IMG/VR virus record: IMGVR_UViG_3300008261_000034
Location: 1-49,545 of that record
From: a virus
Length of the DNA: 49,545 nt
Strand: one strand, 5' to 3'
This document shows positions 1 through 49,545 of the stretch, piece by piece. A model generated the notes under the pieces. The model saw only the letters and a list, made by a program, of their open reading frames with translations. It had not been told where the DNA came from and did not search any database. The position numbers and the translations under genes are program-made. The number at the start of each line of letters is the position of its first letter. Position 1 is the stretch's first letter.

Positions 1-910
1 TTACAATACCTTTGTTACCCCATTTTTCAAACACTTTTGATGGGTCATACCCTTCTGGACATCTAACTATTTTAATTTTGTTTTTTAGATTACCAAAATT
101 AATTTGTTGATATAAATGTTTACCATCTTCATAGGCATCATCATCTAATACAATTACAACAAAACCATTTGCTTTTTCTTGTAATAAATCTAATAGTTGT
201 GGTGATATGTATTTACCCAATAATGGAATTGAATTTGGTGTAACAATATGGTCGGTAGCACCCTCAACAAGATAAATTGTTGAATCCCAATTAACCTTAC
301 CTTCATTGAATATTATTTCTTGTTTCTCAACTTCTGGGTTTAAGTATTTTAATTTGGTATATTCTTTTGGAAACCATCTGGCAATAAAATAATTTAATTC
401 ACCATTTGAATCATATGATGGTATAATAATCCTATTGAAGAACTTTCCTTTAGTTGTAAAACCAATTTCAAATTCTTCTAATATTTCATCAGTTATACCC
501 CTTTCTCTAACATAAGATAAGGCTTGCTGGTATTTATATTCACTACCGTTACATTTAGAGAATTTCTTATAACCTTCTGGTAAGTTAAGTGTGATTTTCT
601 TTTTTTCCTTTTCAGTGATTAAGTCACTTTCTGGTTTAACCAATAAATAATCACGAATGTTTTTTGGTGTAGCATACTTTTTAAGTAGCTTTATAACTGG
701 ACCATGCATATTATTGGTATCATGACAAGCCCAACATCTATACATCCCTCTATTATAGTTGATTTCTAAGTTTCCTTTTCCGTCACCCTCATACATACCT
801 TTCTCAGCTGAACATTCTGGACAGTCAAATGCTATCTGGCCAGTATCTTCATTATACTTCCTAGGGTCACCCAAAAAACTTTTAAATATTTCAACGATTA
901 AATAATCCAT
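1..910 (-). CDS. DNA primase, DnaG-type (partial, C-terminus beyond window)
   Basis: Makes RNA primers for lagging-strand synthesis together with the DnaB-like helicase at 30890-32308. The reading frame opens at ATG 908-910 and stays open for 303 codons to the left edge, so the C-terminus is missing. Residues 30-62 form a zinc ribbon with C30, C33, C59 and C62 (CPEC ... CWAC). A TOPRIM catalytic region follows, with LVEGATD around residue 216 and the acidic LDDDAYEDG at about 255-263. Zinc ribbon followed by TOPRIM is the arrangement of DnaG and of the T7 gp4 primase half. A host-type promoter ends 5 nt before the ATG, so this gene may head its own transcription unit. A helicase domain fused beyond the edge cannot be excluded, but a separate helicase is present, which makes a stand-alone primase likelier. 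Confidence 0.85.
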   Translation of the reverse strand, partial: MDYLIVEIFKSFLGDPRKYNEDTGQIAFDCPECSAEKGMYEGDGKGNLEINYNRGMYRCWACHDTNNMHGPVIKLLKKYATPKNIRDYLLVKPESDLITEKEKKKITLNLPEGYKKFSKCNGSEYKYQQALSYVRERGITDEILEEFEIGFTTKGKFFNRIIIPSYDSNGELNYFIARWFPKEYTKLKYLNPEVEKQEIIFNEGKVNWDSTIYLVEGATDHIVTPNSIPLLGKYISPQLLDLLQEKANGFVVIVLDDDAYEDGKHLYQQINFGNLKNKIKIVRCPEGYDPSKVFEKWGNKGIV

Positions 911-915
911 TACCA

Positions 916-947
916 CAAAAGTACTAAATTAAATCGTTAAACACAAA
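916..947 (-). promoter_or_regulatory. Bacteroidota-type promoter upstream of primase
   Basis: Reading the minus strand, TTTG (944-947) is followed after 20 nt by TACTTTTG (916-923), matching the Bacteroidota -33/-7 pattern TTG ... TAnnTTTG. The primase ATG begins only 5 nt downstream of the -7 box, so the transcript should have almost no 5' leader. The gap to the resolvase stop codon at 957 gives it room as an independent promoter. Confidence 0.6.
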
Positions 948-956
948 AAAAATATA

Positions 957-1625
957 TTAAACTTGTTGAATTGTTTGAGAATGTTTCCAAATTTCGTGTT
1001 TGTACATATAACCAATTCCAGCTACATAAGCATCTGATGTATCAAACGTTTCTTTTTTAAGTTTGTTGTTTTTATCATAAAACCAAGTAACTTGTGGTTC
1101 TAATTCAGCAACTTTCTCCCAAAGCACGTATTTCTTATCAACATCGTGGTCATAAGCACCAAACAACACTGGTTTGTTTTTAGCTATTTTTTTCTCGTCT
1201 AATGGTGTACCATCTTTTTTAGTTGTTCTAACAGCCATTAATTCTGGAAACGCATACTTTCTAGCATCGTATGATGATATAAATTCTGGTACAACACCAA
1301 TAGTATCATAAACTGATTTAGAAATCATACCATTGAAACGTAATAAAGTAGCAATAGTATACACGTTGTTAGATTGTAACAATGGTTCTTCGATTACAAC
1401 TCTGGTAATACCAAAGTCTGCATAATTAACTAAAAATTCTTGTTCAAAAATTTCAACTTTTCTGAACAATTCTTCCATTTTATTTTCTGGTTTAGGTTTC
1501 ACTTTAGGTGAAACGTGGTGTAACAATTTAAGTTCACCACTGGTACCTAAATCTTCAAATAATGCTATACCTATTGTAGATGTCGATACATCTAACGCTA
1601 ATAAAAATTCTGGTTCTTTTTGCAT
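957..1625 (-). CDS. RuvC-like Holliday junction resolvase
   Basis: A 222-residue protein with an RNase H/RuvC fold signature. The N-terminal strand reads LALDVSTSTIGIALF, placing the first catalytic aspartate at D12. A second acidic site is VVIEEP at E79/E80. The C-terminal site is FDTSDAYVAGIGY, with D195 and D198. This spacing (N-terminal Asp, middle Glu, C-terminal Asp pair) is that of RuvC-type endonucleases that cut four-way junctions. In a T4-like phage the role would be resolving replication and recombination intermediates before packaging, the job of endonuclease VII in T4. It sits between the tail genes and the primase. The ATG at 1623-1625 has an A-rich leader without a clear ribosome binding site. 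Family assignment is fairly sure; the substrate is inferred. Confidence 0.8.
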   Translation of the reverse strand: MQKEPEFLLALDVSTSTIGIALFEDLGTSGELKLLHHVSPKVKPKPENKMEELFRKVEIFEQEFLVNYADFGITRVVIEEPLLQSNNVYTIATLLRFNGMISKSVYDTIGVVPEFISSYDARKYAFPELMAVRTTKKDGTPLDEKKIAKNKPVLFGAYDHDVDKKYVLWEKVAELEPQVTWFYDKNNKLKKETFDTSDAYVAGIGYMYKHEIWKHSQTIQQV

Positions 1626-1675
1626 AAAACTTTTGTTTTTAGCTAATCTAATATCTAAATCTTAAAAATAAAGGG

Positions 1676-2869
1676 TTAAATATTAATATTTACAGATATT
1701 GCCATAAATTCATTTGGAGCTTTATTTATTTGTCTATCTGGTTTACCATAAGCAATCAAATTACCCAAATTATCATAAAGACCAATTTCACTAATTCTAG
1801 GTATATCCCCATCACCAAATGAAAGGTTTGTTGTTGTAGCAAATTCACCTCTATCAGCAATACATGTAATCATTTGTGTAACATTGGTTGAAATACTATC
1901 AAAACTAACCGTAGTTGCTGTAGTACCAGAGAATAATGTTGTTCCAGATGATAAAACATCATTTACAATTGTTGGGTTAGTAATAACAACAAAACCTTTA
2001 TCTAAATAAGACATACCAACAACAGTATCAGCAGTTAAATTTATATTTGAATTAGTTTGAATGTTATAAGTTTTTTTACTGTTTAAACTAAAAGGTTTTG
2101 GTAAACCATAACCAGTAGCCCAACTTAAAGATGTATCACCACCATTAGGTTTCATAATTGTATCACAGAACATAGGTGCAACATTATAACCAAATCTTCC
2201 AACTGATGTATTATTATCAGTGTAACTAGCATCTAATGTGTTAAGTGTCTGTAATCCACCAACAAATGAACTATATAATGTATAAGTACCAGCACTAGTA
2301 GGTAGTTCTACTTTAACAGTTTTACCATCTATTAATTCACCGTATTGTGAATTATCAACACCAATAACAATTATTTTATCAACGCCCATACCACTAAATG
2401 CTGTATTTGAATAACCACCATTTCCTAATGTAGTACCAGTAAACGTTACATCATTATTAACATTTAATGATAAACCAAAACTTTGAAATAAATTAACTAA
2501 AGGGTCTATTAATACATCATTTCTATTTACATAATTAATAGTAACATTAGAACCACTTATAGTTTTTAAACCTAAAGAATTAGTATTAGTTATTATACTA
2601 CTTGATTTTGGAGATACAGATTTAAAAATCTCACCAGTTGGGTTAACTATTAAACGTGAACTTAAATCAATTGAACTTGTTGTACTATTGCTAGTACCAC
2701 TACCTACACCAAGAGCCCCAGAAAATCCTGGTATTTTACCAGTACTTAAAATTAAATCTGTGTTATAATTTGCATCAGAATCACCCAAACTAAAAGTTGT
2801 TATTAAACTAGTGTTTGTTGATACTAATTTTTGTCTGCCAAGTGGTGTTAACTTAGCAGTTAATGTAAT
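1676..2869 (-). CDS. Tail fibre/collar-like protein, paralogue of next gene; probable ATT start
   Basis: The frame has no ATG or GTG near its beginning. The first conventional start is TTG at 2786-2788, giving 370 residues that open MGDSDANYN. Upstream, the same frame stays open to a TAG at 2873-2875 and encodes LTAKLTPLGRQKL followed by TTFSLGDSDANY. This matches the N-terminus of the neighbouring 610-residue protein (IKLTQLGREQL ... FSHWAIGDSEINY), so the TTG start would cut a conserved domain in half. I place the start at ATT 2867-2869, which overlaps the stop of the upstream gene. The LTxLGR...L...GDS pattern resembles tail-collar fibre N-terminal domains. The rest is rich in Thr, Ser, Gly and Asn, as in beta-rich fibre proteins. 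Function is inferred from the paralogue and position; the start is uncertain. Confidence 0.6.
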   Translation of the reverse strand: MTLTAKLTPLGRQKLVSTNTSLITTFSLGDSDANYNTDLILSTGKIPGFSGALGVGSGTSNSTTSSIDLSSRLIVNPTGEIFKSVSPKSSSIITNTNSLGLKTISGSNVTINYVNRNDVLIDPLVNLFQSFGLSLNVNNDVTFTGTTLGNGGYSNTAFSGMGVDKIIVIGVDNSQYGELIDGKTVKVELPTSAGTYTLYSSFVGGLQTLNTLDASYTDNNTSVGRFGYNVAPMFCDTIMKPNGGDTSLSWATGYGLPKPFSLNSKKTYNIQTNSNINLTADTVVGMSYLDKGFVVITNPTIVNDVLSSGTTLFSGTTATTVSFDSISTNVTQMITCIADRGEFATTTNLSFGDGDIPRISEIGLYDNLGNLIAYGKPDRQINKAPNEFMAISVNINI

Positions 2870-4692
2870 TGTCTAATTAAATTAAATGTAGTTGATGATG
2901 CATCTTTAATCGTATCCAAATAAAAACCATTAGTTATTGGTGATTGATTTTCTAATAATTTAGGGTCAATACTTTGTCCAGCAACTGTTGTGATAGCTGT
3001 AGAAGTGTAATCGTATACTTTCCAAGAACCAGGCTCTGGTCTATCATTTTGTCCAGACACTATTTGATACAACAATCTAAAATTATGAGCATAGAAACCA
3101 TAACCATCTAGTGATGTTTCTTTTTTACGCATATATGGTAATAAATCAGTTTCACATATTTTAAAATGCACATCTTTTGCTGATGATGTTGTGTTTGTTA
3201 TTTTAACATATGTTTGACATGGCATTGCGCTAGTAAAACCACTAGTTTGTCCAACATTATCTAAAATATAAGTTAAATACATTGTTTCATTAATATCTAA
3301 CACACCAGTCGATGTACCACCAGTAGGTGACGCTAATACAGCTGATAGTTCTGGTAATGTCCAATTTCTATTTGATTTGTAAGACATTGCAGCTATTATC
3401 TCGTCATTATGTATCACTACTGTTTTTAATTGAGGGAACACTTTACCTACGACATTTGGTGTAACACCATTAGCTAATAAACTAGTTTTTTCAACTAATT
3501 CAATGTATTCAATATCATTATTAATATATTTAGACGTACCAGTCGCAATAAACTCCATACCCATAGTTGTACCACTTCCAGTACTACCATTTCTTCTATG
3601 ATACATTAAATCTGGTAATGCAATACTTAAATACTTATTATTCGCAGCATCAGTATAGAAAAATTCACCATATAAATTAGAAATAGTATTGTTTGTATAA
3701 TGTAGTATAGATATTGATTTACACACGCTATCTAAATAACTTAATCCAGGTGCATTACAAACCAAATCAGTTGCTGAATCATTACCAATACAAGCATATT
3801 CAAAATAAGGATTTTTAGCACCTAAGTATGGATAAGAACCATATTTAGTATAATCTTCGTATAAATTACTTGTTGTTAAACCAGTCACACCAGCAACAGT
3901 TTCACACCACACATTATTCATATTCCAAACTGGAACATCATCGCATGTTACATGACAACCAGAATCAAAAGACAACGTTCCAGTATCCCAATATGCTGTT
4001 TGTGTTTCTTCACCAAAAGCCTCATATACTTCACCACCTTTATAAACATAGTATTGTGAAAAACCAGTTATTTTAGGTAAATCTCTATCTAGTGTGACAA
4101 TTGATGATGAAACCGTTAATCCAGTAACACCTTGAATTTTATACCATAAATTTTGTAATGGTCTAGTGTTTTCATTTGGTGAGGTAGCTGTTCCGTCTGT
4201 AGGACCAAATTTAATTAATACTAAATCACCAACAGTTGCAGCTGTTGTCGCAAGATTAAACACAGAACCACCACTAAAAGATGTAGACGTTGGTGTGTTA
4301 GTATTTAACACGTATTCTGATTCAGTTCTAGAAGAGTAAGTTGTCCCAGTTAAAAAGAAAAAACCTCTATCTTGAGCTTGATTGTTAACAACAATTTTAT
4401 TTACACTAAGAACTGAACCATTAATTGGTTTATAAAAATCACCAGATGCACTAGGGTAAATATAATATTTTAAATTAGGTTGTCTATCAAAAGGTCTCAT
4501 AACCATAGTGGTAGCTGATAATGGAAAGTTATTAGGGTTGTCTTCAACCACTGATTCTCTTTCATAATTTATTTCAGAATCACCAATAGCCCAATGAGAA
4601 AAGGTTAATCTACCCAATGATAATTGTTCTCTACCCAATTGAGTTAGTTTTATGCTAACAAAAGGACTGGTTTTTTTAATAATATAACTCAT
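2860..4692 (-). CDS. Tail fibre/collar-like structural protein (610 aa)
   Basis: The N-terminus (residues about 8-40) contains VSIKLTQLGREQL and FSHWAIGDSEINY, a pattern resembling the tail-collar fibre domain that anchors fibres to baseplates. It is repeated in the next gene downstream. The remainder is long, Ser/Thr/Gly/Asn-rich and probably beta-structured. It contains a cysteine cluster (about residues 245-330, including HVTCDDVPVWN and NDSATDLVCNAPG). It follows the 639-residue fibre-like gene after a 57-bp AT-rich gap with two TATTTATA octamers. Its last codons overlap the probable start of the paralogue. Likely a virion surface protein involved in host contact, but no catalytic or receptor-binding motif can be named. 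Confidence 0.55.
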   Translation of the reverse strand: MSYIIKKTSPFVSIKLTQLGREQLSLGRLTFSHWAIGDSEINYERESVVEDNPNNFPLSATTMVMRPFDRQPNLKYYIYPSASGDFYKPINGSVLSVNKIVVNNQAQDRGFFFLTGTTYSSRTESEYVLNTNTPTSTSFSGGSVFNLATTAATVGDLVLIKFGPTDGTATSPNENTRPLQNLWYKIQGVTGLTVSSSIVTLDRDLPKITGFSQYYVYKGGEVYEAFGEETQTAYWDTGTLSFDSGCHVTCDDVPVWNMNNVWCETVAGVTGLTTSNLYEDYTKYGSYPYLGAKNPYFEYACIGNDSATDLVCNAPGLSYLDSVCKSISILHYTNNTISNLYGEFFYTDAANNKYLSIALPDLMYHRRNGSTGSGTTMGMEFIATGTSKYINNDIEYIELVEKTSLLANGVTPNVVGKVFPQLKTVVIHNDEIIAAMSYKSNRNWTLPELSAVLASPTGGTSTGVLDINETMYLTYILDNVGQTSGFTSAMPCQTYVKITNTTSSAKDVHFKICETDLLPYMRKKETSLDGYGFYAHNFRLLYQIVSGQNDRPEPGSWKVYDYTSTAITTVAGQSIDPKLLENQSPITNGFYLDTIKDASSTTFNLIRQLH

Positions 4693-4696
4693 ATTT

Positions 4697-4732
4697 TATA
4701 AATATATTTTGTCTTTATTTTAGTTATAAATA
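4697..4732 (-). promoter_or_regulatory. Two TATTTATA octamers before the 610-aa tail gene
   Basis: The gap upstream of the ATG at 4692 carries TATTTATA on the minus strand at 4725-4732 and 4697-4704, the second only 4 nt from the ATG. The same octamer recurs at 6915-6922, 37248-37255 and 49503-49510. It is the reverse complement of the T4 late promoter box TATAAATA. It may be a late-gene signal, or a by-product of very AT-rich spacers. Confidence 0.3.
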
Positions 4733-4749
4733 TGCAATAGTAAAGTTTA

Positions 4750-6669
4750 TTAATACGAATTTAACGAATTTGATAGAATTGTTACTGGTATTACTTCACT
4801 ATATGCTGTTGTTGTTATAATGTTACCACAAATGGTTTCATAATTTTTTTCATTTTTAACCCTATAATATAGATTACTACCAACTGTACCACTAGCTGTA
4901 AACGTATCTGAATATAAAATATTATTTATATCATAAGGTGTATAACCACTATAATAAAATGTGTTAAATGTTTCTCCAGTACTAACTTCTAAAGAAAAAT
5001 AACCATTATTTTTTTGTGGAAAATTTTGTATAGACCAACTAACTATTGGTTTACTAGTATTTAATCCATTTACAACATCTGTTTGTGGGAAATATATTAA
5101 AGTGATTATATCACCAACTAATAAATCACCTTCAAGTATTAACCTTTTAGGATTAGTTGTTGATTGGTAATAATCTATGTTATTAGCTAGTGTAACCCCA
5201 TTTAACATTAATATAATATTACCACCTAGTTGTGGGGTAACAGTTGTGTAAACTTCAAATTTATTCGTTGTTGTATTAAAATAAACCAAGTTACTACCTT
5301 GACCGTTTGTTACACCACTAACAATAGCTGTATTTATATCGATAATATCATTAGAAAAAGTTCTACCACCTTGTGGCGTATAAATAAAAGTTATTAAGTC
5401 ATCTGGTTGTGTTGGTCCAGCTAAAACAATTGTTTCACCACTTATTGAATAATCATACGTATTTGATAAGACAAGACCATTTAATGTAACGATAAATGCA
5501 CTGAAAATATCACCAGGTTTAACAATATTTGTTATTCCAGCTGGTGGTAATACACTAACTTGTCTTAAAACAGCATTTGGTAAATTGTTCGAACCATTTG
5601 CCAATAATTCTGGTGTGTCAGCTTTATTAACACCTATAAAATAATAATCTAAGTTTTTATTATAAATGTTGTATTCAGTACCAGATTTATAATTTATAGT
5701 ATCTATTTTCTTACCTAACAATTTTAAAAAACTTGTACAAGCACTATACTGATGATAAGTTTTTACTAAATATTCACCATCTAGTGTTAAACCACTTGCT
5801 GGAACATATTGAGTAATTGAATTTGTTGCACTAAAAGCAGAGTATGAATAAATATCTGATTTATAAATAGGTATCGCTGAAAATATTCCATTATTGTTGT
5901 TGTATTTATAGATTTCATATCTAAAATTAGTTTCATTATCTATAAATGTTTGTGTATTTGCAGTAAAATCAAACGTCAATGGTATTGTTTCTGTGTTTGC
6001 AGAAATAATATATGTTGCACCCGTTATGTTAATATCATAAGCACAATTATGTTTATTTAATTTACAAGACGTAGCCGTTTCAATTGGTAAATCAATAAAT
6101 AATGTTGTTCCAGTATAACCAGTAGCAGTTAAAAAATCATTCCATTCTTTTTGAGAATAGATATATCCATTGTCACAACAAGCTCCAGTATAACCCATAG
6201 TGGGGTATTTCAGAATGTAGTTTTGGGGTACTGTATAATCATCAATGTAATAAGCATTTAAATAACCATTTGAATTTCTTAAAACCCAAACTTCATTTAA
6301 TCCAATTCTCCATTTAACAACTTGAGTACACCCAATTACTTCTATATTTAAATTATTAGTAACAGCTGTAGTTCCAGAAGCAGTATATGCAGTTATTGCT
6401 TGATTTTTAGCTAATTCAATAAGGTTTATCATATCCCCACAATCACCACCAGATTGTATGGTTGGTAAAGTTACGGTCCCACCAGAATAAGTATCATGCG
6501 GTGTTATTGTTGTTGAACATTCACAACAATCTAACTTTGTAGCACCGCTAAGATTATATATTGGTGTATTAAACACACACAAATCAGAACTAAAATTAAA
6601 ATTATTAATAGCTCTATTTCTAACCGCAGAATTTTGGTTTTGTATGTAAATTTGCTCTTGGTACCTCAT
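4750..6669 (-). CDS. Tail fibre/adhesin-like protein (639 aa) with two internal repeats
   Basis: A beta-rich protein of 639 residues. Near the N-terminus is a Cys cluster (LDCCECSTT, about residues 47-54). Two related units lie at about residues 385-430 and 480-525. Both follow the plan NG..L....DY......L.G....D.I..IY.PQ (NGLVLSNTYDY and NGVTLANNIDY, ending ITFIYTPQ and ITLIYFPQ). Such NG...DY...GD.I..IY repeats are common in phage tail and fibre proteins and probably each form a small beta-sandwich. The start codon overlaps the stop of the 80-residue gene upstream in a TAATG junction, so the two are probably translationally coupled. Likely exposed on the virion; receptor unknown. Confidence 0.5.
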   Translation of the reverse strand: MRYQEQIYIQNQNSAVRNRAINNFNFSSDLCVFNTPIYNLSGATKLDCCECSTTITPHDTYSGGTVTLPTIQSGGDCGDMINLIELAKNQAITAYTASGTTAVTNNLNIEVIGCTQVVKWRIGLNEVWVLRNSNGYLNAYYIDDYTVPQNYILKYPTMGYTGACCDNGYIYSQKEWNDFLTATGYTGTTLFIDLPIETATSCKLNKHNCAYDINITGATYIISANTETIPLTFDFTANTQTFIDNETNFRYEIYKYNNNNGIFSAIPIYKSDIYSYSAFSATNSITQYVPASGLTLDGEYLVKTYHQYSACTSFLKLLGKKIDTINYKSGTEYNIYNKNLDYYFIGVNKADTPELLANGSNNLPNAVLRQVSVLPPAGITNIVKPGDIFSAFIVTLNGLVLSNTYDYSISGETIVLAGPTQPDDLITFIYTPQGGRTFSNDIIDINTAIVSGVTNGQGSNLVYFNTTTNKFEVYTTVTPQLGGNIILMLNGVTLANNIDYYQSTTNPKRLILEGDLLVGDIITLIYFPQTDVVNGLNTSKPIVSWSIQNFPQKNNGYFSLEVSTGETFNTFYYSGYTPYDINNILYSDTFTASGTVGSNLYYRVKNEKNYETICGNIITTTAYSEVIPVTILSNSLNSY

Positions 6670-6911
6670 TAGTAATTTATTTCTAATGTATTTATTTCAA
6701 CGTTATATGTGTTTTTTAAACCGAATTCTGATGGTGTTTGTAATTTAGTTAGAGTCATAACCCTAGAAAAATTTTGTAAATATGCAACAAAACCATTAAG
6801 ATTAATATAATCTTCTAGTTGTGCTTCACCAGAAACACCAATAATATAGTTAACATCACCCATGATGTTTTCTACTATATTTCCTTGTATACTTTTAATT
6901 AATTGTGGCAT
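6669..6911 (-). CDS. Small protein of unknown function (80 aa), tail gene cluster
   Basis: Not recognised. Eighty residues without cysteines or membrane segments, opening MPQLIKSIQGNIVENIMGD and ending in alternating hydrophobic residues suggestive of beta strands. It lies inside the tail-fibre cluster, and its TAA overlaps the ATG of the 639-residue fibre-like gene (TAATG). A coupled small gene just before a fibre gene could encode an assembly partner or a connector, but nothing in the sequence proves this. A TATTTATA octamer sits 3 nt before its ATG. Confidence 0.5.
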   Translation of the reverse strand: MPQLIKSIQGNIVENIMGDVNYIIGVSGEAQLEDYINLNGFVAYLQNFSRVMTLTKLQTPSEFGLKNTYNVEINTLEINY

Positions 6912-6914
6912 ATC

Positions 6915-6922
6915 TATAAATA
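6915..6922 (-). promoter_or_regulatory. TATTTATA octamer before the 80-aa gene
   Basis: The minus strand reads ATATTTATAGATATG, with the octamer 3 nt from the start codon. This is one of several such octamers in spacers before structural genes. Possible late-promoter element; not established. Confidence 0.25.
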
Positions 6923-6943
6923 TGTTTTAATTTAGTTTTAGTA

Positions 6944-7531
6944 TTATCTATTTACAGACCATTCTCCATCCCTATGACCAGGCCAATCAATTGCATAACT
7001 TTCTACTTTTGGTGCTGTCTCTGTAATTCTAACACTACCTATGAATTCTGAACCAAAATCCATTTGTTTCATATAAACACCAACACATTTAATTACTTTA
7101 TTATAAGATGAACCAGTTGTTGGATAAATTAATGTCGTGTCAACATCAATATCGAAATCATAACCAATAGCGTCATCACCAAATGTTAATAACCCATTAA
7201 TTTCCAATACCAAATCATTAGCAGTGTTAAATGATGCGATGTAGTTTGTGTATAATGTTTTATTAAAACACGTACTACCAGCTGGATTATCAGCCAATTC
7301 GGCAATCAACAACGCCAATTTAACTTTAACATCATTAATATAAAAAGAATACAATTCTTGAAGTTTAGAATTTAATGTTTGTTTTATTTCTTCAGTTGCA
7401 TCAGAAGTCTCAATTAATTCAGCTAAACACTTTATTGTACTATCAAAGATAGCTCTAATACTATTTCCATAGTCTTCCCAATCATCTGGTAATTGGTCAC
7501 ATTTAAAATCTTCTAAATCGAATAAATACAT
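6944..7531 (-). CDS. Unknown tail-cluster protein (195 aa) with N-terminal FDLEDF motif
   Basis: Not recognised as a known family. The protein opens MYLFDLEDFKCD. The same FDLEDF motif opens the 1096-residue protein two genes upstream (MSYFFDLEDFQ), which suggests a shared short docking segment. Residues about 20-85 look helical and amphipathic (AIFDSTIKCLAELIE ... KLQELYSFYI). The C-terminal half is rich in Asp, Ile and Tyr and ends in a basic tail, WSVNR. The spacer before the ATG carries TATAAATA, the T4 late-promoter box in the sense direction, at 7547-7554, 15 nt upstream. Probably a virion component because it lies among tail genes. Confidence 0.5.
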   Translation of the reverse strand: MYLFDLEDFKCDQLPDDWEDYGNSIRAIFDSTIKCLAELIETSDATEEIKQTLNSKLQELYSFYINDVKVKLALLIAELADNPAGSTCFNKTLYTNYIASFNTANDLVLEINGLLTFGDDAIGYDFDIDVDTTLIYPTTGSSYNKVIKCVGVYMKQMDFGSEFIGSVRITETAPKVESYAIDWPGHRDGEWSVNR

Positions 7532-7558
7532 AAGTATATTGTTGTTTATTTATAATTA

Positions 7559-9733
7559 TTATAATATATAATTTGGGTTACTATATTGTACTGTTCCACC
7601 AGAAAAAGTATAAACTAATTCATACACATAAGCATTTACCGTTGTTCCAGTTTCTAACACTTTATTAGTATAGATTTGAAAAGCAGATAAATCTAATGGG
7701 TCGATTAACCTATATTGATACCAAGCATTATATCTTCGATATCCAGTTGAAGTACTTGAAAAATATTTACTAATATTTGGACAAGCAGTACCAGATAATG
7801 ATGGTATTAAAGTATATGATGCACCAGAAGCTGGAATTGTTTCATTTTGAAAATTTTCTAATTCAATATAAGATTGAAAATTCCATTCAGTACTAACAGT
7901 AGTTGACGATACAGCCGTTAAAATCCCAGTATGACCATATAAATATCTAGACGCTGTATTAGTCGTTCCAGTATAATTATATGTTGAACCAGTGGAATAA
8001 TCATTTAAATTAATAACATATCCAGACACAATACTTGAACAAAACAAATCACATGTGCTAAAACTCATACCATATGTTATTGTAGGCATAGTGTAATTAA
8101 TCCAATAATCAGAACCAGAAGTACCAGTCGTCACAACGGATGATTGATGTAATTGAATTGTTCTTCTAGTTGTACCATCCCCACAAACTTGTGAACCAGT
8201 TGAGTTTGGGTAACCTATTTCAATATATCTATAATAATTTATATTTGAAGAATCAGCAGAAAATATCGATATATTTGGTTTTATATTTGTATTATAATCA
8301 CTAAAAATATCTGTAATATATACTGGATTATTTGTTGTTATTTTAAAATTACCAACTGATTTTTCATATGTGATATTATACGCTGCATTTGTTGCACAAA
8401 AGTTACTAGATGGTGAACGATAAAATAACCAACTACTATTACATTGGACGATTGAAAAATTCATATTATTACTACCTAGTAAATCACCGATTCCACTATT
8501 ATTAAAAGTTGGGTAAATTTGATTAGTACCAGCATAATTAAATAAATCGTATTGTGTTGTCGCTGAGTTTGGCACACCAGAAAATTGACATCTAAATATT
8601 GTTCCACATGTTCCAGTTATACCAGTTATTGAAGACCCTATTATTTTATATGGTCTTGTCGTACCAGTATTTAACGTACAATCAATTGTGTCATTAAAAC
8701 AACCAAAATAAAAATCCCAGTTGGTTGATGGGTTACCAGTGTTTGGAATAACGTCCATGATAATAGTATCATTATCATTTATCGTAAAACCAGTTAAACA
8801 TATTAATTTACCAATATAACCAGCTGTGTCAGCAGATTTAGGAAAAACATTTAAACTATAATTATTACCAGGTAATTGTTCACCTACATCCCAATAGTCT
8901 AACACAATAGGTGCATAATCATAGGCAGAACCATAATAAGTTAATTTAATTTTATCTGGGACTGACTCACCTTTAAATTTCCATGGAAAATATTTTGTAC
9001 CAGCACTTAATAAAAATGTTGAATTAAGTGGTCTAGGAGATTCACCATTACCCACAGCTGTAAATAATACTCTATGTTCATATTGTGATAAATCAGAACT
9101 ATCACCATTGTTACATGTAAATGCATCTACTTCAACCGTTACAGATTCAAAACATGTTAATAATGCTGGAACTGGGTCGTTACTATATAACGTATTACCA
9201 CTTTGAGAAAAAGAAGCACCACTTATTTTTACTTTATCTATTATCGGAAAATAAGTACCAGCCAAAGCAAATAATCCAGTAGGACCAGTTAATGGGTGTC
9301 TAAAATTATAATTAAACGTACTACCAGAGCCACTAACATAAGCAACATTTGTTGAACTATTAGGACCATACCAAAAAATTCTATAATCACCAAAACCAGA
9401 TTGGCATGTACCAGTTAAATTACCAGCATATAATCTACCAACTGTTGCTGTTGGATAAAAATCAAAACCTAAATCACATGTTTCACACAAATTATTAGCA
9501 CCTATATTTGCATATGTTTTATAACCATTATTTTTATCCAATACCATCATTTTAGTTGCTGACATTGGCACTTTAATATTAAAAGGTGTTGTAGTAGCAG
9601 TTAAATTATCAACACTTATATTAGTTGCAATAGGTGTATAAAAATTATCACCATTTGAATACACATCAAAAACAGTACTAGTTGGTGTTAACCCAGTAGA
9701 AGAAAGAATAACAGTAACGTATTTATTAGACAT
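7559..9733 (-). CDS. Large beta-rich tail fibre/adhesin-like protein (724 aa)
   Basis: Very rich in Ser, Thr, Gly, Asn and Tyr, with about twenty scattered cysteines (for example LCETCDLGFDF near residue 83). This composition is typical of beta-sandwich fibre proteins exposed on the virion. The N-terminal part (YVTVILSSTGLTPTST ... FDVYSNGDNFYTPI) looks like a first Ig-like unit. No enzymatic motif or coiled coil is visible. It sits between the 1096-residue and 195-residue genes in the tail cluster and has its own short AT-rich leader. I infer a host-contact or decoration role; the exact location on the tail is unknown. Confidence 0.5.
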   Translation of the reverse strand: MSNKYVTVILSSTGLTPTSTVFDVYSNGDNFYTPIATNISVDNLTATTTPFNIKVPMSATKMMVLDKNNGYKTYANIGANNLCETCDLGFDFYPTATVGRLYAGNLTGTCQSGFGDYRIFWYGPNSSTNVAYVSGSGSTFNYNFRHPLTGPTGLFALAGTYFPIIDKVKISGASFSQSGNTLYSNDPVPALLTCFESVTVEVDAFTCNNGDSSDLSQYEHRVLFTAVGNGESPRPLNSTFLLSAGTKYFPWKFKGESVPDKIKLTYYGSAYDYAPIVLDYWDVGEQLPGNNYSLNVFPKSADTAGYIGKLICLTGFTINDNDTIIMDVIPNTGNPSTNWDFYFGCFNDTIDCTLNTGTTRPYKIIGSSITGITGTCGTIFRCQFSGVPNSATTQYDLFNYAGTNQIYPTFNNSGIGDLLGSNNMNFSIVQCNSSWLFYRSPSSNFCATNAAYNITYEKSVGNFKITTNNPVYITDIFSDYNTNIKPNISIFSADSSNINYYRYIEIGYPNSTGSQVCGDGTTRRTIQLHQSSVVTTGTSGSDYWINYTMPTITYGMSFSTCDLFCSSIVSGYVINLNDYSTGSTYNYTGTTNTASRYLYGHTGILTAVSSTTVSTEWNFQSYIELENFQNETIPASGASYTLIPSLSGTACPNISKYFSSTSTGYRRYNAWYQYRLIDPLDLSAFQIYTNKVLETGTTVNAYVYELVYTFSGGTVQYSNPNYIL

Positions 9734-9756
9734 ATTTTTTTTATTTAATTATTTAA

Positions 9757-12700
9757 TTATTCATCACCATAGTAATAAGTACTACTAAGTGTTGCTTCAG
9801 ATGGACATTCATCCGAATAAAATTTATCAATTATTGAACCCATACAATTGTTAATGAAATCAACATAACCCAAATTACATTTATTATTAATACATGTAAA
9901 CGTAGTACCTTTTTTGTATTTAAATTTTTGTTGGTCGAATATTGTGTTACCATAAACTTTAACACTGCCCCAAATAGTTGTAGCTGGTACTAATTGTTCA
10001 ATAACATCAACCCAGTTACTACCAATTTTTTGAGTTAAACTATCCATTTTATCATAATCATATTCTGAACTTTGAATACCATTATAATCAACTGAATTTA
10101 AATATCTATCATATAAACCTCTAGCTGTTCCATACGATTCAACAATTTTTCTGTTTTTAACATCTATCAATTCTGTAGATACAACTTCTCTGAAAACATA
10201 AGCATCTTCAACTGTTGATAAATTAGTTGATGTTAAAGATGAATACGCAACACACCCATCACCACAACTAGTTGTAGTACCACTTGTTGCTAATATCACA
10301 CTTCTACCAATAGATGTACAAACTGGTGTTCCACCACTACAATTATTTAACGAATAACCAGCTGGACAAGAATAACCATTTGTTGTACTTAATAAAAATT
10401 CTTGACCAATCATTTGTTTGGTAGAAAAAATTAAACCAGTTGTTCCAGTAGATGTTGATGCTGTTAATGTTTCTAAATTGGTTGGGTCGTAAATTTCAGC
10501 AACAAAAGCAGCTTGGCTACCATCATTATAACCCTCAACTTCTATTATTGTCGGTCCAGAAGGAATATTAATTGGAAATACGTGTAAATAGTAAAAATTA
10601 TCTGTATTTACTTGATTAAAATTAACAATTAATTCACCATTTATTTTAAATCTAAGTCTGTTATCTGACGCTAATCCTAAATAATAAACTTTTGGTTCTG
10701 GTATATCGATACATACAGTAAACCCTACCCATTCAAAAGTTGGATAGTTTGTACCACCACCACTAGGGTTAGCTAAATAAGTACCCCAAACACCAGCGTC
10801 ATTTAATCTACCATGAGAATAATTTAGAGCATTATTAGACCAAAAACTATTTCCAGAATTAACCAAACTTTGTACTGAAACAGTTACACCAGAACTATCA
10901 GTAACCGTACTAGATGGTAAAGTTAATGGGTATGTAAAATTATCAATATTTTCATAAAATCTAGTTCCAAACTTATTATACGATGTAACTTTATTACCAG
11001 TATAAGCAGTAAACATAGTACCACTAAATGAAGCATTAATTGTTGATGCTGAATAACAACTATCATTTGAAGGTGATGCTATATAACCAGATGGACATGA
11101 AAAAACAATTTCTTCTTGACAAAAATCAGTATAAATATTTAATAAATCTTTATTGTCATTTATGTAACACCAAACATCATTTTCTATAGCTGCTGCCGCA
11201 TTAATTTTTAAATCAATTTCTTTAGTGTTTATTATTAATCTCTCATCATTAACGTCATATCCAGTTTTTCTAAAAATAGTTAAATTATCTAAATTTTCTA
11301 TTTCAAAATTTCTATTTACTCTAGTTGTATTATAAACCCATGATTTTTTATTATCAATAACTTTTTCTATTTCAAAACTAGGTGATTTAGATAATAAAAC
11401 TGTTTTACTTTCTCCGTTTACACATTCTTTATTTAATTTTATATTATCAATATAAACACAGACAAAATTACAAGAATTATTAACTTTAACTGAAACTTTA
11501 ATTTTTTTATTTTTTATTTTATTTATTATAGTTTCATCTTCAATCGTTTTGTTAAAATTTAACCAATTAGATGCAAATACTTTCTTATCTAACGTTGCGT
11601 AGAAAGCTTTCTTTTCAACATCAGTTAACCCAAATGGTGATTCATACAATAAATCAGTCAATAATGAATTTTTAATTGTGTTACATGTAGACACATTTAA
11701 ATTAGGTTCGGTATTTGTTAAACCATTTGGATAAGTTAATTCTTGAGCTATTAAACTAGTACAACCACTTGTCCATGTTTCAGTACTTTTAGGTATACCA
11801 CAGAAATAAATACCACTTTCATTTTGTTTCTCAATTAAATAGTCATATAAATTACCAACACCTATTTCTGGGAATAGAGTTAATTCAGTTACAGTTGTTA
11901 TACTTCCGTCTGATTCAATAACATCTAATGTCATACTGATATCTAATGTTTCTAACGCATAAATTGGTTTGGAACATTTTTCTAAAGGTGTTGTTTCTAT
12001 TTTAATTTGAGAAATTTCAAATCTCAATTTTTGTTGTTCTTCTTCACAAGCTCTACTTTCTGCTAAAAGTTTATCTATATCATGTTTTAATTGAGATTTA
12101 GTACCGTATGGTATATCACATTCAAAAAACAACGGTCTATTAGTTTTGTTAGATACTTGATTATTTAAATTAAGTAAAGTATATGAAGTATTGGCATCAA
12201 TGATTAAATTTTCGTCACCTTCTATAAATTTTTTAAAATTTAATGGACCTAAAATTGCTTCTAATTGTACTAAACCATCATTCTCCTCATCTATACAATA
12301 AGTAGTTGAAGACCCGTCAAAACCACCACTACCTTCACTTGTACTTAAAGTGATTGAATAGAAAGCATTATTAAATTCTTCTTTTTTCTTTTCTAAAAGT
12401 TCAGTAATTGTTTCACATTTAGAAATAACTTCAGCTAATTCTTTTTCTTTATTTTTTTTATTTTGAATTGTTTTTGGGTCAACATTTGGAGCCGCTAATG
12501 TTTTAGCCATAGCGTCACAATCAAATTTAAATAAATAACTAAAATCAATATTTAATGAACAATTATTATCATTTTTTTCAATATTAAATAAAGCACCATC
12601 ATCACCAACTGGGTTTAACGCTATTTTATATGTATTAACAACTTCATTACATTCTTTATCACTTATAGGTTTCCAACGACAAGTTTGTTTATCATTATCC

Positions 12701-13047
12701 CAAACAAATTTAACTGTATTTAAATCAATATCTGAAAATAAACCAAATGTTTGTTTTGCCCTAGTGACCACAAAAGACATTCTATTTTCACAACAATAGC
12801 TACCAAAATTAAATTCTTTATAACTATTATCTGTCCTACTATACACATCTTTTAAAAACATTGATATTGAACCATCACTGTTAAAAAATAGTGTTTCTTG
12901 GGTTGGTACATAACCATCATACGTACCATATGTTTCATAATAAATCTCTTTATTAGTATCAACTTGTCCACCCATCTGTTTAAACAAGTAATCACCATAA
13001 GCTCTACATGTTGTTTGAAAATCTTCTAAATCGAAAAAATAACTCAT
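9757..13047 (-). CDS. Large cysteine-rich tail protein (1096 aa) with PA14-like beta-sandwich
   Basis: The protein opens MSYFFDLEDFQ, sharing FDLEDF with the 195-residue protein. Two charged helical stretches, probably coiled coils, lie at about residues 190-230 and 315-355. Residues about 720-855 resemble a PA14 or carbohydrate-binding beta-sandwich: FEWVGFTVCIDIPEPKVYYL, then LASDNRLRFKINGELIVNF, then PSGPTIIEVEGYNDG. This domain is flanked by CPSGY...C (about 651) and CPAGYSLNNC (about 894) motifs and an SCGDGC site. The C-terminus adds more cysteines (TCINNKCNLG, SDECPSEA). Likely a sugar-binding tail adhesin whose fold depends on disulfides or metal. The domain call is by eye and moderately certain. 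Confidence 0.5.
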   Translation of the reverse strand: MSYFFDLEDFQTTCRAYGDYLFKQMGGQVDTNKEIYYETYGTYDGYVPTQETLFFNSDGSISMFLKDVYSRTDNSYKEFNFGSYCCENRMSFVVTRAKQTFGLFSDIDLNTVKFVWDNDKQTCRWKPISDKECNEVVNTYKIALNPVGDDGALFNIEKNDNNCSLNIDFSYLFKFDCDAMAKTLAAPNVDPKTIQNKKNKEKELAEVISKCETITELLEKKKEEFNNAFYSITLSTSEGSGGFDGSSTTYCIDEENDGLVQLEAILGPLNFKKFIEGDENLIIDANTSYTLLNLNNQVSNKTNRPLFFECDIPYGTKSQLKHDIDKLLAESRACEEEQQKLRFEISQIKIETTPLEKCSKPIYALETLDISMTLDVIESDGSITTVTELTLFPEIGVGNLYDYLIEKQNESGIYFCGIPKSTETWTSGCTSLIAQELTYPNGLTNTEPNLNVSTCNTIKNSLLTDLLYESPFGLTDVEKKAFYATLDKKVFASNWLNFNKTIEDETIINKIKNKKIKVSVKVNNSCNFVCVYIDNIKLNKECVNGESKTVLLSKSPSFEIEKVIDNKKSWVYNTTRVNRNFEIENLDNLTIFRKTGYDVNDERLIINTKEIDLKINAAAAIENDVWCYINDNKDLLNIYTDFCQEEIVFSCPSGYIASPSNDSCYSASTINASFSGTMFTAYTGNKVTSYNKFGTRFYENIDNFTYPLTLPSSTVTDSSGVTVSVQSLVNSGNSFWSNNALNYSHGRLNDAGVWGTYLANPSGGGTNYPTFEWVGFTVCIDIPEPKVYYLGLASDNRLRFKINGELIVNFNQVNTDNFYYLHVFPINIPSGPTIIEVEGYNDGSQAAFVAEIYDPTNLETLTASTSTGTTGLIFSTKQMIGQEFLLSTTNGYSCPAGYSLNNCSGGTPVCTSIGRSVILATSGTTTSCGDGCVAYSSLTSTNLSTVEDAYVFREVVSTELIDVKNRKIVESYGTARGLYDRYLNSVDYNGIQSSEYDYDKMDSLTQKIGSNWVDVIEQLVPATTIWGSVKVYGNTIFDQQKFKYKKGTTFTCINNKCNLGYVDFINNCMGSIIDKFYSDECPSEATLSSTYYYGDE

Positions 13048-13084
13048 TTTTTTCTATATTTGTTTATTAATTTTATTCATATAA

Positions 13085-15862
13085 TCATTTTGTGTATGTT
13101 TCTATTTCTTCACAACAACCAATACTACCTCTATCATTTGGTCTAAATGAACCTATTCTTCTAGCTTCAAATAACTTAACAAAATAAGACCCAAAACCAT
13201 TAGATTGATAATCGGCTAAACCAGCACTAGTTATTCTACAACCAAAACCAATTTCACCACTAAAAGGGTCAGTAATATTAGCAACTTTAGTTGTATAACC
13301 TTTACTAGTAGGACAGTTGGAACCATCTACTGTTGTCACAACAAAATTACCATAACCATGTTGTCTTCTAAATTTTAAAAAATAATTATTAGAACCAGCT
13401 GGTATTTCAATTGGTTCAACTAACGAAACTTCACTATTTTCTGACCTATCTGACCTATCAATTAATGACCAATCACACGCAACATTACAACCACAAGTTA
13501 AAGAACTTAAATTATTTGTTTTACAACATACATAACCAGAAGTACCCATATCTGTTGAATTACCGTCAATATTAATACCAGTATCGTAAAGACCATCATA
13601 TAAAGCTGGTTGTCCACCAATAGTTTTACAACATTCTTTACTAAAATACACACTACTTTTTGTACCAACTTTAACATCCTTTGAATCAAAGATATTAAAC
13701 TCACCAACAAAAAATGGTTTATCATATGGTATTTGTTCTCCAATGTATGGTGAATAATATGTTGTAGGATTAATTGTTTTAACTAAATTATTACATATTG
13801 GTTTAGGTACTTTATTTTCACCCAAACAAATACTTAAAATTTCATCATCACCTTCTGTTGGACATCCACAATCTGTTTTAGGTATAGTAGGCATAGGGTC
13901 AGCTATAATTTCAGCTTTATAAACAACACATTGACTAATATCTTGATTATCTAAATTTAAAACATCAACATAAACATCACCATTATAACTAGTTATATCC
14001 CCTTGAGAATAATTTAAAAATAAGTTATCTTTAGTTGTTTGAAAATTACCTATTTCTACAGTAGTAGCTGAAAAATTAGGTATGATTCTTCTAAATTGAT
14101 TAATATAAGCACTACCACCATCATAAGGTCCCACATGTGGGTTATTACCATATAATAAATCTATTGTTGCACCACTACCACCAGTTTCTCTAAACCATAA
14201 TCCATTACCTTGAAAATACAAATTTTCAGAATCAGCTAAAGGTTTAGGATACCCATCAAAATCAACTGGATATAAAGACATATCATCATCTAAACCATTT
14301 GTTTCTAAAATACGTCTAAAAATTTCCATATCTATTGGTGCTTTTGCTCTATAAACATATTCATTAAAAGTTATTAATCCTTTAGGGATACTCATAAAAT
14401 TTAATAAAAACTCAATCGATTTTCTAGCACCTTTAGATTTCCATAACCATGGTGTATTTAAAATAATTCTTCTCCAAAGTTCTAAATCTTTTTCAACTGG
14501 TGTTAAACCAACAGAAACCCCAGAAAATGTTGAATCGGAATTTTCTGTATAGTTATTTAATAGATTACCACTTTTAATAATATTAACTAAATCCCAACCT
14601 AATATTCTGGCTAAATCTTTTAAATATTTATCTGGTACATTGTCTTGTTTATCATAAGAAACTGAATGAGCTAATGAAACACCTTCTATAAATTGGTTAA
14701 TATCGTCAAATGACCTACCATATATGTTAAGCGTTTTATTAACTTTTTGTCCAGTTGTTGTATCTTGATGACGTTCATCTAAAAACACTGGAACAGTATC
14801 AAATGATGAAATTGATTCAGACACCAAAAATCTAGTCATTAAATTTGTTTCGTTTGAATCGTAATTGGTACAAATATTTAATAACTGAGTTGCATAACTT
14901 TCATAAGCATATGCATCAAAATCTATATTATACCCATCAGAAACTGGCCATGTAATCGTTTCATCTACATATGATATTTCACCAGACCCATCTCTAACTG
15001 GGTAAGTAAAAGATGTTGTATATAATGGAATTACGTTTCTATTAAGAAGATATTTACTTAAACCATTTAATGAATTAAAAAATGTATTAATTATACTTTT
15101 ATTTGGTCTAATATGATAATTTACTTTACCACTAGCACTAGTACCAGTAAATGGTTGACCTTTGACTTTAAGATATATGTAATCGTTGAACTCTGACGTT
15201 GAACCAGTAAACTCAATTAATTGATATTCTGTATTGTTATTAAACAACACATAAGATAAATAATTTACCGTTATATTTCTTAAATCATTACTTTCATTAA
15301 AAGTATCAGCAATAGTACCATTTGCTAAAAAATTAATTTTAAATTTATTTTCTAAAAATGTTACATTTATTTTTAAAGTACTGACATCATTAATTGAATC
15401 ATACGAATAATCTTCATATGTATCACCAACCAAGTTTTGGTTATTATAAAATATAAATTGAGTAGCATGTAATGAAGCTGGCCATGTTGTTATAATGTTT
15501 TCTAATGTTATCCTAACATATTCAGTCATTGAACCAAATAATGCAAAGTTTTTTAAGATTCTATTATCTAAATTTAAAACAGTATCAGTATTTTTAGTTA
15601 ATAAAGATTGAGCTTCTGATTCTGTTAAATCTAAATCATCTAATGTGATAAAATTAGAATATTTACCAGTTATATAATTTCTATCTAATTTAGGGTCAAG
15701 GTTAGTGGTAATATTAAAATTACCCATGGTAAATAAAGACGTACCACCTCTGGTGGCGAATTGTAAACCAACTAAATCTGGATTAAAATCTCTATATTGA
15801 ACATTACCATAATCATATGTAATTTTCTTAGAATAACCAGCTATTTTTACCTTTTTTGCCAT
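13085..15862 (-). CDS. Probable gpI/gp7-type baseplate wedge protein (925 aa)
   Basis: Residues about 450-508 read LELWRRIILNTPWLWKSKGA, followed by RKSIEFLLNFMSIPKGLITF. This resembles the P2 gpI/T4 gp7-type tail protein signature, in which a Trp/Tyr-rich segment is followed by a KGTxxAIxxLL-like helix. Those proteins join the gp6/J-type wedge protein to the outer baseplate, and a gp6 homologue is present at 25437-27251. Residues about 664-800 form an unusual cysteine-rich region with CGC, CC, CC and CGC...C sites (ECCKTIGG, YVCCKTNN, LTCGCNVACDW), suggesting metal binding or disulfides. The N-terminal part is beta-rich. Alternative: a large tail structural protein unrelated to gpI. Confidence 0.5.
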   Translation of the reverse strand: MAKKVKIAGYSKKITYDYGNVQYRDFNPDLVGLQFATRGGTSLFTMGNFNITTNLDPKLDRNYITGKYSNFITLDDLDLTESEAQSLLTKNTDTVLNLDNRILKNFALFGSMTEYVRITLENIITTWPASLHATQFIFYNNQNLVGDTYEDYSYDSINDVSTLKINVTFLENKFKINFLANGTIADTFNESNDLRNITVNYLSYVLFNNNTEYQLIEFTGSTSEFNDYIYLKVKGQPFTGTSASGKVNYHIRPNKSIINTFFNSLNGLSKYLLNRNVIPLYTTSFTYPVRDGSGEISYVDETITWPVSDGYNIDFDAYAYESYATQLLNICTNYDSNETNLMTRFLVSESISSFDTVPVFLDERHQDTTTGQKVNKTLNIYGRSFDDINQFIEGVSLAHSVSYDKQDNVPDKYLKDLARILGWDLVNIIKSGNLLNNYTENSDSTFSGVSVGLTPVEKDLELWRRIILNTPWLWKSKGARKSIEFLLNFMSIPKGLITFNEYVYRAKAPIDMEIFRRILETNGLDDDMSLYPVDFDGYPKPLADSENLYFQGNGLWFRETGGSGATIDLLYGNNPHVGPYDGGSAYINQFRRIIPNFSATTVEIGNFQTTKDNLFLNYSQGDITSYNGDVYVDVLNLDNQDISQCVVYKAEIIADPMPTIPKTDCGCPTEGDDEILSICLGENKVPKPICNNLVKTINPTTYYSPYIGEQIPYDKPFFVGEFNIFDSKDVKVGTKSSVYFSKECCKTIGGQPALYDGLYDTGINIDGNSTDMGTSGYVCCKTNNLSSLTCGCNVACDWSLIDRSDRSENSEVSLVEPIEIPAGSNNYFLKFRRQHGYGNFVVTTVDGSNCPTSKGYTTKVANITDPFSGEIGFGCRITSAGLADYQSNGFGSYFVKLFEARRIGSFRPNDRGSIGCCEEIETYTK

Positions 15863-15870
15863 TTTAAATA

Positions 15871-16794
15871 TTATATTTGTGTTATATTATCAAAAGATTT
15901 TGAAAAATCAATTGCTGTTCTTTCTTCTCTAACTTCAAACAACGGAGAACCAGTAAATTGGTCTTTAATCTCATAAAGATTGTATTGTTTGTAAATATCA
16001 TTATTAAAGTTGTAGATAGTGTAAATACCATCTTCAAGACTTTTAGTTTGGTTACCATAAAGTGCGTATGCTAATGTATCAAAATCATGGTCAACCATTT
16101 CAACTTCAATCATTATTGGATTAAAAAAGGTATTAGTTATAATAACTTCTTGATTTGGTTGTCCAATAAATGGTAAAGCATTTGGTTTAACGTTAGGTGC
16201 GGAAGCTGGTGATACAGTACAAAATGTTAAAGTAGAATTATCATTAAAACGATATCTAATAGCTTTTTGATTTGTATTAGTTAAATTTTGATTGACTGGT
16301 TCTGCTCTGTTATTTGACGTAATAATTCTGAAAAAATTACTAATTTTTGAATCACTCGCTGATGAAGTTGTATTTAAATATTCAATTCTATAACCCACCA
16401 AACCATTATTTTCAAATCTATTACTAATAGTACTTGGTAAACCAGAAATATCGAAAATAAGTCCTCTACTATCTGGTAATGCTGATAATACACCAACATC
16501 AGTAATCCTAGTTCTAATCTCAATTGGTTTTATTATGATAGTATAATATCCTTTAGATGAAAAATTTTCAACTGGTAATTTTAATGTATACATACCACCA
16601 AAAACCTCAAAACCAGTTACATTAGACTGTGTTTTATTTGGGTTATCTATTTTAATCAAAACAGTCGCTGGGTCTAATTTGATTAATTGTGAATTACCTA
16701 ATCTATCTCTAGAAGGTGTATAATGATAAAAAATCTCAACATCTTCTGGTGATACATCAGCTGGTCTTACTATTCCATATGTTCCCGTTGCCAT
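15871..16794 (-). CDS. Tail/baseplate structural protein, unknown (307 aa)
   Basis: Not assignable by motif. The protein opens MATGTYGIVRPADVSPEDVE and appears mostly beta-structured, with an NGLVGYRIEYLNT segment at about residues 128-140. It lacks signal peptide, membrane segments and catalytic motifs. It starts 3 nt after the stop of the 46-residue gene and is followed after 8 nt by the probable gpI/gp7-type gene, so it belongs to the same transcript. Its place between wedge proteins suggests a baseplate component. Confidence 0.5.
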   Translation of the reverse strand: MATGTYGIVRPADVSPEDVEIFYHYTPSRDRLGNSQLIKLDPATVLIKIDNPNKTQSNVTGFEVFGGMYTLKLPVENFSSKGYYTIIIKPIEIRTRITDVGVLSALPDSRGLIFDISGLPSTISNRFENNGLVGYRIEYLNTTSSASDSKISNFFRIITSNNRAEPVNQNLTNTNQKAIRYRFNDNSTLTFCTVSPASAPNVKPNALPFIGQPNQEVIITNTFFNPIMIEVEMVDHDFDTLAYALYGNQTKSLEDGIYTIYNFNNDIYKQYNLYEIKDQFTGSPLFEVREERTAIDFSKSFDNITQI

Positions 16795-16797
16795 ATA

Positions 16798-16938
16798 TTA
16801 TTTTTTTAATTCTTTATTTATAAAATTGACCATGATGTCTATTTCATGGTCAGATAATTTATTTATTTCTTCTAAAGATAATAGCAAATGGTGTGAAAGT
16901 AACCACTTGTTATTATATTCTTTTTCTTTTTCTGTCAT
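16798..16938 (-). CDS. Small coupled gene, unknown (46 aa)
   Basis: A short frame with ATG at 16936-16938 and TAA at 16798-16800. Its ATG overlaps the TAA of the upstream 291-residue gene as TAATG, and the next gene begins 3 nt after its stop. It therefore fills exactly what would otherwise be a 143-bp hole in a packed operon. The product is highly charged and mostly helical: a Lys/Glu-rich start (MTEKEKEYNNKWLL), then LLLSLEEINKLSDHEIDIMV, then a basic end. The TAATG junction is the same as at two other junctions in this cluster (6669 and 17813), which supports translation. Function unknown; possibly a small assembly factor. An 8-bp inverted repeat (16828-16835 and 16844-16851) lies inside it. 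Confidence 0.6.
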   Translation of the reverse strand: MTEKEKEYNNKWLLSHHLLLSLEEINKLSDHEIDIMVNFINKELKK

Positions 16939-17813
16939 TATGTTTTAGTCACTTTAAAAAAACCATTACCATATCTTTCTAAACCTTTAATATTCCTTAT
17001 TTCTGATAATTTTAAATGTTTATCAAATACGTTATTTATTCCTCTTTCTATAAATACATCATTTTGAACTTCTGGTGGAAAAATTTTACCAAATAAATAT
17101 TCTTCTTTTATTATTGGACTTAAACCAATATTGGTTTCATTAAAACCTTCGCCAATATATCTAACTTTTGTTTTGACTAGGTTTGTTCTAACACCATCAA
17201 TTATTACAGCGGTTTTACCAGTATAATCTTCAAAATAAAGTCCAGTTGTTTGATTAATTGTACCGATTGTTGAATCGTCACTTGCATCAAATACATATCT
17301 TTTAGGGTTACCATCACTAATTAATCTATCAACACCTAAAATAGTATCGTTTTCATAATTTTCATAAAAACCCTTATTCATATCAAAACCAACTTTAAAA
17401 GGTATTGCTATATCATAAGTTCTTACATCTTCAATTCTAGATTCAGTCAGTCCAGTAATTACGCTTTTTGTGTAATTATAGTAGTTTGTTTTATCATATT
17501 GTGGATATCTTAACACTTTCCACAATTTCATAGGTGAGGTAACAGTGTTAAAAAATGGTGTTTGAGCACCTTCCATAAATGGAAAAGAAAAACTTAAACC
17601 GTTTAATTTATCAGTTAATACAGTATAATTTGGAATATTAGTACCGTATGGTACTAATTCATTATCAAAATCAGTCATCAACCCAATATCATCAATAGTT
17701 TGTGTTAATAAAATATTAATATAAAAGGTTGTAGCTGTAAGCGTACCCCAGTTTTTTTTAGTACTTCTATCAGTACTCCTTTCTAATATTATTTTTCTTT
17801 TAATTACTTCCAT
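16938..17813 (-). CDS. Tail/baseplate structural protein, unknown (291 aa)
   Basis: Not recognised. Opens MEVIKRKIILERSTDRSTKK, then a mixed alpha/beta sequence rich in Asn, Thr and Tyr without cysteines or membrane segments. Its ATG overlaps the stop codon of the preceding gene (TAATG at 17811-17815), and its own stop overlaps the ATG of the 46-residue gene in the same manner. Such tight coupling suggests that these products are made in fixed proportion, as expected for baseplate parts. Confidence 0.5.
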   Translation of the reverse strand: MEVIKRKIILERSTDRSTKKNWGTLTATTFYINILLTQTIDDIGLMTDFDNELVPYGTNIPNYTVLTDKLNGLSFSFPFMEGAQTPFFNTVTSPMKLWKVLRYPQYDKTNYYNYTKSVITGLTESRIEDVRTYDIAIPFKVGFDMNKGFYENYENDTILGVDRLISDGNPKRYVFDASDDSTIGTINQTTGLYFEDYTGKTAVIIDGVRTNLVKTKVRYIGEGFNETNIGLSPIIKEEYLFGKIFPPEVQNDVFIERGINNVFDKHLKLSEIRNIKGLERYGNGFFKVTKT

Positions 17814-18658
17814 TATGTTGCATTAATTTCATATAATGTTACTTTACATTGGTCATTGTTATAAACAACATTATTCGACCCAAATGTGTTACCTTGGTAA
17901 GTGTCATCAATAACATAAAAATAACCATTTGGTAATCTTTTTAATTCATATCTAGTATAAAGTTCACGAACTAATTTATCTATAGGTTGTGCAACATTTT
18001 TTACCATCATATTAACTAATTTACCAGTTTTAGCATTTCTAAAAATAGCTTTCATATATAAATACTTTGTCTCACCAATTGCTAATAAATTTTTATAATC
18101 ATAAAGATAATAACCCTCAGCAAAACCCATTGGATTGAAAAATGGACTATCGACAACAAACTTAATAGGAATTTGAGAAGCTGGTTTTGGCCATCCAGCT
18201 TTTGGTTGTCCAGCTGGTATCAAATCTATTGGCTTTAGTTCTGGGTATAATGTGATATACGAAACAAGATTTTGAGTTAAAGCATTATCACTATCATAAA
18301 AAGCTAAATATAAGTTTGTTTGGTTAAACGATTCTTTTCTAAATATTATATCATCATCAACAAACCCTACATCACCATAAAATCCAACATAAGCATTATT
18401 TTTTAACAAATAAACATCATATGTTATTGTTTTTATTTGTCTACCTTGTTTATCTAATGGTAAATACCTAGCTTTTTCATAATCAATAATTGGATTAATT
18501 GCTCGTTCAGTTTCTACATCAACAAAAACTTTTTCAATCAATTCAGCATAATCAACATTTTGTGTTGTGGTATTTAAAGGAATATTAATACTAATATCAG
18601 TAGTACCACTAGCAAGTGTTGTTGGATTTATTTTAAATTTATTAACAAACATCGTCAT
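17813..18658 (-). CDS. Tail/baseplate structural protein, unknown (281 aa)
   Basis: Not recognised. Starts MTMFVNKFKINPTTLASGT; a second possible ATG lies two codons in. It contains a Pro-rich turn (IPAGQPKAGWPKPASQIP, about residues 147-164) and a C-terminal segment IDKLVRELYTRYELKRLPNG. The start overlaps the last 17 bp of the 600-residue gene, and its stop overlaps the next ATG. It belongs to the compact cluster of tail proteins between the SprB-repeat protein and the gpI/gp7-like protein. Probably a virion protein. Confidence 0.5.
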   Translation of the reverse strand: MTMFVNKFKINPTTLASGTTDISINIPLNTTTQNVDYAELIEKVFVDVETERAINPIIDYEKARYLPLDKQGRQIKTITYDVYLLKNNAYVGFYGDVGFVDDDIIFRKESFNQTNLYLAFYDSDNALTQNLVSYITLYPELKPIDLIPAGQPKAGWPKPASQIPIKFVVDSPFFNPMGFAEGYYLYDYKNLLAIGETKYLYMKAIFRNAKTGKLVNMMVKNVAQPIDKLVRELYTRYELKRLPNGYFYVIDDTYQGNTFGSNNVVYNNDQCKVTLYEINAT

Positions 18659-20444
18659 CTTCTTTTACTTCGTATTTATCATTTATTCTATCACCAATTG
18701 GGTCTTCTGGAAATTTACTATAATATAACCCCCAAATACCAAATGGGTCTTGTCTTTTTAAATTAAAACAAATTATTTGATGTAAATAATGTGAATCATT
18801 TAAAAAGGGATAATCTAAAGCTTGTTCATCACTTTCATTAACACCTAAATCTAATAAATCTCTCCAAGCGTATGTTTCATCTGGTAATGTAATAGCATAA
18901 CTTGGAATATTATCTGTAAATCTATCACCAAATTCAATATATGTTGAAAATTCTCTTATTTTCATTTTGTAATGTGGTTTATAAAAATAACCCTCAAGTC
19001 TTGGTCCTAGTGTTATTGTTTTTGTTGGTGATGTGGCTGGTGGTGTAATACCAACTTTTGTTGTATAAGTTAATGATGGATTACTTAACCTATTAACTGT
19101 ATTAAAGCAGTGATTAACATCAGCTAATACAACTTCTAATAAAGTGGTTGTGTTATACTCAACTATATCACCATAAAATAAATCATCACTGATAGAAACA
19201 TTTGATTCTAATGGAGTGTGTGATGTAAATGGTGTACTAGTACCACCGTTATGTATTCTTTGTATACTTGGAATATCCCTCAAATATTGTAAGTTTGAAC
19301 TATTACTATTTTTTAATTTAGGGTCATATGGCGTTTCTATACCAGATTTAACTTGAGTAAATAAATTATTACTACTAGTTTTGATAAAAGTTAAATATAT
19401 TTCACTTAAAGGTCTACCTAAATTATCCACCAAATTTTTAACGTCAATATCCTCATTAAACACAACTTGAATATATGGGTCATTAAAAAAATTTTCACTA
19501 AAAGCTATATTAAATGTTTCATAATCATCAGTCTCAATTATTGGTTGAGTTCTGGTTTTTATTTTTTTAAAAATTCTAAAATAATATTCAGACTCAACAC
19601 CAGCTATCACTTTTTTAAATCTAGAATTAGAACCAATCGTTTTAGCTGCATTAAAAGGTGAATCAATAACAAAATAATATTCTTTATAATCAGAACTATC
19701 CAATCCAGTTCTAACAACAACGTATTCACCATCATAACCAACTGTACCAGTTATATTAACAATATCCCCAATATTTAAATTATGTTTACATGAAACACCA
19801 ATTGCTGTCATATTTCTGGTCGATACTATAGCTTGTTGAACTGAAGTTATTAGTAAACCACCTTTGACCATATTATGTGTTTTATTACTTGAAAATGGAT
19901 AAGTAATTGTTATTTCCCAATTTTTAACTGGAGTTCCATTTTGTGTTTTACCACCGAAAGGGTTTATATCTGAAATAAATGAAAATCTTTCTCTTTTAGG
20001 TTCAACATCATAAAAATTACATAAAGCCGCTTTTGTTTTATCTGGTTCATACGCACCAAACCAACCATCTTTTTCTTTTAAAAAATTACTAATAGTTACT
20101 GGAAATGTGTAATCAGTATCATCTAAATTATTGTTATCCCTAGGATAACTATTATCTAAAAAATCAAAAGTATTAAACCAAGACCATGTAAATTTATTAC
20201 TTAAATTATTATCAGTTAAATTAAATAATGGATTAGACATAGTACTATCTATTGTACCTATTATTCTATAAAAAGTACATCTATTACGTTCAACGTTAAA
20301 TCTATCAGAAGCATTAACTATTTTATTAATATCATTTAAAGGTAATAATTTTTGACTGTTTTCTACATTAATTTTTAAATAAGAATCAGTATTAACCTTT
20401 TCAGCTGATAAATTATCATTTAATATTTGTCTTGTTCTTTCCAT
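18642..20444 (-). CDS. Tail/baseplate structural protein, unknown (600 aa)
   Basis: Not recognised. It starts 6 nt after the SprB-repeat gene ends, so the two are co-transcribed. The sequence is mostly beta-rich with many aromatic residues. Around residues 235-260 it has a compact beta unit (NIGDIVNITGTVGYDGEYVV) of a kind common in phage tail proteins. The C-terminus is acidic (YEVKEDDDVC) and ends in a cysteine. No catalytic site, coiled coil or signal peptide is seen. Inferred to be a baseplate or fibre-attachment component from context only. Confidence 0.5.
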   Translation of the reverse strand: MERTRQILNDNLSAEKVNTDSYLKINVENSQKLLPLNDINKIVNASDRFNVERNRCTFYRIIGTIDSTMSNPLFNLTDNNLSNKFTWSWFNTFDFLDNSYPRDNNNLDDTDYTFPVTISNFLKEKDGWFGAYEPDKTKAALCNFYDVEPKRERFSFISDINPFGGKTQNGTPVKNWEITITYPFSSNKTHNMVKGGLLITSVQQAIVSTRNMTAIGVSCKHNLNIGDIVNITGTVGYDGEYVVVRTGLDSSDYKEYYFVIDSPFNAAKTIGSNSRFKKVIAGVESEYYFRIFKKIKTRTQPIIETDDYETFNIAFSENFFNDPYIQVVFNEDIDVKNLVDNLGRPLSEIYLTFIKTSSNNLFTQVKSGIETPYDPKLKNSNSSNLQYLRDIPSIQRIHNGGTSTPFTSHTPLESNVSISDDLFYGDIVEYNTTTLLEVVLADVNHCFNTVNRLSNPSLTYTTKVGITPPATSPTKTITLGPRLEGYFYKPHYKMKIREFSTYIEFGDRFTDNIPSYAITLPDETYAWRDLLDLGVNESDEQALDYPFLNDSHYLHQIICFNLKRQDPFGIWGLYYSKFPEDPIGDRINDKYEVKEDDDVC

Positions 20445-20450
20445 ATATCA

Positions 20451-23400
20451 TTAAGATGTTGTACTAGTTGGTGATACAAACGTACAACCAACACTATCCG
20501 TTATTGTTGGTGATTGAACCACCGACCTAGCCGATACAACTGGTAACACAACACTATAGTTATTTGGGTTACCGATACCACCACTTATATTCAATGTTTT
20601 AGTTGCACCACCAGAACTATTCACACCATAACTCCATGAAGCTGTTAATGCTTGTGTTGGTAATGTAATAGTTGGTAAAGTACCACTAGCTGTACATCCT
20701 TTATTATCAGTTATTGTATATGTTATAACAGCAGAACCAGTTGGACTTGGCATATTACCAACAATTTCTTGTTGATGGGTGTTCAATTCAACTGTTTGTT
20801 CAGTACCACCATTTACTTTAAATTTAAAAGTGTAAGGTTTTCTTAAAGTATAACCAGGGTTTATTTCCCAATGAGAGACATTAACTTTAAATGTTACACT
20901 ATTAGGGTTACACTGTTTAGAATTAGATGTTATTCCATTTGTATTTACACTTAACCATGAATTAGGTAATCTAATTATACCTTCATTAAATGTAAGTAAA
21001 CCACTTTCACATTTTTCATCATTTGATTTAAATTTAAAATCAAATGAGGTAAGACTTGGGAATGATGCTTTAGGTAGGCTCAATTCCATATCAGTACTAG
21101 GACTTACATAATTAGTTGTAATAAAAGGAACCGCACTAGCCCAAGCACCACCATTATATCTATATTCTAATTTTATGTTAGAATAACCACTATTTGTTGC
21201 AAGTATTCTAATTTTATAGTTATCTGGGTCACATTGTTTACTAATACCACTACCAGCACTTAAAATTAAAGGTTGTGGGTTATCAACACCAATTGTAAAA
21301 TTCTGAGTTGCAGTTGTACCATAACTATCAACAACTGATATTGTGTAATTACCATCTTTAACATTTTGCTGAGAAGCTACATTAAAGAAATCACCACTTG
21401 TTGATGTAGTTGATATCGTGTATGGTGATTTACCACCAGTTATAGTATAAGCAAACGAACCATTAGTACCTAAATAACAACTTACATTAGATAATGATGT
21501 TTGGGTAATTACAATAGCTGTAGGTCCATCTAATTTTAAGTTTTTAATGATGAGATTTGAAGTTCCGTCACTAATTTTTAATTTATAACCATAACTTGGT
21601 GGAGTAGCCCCATCTGATAATATATGACCAGCTAAACCATCAATTTTGAACGGTACTTGCGTTAAATTACCACTTTCTACAACTGTTACCCCATCACTTT
21701 TGTAAAGTGTGTATGTATATGTACCACTTCCACCACCAACAGAATCAATTGTTATTTCACCATCAACTGATTGTGGGTTAGTTATCATTTTTGATACACT
21801 AGCATTTCCGTATAAAGGTGCTGGTCCATCAACTGCTACTGTAATAGTAGCGTTATTACCATTTGCATCAATAACTTCTATTTCATAAGTACCAACTGGT
21901 AAATTTAAAGTAGTATTACTTGGTTGACCAGAACCATCTAAAGCGATGGTACCATTACCATTTGTTGGTCCACTATATGTATATGTAAAAGGAGATGTAC
22001 CACCAACTACACTAAACACAATACTACCTTGTCCACTTGAACTAGTCGCAGCGTTAGATGTAAATAATATGTTAAATTCTTTTTCTTTTTCTGGAATACA
22101 TCTAGCAAAAAACTTCTGATTTAATTTTTCAACGGCACCTCTACCTGGTTTTAAACCAAAATAAAAGAAATAAGAGTTATTAATAGCTTGACCAAAACTA
22201 GTATCTGAATTAGTTTGATATCCTCTAAAATCTAAATAATTTTGACCATTATGGGTTGTGTCAGATGCAAAAGGATAAACCCATGTATTCGTTATATTAA
22301 AATCAGTCGAAAAAGGCATCGAAGAATAAGGGAAAGGTGTTGTTAATTGCATAGGATAATCTTTATTTAAATAATAAAAAACATCTCTAAAAAATTTACC
22401 ACCACCATCATCAATATCAGATATACCTATAGTACTATCTGGTGAAATAGTCGCAGTACCAGCACCATCTCTAAGTTCATCAATATCAACACCAAATTCA
22501 CATAAATGTCTTATATTTAAAACTTGCCTATAATTAGACCTTAAACCAGTACAATCAATATCAAAAAATAAACCTAGAATAGCTGGTGTTAATGTAACCA
22601 TACCAGTTGTTTCAACACCATCAGCACTATTATCATTCACAAATTCAACAGTATCTGGTGGCATTTTATATGTTGTTGGTATTAAATAATTTTGTAACTT
22701 TGGAATACCTTGCCAATCGCAATCAAATACAGAACCTAAACAAACTAAATCAGTAGCAAACAGTCTATGTTTGGTATCATGTTTTGTTGATGCGTAATAC
22801 AAATCTTCACCATATCTTATACCATTTATGATTGTCACAACTTTTTTAGCAACACCTTCTCTAACTAGAGTTTCATGTGTTTTATTTTGACATTTTTCAG
22901 AGTTACTTAAAACGTTGTTGTCTGATGAATAACATGTGTCTAATATGTAATTATTCCTACAGTTATTATCCCCAACATTATTGTTGTTACCGTCAACACC
23001 CCCTAGACTGAAAAAATCTGGGTTACAATCATATTCACAAAATAACTCTCTACCTCTCCTTTTATATTTGTATTTAAGTAAAAACCCAAATAAACTACCA
23101 TTTAACCAATCACCATAAAAATCAAATTGGAACATGTTTAACGCTTTTGCTATAACGAAAGCAACACAGTTATCGTAACCAGCTGCGCTATAACCATCTT
23201 CTGGAATACCAGTGTTTGGTGCGCCTGGGTAAAAATCAATATTACCATATTCCAATACAGCTTCATAATGTCCACCTCTCATACCAGAATGACAACTATC
23301 TGGATTACCACAAGTAGGTTTTTTACAACCAGGAGCAAAAGTATTCTCTTCACCCTCTTCAAAAGGACACTTTAAAACAACACATTTAACATAACTAGGT

Positions 23401-25013
23401 AGTCCTATAATCCAATTACACGTGAAAGAAAGAAATTTTAACAATCTATAACAACCCCCTAACCATGAAGGTAATTCAAATGTACATTCTTGGGATTTTT
23501 GACATAGATTTGACATTAAACCATTCCAAAAACCTATTAATTTTCTAAAAATCCAAATAAAGAAATTAACAATAGGGAATATGGCAACATTTAAAACCCA
23601 AATAATAAAAGTGATAATTTTAATAATAATACATATAATTAAAAATATTGGGTTAAATTCAGTATTAACTCTATTAAATGGTGGTGGTGTTTTATTTCCA
23701 TCACTATCAACATCTTTTAAACCAGTAAAAGCTCTAGTCCCTTCTCTACCATTAATTTGAAATCTAGGAATAAAGTTTTTTACGGTATAAATTTTATTCC
23801 AATAAACATCTCTAAAACTAGTATCTTTTGTTTTTTCATCAAAAGTATAATCTATTTCAGATTTTGTTCTAGGATTGTTAGGTACTAAAAATTTGGCTCT
23901 TGTTCTTAATCTACCTTCACCACCAGTATTATTCATACCTATTTTAAACCTAAGTCTAGCTCGTGTTGGTATACCCTTGTTTGTGTCTTCTGTTGGGACT
24001 AAATTACCAAATTCATCAGTTATTTTGTAATCTAAATTCATCGGTATCTGATAAGCCCATACACCATCTTCATCAATTAAATCACCATCTCTTATGTCAA
24101 AAGGTTCTATAGTATCATCTAATGTTTTTCTAAGCATTTCGATTTTACCCTCACCAGAAATTAAATTAGCAACATTACCTAGTTTCTTTCTAGGTCTACA
24201 TCTTTTGTTGACACTGTTTTTATCGTCATCACCAAAAATACTACCCATAAAAATAGCTGAAGGTGTTATTGTAAAATTCATATCAACATCAGCTCTACTA
24301 ATACCGACTTCACATGTTTCTGAATCACCCCAGAAAGGTCTAACAAAAACAGCTGTACTACTACTTTTAACTTGTATTAATCTATCTAATAATTTACCAG
24401 CTTTATATTTTGTAGTACTTTCAAATAAATCAACTGGTGCACCTTCACTTATTGAATCGTAAGGTCTTTGAGAATAAATACCAATGTCTGAAATATCAGC
24501 ATCCACATGAATAGTATATGAACCTAATGGGACACCAAAAAACATAAAGTCACCAGCTTCATTAGTAGTAGTTGTAAATTTATAATATTTACAATAAACA
24601 TATTCTAATTCTGGATTATCTAAAATTTCTCTTTTATTAGGAAAAGTACCTATAGGTGTAAAACATTCATTGTTTGTTTCACTAGTTTTTGGTAATAGAT
24701 TATATCTAATACCTTCAGAATCCTTATCAGTTATAATTTCATATGGGTATAAACCTCTAATAATTGAATTTTCTTTATCTTCATCATCTAATGGTATAAA
24801 AATACTAACTCTAGCGTTTGGTAATCCAACGCCACCATTAAAGAAAACTCTACCTACAACCGCACCATAATCAGAACAAAAATTTCTATATGCATCTTCA
24901 TCACTTATTTTTAACGATAAGACTTCCAGAAAGTCAAATTCTTGGTCTATTTTTACTTTAACATATGTATCATTACCGTTAGGTTGAGTTCTTATCCTAA
25001 TTGTTTCTGACAT
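20451..25013 (-). CDS. Giant tail protein with hydrophobic belt and SprB-like repeats (1520 aa)
   Basis: Domains in order. Residues about 50-175 resemble a carboxypeptidase-regulatory/Ig-like fold (VVGRVFFNGGVGLPNARVSI ... EAGDFMFFGVPLGSYTIHV). Residues 453-499 are strongly hydrophobic (NPIFLIICIIIKIITFIIWV and the run after it), long enough for two membrane passes. Residues about 500-770 hold some seventeen cysteines. From about 990, SprB-like repeats appear: GSIVFSVVGGTSPFTYTYSG ... LPVGTYEIEVIDANGN, then a divergent copy (1082-1165) and GSFAYTITGGKSPYTI ... DGNYTISVVDSYGTTAT (1186-1240). Weaker copies follow to the end. SprB repeats are known from Bacteroidota gliding adhesins. The gene lies directly after a small membrane protein gene. 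I infer a tail protein that meets the host surface; the belt could act in membrane contact or DNA entry. Confidence 0.6.
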   Translation of the reverse strand: MSETIRIRTQPNGNDTYVKVKIDQEFDFLEVLSLKISDEDAYRNFCSDYGAVVGRVFFNGGVGLPNARVSIFIPLDDEDKENSIIRGLYPYEIITDKDSEGIRYNLLPKTSETNNECFTPIGTFPNKREILDNPELEYVYCKYYKFTTTTNEAGDFMFFGVPLGSYTIHVDADISDIGIYSQRPYDSISEGAPVDLFESTTKYKAGKLLDRLIQVKSSSTAVFVRPFWGDSETCEVGISRADVDMNFTITPSAIFMGSIFGDDDKNSVNKRCRPRKKLGNVANLISGEGKIEMLRKTLDDTIEPFDIRDGDLIDEDGVWAYQIPMNLDYKITDEFGNLVPTEDTNKGIPTRARLRFKIGMNNTGGEGRLRTRAKFLVPNNPRTKSEIDYTFDEKTKDTSFRDVYWNKIYTVKNFIPRFQINGREGTRAFTGLKDVDSDGNKTPPPFNRVNTEFNPIFLIICIIIKIITFIIWVLNVAIFPIVNFFIWIFRKLIGFWNGLMSNLCQKSQECTFELPSWLGGCYRLLKFLSFTCNWIIGLPSYVKCVVLKCPFEEGEENTFAPGCKKPTCGNPDSCHSGMRGGHYEAVLEYGNIDFYPGAPNTGIPEDGYSAAGYDNCVAFVIAKALNMFQFDFYGDWLNGSLFGFLLKYKYKRRGRELFCEYDCNPDFFSLGGVDGNNNNVGDNNCRNNYILDTCYSSDNNVLSNSEKCQNKTHETLVREGVAKKVVTIINGIRYGEDLYYASTKHDTKHRLFATDLVCLGSVFDCDWQGIPKLQNYLIPTTYKMPPDTVEFVNDNSADGVETTGMVTLTPAILGLFFDIDCTGLRSNYRQVLNIRHLCEFGVDIDELRDGAGTATISPDSTIGISDIDDGGGKFFRDVFYYLNKDYPMQLTTPFPYSSMPFSTDFNITNTWVYPFASDTTHNGQNYLDFRGYQTNSDTSFGQAINNSYFFYFGLKPGRGAVEKLNQKFFARCIPEKEKEFNILFTSNAATSSSGQGSIVFSVVGGTSPFTYTYSGPTNGNGTIALDGSGQPSNTTLNLPVGTYEIEVIDANGNNATITVAVDGPAPLYGNASVSKMITNPQSVDGEITIDSVGGGSGTYTYTLYKSDGVTVVESGNLTQVPFKIDGLAGHILSDGATPPSYGYKLKISDGTSNLIIKNLKLDGPTAIVITQTSLSNVSCYLGTNGSFAYTITGGKSPYTISTTSTSGDFFNVASQQNVKDGNYTISVVDSYGTTATQNFTIGVDNPQPLILSAGSGISKQCDPDNYKIRILATNSGYSNIKLEYRYNGGAWASAVPFITTNYVSPSTDMELSLPKASFPSLTSFDFKFKSNDEKCESGLLTFNEGIIRLPNSWLSVNTNGITSNSKQCNPNSVTFKVNVSHWEINPGYTLRKPYTFKFKVNGGTEQTVELNTHQQEIVGNMPSPTGSAVITYTITDNKGCTASGTLPTITLPTQALTASWSYGVNSSGGATKTLNISGGIGNPNNYSVVLPVVSARSVVQSPTITDSVGCTFVSPTSTTS

Positions 25014-25018
25014 AAAAC

Positions 25019-25372
25019 TTATTTAATTTCGTGTGTTATTTCGTCAACATCTAATAATGTAACGTCATCTTCATTTAGTTCATCTAAATCATAATAATCA
25101 TCATCATCATCGTCATCATCGTTTCTTGTTAAAGCTTTACCCATTATTTTAAAAACAATTTCTTTAACACTAAAACTTTGATTTAATACAACAATCTGAA
25201 ATATAAACCAAATTATTGCAATGTTTATAATTGGTAGTGCTAAAATAGCTAACATAAAAGCAAAAACTTTTAATGTATAAAAACCAACTCTTCTTAATTT
25301 AGCATTTACGGTTAAGTCACCGAATTTAATACTATTATCATTTGAAACATTTCCTTTGCATCCGCAACCCAT
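25019..25372 (-). CDS. Small membrane protein with poly-Asp tail (117 aa)
   Basis: The protein opens MGCGCKGN, with two cysteines at positions 3 and 5. Residues about 33-65 are hydrophobic (KVFAFMLAILALPIINIAII, then WFIFQIVVL) and could form one long or two short membrane passes. The C-terminal third is very acidic, including a run of eight Asp followed by YYDLDELNEDD; the run is encoded by a GAT/GAC microsatellite at about 25094-25122. It lies 5 nt before the 1520-residue protein, which also has a hydrophobic belt. No family recognised. It might be an accessory of that protein, or a protein that sits in the host membrane. Confidence 0.5.
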   Translation of the reverse strand: MGCGCKGNVSNDNSIKFGDLTVNAKLRRVGFYTLKVFAFMLAILALPIINIAIIWFIFQIVVLNQSFSVKEIVFKIMGKALTRNDDDDDDDDYYDLDELNEDDVTLLDVDEITHEIK

Positions 25373-25436
25373 AATATATTTTTTTTTTTAATTGTTATTT
25401 GATTAAATATATACTTTTTAAATGAATAAATAAATG

Positions 25437-27251
25437 TTATTGCTTCGCTCTAACTAATATATCTTTATTAGGGTATTTTATTTCATACATTGTTGTTGCT
25501 TCACCAAATATAGTCATATCTTCCAAATCTATTTGTCTTGATGGTACATCAATATAAAATTGTGAAATTTCATTTAAACTATATTGACCACCACCAACTT
25601 TATTAAACATTCTTAATTGGATGACGTTCAGTACTCCACCTATATTATTTAATGTTTCAATAAGTGGTGAAATGTATATGTTTTCACCCATTTCATATTT
25701 GTTTATATCAAAAAACTTTCTAACTTCTGTAATCGCTTTTGATATTACTTGAGATTGTGGAACATTTTTATCAATAAATAAATCTAGTTCAACTGATATA
25801 TTAACAATTCTACCATCTCTAACATTAACATAATCATTTAACATTCTATAATCAGCTAAATAATTAGATATATTATTTTTTAAAGTAGATGTTGATTCAT
25901 TTGATAGATGACCAGCAGAATCTAAACCTAATATATAAACACTAATTTTATTTAGTTCTTCAAACACACCACATCTAAAAGGTGCACCAAATTTACCAGG
26001 CATTTGTGCGATTCTAGTTTGATAGTCTTTTATTGTAACAGCTCTATTTTGTGATGCAAAATTATATCTTATCATATTTCTTATTTCCTCAACACTTGGT
26101 TCGCTTTTACCACCAATAGCTGGAAATAAATTATTAACTTTTAAAGAACCCCTTACCAATTGATTAATTTGTCTATCTGGTCCGTTAACACTCATGTTAA
26201 CTATACCAAAATTTTTTATAACATTTGGCCCTATATTTGAATCAGCACCACCACCAACTCTATATTTTATAAACATAGTTGTATTAGGTGTTGGTATTTC
26301 ACCTAGTGACATGTTATTAATGAAATCACCTATTTGATTAACCAAAGCTGGATTGCTATCGAATTCACATAAGCTAGAAATATCTTGACTACCAGAACCA
26401 AAAGTTATTTTTGTAAAACCTAAATCTGTATATTCTCTAATAAATTTTTTGTTAACACTAACCCATTTTCCTGGAGTAACTGTAGATGAGTCAGTTGGTC
26501 TAGTAGTATCTACTATAAAAACTTTATCTTCAGCTAAAGCATCAACTTCATACCATCTATTATCTGGATTAGCAAATTCTTCTAAACTAGGTGTCACTGG
26601 AATATTTGTACCATCTATAGTTATTATTGAATCTACTGAGATGACATCATTATCTGGTAATATTATATCTAAAAAAGGCCTAGAATCAACGGTAGCTATT
26701 ACTTTTTTTAATATTTTAGAATAACCATTCGTAACTATTTCTCTTTTAGTTAAAGTATAATTTTTTAATGAACCATTTGCATTAAAATTAGGGATTATAA
26801 TCCTATTAGGTATTCCATTAACGTTAAATGGTGATGAAAAATCAACATCATCATTTAATTCAAATATTTTACCAGCACCAGAAACTTGTGAACCAGATTT
26901 CAACATTGGAGCGTATGATACATCAAAACTATCACCAAATGGTGGTAACGTTATACTTATATCAACTATTGTTGCACTAGCTCTTCTCCCTGGTATTTTT
27001 AACCCAAACGTTCTAGCTAAAGATAAGACTGACTTTTTTTCTTGAGCATAATCGATTTGTGTTTCAGCAAACATCCTATCTGTATTATATGATAACATAT
27101 CACCTACAGCAGCATTTAATTCTAATAACATCATACCTACTGACGCATCATTAAAATCATTAAAAATATCTGGATAATATTGTTTAACATAATTTATTAA
27201 ATCGGTTCTTATGTCAACAAAGTTTCTTGATGAATAATTTACATTTGGCAT
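25437..27251 (-). CDS. Baseplate wedge protein, gp6/J-like
   Basis: Residues 1-100 show the typical beginning of T4 gp6 and P2 gpJ-like wedge proteins: FVDIRTDLINYVKQYYPDIF, then FNDASVGMMLLELNAAVGDM, then LSYNTDRMFAETQ. Later stretches (VEEIRNMIRYNFASQNRAVT, then KDYQTRIAQMPG) match the conserved Baseplate_J core. In T4, gp6 dimers form the inner iris ring that joins the wedges. At 604 residues it is close to the T4 protein (660). It starts 3 nt after the gp25-like gene, the pairing seen in many contractile tails (gp25 with gp6). Assignment is firm. Confidence 0.9.
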   Translation of the reverse strand: MPNVNYSSRNFVDIRTDLINYVKQYYPDIFNDFNDASVGMMLLELNAAVGDMLSYNTDRMFAETQIDYAQEKKSVLSLARTFGLKIPGRRASATIVDISITLPPFGDSFDVSYAPMLKSGSQVSGAGKIFELNDDVDFSSPFNVNGIPNRIIIPNFNANGSLKNYTLTKREIVTNGYSKILKKVIATVDSRPFLDIILPDNDVISVDSIITIDGTNIPVTPSLEEFANPDNRWYEVDALAEDKVFIVDTTRPTDSSTVTPGKWVSVNKKFIREYTDLGFTKITFGSGSQDISSLCEFDSNPALVNQIGDFINNMSLGEIPTPNTTMFIKYRVGGGADSNIGPNVIKNFGIVNMSVNGPDRQINQLVRGSLKVNNLFPAIGGKSEPSVEEIRNMIRYNFASQNRAVTIKDYQTRIAQMPGKFGAPFRCGVFEELNKISVYILGLDSAGHLSNESTSTLKNNISNYLADYRMLNDYVNVRDGRIVNISVELDLFIDKNVPQSQVISKAITEVRKFFDINKYEMGENIYISPLIETLNNIGGVLNVIQLRMFNKVGGGQYSLNEISQFYIDVPSRQIDLEDMTIFGEATTMYEIKYPNKDILVRAKQ

Positions 27252-27254
27252 ATT

Positions 27255-27641
27255 TTATATTTTTATTATTACCATGTCTGATGATTCAAAAACACCATCA
27301 GTTATTGTATAACTTAAAGAAACAACAGCAGCATATTCTGACTCTGGTGATTCTTCAATTAGTATTTCATTTAATTTTAAATTTGGTAAAAATCTTTTTA
27401 CGACTGTTCTTATTTCCTCTTTTATACCTTCTTGTGTCATTGCATCATTAGGTTCAAAAATAAAACGTAATAAATCAGTACCAAAATCTGGATTATATAA
27501 TCTTTGACCCCTTCTTGTTAATATTAAATGTAGCAAATCAGCTTTAATCGCTTGATTGGCTTGTTCAGTTAAATCTAAAAAAAACCCTTTAGGACTATCT
27601 TTAAAGGGATAATTTATATTTATGTATTTACCGTTTGCCAT
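27255..27641 (-). CDS. Baseplate wedge protein, gp25-like
   Basis: A 128-residue member of the gp25/GPW family. It shows the conserved core NQAIKADLLHLILTRRGQRL followed by YNPDFGTDLLRFIFEPND, where R-RG-R--NP-FG is the family hallmark. The C-terminal strand pair ends in VVSLSYTITD. In T4, gp25 connects the wedge to the hub and the first sheath ring. The length equals that of T4 gp25 (about 130). It is the first gene after the strong terminator that follows nrdA, so a promoter should lie in the 110-bp gap. I see TATTATATTTATCTAATAAATA there but no TAnnTTTG box. Confidence 0.9.
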   Translation of the reverse strand: MANGKYININYPFKDSPKGFFLDLTEQANQAIKADLLHLILTRRGQRLYNPDFGTDLLRFIFEPNDAMTQEGIKEEIRTVVKRFLPNLKLNEILIEESPESEYAAVVSLSYTITDGVFESSDMVIIKI

Positions 27642-27700
27642 AACTTTATTTATTAGATAAATATAATACTAAAAGATTTTTATAAGTAAATATGGTAAAT

Positions 27701-27730
27701 AAAAAAAGGGGTTATAAAAAACCCCTTTTT
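27701..27730 (-). terminator. Rho-independent terminator after nrdA
   Basis: Eleven-base-pair stem pairing 27703-27713 with 27720-27730 (AAAAAGGGGTT with AACCCCTTTTT), a 6-nt loop, and a T-run on the minus strand. It lies 21 nt after the nrdA stop codon and separates the replication block from the second structural block. The A/T-flanked stem could also work in the other direction. Confidence 0.85.
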
Positions 27731-27751
27731 ATTTATTATTTAATATAATTT

Positions 27752-29905
27752 TTAAGCTGAACAACCAAAACATTCAAATTGACTATCTTTAGGTTTTTCA
27801 ACTTGAGTTATTTGATTGGAAGCTAATTTTTTATTAGCTTCTAATTTAGATTTAGTTCTAGTGTAATAAACACCAGTTTTTAAACCACCTTTCCAAGCAT
27901 ACATAAGAGCTGAAGCTATTTTAGCATATTTAGCATCAGAGTGATACACATTTAATGATTGTGATTGGTCAACATACTTATTTCTAATTATAGACAAATC
28001 CAATAATACTTTTTGTGGTATTTCCCATACATCTTTATATCTAAATCTAACATCTTCTGGAATTTCTACAATATTTTGAATGCTACCTTGATTAGCAATA
28101 ACTTTATCAATCATATCTCTATCCCATAAACCTAAATCTAATAATTCATTTACCAAATATTTGTTTACGATTAAGAACTCACCTTGACCTACACGTCTTG
28201 TAAATAAGTTAGATGTTACTGGTTCAAATGATTCGAATACACCTAATAAAATAGCAGAAGATGCAGTCGGCATAAGTGCTAATAATAAACTGTTTAACAT
28301 TGGGATTGGTTGACCTTCTGGTAATGGTGACCATCCTTCGATATAAGTTTTACCTTCTGAATATGGACTACCTTCCCATGATGGATAATTTCTACCTTGT
28401 TCAATAGCTAATCTCATAGATTCTTCAACAGCAGCTTTATACATCGTTTCAAAGATATCTTTGTTCCATTGTTTAGCTTCTTCTGATTCATAAGCAATTT
28501 TTTTCTTAGCAAAGAAATCAGCCATACCAGCTACACCTATAGCTAACGCTCTTTGGTCTTCACCAGCAGCTTTACTCCAATCGTCAGACCATTTGTTTCT
28601 ATCTATCACCTTATTTAAAGCCTTCACAAGAACTTTTGTTGTCTTAGCAATAGTTTCTAGTGTATCGTGTTGTGAAAGGTTAACAGAAGCCAACGTACAC
28701 TGTGGAGTGTATTTTGGTTTTGATGCTTGGAATACTTCAATACAAAGATTACTTTGTTTGATGATTCCAATATTTCTTTGCATATTGTTTTTATTAGCAT
28801 TATCTTTAAACATCACATATGGTTTTCCACTTTCAACTTGTGATTTGATAATAGCATCAAAAATACTTTTAGGATTAACTTTTTTACCCAAACCTAATTC
28901 TACAGCTTTGTAGTATTCAGCAACGAATTCTTCACCATGTAATTCATAAAGTGGTGTTAAACCAGCTTTTTTAATTTCATTAGGGCAGAATGTATACCAA
29001 TCTTCATTGTTTTGTAATTTTTCCATAAACAAATCGTTGATAATCACAGATGTGAATAAATCTCTAGTTCTTAATTGCTCATCACCAATAGGTAATGTTA
29101 ACTCTAAGAAATCTAATATATCTCTATGCCATACTGATAAGTATAACGCACAACTTCCAGAACGAGAACCTTGTTTATAGAATCTCATTTTAGATTGAAC
29201 CATATCCGCTAATCTAATAACACCTCCAGCATTACCTTTAAATGATTCTACAATGCTATCTTTAGAACGTAATGGGTCGATTAATAATCCAATACCAGAA
29301 CCTTCTTTTGATGCAGCAGCAATTTTTGTTAATGTTTCTTCAATACCTTCAAATGAATCTTCTTCTAAATGAGTTAAGTTACATGAAATCATACCGTTTC
29401 TTTCTGGCACACCAGCATTCGTATATGTTGGTGTTGCAAAATTACCACGTTTTGACGTAATCTCATCTAATAATTCAATTCTATCTGATTCATTATCTTC
29501 ATGTAAATAACCAGCAACACGATTATACATACATGATGGTAACTCAGTTGCCGTTTTTTTATCATCTTTTAATGAATATTTTGATAAAAAAGTTGTAGCC
29601 GCAAAGAAATCATAAGTCAAATCAACTGGTTGTAATTCTTTACCAACGATTTTAGATTGTCTTGATAAAAGAATTCTACCACCCAGTAATGAATAATCTG
29701 GGTGTTGAATCACTTTATCAGCCGCTTTAAACGCTATTATCTCATCTATTTCTGTTGTTGTAATATTATCACTAATCAACGGAATTACTTCTTGGAATAA
29801 CGTATCAGAATCAACTTTAAGACCTTTAGCTTGAGTCTTGATTCTAGTTAATATTTTGTTTGGCGTAAACGCTTGTGTCGATTTATCTCTTTTTACTATT
29901 CTCAT
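27752..29905 (-). CDS. nrdA: Class Ia ribonucleotide reductase, large subunit
   Basis: Reduces ribonucleoside diphosphates to deoxyribonucleotides for phage DNA synthesis. Residues 1-90 are an ATP-cone regulatory domain (MRIVKRDKSTQAFTPNKILT). Catalytic residues are present: redox cysteines C175 (MISCNL) and C403 (PQCTLASVNL), and the radical site N386-C388-E390 (SNLCIE). The Tyr pair of the radical path is present in LKTGVYYTRT near the C-terminus, and the C-terminal redox pair is C712/C715 (ECFGCSA). Its 717 residues are slightly fewer than T4 NrdA (about 750), with nothing essential missing. It follows nrdB by 12 nt, so the two subunits are made from one transcript, which ends at the terminator just downstream. 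It appears intact and active. Confidence 0.95.
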   Translation of the reverse strand: MRIVKRDKSTQAFTPNKILTRIKTQAKGLKVDSDTLFQEVIPLISDNITTTEIDEIIAFKAADKVIQHPDYSLLGGRILLSRQSKIVGKELQPVDLTYDFFAATTFLSKYSLKDDKKTATELPSCMYNRVAGYLHEDNESDRIELLDEITSKRGNFATPTYTNAGVPERNGMISCNLTHLEEDSFEGIEETLTKIAAASKEGSGIGLLIDPLRSKDSIVESFKGNAGGVIRLADMVQSKMRFYKQGSRSGSCALYLSVWHRDILDFLELTLPIGDEQLRTRDLFTSVIINDLFMEKLQNNEDWYTFCPNEIKKAGLTPLYELHGEEFVAEYYKAVELGLGKKVNPKSIFDAIIKSQVESGKPYVMFKDNANKNNMQRNIGIIKQSNLCIEVFQASKPKYTPQCTLASVNLSQHDTLETIAKTTKVLVKALNKVIDRNKWSDDWSKAAGEDQRALAIGVAGMADFFAKKKIAYESEEAKQWNKDIFETMYKAAVEESMRLAIEQGRNYPSWEGSPYSEGKTYIEGWSPLPEGQPIPMLNSLLLALMPTASSAILLGVFESFEPVTSNLFTRRVGQGEFLIVNKYLVNELLDLGLWDRDMIDKVIANQGSIQNIVEIPEDVRFRYKDVWEIPQKVLLDLSIIRNKYVDQSQSLNVYHSDAKYAKIASALMYAWKGGLKTGVYYTRTKSKLEANKKLASNQITQVEKPKDSQFECFGCSA

Positions 29906-29917
29906 ATCTTATTATAA

Positions 29918-30871
29918 TTAAAATTCTTCATCAAACATACCATCTATCGTTGTTGGTATCTCAACTCTAGTATATTCACCTTCTCTTTTTTCAAAGAAAT
30001 TATTTTTAGAAGATAATCCAATTCTAGACATATATTCTAAAGGATTTCTAACATTGAACTCAACTGGACAACCAAAGTCATTCAAGACAATATCCGTAAC
30101 GTATTGAACGTATTTAATCATATCTTGTTTTGTTAAACCTTGAAGACCATCTGGCATACTTTCTTCGATGAAAACTTTTTCAACTTCGTAACAACCTAAA
30201 ACTATTTTTCTGATTTCTTCTTTTGATAGTTTATATTCATCTTTAAGATAGTTTTTATATAATCTAAGAGCAAACTCGTAATGGAATGTTTCATCACGTA
30301 AAATCAATTCATTCATTGCAGCTAGTCCTGGCATTTTATTACGACTTCTATACCAGAATACACCAGCAAAAACACTAGCAAATGAAATACCTTCAACACA
30401 AGCAAACGCTAATAATCTGTGTGGGAACGATGGATGTTGAATCCAATTTTCACCCCAAGCAGCTTTTTTAGCAACAGCTGGATTTGATTCCATAGCATTA
30501 AATAATGCTTCTTTTTCAATTAAATCTTTGATATATGTCTCAATCAATAATGAATAACCGTTTGCATGTACTTGTTCTATAAACGTTTGGTGACCATAAA
30601 AATATTGGGCCTCTAATATTTCAACTTCTCTTTGAAAGTTGTTGGCTAAATTTTCTATAACCAAACCATCTGAAATAGCAAAAAATGCTAAGATGTTTTT
30701 AAGATAAATTTTTTCCTCTTCTTTTAATTCATCAAATTTATCTTTTGATAAGTCTGGTTCTTCAGCAACCCAAGTTTGGGCTTCGGCTTTCTTGTAATCT
30801 TCCCATAAGTCATTATGAATTACTGGGAAAATAGAATACCTTTTCTTTAAAGTTTTGTCTTTTAAATACAT
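29918..30871 (-). CDS. nrdB: Class Ia ribonucleotide reductase, small subunit
   Basis: Carries the di-iron tyrosyl-radical cofactor for NrdA. Metal ligands are visible in family order: D40 (EEPDLSKD), E99 and H102 (IEQVHANGY), E160 (CVEGISF), E194 and H197 (RDETFHYEF). The radical tyrosine is Y106, four residues after H102, so this is a tyrosyl-radical (class Ia-like) enzyme rather than a Tyr-less variant. The usual HSExY segment reads HANGY here. Length 317 is a little short compared with E. coli NrdB (376). The C-terminus, IDGMFDEEF, is the acidic tail that docks on NrdA. The gene lies 18 nt after the helicase gene and 12 nt before nrdA. Confidence 0.95.
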   Translation of the reverse strand: MYLKDKTLKKRYSIFPVIHNDLWEDYKKAEAQTWVAEEPDLSKDKFDELKEEEKIYLKNILAFFAISDGLVIENLANNFQREVEILEAQYFYGHQTFIEQVHANGYSLLIETYIKDLIEKEALFNAMESNPAVAKKAAWGENWIQHPSFPHRLLAFACVEGISFASVFAGVFWYRSRNKMPGLAAMNELILRDETFHYEFALRLYKNYLKDEYKLSKEEIRKIVLGCYEVEKVFIEESMPDGLQGLTKQDMIKYVQYVTDIVLNDFGCPVEFNVRNPLEYMSRIGLSSKNNFFEKREGEYTRVEIPTTIDGMFDEEF

Positions 30872-30889
30872 ATTTTATTTTATTTTATA

Positions 30890-32308
30890 TTAGTCTACCT
30901 TAGTTATATTTAAGGCATTTATGAGTGCATTTTTTTGTTGTGCATGCTCTAACGCTTCAGCTACTCTTTTTTGTCCAGCAACTTCTTTACCGTGTTTGTG
31001 TTCAGTATGTGTCATAGCACCATTGCTATTACCCATATCAATTTGAATTTTAGCGTTATCAAATCTAATGTTTTCGTAAATAACACCAGACTTACCAAAA
31101 CGTGATTTTAAGATAGCCATAGTAGCAGTTCCAGCTTCTTTTTGGTCTAATGTTTTAGCGATAGATACAACAAAGTGAGCAATTTGTGCTTTTTTAATCG
31201 AACCACCCATTTGGTCAGCCTCAACTACATCAGCTTTAATCGAGCTTCTATTCCCTTGAATTGCGGTCCATCCAGCGATATCCAATTCAGCTAACATAGC
31301 TTCAAATTGTCTCATAACACTACCCTCACCTACGTTTGCATCATCATATCTTTTAGATGGTTCAACACAATCGATGTAATCTAATAAAACCATATCTGGT
31401 TTCCAACCTTGTGCTATTAACTTTCTGATATATTGTCTAATAACTGGTATAGTTGTACCATCACTAGAAAACTTTTTAAGTCTTAAAGAACCTTTTCCTT
31501 TAGCCATTTCTTTAGACATTTCTTCAAGTTCTGTTTTATGGTCAGCTAATTCATTTAAATCAAACCCAGACCAACATGCTAAATGTTTTCTTTGAATTAC
31601 TTTTGGATTATCTTCAAAGAATATTTGTAAAACTTTATTACCATCATTCATAGATGTGTTTGCTATTTTGGTAATCATTGTGGTTTTACCAACACCAAAC
31701 GGTGCTAAAATAGTTGCTAATTCACCTTTAGCTAAACCACCATCCATTATTTCATCCAACCCTTTAATACCAGTTCTGATTGGTTTTCTAAAGTCTTCAT
31801 CTAATACGCTACTTATGTCATCAAAAACATCCATACCATCATCTTTGTTATCACCACGTTCAAGTGCTTTTCTTAATATAGATTCACATTGTTCATAATC
31901 TTCAATGTTACCTTTATTGATTATTTTGGTGATTTCAGCATTAGCTTTTTTAAGTTCTTGTGTTTTACAGAACTTCATTGCTAAATCTTGTATCTTTAAA
32001 GTATCGTTTAAATCAGCCTCTTGTACCTTTCTTAACTGACTGATGATATATTTACGTTGAATATCATCTGAAACATCTTCTAATAGTCTAATTTCTAAAC
32101 TACCTACATCTGGTATTACATCATCTTTTGTTTTGGCATCTTTAATTGTTGCGGCAACAACTCTTAAATAAGGGTCTTCAAAATAATTTGGGTCAATAAT
32201 GTCAATGATATTGTTAGCGAACTTTCGGTCTGTTAAAATTTGGGCTATTAATCTTGTCTGATAATCTGCCCCTAAATACCCTAAATTACTTTTATCAATT
32301 TTTGCCAT
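30890..32308 (-). CDS. Replicative DNA helicase, DnaB-like
   Basis: Unwinds DNA at the replication fork, in T4 the role of gp41. It has 472 residues. Residues 1-100 are a DnaB-type N-terminal domain (LGADYQTRLIAQILTDRKFA). The RecA-like motor begins at about 175 with IRTGIKGLDEIMDGGLAKGE. Walker A is APFGVGKTT at 202-210. Walker B lies in DMVLLDYIDCVEPSKRY, and GGSIKKAQIAHFVVSIAKT is a conserved later motif. No intein or primase domain is fused. The gene lies downstream of the 165-residue unknown gene and before nrdB. The start at ATG 32306-32308 has an A-rich leader without a clear ribosome binding site. Confidence 0.9.
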   Translation of the reverse strand: MAKIDKSNLGYLGADYQTRLIAQILTDRKFANNIIDIIDPNYFEDPYLRVVAATIKDAKTKDDVIPDVGSLEIRLLEDVSDDIQRKYIISQLRKVQEADLNDTLKIQDLAMKFCKTQELKKANAEITKIINKGNIEDYEQCESILRKALERGDNKDDGMDVFDDISSVLDEDFRKPIRTGIKGLDEIMDGGLAKGELATILAPFGVGKTTMITKIANTSMNDGNKVLQIFFEDNPKVIQRKHLACWSGFDLNELADHKTELEEMSKEMAKGKGSLRLKKFSSDGTTIPVIRQYIRKLIAQGWKPDMVLLDYIDCVEPSKRYDDANVGEGSVMRQFEAMLAELDIAGWTAIQGNRSSIKADVVEADQMGGSIKKAQIAHFVVSIAKTLDQKEAGTATMAILKSRFGKSGVIYENIRFDNAKIQIDMGNSNGAMTHTEHKHGKEVAGQKRVAEALEHAQQKNALINALNITKVD

Positions 32309-32353
32309 ATGGTTAATACTTTTTTAAAAACTTTGTTGTTATAATAAATATAG

Positions 32354-32380
32354 AATGGTTGGCATTAAGCACCAACCATT
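32354..32380 (-). other. RNA hairpin enclosing a stop codon
   Basis: A 9-bp perfect stem, 32354-32362 (AATGGTTGG) with 32372-32380 (CCAACCATT), and a 9-nt loop that contains the TAA of the 165-residue gene. Downstream on the minus strand there is only a weak T-rich stretch (CTATATTTATTATAA), so it may be a leaky terminator, an RNA-stability element or a translation signal between this gene and the helicase. Confidence 0.5.
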
Positions 32381-32862
32381 GTATATTTTTTTTGACTGAA
32401 ATATTGTCTGATTTCTGACATGATAGATGGTATAATTTCTCTAACATCTACCGCATATCTCACCTTTGGTGGGAAATAATTACCACAGAACTCACTTTTA
32501 GCAACTGTCACTTTGTCAACCTTTAATTCAAATTGAAAATTATCAACTTTATCAAAAATTGTTTTAACAGTTTCTTCTTTTTGAATAAAGTAAGGGTTGA
32601 AATTATCCCATAAGTAATCAATCGATTTGTTTTGTAAGTATTTTGGTATAATACCCAGACCACCATATTGGCCATTGTTCATTCCAGCGATGTTATCCAT
32701 CAATTCTTTAAGTTCGTAAGACTTTAAAACATTCTCATTATAATCACGAATGTTAAAATACCTTTGACAAATAATATGGTCATTAATGTAAAGGATAAAT
32801 TCAAATCTTTGCTCTTCAACTCTATTAGTTGATGGTGCGCTGTTTTCTGTTTTTGTGCTCAT
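32365..32862 (-). CDS. Unknown protein (165 aa), replication gene cluster
   Basis: Not assignable to a named family. After a polar N-terminus (about residues 1-18) comes a compact alpha/beta protein: RFEFILYINDHIICQRYFNI, then YELKELMDNIAGMNNGQYGG. The C-terminal half has strand-like segments (FQFELKVDKVTVAKSEFCGN, then YPPK-like FPPKVRYAVDV) and a final helix. No nuclease or NTPase motif is visible. It lies between the 5'-3' exonuclease and helicase genes, which suggests a replication-related accessory role. Its stop codon sits in the loop of a perfect hairpin. Confidence 0.55.
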   Translation of the reverse strand: MSTKTENSAPSTNRVEEQRFEFILYINDHIICQRYFNIRDYNENVLKSYELKELMDNIAGMNNGQYGGLGIIPKYLQNKSIDYLWDNFNPYFIQKEETVKTIFDKVDNFQFELKVDKVTVAKSEFCGNYFPPKVRYAVDVREIIPSIMSEIRQYFSQKKYTMVGA

Positions 32863-32881
32863 CTTTTTTATGTATTAGTTA

Positions 32882-33934
32882 TTAAAAAATTAAATTTTCT
32901 CTTTCTATTAGTTTTTTAAATGGTAGTAGATAATCTGGATATCTCACTTCACCTATTGTTCTATCTAAACCATCTCTATGCATAAACTCATAAATGTTTT
33001 TTAGTTCTCTCCCAGTATCGTTCAAAGTACCATCTATAAGTTCATTAAAATTGTTTATAGCTTCTTCAGTCATTAATGGTTTTCTAAGGTTGATAAGTTT
33101 TTCGTTTATTTCGTAAATCTTATCACCTTGAGCCCCATCAGTAACACCATTTATGATGTTATCTAAAACTTTCAAAGGTTTTTTCTTTTCAGCTATTCTA
33201 GCCGCTTGTTTTTCTTTTGCTAGTTCGATTAATTCTTCTAAGAATATTTCTCTTTCAGTTATCTCTGGAAAGTTATTATACAATGTTTCCTCTCCTAACC
33301 CTTTTATTCCTTTTATACTATCTGAATTATCACCAATTAACATTTTAAATAAACATGCATTTTCTAACTTATAGCGAAAGTACGAATTAAAATTAGTTTT
33401 GTCAACATAATTCTTCTTATCTAAGTAATAAATTCTTACATCATCGTCAATAAGTTGAGCCATGTCTCTATCGTTAGTACAGATAGTAATTTTTTCATTA
33501 GGTTTTTTTGTTAGACAATAATATCCTATAAAGTCATCACCTTCAACAACTTCATCAATTAATTGTCTTACATATAAATCATTGAGATATTCCCAGATTA
33601 GGGCTCTTTGTCTGATTTCCTCTTCATCTATTGGATACGTGCCATTTTTGTAGTCTTTTCCTCTGGCACTTTTGTATGGTTCGTAGATATCATAACGTAA
33701 TCTACCACTTAATTTACCGTCCCAAAATACAAATACTCTGTGATATAGGTCTTCGGTAAGTAATTTTCTTACAGTAGTTAAAAAAGAATATAAACCACCT
33801 ACATATTCACCTTTGTGGTTATACTCATCTTTGGCTCCAGCAAATGCCCTCTTAAAAAGGGCATTGCCGTCAACCAATAATGTATTCTGAATTTTTTGTA
33901 CTGTTTCACCATTTCTTGGCGGTCTTTTATTCAC
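32882..33934 (-). CDS. 5'-3' exonuclease / flap endonuclease (RNase H-like)
   Basis: Likely removes RNA primers and 5' flaps, the task of T4 RNase H. Metal-binding acidic residues occur in family order: TLLVDGNALFKRAF (about residues 18-31), VFVFWDGKLSGRLR, then EVVEGDDFIGYYCL, TICTNDRDMAQLI, and the helix-hairpin-helix region LIGDNSDSIKGIKGLGEETL. Length 350 is close to the T4 enzyme (305). No polymerase domain is attached. The start is GTG at 33932-33934; the upstream frame reaches a stop without an ATG. It lies between the recombinase gene and the 165-residue unknown gene. Confidence 0.88.
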   Translation of the reverse strand: MNKRPPRNGETVQKIQNTLLVDGNALFKRAFAGAKDEYNHKGEYVGGLYSFLTTVRKLLTEDLYHRVFVFWDGKLSGRLRYDIYEPYKSARGKDYKNGTYPIDEEEIRQRALIWEYLNDLYVRQLIDEVVEGDDFIGYYCLTKKPNEKITICTNDRDMAQLIDDDVRIYYLDKKNYVDKTNFNSYFRYKLENACLFKMLIGDNSDSIKGIKGLGEETLYNNFPEITEREIFLEELIELAKEKQAARIAEKKKPLKVLDNIINGVTDGAQGDKIYEINEKLINLRKPLMTEEAINNFNELIDGTLNDTGRELKNIYEFMHRDGLDRTIGEVRYPDYLLPFKKLIERENLIF

Positions 33935-33963
33935 AGCATAAAACTTTAAATGTTAAACAATAA

Positions 33964-35058
33964 TTAAGCAGACATATCTTCTCTACTTAACCCTACCTCT
34001 TCTTTTACGATTTCAAAATCATCGTATTCTGTTTCTAATTGAGCTTTGAAAAACTCTTTGTATTCTTTTGTATACTCGTTGATTTTATCTGGACTTACAT
34101 AACCATGTGGTACAGATGCAATTTTTCCTTTTTGAACAACACCATTAACTTGGTTTTTCTCACATCTAATTCTAGTTTCAACACCGAACTCATATTCGTT
34201 ACCGTTCAACGTAGCTTTTAATTTCTCAGTTGAGTGAGTCAATATACCACCGAAATGGAAAATAAGTCTTGGAGAGTAGAAGAATGCTTCACCACCTTTA
34301 TGTTTAATAACTTTGTTCTCGTTATCTAACCAAATTTGTTGTACAACAGCAAATGTTGCAGTGTATTTAGAATCTTCACGTCTTGATGCTGGGATTCTAT
34401 AGTTAATTAATGATTTGAAACAAGTAGCTAATGCACCAGCAGTCCATTGATTGTTAGTAGTTTTAGATGTAGCACCTTTGAAACAGTTAATAGAACCAAC
34501 TGAGTCCCAAAAGAACGCAACGTCTCTAGGTAACACATCTTCTTGTTGTGCATCTAACATAGAATTCATGTGGTATGAAATGTCTTCAACAACTGGCTCA
34601 TATCTTAATGGTTTACTAGTCATTTTACTATGTTGATGGTCATAACAAGAATACATTCTAACTAAATCTGGACCTTGTAAAAATATAAAGTCACCTTCAT
34701 AATTTATTTCACCAGTTTCTTCATCTACAACTTCCTCAAATTGTACACCAATTTTTTTAGCATGGTCCCAGTTCCAGTTACCTTCAGTTTCATAAATAAT
34801 AGGTAAGATACCTAATCTTTGACAACCAGCAACACCTTCATACATTGCAGTTGATTTACCAGTATTTGAGTAACCTCTAAAACTAGTAAAATAACCAATT
34901 GGAATTCCAGGTACCTTAACAGCTTCGTGAAAAGCTTCTGATAATGGAATCCAAGCTAAATCTCTTTCTTTAATTTGAAAATCTAAACCTTGATTTTTCT
35001 TAAAGTCATTTAAATTAAATTCTTTTTTCTCAATTCCTTTTGTTGGTTTTTTAGCCAT
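33964..35058 (-). CDS. uvsX: UvsX/RecA-like recombinase
   Basis: Forms filaments on single-stranded DNA and drives strand exchange for recombination-dependent replication and repair. Walker A is GYSNTGKST at residues 62-70. The catalytic ETEGNW follows at about 90-95, and Walker B is FFWDSVGS at about 182-189. The spacing follows the RecA/UvsX core, and at 364 residues the protein is close to T4 UvsX (about 390). A glutamine-containing segment (FAVVQQIWLDNENKVI) may be the DNA-binding loop. It lies directly downstream of the gp32-like gene, across a terminator, so its expression may rely on read-through or an unrecognised promoter. In T4 these two proteins act together on single-stranded DNA. 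Confidence 0.88.
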   Translation of the reverse strand: MAKKPTKGIEKKEFNLNDFKKNQGLDFQIKERDLAWIPLSEAFHEAVKVPGIPIGYFTSFRGYSNTGKSTAMYEGVAGCQRLGILPIIYETEGNWNWDHAKKIGVQFEEVVDEETGEINYEGDFIFLQGPDLVRMYSCYDHQHSKMTSKPLRYEPVVEDISYHMNSMLDAQQEDVLPRDVAFFWDSVGSINCFKGATSKTTNNQWTAGALATCFKSLINYRIPASRREDSKYTATFAVVQQIWLDNENKVIKHKGGEAFFYSPRLIFHFGGILTHSTEKLKATLNGNEYEFGVETRIRCEKNQVNGVVQKGKIASVPHGYVSPDKINEYTKEYKEFFKAQLETEYDDFEIVKEEVGLSREDMSA

Positions 35059-35093
35059 TTTGTTAATATTACTTCTCTTGTTATTTTAGAACA

Positions 35094-35121
35094 AAAAGGG
35101 AGCAATTTCTCACTCCCTTTT
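35094..35121 (-). terminator. Rho-independent terminator after gp32-like gene
   Basis: A 9-bp stem, 35094-35102 (AAAAGGGAG) with 35113-35121 (CTCCCTTTT), a 10-nt loop, and a T-rich run on the minus strand (TTTTTGTT). It lies 9 nt after the stop codon at 35131 and before the recombinase gene. It should end most transcripts of the gp32-like gene and let part of them continue. Confidence 0.8.
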
Positions 35122-35130
35122 GTTTAGTTT

Positions 35131-36039
35131 TTAGAACGGTAAATCGTCTTCATCTTCATCAGATGTAGCAACTGGTTCAGATTTAGGAGCTTTAGTTGTA
35201 GAAGCTTGTATATTAGCTTTTACATTTTCAACACCCATTGTTATTTCATCTTCCATAGATGAGTCAGTTGATTTAGAAGTCAAAGATTCTTTATCAACAT
35301 ATTTTTTCTCATCTTTGTCCCATACTGGAATCCCACCTTTAACGATTATTTCTAAATAATCATAAGATTTTACTGAATAAACATCTTCCCATGTTCTTTC
35401 ATCAGCCAACCATTCAGCAGCTTTTTCAGCATCATCACTTAATGGTGTTGAATCTAACGCTACGATAGCAGAAACAACTGGAACATTGTTTTGGTTTCTG
35501 TTAATCGAGATTGACAAATCACGACCATTTTCAGCATCAGTGATATTTTTGTTTGTTTTCAACGCTGTTAATACACCGTGAATTTTATCAAAAACACCTT
35601 CTTTTCTGTAATCATGGTTGAATCTCCAGAATTTTACACCTTCGTCTTCGTGTTCTCTGTCAATTACTTTAACCACATACATTTTACGAGCGGCATATTT
35701 TTTTGCTAACTCTTTGTCAGATTCTTTACCAGTTGATAACAATTCTTCACGAGCCTCACAGAAAGGACAAGCTTCACCTTTTTCATGTTTTAAACAAGCA
35801 AAAGTTTTCCACTCACCGTCAATTTGTACTTTGTGACCGTGTACCTCAATAAAAGGGGAACCGTTTTTAGATGGAAGGATTCTGATTTCCTTAGTTGCAG
35901 ATTTCACACCGTCTTTAATGTGTGTGTTAAAGTAGTTTTTTAAATCATAGACTTTCTCTGATTTTTTCTCGTACTTAGGAGCGTTGTTTTTCTCGTACTG
36001 TTCTAGCATTGCTTCCAATGCGCTTTTTTCATTACTCAT
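35131..36039 (-). CDS. Single-stranded DNA binding protein, T4 gp32-like
   Basis: Coats single-stranded DNA during replication and recombination. The gp32 zinc site is visible as H69-x12-C82-x8-C91-x2-C94 (ACLKHEKGEACPFCE). T4 has H-x12-C-x9-C-x2-C, so one loop is a residue shorter here. The basic N-terminal segment (to about residue 30) fits the cooperativity region. The C-terminus is an acidic tail ending SDEDEDDLPF. In gp32 the acidic tail recruits partners; DDLPF also resembles the tip of bacterial SSB. Length 302 equals T4 gp32 (301). Two host-type promoters lie upstream and a terminator follows, making a nearly separate high-expression unit. Assignment is firm. Confidence 0.9.
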   Translation of the reverse strand: MSNEKSALEAMLEQYEKNNAPKYEKKSEKVYDLKNYFNTHIKDGVKSATKEIRILPSKNGSPFIEVHGHKVQIDGEWKTFACLKHEKGEACPFCEAREELLSTGKESDKELAKKYAARKMYVVKVIDREHEDEGVKFWRFNHDYRKEGVFDKIHGVLTALKTNKNITDAENGRDLSISINRNQNNVPVVSAIVALDSTPLSDDAEKAAEWLADERTWEDVYSVKSYDYLEIIVKGGIPVWDKDEKKYVDKESLTSKSTDSSMEDEITMGVENVKANIQASTTKAPKSEPVATSDEDEDDLPF

Positions 36040-36090
36040 TTTACTTCTATTTTTAGTTTATGTTATTACTTACACAGTTAAATTATATTA

Positions 36091-36121
36091 CAAATATACT
36101 ACACAATTGGTCAAAAGTCAA
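36091..36121 (-). promoter_or_regulatory. Bacteroidota-type promoter, proximal, for gp32-like gene
   Basis: On the minus strand TTG (36119-36121), 20 nt, then TATATTTG (36091-36098), an exact TAnnTTTG -7 box. The transcript would have a leader of about 45-50 nt before the ATG at 36039. Confidence 0.7.
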
Positions 36122-36155
36122 GTAATTTTTTAATATAATTTTATTTAATTTTTTA

Positions 36156-36186
36156 CAAATGTACAACATTTATATTCATATTGCAA
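36156..36186 (-). promoter_or_regulatory. Bacteroidota-type promoter, distal, for gp32-like gene
   Basis: On the minus strand TTG (36184-36186), 20 nt, then TACATTTG (36156-36163). The sequence around the -7 box (ATAAATGTTGTACATTTG) matches the promoter at 38262-38292 in 17 of 18 positions. It lies just after the terminator at 36203-36230. Confidence 0.7.
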
Positions 36187-36194
36187 CATGTTAA

Positions 36195-36230
36195 TAAAAA
36201 AAATTAAGGCCCATAAAAATGAGCCCTAAT
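36195..36230 (-). terminator. Rho-independent terminator after the acidic 254-aa gene
   Basis: A 12-bp stem with two G-T pairs, 36219-36230 with 36203-36214 (ATTAGGGCTCAT with ATGGGCCTTAAT on the minus strand), a TTTT loop, and a run of T residues after it. It ends the transcript of the small genes and insulates the gp32-like unit. Confidence 0.8.
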
Positions 36231-36248
36231 AATTTGGTTTTTAATTAT

Positions 36249-37013
36249 TTAAATATCTTCTTCTTCAAATTCGTCTTCTACTCCAAAACTTTTTTTAATT
36301 TCTGGTTCACTATATGTATTGTCAACCTCGTCTTGTGTTAAAACGTATTCTTTAGGTTCGTTGTTTTTATTCATTACATCATATTGACCTTCTTTATCAG
36401 CCCAATAATCAGTTAATTTTTGAGAATAAGGGTATGAACTTAATGAACGCATTTCTAATTTTTCAACTGGTGTTGGATTTCTTTTAACTATCTCTTGTTC
36501 TAAATCTTCAATTTTAGTACTTAAAGCATCCATACTAGCAATACGTGATTCTAAATCAGCTAATTTTTGTAATAACATTTCAGTATTCTGAGATGCTTTA
36601 TCAGCAGCAGCTTTTGCTTCTTCTGAACCTTTAACTAATGAAGTAACATCAATTTCAACATCATTAGAATCGTCAGCTATTGGTTCTTCTTCTGGTGTTT
36701 CTTCTGGCGTTTCCTCATCGCTACCAAAATCCATATCACCTATTTCACCTTCCTCACCTTCTGGTGCATCAGTAGCTGCTGGGTCTTCACCTTCTGGTGC
36801 GTCAGTAGCTGGCATATCAACACCTAAATCCTTAGCTATATCAGCAGCTGCTTCTTCATCACCTTCAGCTTCTTCTAAATCAGATAAAATTAATGGTTTA
36901 TCGTATTGTGGAATTACTTCTTCACCACTATAAAAATTAAAACTTTCTAATACTTTAATTCTTTTAAGTTCCTCTTTAAGTAATTCTGGGTTAAATTTTG
37001 TTTTCTTTCTCAT
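36249..37013 (-). CDS. Acidic coiled-coil protein, unknown; possible scaffold or virion protein (254 aa)
   Basis: A basic N-terminus (MRKKTKFNPELLKEELKRIK) is followed by a long, very acidic low-complexity region (about residues 45-120) with a repeated ATDAPEGE unit, encoded by a 25-bp direct repeat. After that comes a predicted coiled coil (about 130-180: MLLQKLADLESRIASMDALS and on), then a C-terminal region ending in EDEFEEEDI. No enzyme motif. Acidic, coiled-coil proteins of this sort serve as prohead scaffolds or internal virion proteins in T4-like phages, but no capsid gene is in this window, so the role is a guess. It starts 1 nt after the 66-residue gene ends, and the terminator at 36195-36230 follows. 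Confidence 0.5.
   Translation of the reverse strand: MRKKTKFNPELLKEELKRIKVLESFNFYSGEEVIPQYDKPLILSDLEEAEGDEEAAADIAKDLGVDMPATDAPEGEDPAATDAPEGEEGEIGDMDFGSDEETPEETPEEEPIADDSNDVEIDVTSLVKGSEEAKAAADKASQNTEMLLQKLADLESRIASMDALSTKIEDLEQEIVKRNPTPVEKLEMRSLSSYPYSQKLTDYWADKEGQYDVMNKNNEPKEYVLTQDEVDNTYSEPEIKKSFGVEDEFEEEDI
36754..36811 (-). repeat. 25-bp direct repeat inside the acidic gene
   Basis: Two copies, 36754-36778 and 36787-36811, differ at one base and have a 33-bp period, so the frame is kept. They encode the repeated ATDAPEGE segments. Likely from slippage or a recent tandem duplication. Confidence 0.7.
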
Positions 37014-37014
37014 A

Positions 37015-37215
37015 TTAAAATAATAATTGTCTTCCGTCTTCAGTAATTATTTTCTTGTTGATTCTTTCAACTAAACTTTTATCTCCTTTGATAACACAAA
37101 CACCAGAACTACAGTCCATATTTGGGTCTTGATTTTCTTGGTTCAAAAATGAATCTAAATTAGAATTCAATTTGTTTTTGTTTTCAGTTGTATTGTTTTT
37201 ATTTTCGTTTTCCAT
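37015..37215 (-). CDS. Small unknown protein with CSSGVC motif (66 aa)
   Basis: Not recognised. The first half is polar and rich in Asn, Lys and Glu (MENENKNNTTENKNKLNSNL) and probably disordered. The second half has a short cysteine motif, MDCSSGVCVIKGD, and a basic/hydrophobic end (ITEDGRQLLF). It ends 1 nt before the acidic 254-residue gene starts, so the two are co-transcribed. A TATTTATA octamer lies about 32 nt upstream. The cysteine pair could bind metal or form a disulfide. Confidence 0.5.
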   Translation of the reverse strand: MENENKNNTTENKNKLNSNLDSFLNQENQDPNMDCSSGVCVIKGDKSLVERINKKIITEDGRQLLF

Positions 37216-37247
37216 ATTAAATAAGTTTTTAATAACGTTATCTTATA

Positions 37248-37255
37248 TATAAATA
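37248..37255 (-). promoter_or_regulatory. TATTTATA octamer before the 66-aa gene
   Basis: The minus strand reads AGATATTTATATATAAGATAAC in the 51-bp gap before the 66-residue gene. Same octamer as in the gaps before three other genes; possible late promoter element, unproven. Confidence 0.25.
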
Positions 37256-37266
37256 TCTTTATCCGA

Positions 37267-37668
37267 TTAAAAAACCCTATTTATGTTGAAAATAGTTAAT
37301 TCTTCACCATTTAATAATATCATTTTATTTTGATATTCGTTCCAATCAATCTTAATTGTTTTATTATCGATATTACCTATCGATTCTGGATATAATTGTT
37401 CGATTAATTTATTTAATGCATTTATTGTATAGATAGCATTACCTTTTTTATGGATGATAACAGCACTTGGAAACAAGTGTTTTAAATTAAGTGGTTTATC
37501 TTTTTGGATATTTAATTTAAAAGTAATTATTAACTTAGATTCATCATCTAAATTTTTATAACAAAAAACTTTGTCTTTGGTAATACTAAATTTGGCTTCT
37601 AAATAATTTAAAAACCAATCAACTCTCTCTGGAAATATAAAAGTTGCTAATAGTATTGTTTTGTTCAT
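37267..37668 (-). CDS. Unknown protein (133 aa), overlaps upstream gene
   Basis: Not recognised. A mixed alpha/beta protein opening MNKTILLATFIFPERVDWFL and ending in IDWNEYQNKMILLNGEELTI and a short tail. A segment KKGNAIYTINALNKLIEQLY lies at about residues 74-93. Its start lies 50 bp inside the preceding gene, so the two are probably co-transcribed and coupled. No signal peptide, membrane segment or cysteine cluster. It does not resemble structural proteins and may be regulatory, but nothing visible decides this. Confidence 0.5.
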   Translation of the reverse strand: MNKTILLATFIFPERVDWFLNYLEAKFSITKDKVFCYKNLDDESKLIITFKLNIQKDKPLNLKHLFPSAVIIHKKGNAIYTINALNKLIEQLYPESIGNIDNKTIKIDWNEYQNKMILLNGEELTIFNINRVF

Positions 37669-38257
37669 TTCTTATAAAGTATAAAAAGGGTAAATATTTA
37701 ACTTGTAAGCCAAGTTCATCAATATATTTTTTATATTCTATAAGTATCTCGGAATCCTCCAAAAACACTATACTTTTAGTTTTAATTTTGTATTTTATTC
37801 TGTTGGTATCTAACCCAACAAAACGTAATAGTTTTAAATCAACACCAAATATAAATTTATCCCCAAAAATATAGACCATATCGCCATTAACAAACGATAT
37901 TATTTTTTCTATACTGTAGATTTTTCTTATTATTTTTTTTATAGATGATGATTGATATTGTATTGGGTCAACTATAATATAAGTTAATTTATTTGCTAAA
38001 TCATTATAAACTTTATTCTCGAACCAAATTAAATCTTCTTCATGTTTATCACGTCTTTCATTTTTTTTAAAAGTCCAATAAAGATTTGGTTCAAGTTCAC
38101 TATTTAAAATATCAAAATCTGGATAATTTTTATTAACATAATCAAAACCAATAATCAATGTAGGTAACCCATGAATTATTTCATCCATGGATTTAACCAC
38201 ATTAAATTCTTTCCCTAATTTTAGGTCATTAGTTGATACAATATTCGCAATTTCCAT
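37619..38257 (-). CDS. Unknown protein (212 aa), first gene of its own unit
   Basis: Not recognised. An alpha/beta protein rich in Ile, Lys and Tyr; segments such as LPTLIIGFDYVNKNYPDF and LTYIIVDPIQYQSSSIKKII look like strand-helix pairs. No Walker motif or nuclease signature. The ATG at 38255-38257 is placed only 4 nt after a -7 promoter box, implying an almost leaderless mRNA. It is the first gene after the giant hub gene and the first of four small genes leading to the terminator at 36195-36230. Its last 50 bp overlap the next gene. Confidence 0.5.
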   Translation of the reverse strand: MEIANIVSTNDLKLGKEFNVVKSMDEIIHGLPTLIIGFDYVNKNYPDFDILNSELEPNLYWTFKKNERRDKHEEDLIWFENKVYNDLANKLTYIIVDPIQYQSSSIKKIIRKIYSIEKIISFVNGDMVYIFGDKFIFGVDLKLLRFVGLDTNRIKYKIKTKSIVFLEDSEILIEYKKYIDELGLQVKYLPFLYFIRNEQNNTISNFYISRES

Positions 38258-38261
38258 ATTG

Positions 38262-38292
38262 CAAATTTACAACATTTATTTTAAATTACCAA
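38262..38292 (-). promoter_or_regulatory. Bacteroidota-type promoter for the small-gene unit
   Basis: On the minus strand TTG (38290-38292), 20 nt, then TAAATTTG (38262-38269), then CAAT and ATG. It overlaps the last codons of the hub gene. The start codon comes 4 nt after the -7 box, where transcription itself should begin. Confidence 0.7.
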
Positions 38293-41200
38293 GCTAATTC
38301 ATCACCAGATGCTTCAAATCTTCTAAAAAAGTCATTAGCATACTGACTTCTGGTTGCTTGATAACTACTTTTGTATGTATCGTATCCTTTATTACATTTA
38401 TGACAAATCTCAACTAATCTTGCAAATTCATATGCCGAACTATTAGAATATTTTTTAGTCCCATAAGAATCATCTAAGTTTAACCATTCTTTATATGTAC
38501 TCATAGTTGTTATATATTCTAGTTGTTTATCTACAGTTTCACCAATTGTTTGTAATACAACTTTTGCGTTTGTACTACCACCTTTTGGTGTGTACAAACC
38601 ATTCCATTGTATTAAACCAACTGATGGATAACCATTTAAATCTCGTTTATTTGTTGCGTCTGGCTGCCACGTACCACCAGTTTCATGATGTATATTACCC
38701 ATAATACCAGCAACTTGTGTTTTTGTTAACCCCCTAGCTTTAAAGAAATTTTTAGTTTTTAATTGTGCCGATTTAATCGATGTTTTAGTTGCTGTTGTAC
38801 TAGCATTTGAATTAATATCATTAGCTCTATCACTAACAGATGTTGTTTTATATTCAATACCAGTATAGACAGATTCTTTACCATCTTTACCTTTAGGGTT
38901 TTTAACAAATGATTTTATTTTAGATTCTTTTATATCAGATAAAGGATTATCACTAGCTTTATTATTACCTAAAGCTGGTATTGGTTGATTTCTAAGCATG
39001 TATATAGCCGATGTACCATGGTATTCCCAATGCCAATGTTCTTCACCATTTATTGTTCCAACACCTCTACCATCATTAGCCCAATATGGTTGAACAAAAC
39101 CATATTCATATGAATGTTGATATAACCATTTTAAAGCTGGGTTTTTTTCAAAACTAAACATGTCTGGCGAACTACCAGTTTTAAAATTATTTCTAAAGAT
39201 GTTACCTTTTTTATCAAAAAATTGAAGGTCTACGGCTAAACCAAATGCATGCATTGAATTAGAACCATTTGTTCTAAATAAACATGTTATATATGCATAT
39301 ATATCATCACCATTCTCTTTAGTAATAACTTTAAAACCATTACTACTCATCCATTTAGTCCAATCAGTTAACATTTTAGTTAATGGTTCAACCGCTTCAC
39401 AAATCATTTGTTTGTTAGGGTTTAACTGGAATGAAATGCCTGGAATTTTTTCAACTTTACATGGTTTAATATTACCAGAATTGATATTACTACCAGAACA
39501 ACCATTATCAATTAATGTTTGTAATATAGGTGGTGATGATTTAGGTATCGCACCAGAAGCATTTATTGTACCGCTTGAATCCCCAGTGGCTTCTAACGTA
39601 TTTATCAATTCCATATAAACATCATACGAATCAATTAATCTAGTTTCTGGATATCTAATTCTAACACCAGTAAAATTAGTTGACATATTATGTGGTCTAA
39701 TTGAATGAGAAACTTTAGTTATCATATACGCACCATGGAACATAGGTATATTATCCAATTGAAAATACATCATAGGTTGAATCATGGCATTACCCATCAT
39801 TTCAACTTTCGCTGTATAACTTCTAACCGCATATACGTTATAAATATTTTGACCAACAATAGCTCTATTATGTTCAGTACCTTTTTGTGAAAGTTCATCT
39901 TGAATCTGTAATGATTCATCAGTTTCTGTAAATTCGCTTTGGTCTAATTGTATATCTTTAAAAATATTTTGATTTTGTTGACTATATTTCACAACAAAAG
40001 CACTAACTGGTTCTTCATATTCTGCATATTGTCCAGATATAAAATCTTTAGGACTTTCAACCGAAATTGAACTACCATTACACCTTAAATCGAATCCATC
40101 ATTAGGGTATTTTGAACTATGACCATCAGCAAATCTTTCTGGTGCACCATAATCTAGATGTTTTGAAGTTTGACCTACATAAACACAAACAAATGATGGA
40201 CCACATGCACCTTGTGGAATTTCATCTTGTATATAACTAAATGGTTTAAATATTGATGTCATCACTTTTTCATCATTAAAATTGATGAAATTAGGTAATG
40301 GTTGGAAATTAAAGTTATTACTACTTAATGTTTTAGAAATTAAATCATAGGAACTACTATTGGCGTTATGTAATAATATTTCATTTATAGGTAATGGATT
40401 AATATATAATTGGTCACCTATATCTCTAAAACTTCTACTAACAAACCTAAAACTATCAATCATCCTAATTTTAGGTTCACCTTGGTTATTACTATATTTT
40501 TTAGCTAATTTTTCATCAACCAAACTTCTACCACCACATTGGAAGATTAAATTATCAATATCTTTAGCACCACCTAACCATTTATCATAAATGTTTTTAC
40601 ATGTTCTATATAATTGTAATTTAATAGCATCTGTATTTGTTGTACCAAAAATTTCTAAATCAATTTTTTGATTTTTCTTTTCTTCATCTAATGAATCTTT
40701 TTTATTTTTAAGTGCTTCGATAACAGCTTCAAAATAAGAATTAAAAACGTCAGATTTTACCTTTATAGGTGTTCTCTTTTTATTGATTTTTGTATCATCA
40801 TTTTTAGTCCAAACTTTATAAGTTGAGTTAAATATTAATGATTCTTCACATAACGCTTGTAATAAAGTTATAACAGCTGGTGAACCATCTTTTAATTCTA
40901 AAAATAAATGAAAATCATTTGCATCAGCTGTAAATGGGTCTCCAAGAGTACCAAATACATTTTCTGGTTGAACAGCTGTAATTGTTTCATAATTAGTTAA
41001 TATTACATCTTTTTTAACTTTTAAATCAGCTGAATTTTGACTAAATAAAAAAGACCTTTTAAATTCAGATGCGCCTCTCCAAAGATAAATACCAGTTAAT
41101 GGAACGAAATATTTTTCTAATCTTATATTTTCTATGAATGTTGTAAGACCATTATTATTAACTTCAAAAATTTCTAATTTATCAGCTATTGTTCTCCAAC

Positions 41201-44200
41201 TAATACCAGAGTCAGTACCATTAACAAAATGAAAAAACATCTTAATAAACTCATATTTAATTTGCATTGGTAATCTGTTAATTAAATCTTCGTCTTCAAT
41301 ATCATCATATGATATAGTGTCACCTTCCCAAAAACTATCTAAAACTTTTGGAAAATATTCATCTTTATTTGGTAAACCAGAAGAACCAAACTTAGCTAAA
41401 CTTTCAAATGTAATGGGGTCATTGGTACCAGAACCACCACCAATTTGCATACCGTTATCATCTTTTATAGGTTTTTCACTTAAATTTCTCCAGAACATAC
41501 CACCTATATAAGCACACCAAAGTCTAGGTGCATGAACAATACCAGAACTATTTCTAAATAAATTTTTTATTTCCGCTTGACCTAATGGGTTAGATGTATC
41601 CCATTTAAAATTAAAAGGTAACGTTTGTAAAAATAAATAAGCTTTTGCCGCTTGAGAATTTTGATTATAATATAAATCACTACCGAATAAACTAAAACTA
41701 TGTGGAGAGTATGGTTCAAGTTCTTTAGTGCTAAACCAACCAGGAAGAGATGTATCAGAATCGTATGTTAATTCAACGTATGGATATGATATGGTATCCG
41801 CTTGACCAGATAAATATTGTTTAAATAAAGCTCTGTTTATTCCTAAATTTTTATGATAAAAAAGATTACTAGTAAACATATCACCATTTTCATGCTCGTA
41901 ACCACTAGTTCTATCATTTTCATCTAATAAAGATATAGTTTCTTTAGATATTGAATAATCACCGCCATTGTGATAATTTGCTGGTTTACCATCTGCAAGT
42001 GCTGATGCTTTTCTGGTTAAAGCTAAACCTTTTTGTCCATCTTTATAAAAAACATACATTAAAGGTAACCCTTCTAAACTTGAATCACCCCAATCCATTT
42101 TTTCAAATTCTTGAACCCCAAGTCCACCTCCAAATACGTTATAACCAGCAGATTTATCAGTTACCTCTTGTTTTAATTTATCTAAACTAAAAACAGATTC
42201 ATATGTTAATTGTGTCCCAGTTTCTGGTAACGCTTTTTTTAATTCAACATCACCAATATTAAAAATTCTAACATATATTCCACCATCATCTGGTTTTTCA
42301 ACCCCACTTACATTACCATCAGAATCTTCAATCATATTAGAACTATAATTAGTAAAAAATATACTACCTTCTAAATCTCTTTTTTCTATTAATGTTTTAT
42401 TAACATTATACCAATAAGCTTTAACACTAGAAGTTGAATTGAAACCATCTGATATAGGTAATAATTTTTGTTCTAAATAATCGTCTTTATATTTAAACAT
42501 GTAAACATATTCAACTTCATTGTTTTCTTCAATAACAACGTTCCTAGAAGCTGTATCATCATTTATTCTACCAGATACATTTTTAAAAGTATCAACCGTT
42601 ACATCTAACATTGCAGATTTTAATTTATCGTCTTTAACGCCATTTATCATTGCTTCAACCTCTATTTGAGCTAAAGCTAAAATTTCTTCATTAGACATAA
42701 AATCTGGGTTATATGAATAACCTAAAAGAGTCATTGCTCTAATAAGCATTATACGAACAATATCCTCTTGATTAAGAATTTCATATCTTTCATATGGTTG
42801 TTTATCTATAAAAATTTCAGAATCAAATGGATTTATTGAAAACCATGTTGTTTCTTCTTTTTCTTCTTGGTCGATAGTTTCTTGTTGGTCTTTATATGAT
42901 TGTCTAAATGCTTCTAACAATTCTTCAATAAAAACAATTTCGTCTACATTTTCTGGGTTCTCTAATACACCATCAGCACCTAAATATTTTTCAACATAAA
43001 CTGATGAATTTTGATTACCGTTATCACCTTCAACTGTTTCATAATATCCATCAGTATTACTAGAATTATCTTCTTTTTCTCTGTAATCTGGCCATGGAAA
43101 AAATTCATTTTTTTCTCTATATAGATTATGTATATCACTAGTGTTTAAATCACCACCAGTAAATTTTTTAGCCAATTCAGTTGTCCTATCAGCATTAGCT
43201 ATGGCCGATGTTGAAACCGTAAAAATAGTTTCAGCAAATACTTCAATAGCAGCAGTAAAACATTCAATTATTGGTCTTACCGTTGGTTGAAAACCTAATT
43301 CTTCTCTAACAGTATCAGCAAAATCTCTAGCCAAAGTTTTTTTCTCAACATCTTGTTTTGAATTTAATGTGACAATTAGTTCTGAAAGTTTTTGGTTTAA
43401 TAAACTCATGTCAAAAACATCTAAAGATTCATCATCACCTAAACCTTTATTATTTTTTTCAATATGTGTTAATATACTTTGTTTTATTGTGGTAATTTCA
43501 GTTTCAGATGGGTTACCTAATTTAGCTGATAAATTAGTATTGTCATCAGATTTTAGTTCTGATTTAGTTATACCCTTATATAGTTTACCACCATTAGTGT
43601 TTGTTGCTATTTGTATGTTAATAAAATCATTTTCATCTAATAAAAAAGATTCTGGTGTTGTTTCATTGTATGAAGCAATATCAGTTTTAACATTAGATAT
43701 ATACGATTCTTGTAAATATGTTTTATTTTCAGCACTAAAATCTTCAACATGTTTAAATACTATATAATCAAAATTCTTTTTATCTTGATTTAAATCGAAT
43801 CTTATACCTAATTTATTAATTCTTGTTTTAAGTGATTCTAATTTACCAACAGCATCTTTTAATAAATCTATTTGTACAGCAGCTGGGTTATCAGATGATT
43901 CTCTTTTTAATTTTGTATTTATTTCAGATATTTGTTTTGATAAACCATTTAAAGTTAAAACGTTTCTACCAGTATCTTCCAAATATTTATCAAAACGTTG
44001 TTTTCCAATTGTTGTATAAGGTATTGCTTTTAAATAACCTATTAACATATCAGACATTAAAGCAAATGTATAACCAACAAAAGTAGCTGTTATCTCAAAA
44101 TTACCATTTTGTGCATTAAATTTTGAATTGAATTTATATAGATGTAGACAATACTTAACTGGTAATCCATAAAATCCTTTTATTTCCAATTCAAACATAG

Positions 44201-44669
44201 GATAAGGTAATTGGAAGAAAGTAGTATATTTATTTCCCTTATTATTTAAAATATTTTCTTCATTTTGGAAAATTGAACTTCCCCTAACATCAACAAAGTT
44301 AATAGTTATCATTGGTGTCATGGATGCGTTAAACTCTATATCTATACTAGTTATACCTAGTGTTTCATCGTTGATTACATCTTTATCAAAAACTGTCGTT
44401 AAATCAGTAAATTTACTGGTTAAAACTTTTCTTCCACCTAATTCACTACCTTCAATAAAATTAACGTCAATTTGTGCGATATTTTCTGAAATACCACCAG
44501 TATCAACACCAGTTAATAAAGTCCTTTCTTTTCTAAAACTTTTTAATATTACGGATATATTTAAATCCTCTAAAGGTACAAAGATATTATCTTTTGAACC
44601 AAACCCACTAAAGTTGTTAGGGTCAACTAACTTTACTCTACCAGAATTACAACTTGTATTACTCGCCAT
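38286..44669 (-). CDS. Giant baseplate hub protein with M15 peptidase and tail lysozyme domains (2127 aa)
   Basis: The first part (about 1-230) is a beta-rich hub-like region (LPYPMFELEIKGFYGLPVKY). At 1634-1680 comes a segment typical of baseplate hubs (LDNIPMFHGAYMITKVSHSI). Residues about 1757-1890 form an M15/VanY-type peptidase: H1807 and D1814 (SMHAFGLAVDLQF), E1877 and H1880 (GEEHWHWEYHG) give zinc ligands and catalytic base. Residues 1964-2127 form a Phage_lysozyme2-like domain (VAGIMGNIHHETGG ... SVGLIQW), with the likely catalytic E1996. So one hub carries a peptide-cutting and a glycan-cutting domain, combining the roles of T4 gp27 and gp5. Its start overlaps the stop of the gp53-like gene by 11 bp. 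The two enzyme domains are firm; the hub role is inferred. Confidence 0.75.
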   Translation of the reverse strand: MASNTSCNSGRVKLVDPNNFSGFGSKDNIFVPLEDLNISVILKSFRKERTLLTGVDTGGISENIAQIDVNFIEGSELGGRKVLTSKFTDLTTVFDKDVINDETLGITSIDIEFNASMTPMITINFVDVRGSSIFQNEENILNNKGNKYTTFFQLPYPMFELEIKGFYGLPVKYCLHLYKFNSKFNAQNGNFEITATFVGYTFALMSDMLIGYLKAIPYTTIGKQRFDKYLEDTGRNVLTLNGLSKQISEINTKLKRESSDNPAAVQIDLLKDAVGKLESLKTRINKLGIRFDLNQDKKNFDYIVFKHVEDFSAENKTYLQESYISNVKTDIASYNETTPESFLLDENDFINIQIATNTNGGKLYKGITKSELKSDDNTNLSAKLGNPSETEITTIKQSILTHIEKNNKGLGDDESLDVFDMSLLNQKLSELIVTLNSKQDVEKKTLARDFADTVREELGFQPTVRPIIECFTAAIEVFAETIFTVSTSAIANADRTTELAKKFTGGDLNTSDIHNLYREKNEFFPWPDYREKEDNSSNTDGYYETVEGDNGNQNSSVYVEKYLGADGVLENPENVDEIVFIEELLEAFRQSYKDQQETIDQEEKEETTWFSINPFDSEIFIDKQPYERYEILNQEDIVRIMLIRAMTLLGYSYNPDFMSNEEILALAQIEVEAMINGVKDDKLKSAMLDVTVDTFKNVSGRINDDTASRNVVIEENNEVEYVYMFKYKDDYLEQKLLPISDGFNSTSSVKAYWYNVNKTLIEKRDLEGSIFFTNYSSNMIEDSDGNVSGVEKPDDGGIYVRIFNIGDVELKKALPETGTQLTYESVFSLDKLKQEVTDKSAGYNVFGGGLGVQEFEKMDWGDSSLEGLPLMYVFYKDGQKGLALTRKASALADGKPANYHNGGDYSISKETISLLDENDRTSGYEHENGDMFTSNLFYHKNLGINRALFKQYLSGQADTISYPYVELTYDSDTSLPGWFSTKELEPYSPHSFSLFGSDLYYNQNSQAAKAYLFLQTLPFNFKWDTSNPLGQAEIKNLFRNSSGIVHAPRLWCAYIGGMFWRNLSEKPIKDDNGMQIGGGSGTNDPITFESLAKFGSSGLPNKDEYFPKVLDSFWEGDTISYDDIEDEDLINRLPMQIKYEFIKMFFHFVNGTDSGISWRTIADKLEIFEVNNNGLTTFIENIRLEKYFVPLTGIYLWRGASEFKRSFLFSQNSADLKVKKDVILTNYETITAVQPENVFGTLGDPFTADANDFHLFLELKDGSPAVITLLQALCEESLIFNSTYKVWTKNDDTKINKKRTPIKVKSDVFNSYFEAVIEALKNKKDSLDEEKKNQKIDLEIFGTTNTDAIKLQLYRTCKNIYDKWLGGAKDIDNLIFQCGGRSLVDEKLAKKYSNNQGEPKIRMIDSFRFVSRSFRDIGDQLYINPLPINEILLHNANSSSYDLISKTLSSNNFNFQPLPNFINFNDEKVMTSIFKPFSYIQDEIPQGACGPSFVCVYVGQTSKHLDYGAPERFADGHSSKYPNDGFDLRCNGSSISVESPKDFISGQYAEYEEPVSAFVVKYSQQNQNIFKDIQLDQSEFTETDESLQIQDELSQKGTEHNRAIVGQNIYNVYAVRSYTAKVEMMGNAMIQPMMYFQLDNIPMFHGAYMITKVSHSIRPHNMSTNFTGVRIRYPETRLIDSYDVYMELINTLEATGDSSGTINASGAIPKSSPPILQTLIDNGCSGSNINSGNIKPCKVEKIPGISFQLNPNKQMICEAVEPLTKMLTDWTKWMSSNGFKVITKENGDDIYAYITCLFRTNGSNSMHAFGLAVDLQFFDKKGNIFRNNFKTGSSPDMFSFEKNPALKWLYQHSYEYGFVQPYWANDGRGVGTINGEEHWHWEYHGTSAIYMLRNQPIPALGNNKASDNPLSDIKESKIKSFVKNPKGKDGKESVYTGIEYKTTSVSDRANDINSNASTTATKTSIKSAQLKTKNFFKARGLTKTQVAGIMGNIHHETGGTWQPDATNKRDLNGYPSVGLIQWNGLYTPKGGSTNAKVVLQTIGETVDKQLEYITTMSTYKEWLNLDDSYGTKKYSNSSAYEFARLVEICHKCNKGYDTYKSSYQATRSQYANDFFRRFEASGDELAW

Positions 44670-44979
44670 ATAACAATTTATGATTTTTTATTTCATTTAT
44701 GTACCTTGAAATCGCATCTTCATACGGAAAAGGTATTGTAAGTGAAGTCATATCTGGTATATTAAACTCTAAACCACCATATTGTGGATTAGCAGCCATA
44801 ATTACCCAACCACTCCATGGGTTATTATAAAACATATTACTCAATTTGTCAAGTCTAGTTACACCTTGTTTATAAGGATAACTTAAATCTGTTGATGTTG
44901 AGGGTATAATAATACCTGGAATTGGTTTAATACTATTACCATTTCTGAATTGTGAATATCTATCTACGTAACTTGCCAT
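44659..44979 (-). CDS. Baseplate wedge protein, gp53/LysM-like (106 aa)
   Basis: Residues about 38-85 read RLDKLSNMFYNNPWSGWVIM, then AANPQYGG and IPDMTSLTIPFP. This matches the gp53/LysM-like core of contractile tails, where a short helix (L...FYGNP..WWVIM..N) is followed by a conserved I.....L.IP strand. T4 gp53 is longer (196); single-domain versions are common in contractile injection systems. It lies between the 1495-residue and 2127-residue hub genes, which fits a protein clamping wedge to hub. Moderately sure; the alternative is a LysM tail protein of the gpX type. Confidence 0.7.
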   Translation of the reverse strand: MASYVDRYSQFRNGNSIKPIPGIIIPSTSTDLSYPYKQGVTRLDKLSNMFYNNPWSGWVIMAANPQYGGLEFNIPDMTSLTIPFPYEDAISRYINEIKNHKLLYGE

Positions 44980-44996
44980 AATTTTTTATTTTTTTT

Positions 44997-47900
44997 TTAT
45001 TTGTAAGGAAAAGCACAATTCATTTTACCACCATTTCTAGTCCATTCAACAGTGAACATAGGTTGTGGTTTTGTTAACATTTCTGTAACGAATATTGCTT
45101 CATCATCAGCATCTTGAATATAATATTCTAAATTAAAATTTTCCACTGGTGGGTCTTTTTTAATTATTAATTCTGTTTCTCCAGTACTATCTGATGCTTG
45201 AACTATCATAGTGTTAGCATCGTTTTTTAAAATCGTAACGCTTCCAATATATAATTTATTTTTACCAGCATCTGATAATAAATAAAGACGACCAAGAACA
45301 CCTTCTTGAGTACCTATCATAAATTCTTTAACATCTTTAGTTGGGTTAAACTTTAACACCAATTTTATAGTATAATCTGGATTAATAGTACCCTCTTTTT
45401 CGTAATTAACTGATACTATGCTGATATTTTTTTGTATTTCAAAAGCAGTATAACCACTAGTGGTTGCACTAGTCGTTGCACTAGTCGTACCAGTAGTACC
45501 ACTACTAGCATTTTGATTATTTTCATTAGAAATAGTTGTCTCATTAGCTTTTGTTTGGTCAACATCACAACTATTTTTCTTACTTAGTTCTTCAGTTTTA
45601 GTTGTTAATGTTGGATTAATAGTGTATCTTCCATTATTAAAGTAATTTTTAGTAACATCAGACTGTTTACTTTCAATAGATATTTCCTTACCAGTTAATG
45701 GGTCTATATCTTTTAAAGTTGGTCCTTTTTCAGCTGAAATATAATCAGCTCTAGCTTCATAAATACCAGAATTAGCATAATAGTTAAATGATAATGCATT
45801 CTGTAATTTATTTATTGGACCATATAACGATTCGGCACCTATAAATTTAAAACTTAAACTAACATTTGCTATCATTGGTTGTACACCTATACCCTCTGGG
45901 TTTAAATCCCAAACCAAAGGTTCGTAATCAATACTTAAACTATCAATAGCTATTTTAGTATAGAAAAAATCACCAACTCTTAAAATACAAATAGGAGCTC
46001 TACCAAATGCTAAATTGTTAGCGTCAACACTTTCTAAAGTAGGTCCTTGTCTTGTACATTGATGTAAAAATGTTAATCTAGAATTTAACCCTTCTGGTGT
46101 TGTTGAGTGAAACGCTGGATGAAAATATCTAATTTTTTCTCTAAATTTATCAAAAATAAATCTATCATTTTTTAATAATTTATCAAAGAATAAAGTTTCA
46201 TTATAGAATTTTTCTTTTAATGTTGTTGTTACTCTTTGTTCCGTTGTTTCAATACATGGAGCTGGTGGTGCAACCGCATCTAAAGCTGCTTTTGCATCAT
46301 ATTTAATTGATACAACAGCAAATCTATCTAATTTACAACCTTTTGTATCTGGCCTACAAACTTGAGCTCTTAATTTTTGACTCATACTACGTGGACAAGT
46401 TATACAACCATTTGCTGATTTTGTAGCTTTAACTTTATTTTTACAACCAGCCCCATTATTTTCATAGCAATTTTTTGTAACTGTTCCGTTTTCAATATCA
46501 TAACCTATAGTCACCGTTGTTGAAGCTACTTCTTTACTATCAGATGTTTTAGCTATAAACTTTTTATCTATTTGTTCTTTAGTTAAACCTAATTGTGATG
46601 CCACATTATTAACTAGTAAGGTTCTAAGATATTTAGCCCTAGCCACAGCTAAATTTTTATTAGGTGTATCTTTACCTTGTGGACTAGCAAAACCAATTGT
46701 TTCAACATAACAAAATTCACATTTTTCTTTCAAAAATTTTGTTAGAGTTGGATAATAATTTGGGTCCATAAAACCTCTTATGTCAGTTCCATCTATACTA
46801 ATAACTGGTGTTATTGGACTATTAACTGAAAAGTTTAAACCATAATTATAATCATCTGGCCAACTAGAATAAGTCCCTTGTGTATTTTTTGTAAATTCAC
46901 CAGGCTGTAACCCAGTACCAGCACCGCTTGTATAATTGCTGTAATCAATATTAGTACTGCCAGATTTACCACCTTCATAACCTAGTACATTAGCATCTAA
47001 TTTAGCAATATCATTTGGAAAATAAACTCTAAAATCTGGAACTTTTGGTGGTTCTGGTGGAGTTTTTTTAGGTTGTGGTATAGATTTAGTAGAAGGAACA
47101 ATTTGTGACGATTGTTGTACTGTAAATCTATCTGTAAATATACTATCTGGTTCGATACAACCAGCAAAAAATGATGCTACATAATTATCATCTGGTCCGT
47201 TTGCACCTCTAAACGTATTGGCATATGTTGGGTGGTCAACTATTATTTTAAACGATAACTGACCGCTTCTTTCAGTATTATTATATGTATAGATATTTTC
47301 ACCCCTACCAATAAATTTATGTGGTTCCCATTCTACACCAACACTTTCACTAATTTGAATATCATAAGGTGGAAACCACATTATTCTACCTCTCTTACCA
47401 GTCAAAGGGTCACCTAACCCTAATTCACCTTTAGGTAAAACAGCGTTAGAATCAGCCCAAGCTAAGTTTTCAATAGATAACATATAATTTTTAGCCGCAC
47501 GTTTAACATCTGGATTTAAAAATTCATTTGTATAAGGTGCAATTTTAACAAATCCAGTATCTTCTAATACAGTATTTTGATTACTTAATCTAAATGGTAC
47601 TCTACCCTCATCTGGACCATATAAGCCAGTACCTTCATATGTACCGCTTCTAACCATTCTAAATACATAATCATATCTTTCTCTAGTTGTCCAACTACGA
47701 CAATAAACAAATTCTGGTTCCTTTTCTGTTATAGTTGTCCTACCATTTTCATCGTACATTGATGCTGATAAAACAGCACTACCTTTAGACATACCACCAC
47801 CATTTGTTGTTTGTATTTGTGTTGACCTTTGGCTCATAATACCATCTCTAGTAACAATAGTTTTCATACCATTACTATTAAAAAGAAGTTGTGTTTTTGT

Positions 47901-49484
47901 TAATAAACTTTTTCTTTCACCAATGAATGGGAAGTAATCACCATAGAAATCAGAATTAGGTATACCACCCTCTCTAGAACCCCATGAAAACATGACTTTA
48001 TTAACATTTGAACCATCTTTTTGTTCGTAACTATCTCTACCTTCTTTTATTGTATCTGGAAATTCATTCTCAACCAATTCTTCTCTGTTAGAATTTAAAT
48101 TAGGTATAGTTTTAAACCCTTTACCACTACCGTCATTAGTAGCGAATAAATTTATAACTTCACCTTTTTCACTAAACGCATATATAATGGCATTTTCAAT
48201 TCTTTCATCACCATCATTATCTTTTATATAAGAAGGAAAATAACCAGTTCTAAAGAAAGTATTATCTGGGTTATCATACCCTTTATCACTAGTACCAATT
48301 TGGTTTGCTTTAACATTTCTAAGTAAAGCTTTTAATTGACCTTTACCAGTTGTTAATAATAAATTATTAGCTCTTTCAATATTTTGTATTTCACCAGTTT
48401 CTGATTGAAAAATAGAACCAGCATCATTCATATAGCTTCTAGGTAATGTAAACCCTAAAACTTTTGCTGTATAATCTAACGCTTCACCAATATCATTATC
48501 TGGTATTGAAATTGTATAATCTGGTCTTAAACCAGTAAGACCATCACCTTTAATAACACTTAAAACATTTTCTCTAACATTAAATTTACCTATAATATCT
48601 TGTTGTAAATTAAAAGCAGCATTATTTGCCAATGCTAACGCTAATTGTTGACCACCTATTTGACCAAGTTTTGTATCTTTTAATAATCCAGTTGCACCTA
48701 ACACCCTACCAGCTAATGATGACCTAATATCAAAATTAGAAACAACACCGTTTTGTGTTAAACCAACACCTTGTCCGTTTAATATACTACCAACAGCATT
48801 TGCCGCCTCTATACCAACACCATTACCAAATTTATTATCATTACCTAAATTAAGATTACCATAAGTGTCTAAATAACCACTAACTTGATTGTTAATACTT
48901 TTTATTTCTGAATTTATTAAATCAGAAACGTCAATTTGTTTTGTAGCATCTAAATAAAGATTTTTAATTACATTATCTTTTCTAAAATTACCATTATTTG
49001 ACTTTATTAATAAACCATATTTTCTTATTAATTCATCTTCCGCTTTTCTAGGGTATGATTGAATACCTTGTGGCCATTCTGAATTACCGAATACGCTTAA
49101 ACCATTTAAAGTAAATTCAATATCTTGAACATAATCAATAGTTTTTAAAGAATCAGCATTTGAGTCTATATTTTTAAAAGTATTTGGTAAAACATTTAAA
49201 TTCTTATATGTAACACCCCATGTACTAATAGGGTAATTATTTGGTATAACGTTAGCACCAGCATTTACTAGTGTGTCTAATACTGGTTCACCAACTTTAG
49301 GGCTACCATTTATAGCTGTATTAGTTGAATAAGTACTAGGAAATACTGATGTTGGTAGTAAATTTTTATTCAATAAAAAGTCACGGATACCACCAAATGG
49401 TCCAGAAAAAGTACCAATCGCAACAGATGTTATAGTATTTTTAGTAGTCGGTGTTGGTGACTGTTGATTATAATATATTGGCAT
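44997..49484 (-). CDS. Baseplate/tube-adaptor-like protein with OmpA-like domain (1495 aa)
   Basis: The protein opens MPIYYNQQSPTPTT. Residues 700-755 (IMWFPPYDIQISESVGVEWE ... GQLSFKIIVDHP) resemble contractile-tail tube or adaptor proteins. Residues about 1167-1243 (RVGDFFYTKIAIDSLSIDYE ... VWDLNPEGIG) look like a second related unit. Between them lies an OmpA-like domain (about 820-1062): ETIGFASPQGKDTPNKNLAV, then ARAKYLRTLL, and a last strand DRFAVVSIKY. It carries a cysteine-rich insertion at about 1006-1050 (six Cys). A Ser/Thr linker (about 1327-1343) precedes a final beta domain. OmpA-like domains bind peptidoglycan. The next gene is the gp53-like wedge protein, so this is probably a hub-proximal baseplate component. 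Confidence 0.65.
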   Translation of the reverse strand: MPIYYNQQSPTPTTKNTITSVAIGTFSGPFGGIRDFLLNKNLLPTSVFPSTYSTNTAINGSPKVGEPVLDTLVNAGANVIPNNYPISTWGVTYKNLNVLPNTFKNIDSNADSLKTIDYVQDIEFTLNGLSVFGNSEWPQGIQSYPRKAEDELIRKYGLLIKSNNGNFRKDNVIKNLYLDATKQIDVSDLINSEIKSINNQVSGYLDTYGNLNLGNDNKFGNGVGIEAANAVGSILNGQGVGLTQNGVVSNFDIRSSLAGRVLGATGLLKDTKLGQIGGQQLALALANNAAFNLQQDIIGKFNVRENVLSVIKGDGLTGLRPDYTISIPDNDIGEALDYTAKVLGFTLPRSYMNDAGSIFQSETGEIQNIERANNLLLTTGKGQLKALLRNVKANQIGTSDKGYDNPDNTFFRTGYFPSYIKDNDGDERIENAIIYAFSEKGEVINLFATNDGSGKGFKTIPNLNSNREELVENEFPDTIKEGRDSYEQKDGSNVNKVMFSWGSREGGIPNSDFYGDYFPFIGERKSLLTKTQLLFNSNGMKTIVTRDGIMSQRSTQIQTTNGGGMSKGSAVLSASMYDENGRTTITEKEPEFVYCRSWTTRERYDYVFRMVRSGTYEGTGLYGPDEGRVPFRLSNQNTVLEDTGFVKIAPYTNEFLNPDVKRAAKNYMLSIENLAWADSNAVLPKGELGLGDPLTGKRGRIMWFPPYDIQISESVGVEWEPHKFIGRGENIYTYNNTERSGQLSFKIIVDHPTYANTFRGANGPDDNYVASFFAGCIEPDSIFTDRFTVQQSSQIVPSTKSIPQPKKTPPEPPKVPDFRVYFPNDIAKLDANVLGYEGGKSGSTNIDYSNYTSGAGTGLQPGEFTKNTQGTYSSWPDDYNYGLNFSVNSPITPVISIDGTDIRGFMDPNYYPTLTKFLKEKCEFCYVETIGFASPQGKDTPNKNLAVARAKYLRTLLVNNVASQLGLTKEQIDKKFIAKTSDSKEVASTTVTIGYDIENGTVTKNCYENNGAGCKNKVKATKSANGCITCPRSMSQKLRAQVCRPDTKGCKLDRFAVVSIKYDAKAALDAVAPPAPCIETTEQRVTTTLKEKFYNETLFFDKLLKNDRFIFDKFREKIRYFHPAFHSTTPEGLNSRLTFLHQCTRQGPTLESVDANNLAFGRAPICILRVGDFFYTKIAIDSLSIDYEPLVWDLNPEGIGVQPMIANVSLSFKFIGAESLYGPINKLQNALSFNYYANSGIYEARADYISAEKGPTLKDIDPLTGKEISIESKQSDVTKNYFNNGRYTINPTLTTKTEELSKKNSCDVDQTKANETTISNENNQNASSGTTGTTSATTSATTSGYTAFEIQKNISIVSVNYEKEGTINPDYTIKLVLKFNPTKDVKEFMIGTQEGVLGRLYLLSDAGKNKLYIGSVTILKNDANTMIVQASDSTGETELIIKKDPPVENFNLEYYIQDADDEAIFVTEMLTKPQPMFTVEWTRNGGKMNCAFPYK
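45463..45486 (-). repeat. 12-bp tandem repeat in the Ser/Thr linker
   Basis: GTTGCACTAGTC occurs twice in a row (45463-45474 and 45475-45486) and encodes SATTSATTSG in the linker before the C-terminal domain of the 1495-residue protein. Probably variable in length between relatives. Confidence 0.55.
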
Positions 49485-49502
49485 AGTAACATTATTTTAT
49501 TA

Positions 49503-49510
49503 TATAAATA
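49503..49510 (-). promoter_or_regulatory. TATTTATA octamer before the 1495-aa gene
   Basis: The minus strand reads GTATTTATATAATA 18 nt before the ATG at 49484. Same octamer as in other spacers before structural genes; possible late promoter element. Confidence 0.25.
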
Positions 49511-49545
49511 CTATATTAATAAACTTTTTATTAAAATAAATCTTT

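Follow-up and report, generated by a model that had tools for sequence, protein, structure and literature searches.

SprB-like units in the C-terminal arm of a baseplate-cluster protein from a phage of probable Bacteroidota

The window, which is the whole stretch of DNA analysed here (49,545 nucleotides, record IMGVR_UViG_3300008261_000034), encodes a 1520-residue protein whose C-terminal third is probably a modular contact and receptor-binding arm on the baseplate of a T4-like, freshwater-type jumbo phage of Bacteroidota. The N-terminal core would be built into, or onto, the contractile-tail baseplate beside gp6, and the C-terminal third, with about six Ig-like domains of which at least two are of the SprB-repeat type, would project from that baseplate. 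The arm would act as a stalk on a host surface structure with its tip setting specificity, and its SprB-type units would be an old phage lineage of the Ig-like family, inherited with the core. The sequences establish its domain composition, SprB-type homology, conserved gene order, dispensability, divergence from base to tip and joint inheritance with the core; the presence of the protein in the virion, the projection from the baseplate and the binding of a host surface structure are inferred. What emerges is a widespread and so far uncharacterised protein of the baseplate cluster, whose core is constant and whose Ig/SprB-type tip can be exchanged. Such an arm likely determines host range in Bacteroidota jumbo phages and offers a handle on their little-known receptors.

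The baseplate-cluster protein and its core

The 49.5-kb virus record carries genes for gp6-like and gp25-like baseplate proteins, a ribonucleotide reductase, a replicative helicase, a UvsX-like recombinase and an SSB (Table 1). The order gp25 - gp6 - family gene - 600-aa gene is kept among relatives, with the gp6 homologue directly upstream of the family gene in 120 of 122. A location inside the baseplate wedge gene cluster was taken as the mark of a contractile-tail baseplate component, and the family gene is encoded inside that cluster. A T4-type portal was present in six of the seven related jumbo records tested. With the core as query at least 592 relatives were found in IMG/VR, and 141 with the full-length query. 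No match was obtained by tblastn of the full 1520-aa protein against the phage collection. Gp109 of Immutovirus, which occupies the matching place after gp6, is not homologous to the core, nor does it contain significant SprB units.

Table 1. Coordinates of the family protein, its parts and its neighbours in the window.
Feature	Position	Strand	Evidence
Baseplate-cluster protein, 1520 aa, conserved core and C-terminal Ig-like arm	20451..25013	-	ORF and relatives
Core, residues 1-980	22074..25013	-	42-76% identity to 46 relatives
Strongly hydrophobic segment, residues 456-500, within predicted long helix 455-508	23514..23648	-	Kyte-Doolittle, model
SprB-like unit 1, residues 985-1068	21810..22061	-	37.3 bits in protein, 45.7 isolated; hhalign 99.4%
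Diverged unit 2, residues 1069-1167	21513..21809	-	hhalign 98.5%, 14 bits; Pfam SprB best stretch 1083-1106
SprB-like unit 3, residues 1170-1250	21264..21506	-	46.0 bits in protein, 53.3 isolated; hhalign 99.5%
Distal Ig-like domains, residues 1251-1520, most variable, lowest conservation	20454..21263	-	AF2 model, alignment
gp6 / baseplate J-like wedge protein	25437..27251	-	phrog_219 4e-22
gp25-like baseplate wedge protein	27255..27641	-	PF04965 3.7e-13, phrog_261
Conserved neighbour downstream, 600 aa, no assigned function	18642..20444	-	3' of family protein in 99/102 relatives

The core was modelled with a mean pLDDT of 82.7 and contains a carboxypeptidase-regulatory-like beta-sandwich near residues 140-175. 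It gave no significant fold match to solved structures in the PDB, and neither a sequence nor a fold match to known or solved baseplate proteins such as T4 gp7, which counts against the contact-arm reading. In a viral library, A0A8S5LA66 (Myoviridae sp. ctPuP5) matched the core structurally from end to end (32% identity, TM 0.66); that protein is itself uncharacterised, so the match assigns no function to the core.

The hydrophobic segment of the core reaches a Kyte-Doolittle peak of 3.13 in the window protein, and peaks of 2.26-3.63 were found at residues 456-500 in all 47 aligned relatives; the segment was found in 145 of 151 sequences of a wider set. A membrane-like stretch of ~45 residues is unusual in a virion protein. 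It is possibly membrane-active during injection, and its conservation leaves room for a membrane role, a further point against the contact-arm reading.

Elsewhere in the window (38286-44669, -), a 2127-aa tape-measure-like protein has two enzyme domains close to its C-terminus, one a VanY-type peptidase and the other a phage tail lysozyme. In IMGVR_UViG_3300020048_001020 (L063, L137; 995-5668, +) the family gene is split into three ORFs, by frameshifts or assembly errors.

The arm and its SprB-type units

AF2 predicted the 546-residue C-terminal arm as a chain of about six Ig-like domains with a mean pLDDT of 90. Among the best PDB matches of the arm in Foldseek, the highest TM-score (0.36/0.38) was that of 9flw, which is fragment 6 of GhpA, a grappling-hook adhesin from Aureispira (Bacteroidota). 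Matches to complement, fibronectin and similar proteins were set aside as reflecting generic Ig chains.

The preliminary description had placed SprB repeats from about residue 990 to the end of the protein. The three peptides that it quoted all occur in the translation of 20451-25013 (-), and its span of 20451-22080 agrees with residues ~978-1520. The repeats themselves stood in part: three consecutive units lie in tandem (985-1068, 1069-1167 and 1170-1250), units 1 and 3 being clear and unit 2 diverged, and residues 1251-1520 are Ig-like with a single weak SprB match (1397-1454, 13.7 bits). Scanned with Pfam at full length, the protein gave 16.9 bits for PF13573 (SprB), in two stretches. When the C-terminal 546 residues were scanned, SprB was the best family (E 1.6e-5), at a score of 24.9 bits that falls below the curated cut-off of 28.

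A further profile was built from 120 full-length SprB units of Bacteroidota-phylum genomes and three bacterial bins and contains no phage sequence. The window arm scored 82.4 bits against this bacterial profile (E 8e-25, for 1000 sequences), with 37 bits for unit 1 and 46 bits for unit 3. Among 47 aligned full-length sequences, 46 have an arm, and all 46 matched at E<1e-3; no N-terminal core (0 of 47) and no shuffled or reversed arm (0 of 966) did so. Units 1 and 3 align over 77 and 80 of 86 columns, with homology spanning the whole ~80-residue SprB unit and taking in the closing P-x-P-L linker of the bacterial unit.

The window units resemble the SprB repeat (PF13573) in being ~80-residue Ig-like domains with a ..DGxI..GG..PY/FTY..GTY.I.V.D.xG core, in their P-x-P-L linker and in their head-to-tail order. 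They differ in their cysteines: both members of the pair are present in 99 of the 120 bacterial units and in none of the phage domains D1, D2 and D3, and unit 3 of the window protein retains the first SprB cysteine (C1179) without its partner. Judged by sequence, the units are SprB-like, that is, of the SprB type but diverged and lacking the cysteine pair. The SprB adhesins also have long arrays, compared with about three units here, and a signal peptide and T9SS domain, both absent from the window protein, which is encoded by a phage baseplate-cluster gene. By sequence and hydropathy, its N-terminus (MSETIRIRTQPNGND) is polar and not signal-peptide-like, and its strongest hydrophobic stretch lies at 456. 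Neither PF13585 nor PF18962, the T9SS sorting domains sought, matched the window protein; PF18962 gave weak matches in only 5 of the 46 relatives.

It is distinctly unlikely that these are ordinary phage domains of the Ig-like Hoc or whisker type with a coincidental SprB label, and a purely generic Ig identity was mostly rejected on the Pfam family matches, the Lw1 and Hoc controls and the profile comparison. In favour of the generic reading, the whiskers (Wac) of E. coli phage Lw1 reached 83.5 bits on the bacterial SprB profile and a T5-like Hoc reached 43.5 bits, and the whole-protein score on that profile does not separate the window protein from the Lw1 whiskers. Lw1 Wac (L128:1-2268:+) even exceeds the PF13573 cut-off (46.5 bits), so this model is not restricted to gliding Bacteroidota. 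Of the 46 relatives, 18 match phrog_2973, 'Hoc-like head decoration'.

Preference among families points the other way. PF13573 matched 43 of the 46 armed relatives (best E 2.2e-18, several exceeding the curated cut-off) and other Pfam families at most 7 each, whereas Ig_2, Ig_3 and I-set matched none of the 46 at E<=0.01; generic Ig folds alone, the outcome against which the SprB assignment had been set, are not what these family matches show. In Lw1 and the T5-like Hoc the preference is reversed, Ig_3 or Ig_2 outscoring SprB, and their matches span only columns ~19-77 of the 80 of the SprB profile, in contrast to the full span of units 1 and 3. Those two units also keep the glycine of the DG motif (G18), which is found in 91-96% of the window-family units and 96% of the bacterial units and is absent from the four phage Ig domains compared. 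On the SprB profile the isolated window units reached 46 and 53 bits, as against 15 and 16 bits when the profile was made from just four phage-Ig sequences. The Hoc, pb10 and fibritin proteins of enterobacterial phages are likewise Ig-like domains on phage particles and are thought to be weak surface binders, but the models that fit their domains best are Ig_2, Ig_3 or I-set, and the match to the SprB unit is only partial.

Inheritance, loss and divergence of the arm

SprB-like units were found in 80 of 94 distinct complete relatives. Of the 14 without them, about five end at or close to the end of the core (L069, L157, L182, L193 and L085), while about nine carry a different C-terminus, 146-1408 aa long, three of these being from rumen-type or mixed genome bins. 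Between pairs with 80-90% identity in the core, identity drops towards the tip, from 64% in D1 to 55% in D2, 49% in D3 and 49% in D4-6. The nearest unit was the same-position unit of another phage for 46 of 46 D1, 45 of 46 D2 and 43 of 46 D3 units, and distances between arms track those between cores (r 0.58-0.81, 0 of 500 permutations). Because nearest neighbours are the same unit, arm and core distances are correlated, and losses, swaps and tip divergence occur, the sequences indicate that the arm is old in the phage family: it descends together with the core, has at times been lost or exchanged, and evolves quickly at the tip.

Capture from a host adhesin gene, which the preliminary description had raised as one origin of the repeats, is barely credible as a recent event. 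The best bacterial unit is 39% identical to unit 3, which would speak for it; it is contradicted by the same-position neighbours in other phages, by co-inheritance with the core and by the loss of the cysteine pair in all phage units.

The main rival to a host-contacting arm is a purely structural role as baseplate spacer or glue, in which the Ig-like domains bind other virion proteins and make no host contact; we consider it unlikely. Ig-like domains are often structural add-ons in phage tails, and both the conservation of the first unit and the tracking of core distances by arm distances would suit such a part. A spacer is harder to reconcile with the fastest divergence lying at the tip and with an arm absent or replaced in 14 of 94 relatives, synteny being intact in the armless L069, although loss in some relatives fits a dispensable spacer as well as a receptor-binding part. 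An arm that is lost, replaced and diversified tipwards while the core stays fixed is as expected of a part touching a changing host surface, and a contact and receptor-binding arm remains the reading that we prefer.

SprB-like units also occur in L077:14851-16008 and L071:14594-15670 (+), homologues of a 291-aa tail-cluster gene of the window (16938-17813), where they replace the middle and C-terminal portions. Within the tail cluster, the repeat moves from gene to gene.

Host, gliding machinery and other phage adhesins

The preliminary description took the repeats to point to Bacteroidota, and this is probably the host group. Shine-Dalgarno-like sites preceded none of 29 genes, where shuffling of this 29% GC sequence predicts only 0.5, which speaks against a host that uses such sites and is no proof of Bacteroidota. 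The nearest gp6 relatives among cultured phages were those of Flavobacterium phage immuto and, slightly weaker, of a Microcystis phage. A relative of the window phage (L204:5080-6903:-, in the record of L159, of the same phage family) encodes a 607-aa protein with a signal-peptide-like N-terminus and a CHU_C type IX secretion domain (62.9 bits), which by its sequence appears to be a T9SS cargo among phage genes. Six binned contigs had mixed labels, three of them Bacteroidota, and bins were not trusted alone for host assignment. Membership of the bS21 freshwater phage clade (PMC9723584) was rejected, as bS21 was found in none of 14 related records.

Attachment to the gliding machinery or mimicry of the adhesin had also been proposed. 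In such a case the arm would dock on or mimic host SprB-type gliding adhesins, and the phage would exploit the gliding/T9SS machinery or travel on it. In Flavobacterium and Cellulophaga, mutants defective in gliding resist phages, and the gliding proteins SprB and RemA have been proposed as receptors (PMC7345892; PMC13288928); the SprB-type homology of the units and the T9SS substrate encoded by the relative phage agree with such a role. Docking or mimicry is nevertheless very unlikely: Ig units with comparable scores are found in phages of E. coli, which does not glide, the phage units lack the SprB cysteine pair, and PF13573 was found in only 20 of 99 sampled Bacteroidota-phylum genomes. Since Lw1 and the T5-like Hoc match the bacterial SprB profile, resemblance alone does not imply gliding, and neither does the Pfam label SprB on a phage protein. 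The specific version in which the baseplate arm associates with moving SprB-family adhesins of the host, so that the phage rides the T9SS conveyor to the injection site, is highly improbable.

The open literature searched contained no publication describing SprB repeats in the tail proteins of phages. Three UniProt phage entries, likened to the window protein by their entry names, already carry such terms: A0A6J5LD72 and A0A6J5LDA4 are named 'SprB repeat' and A0A6J5NJX2 'Gliding motility-associated, C-terminal domain'. Ig-like domains have been described as modular adhesins on gut Bacteroidota phages (PMC13370021). Those adhesins (BACON, PKD) likewise are interchangeable Ig-like domains near structural genes of Bacteroidota phages, but are of different domain types, and PF13573 is not named there. 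Phage-encoded T9SS cargo has been reported once, as unique, in Cryophage (PMC7468147).

Two huge-phage records, which may be chimeric assemblies, encode complete adhesins of the host style, and it is these that qualify as candidates for host-type adhesins carried by phages, in preference to the window protein. The 642-kb LR756502.1 encodes a 1675-aa protein (L126:5295-10319:+) with a signal-peptide-like N-terminus, PKD, a CHU_C type IX sorting domain and about 14 canonical SprB units (848 bits; 310.9 bits on PF13573), and so has the make-up of a complete T9SS substrate of the gliding-adhesin type; this record also has a T4-type portal and two further CHU_C proteins. In the 635-kb LR745206.1, a 732-aa protein (L130:7032-9227:+) has a signal-peptide-like N-terminus, one SprB unit, a PKD-like domain and a CHU_C sorting domain, and the record holds four CHU_C matches in all together with a T4-type portal.
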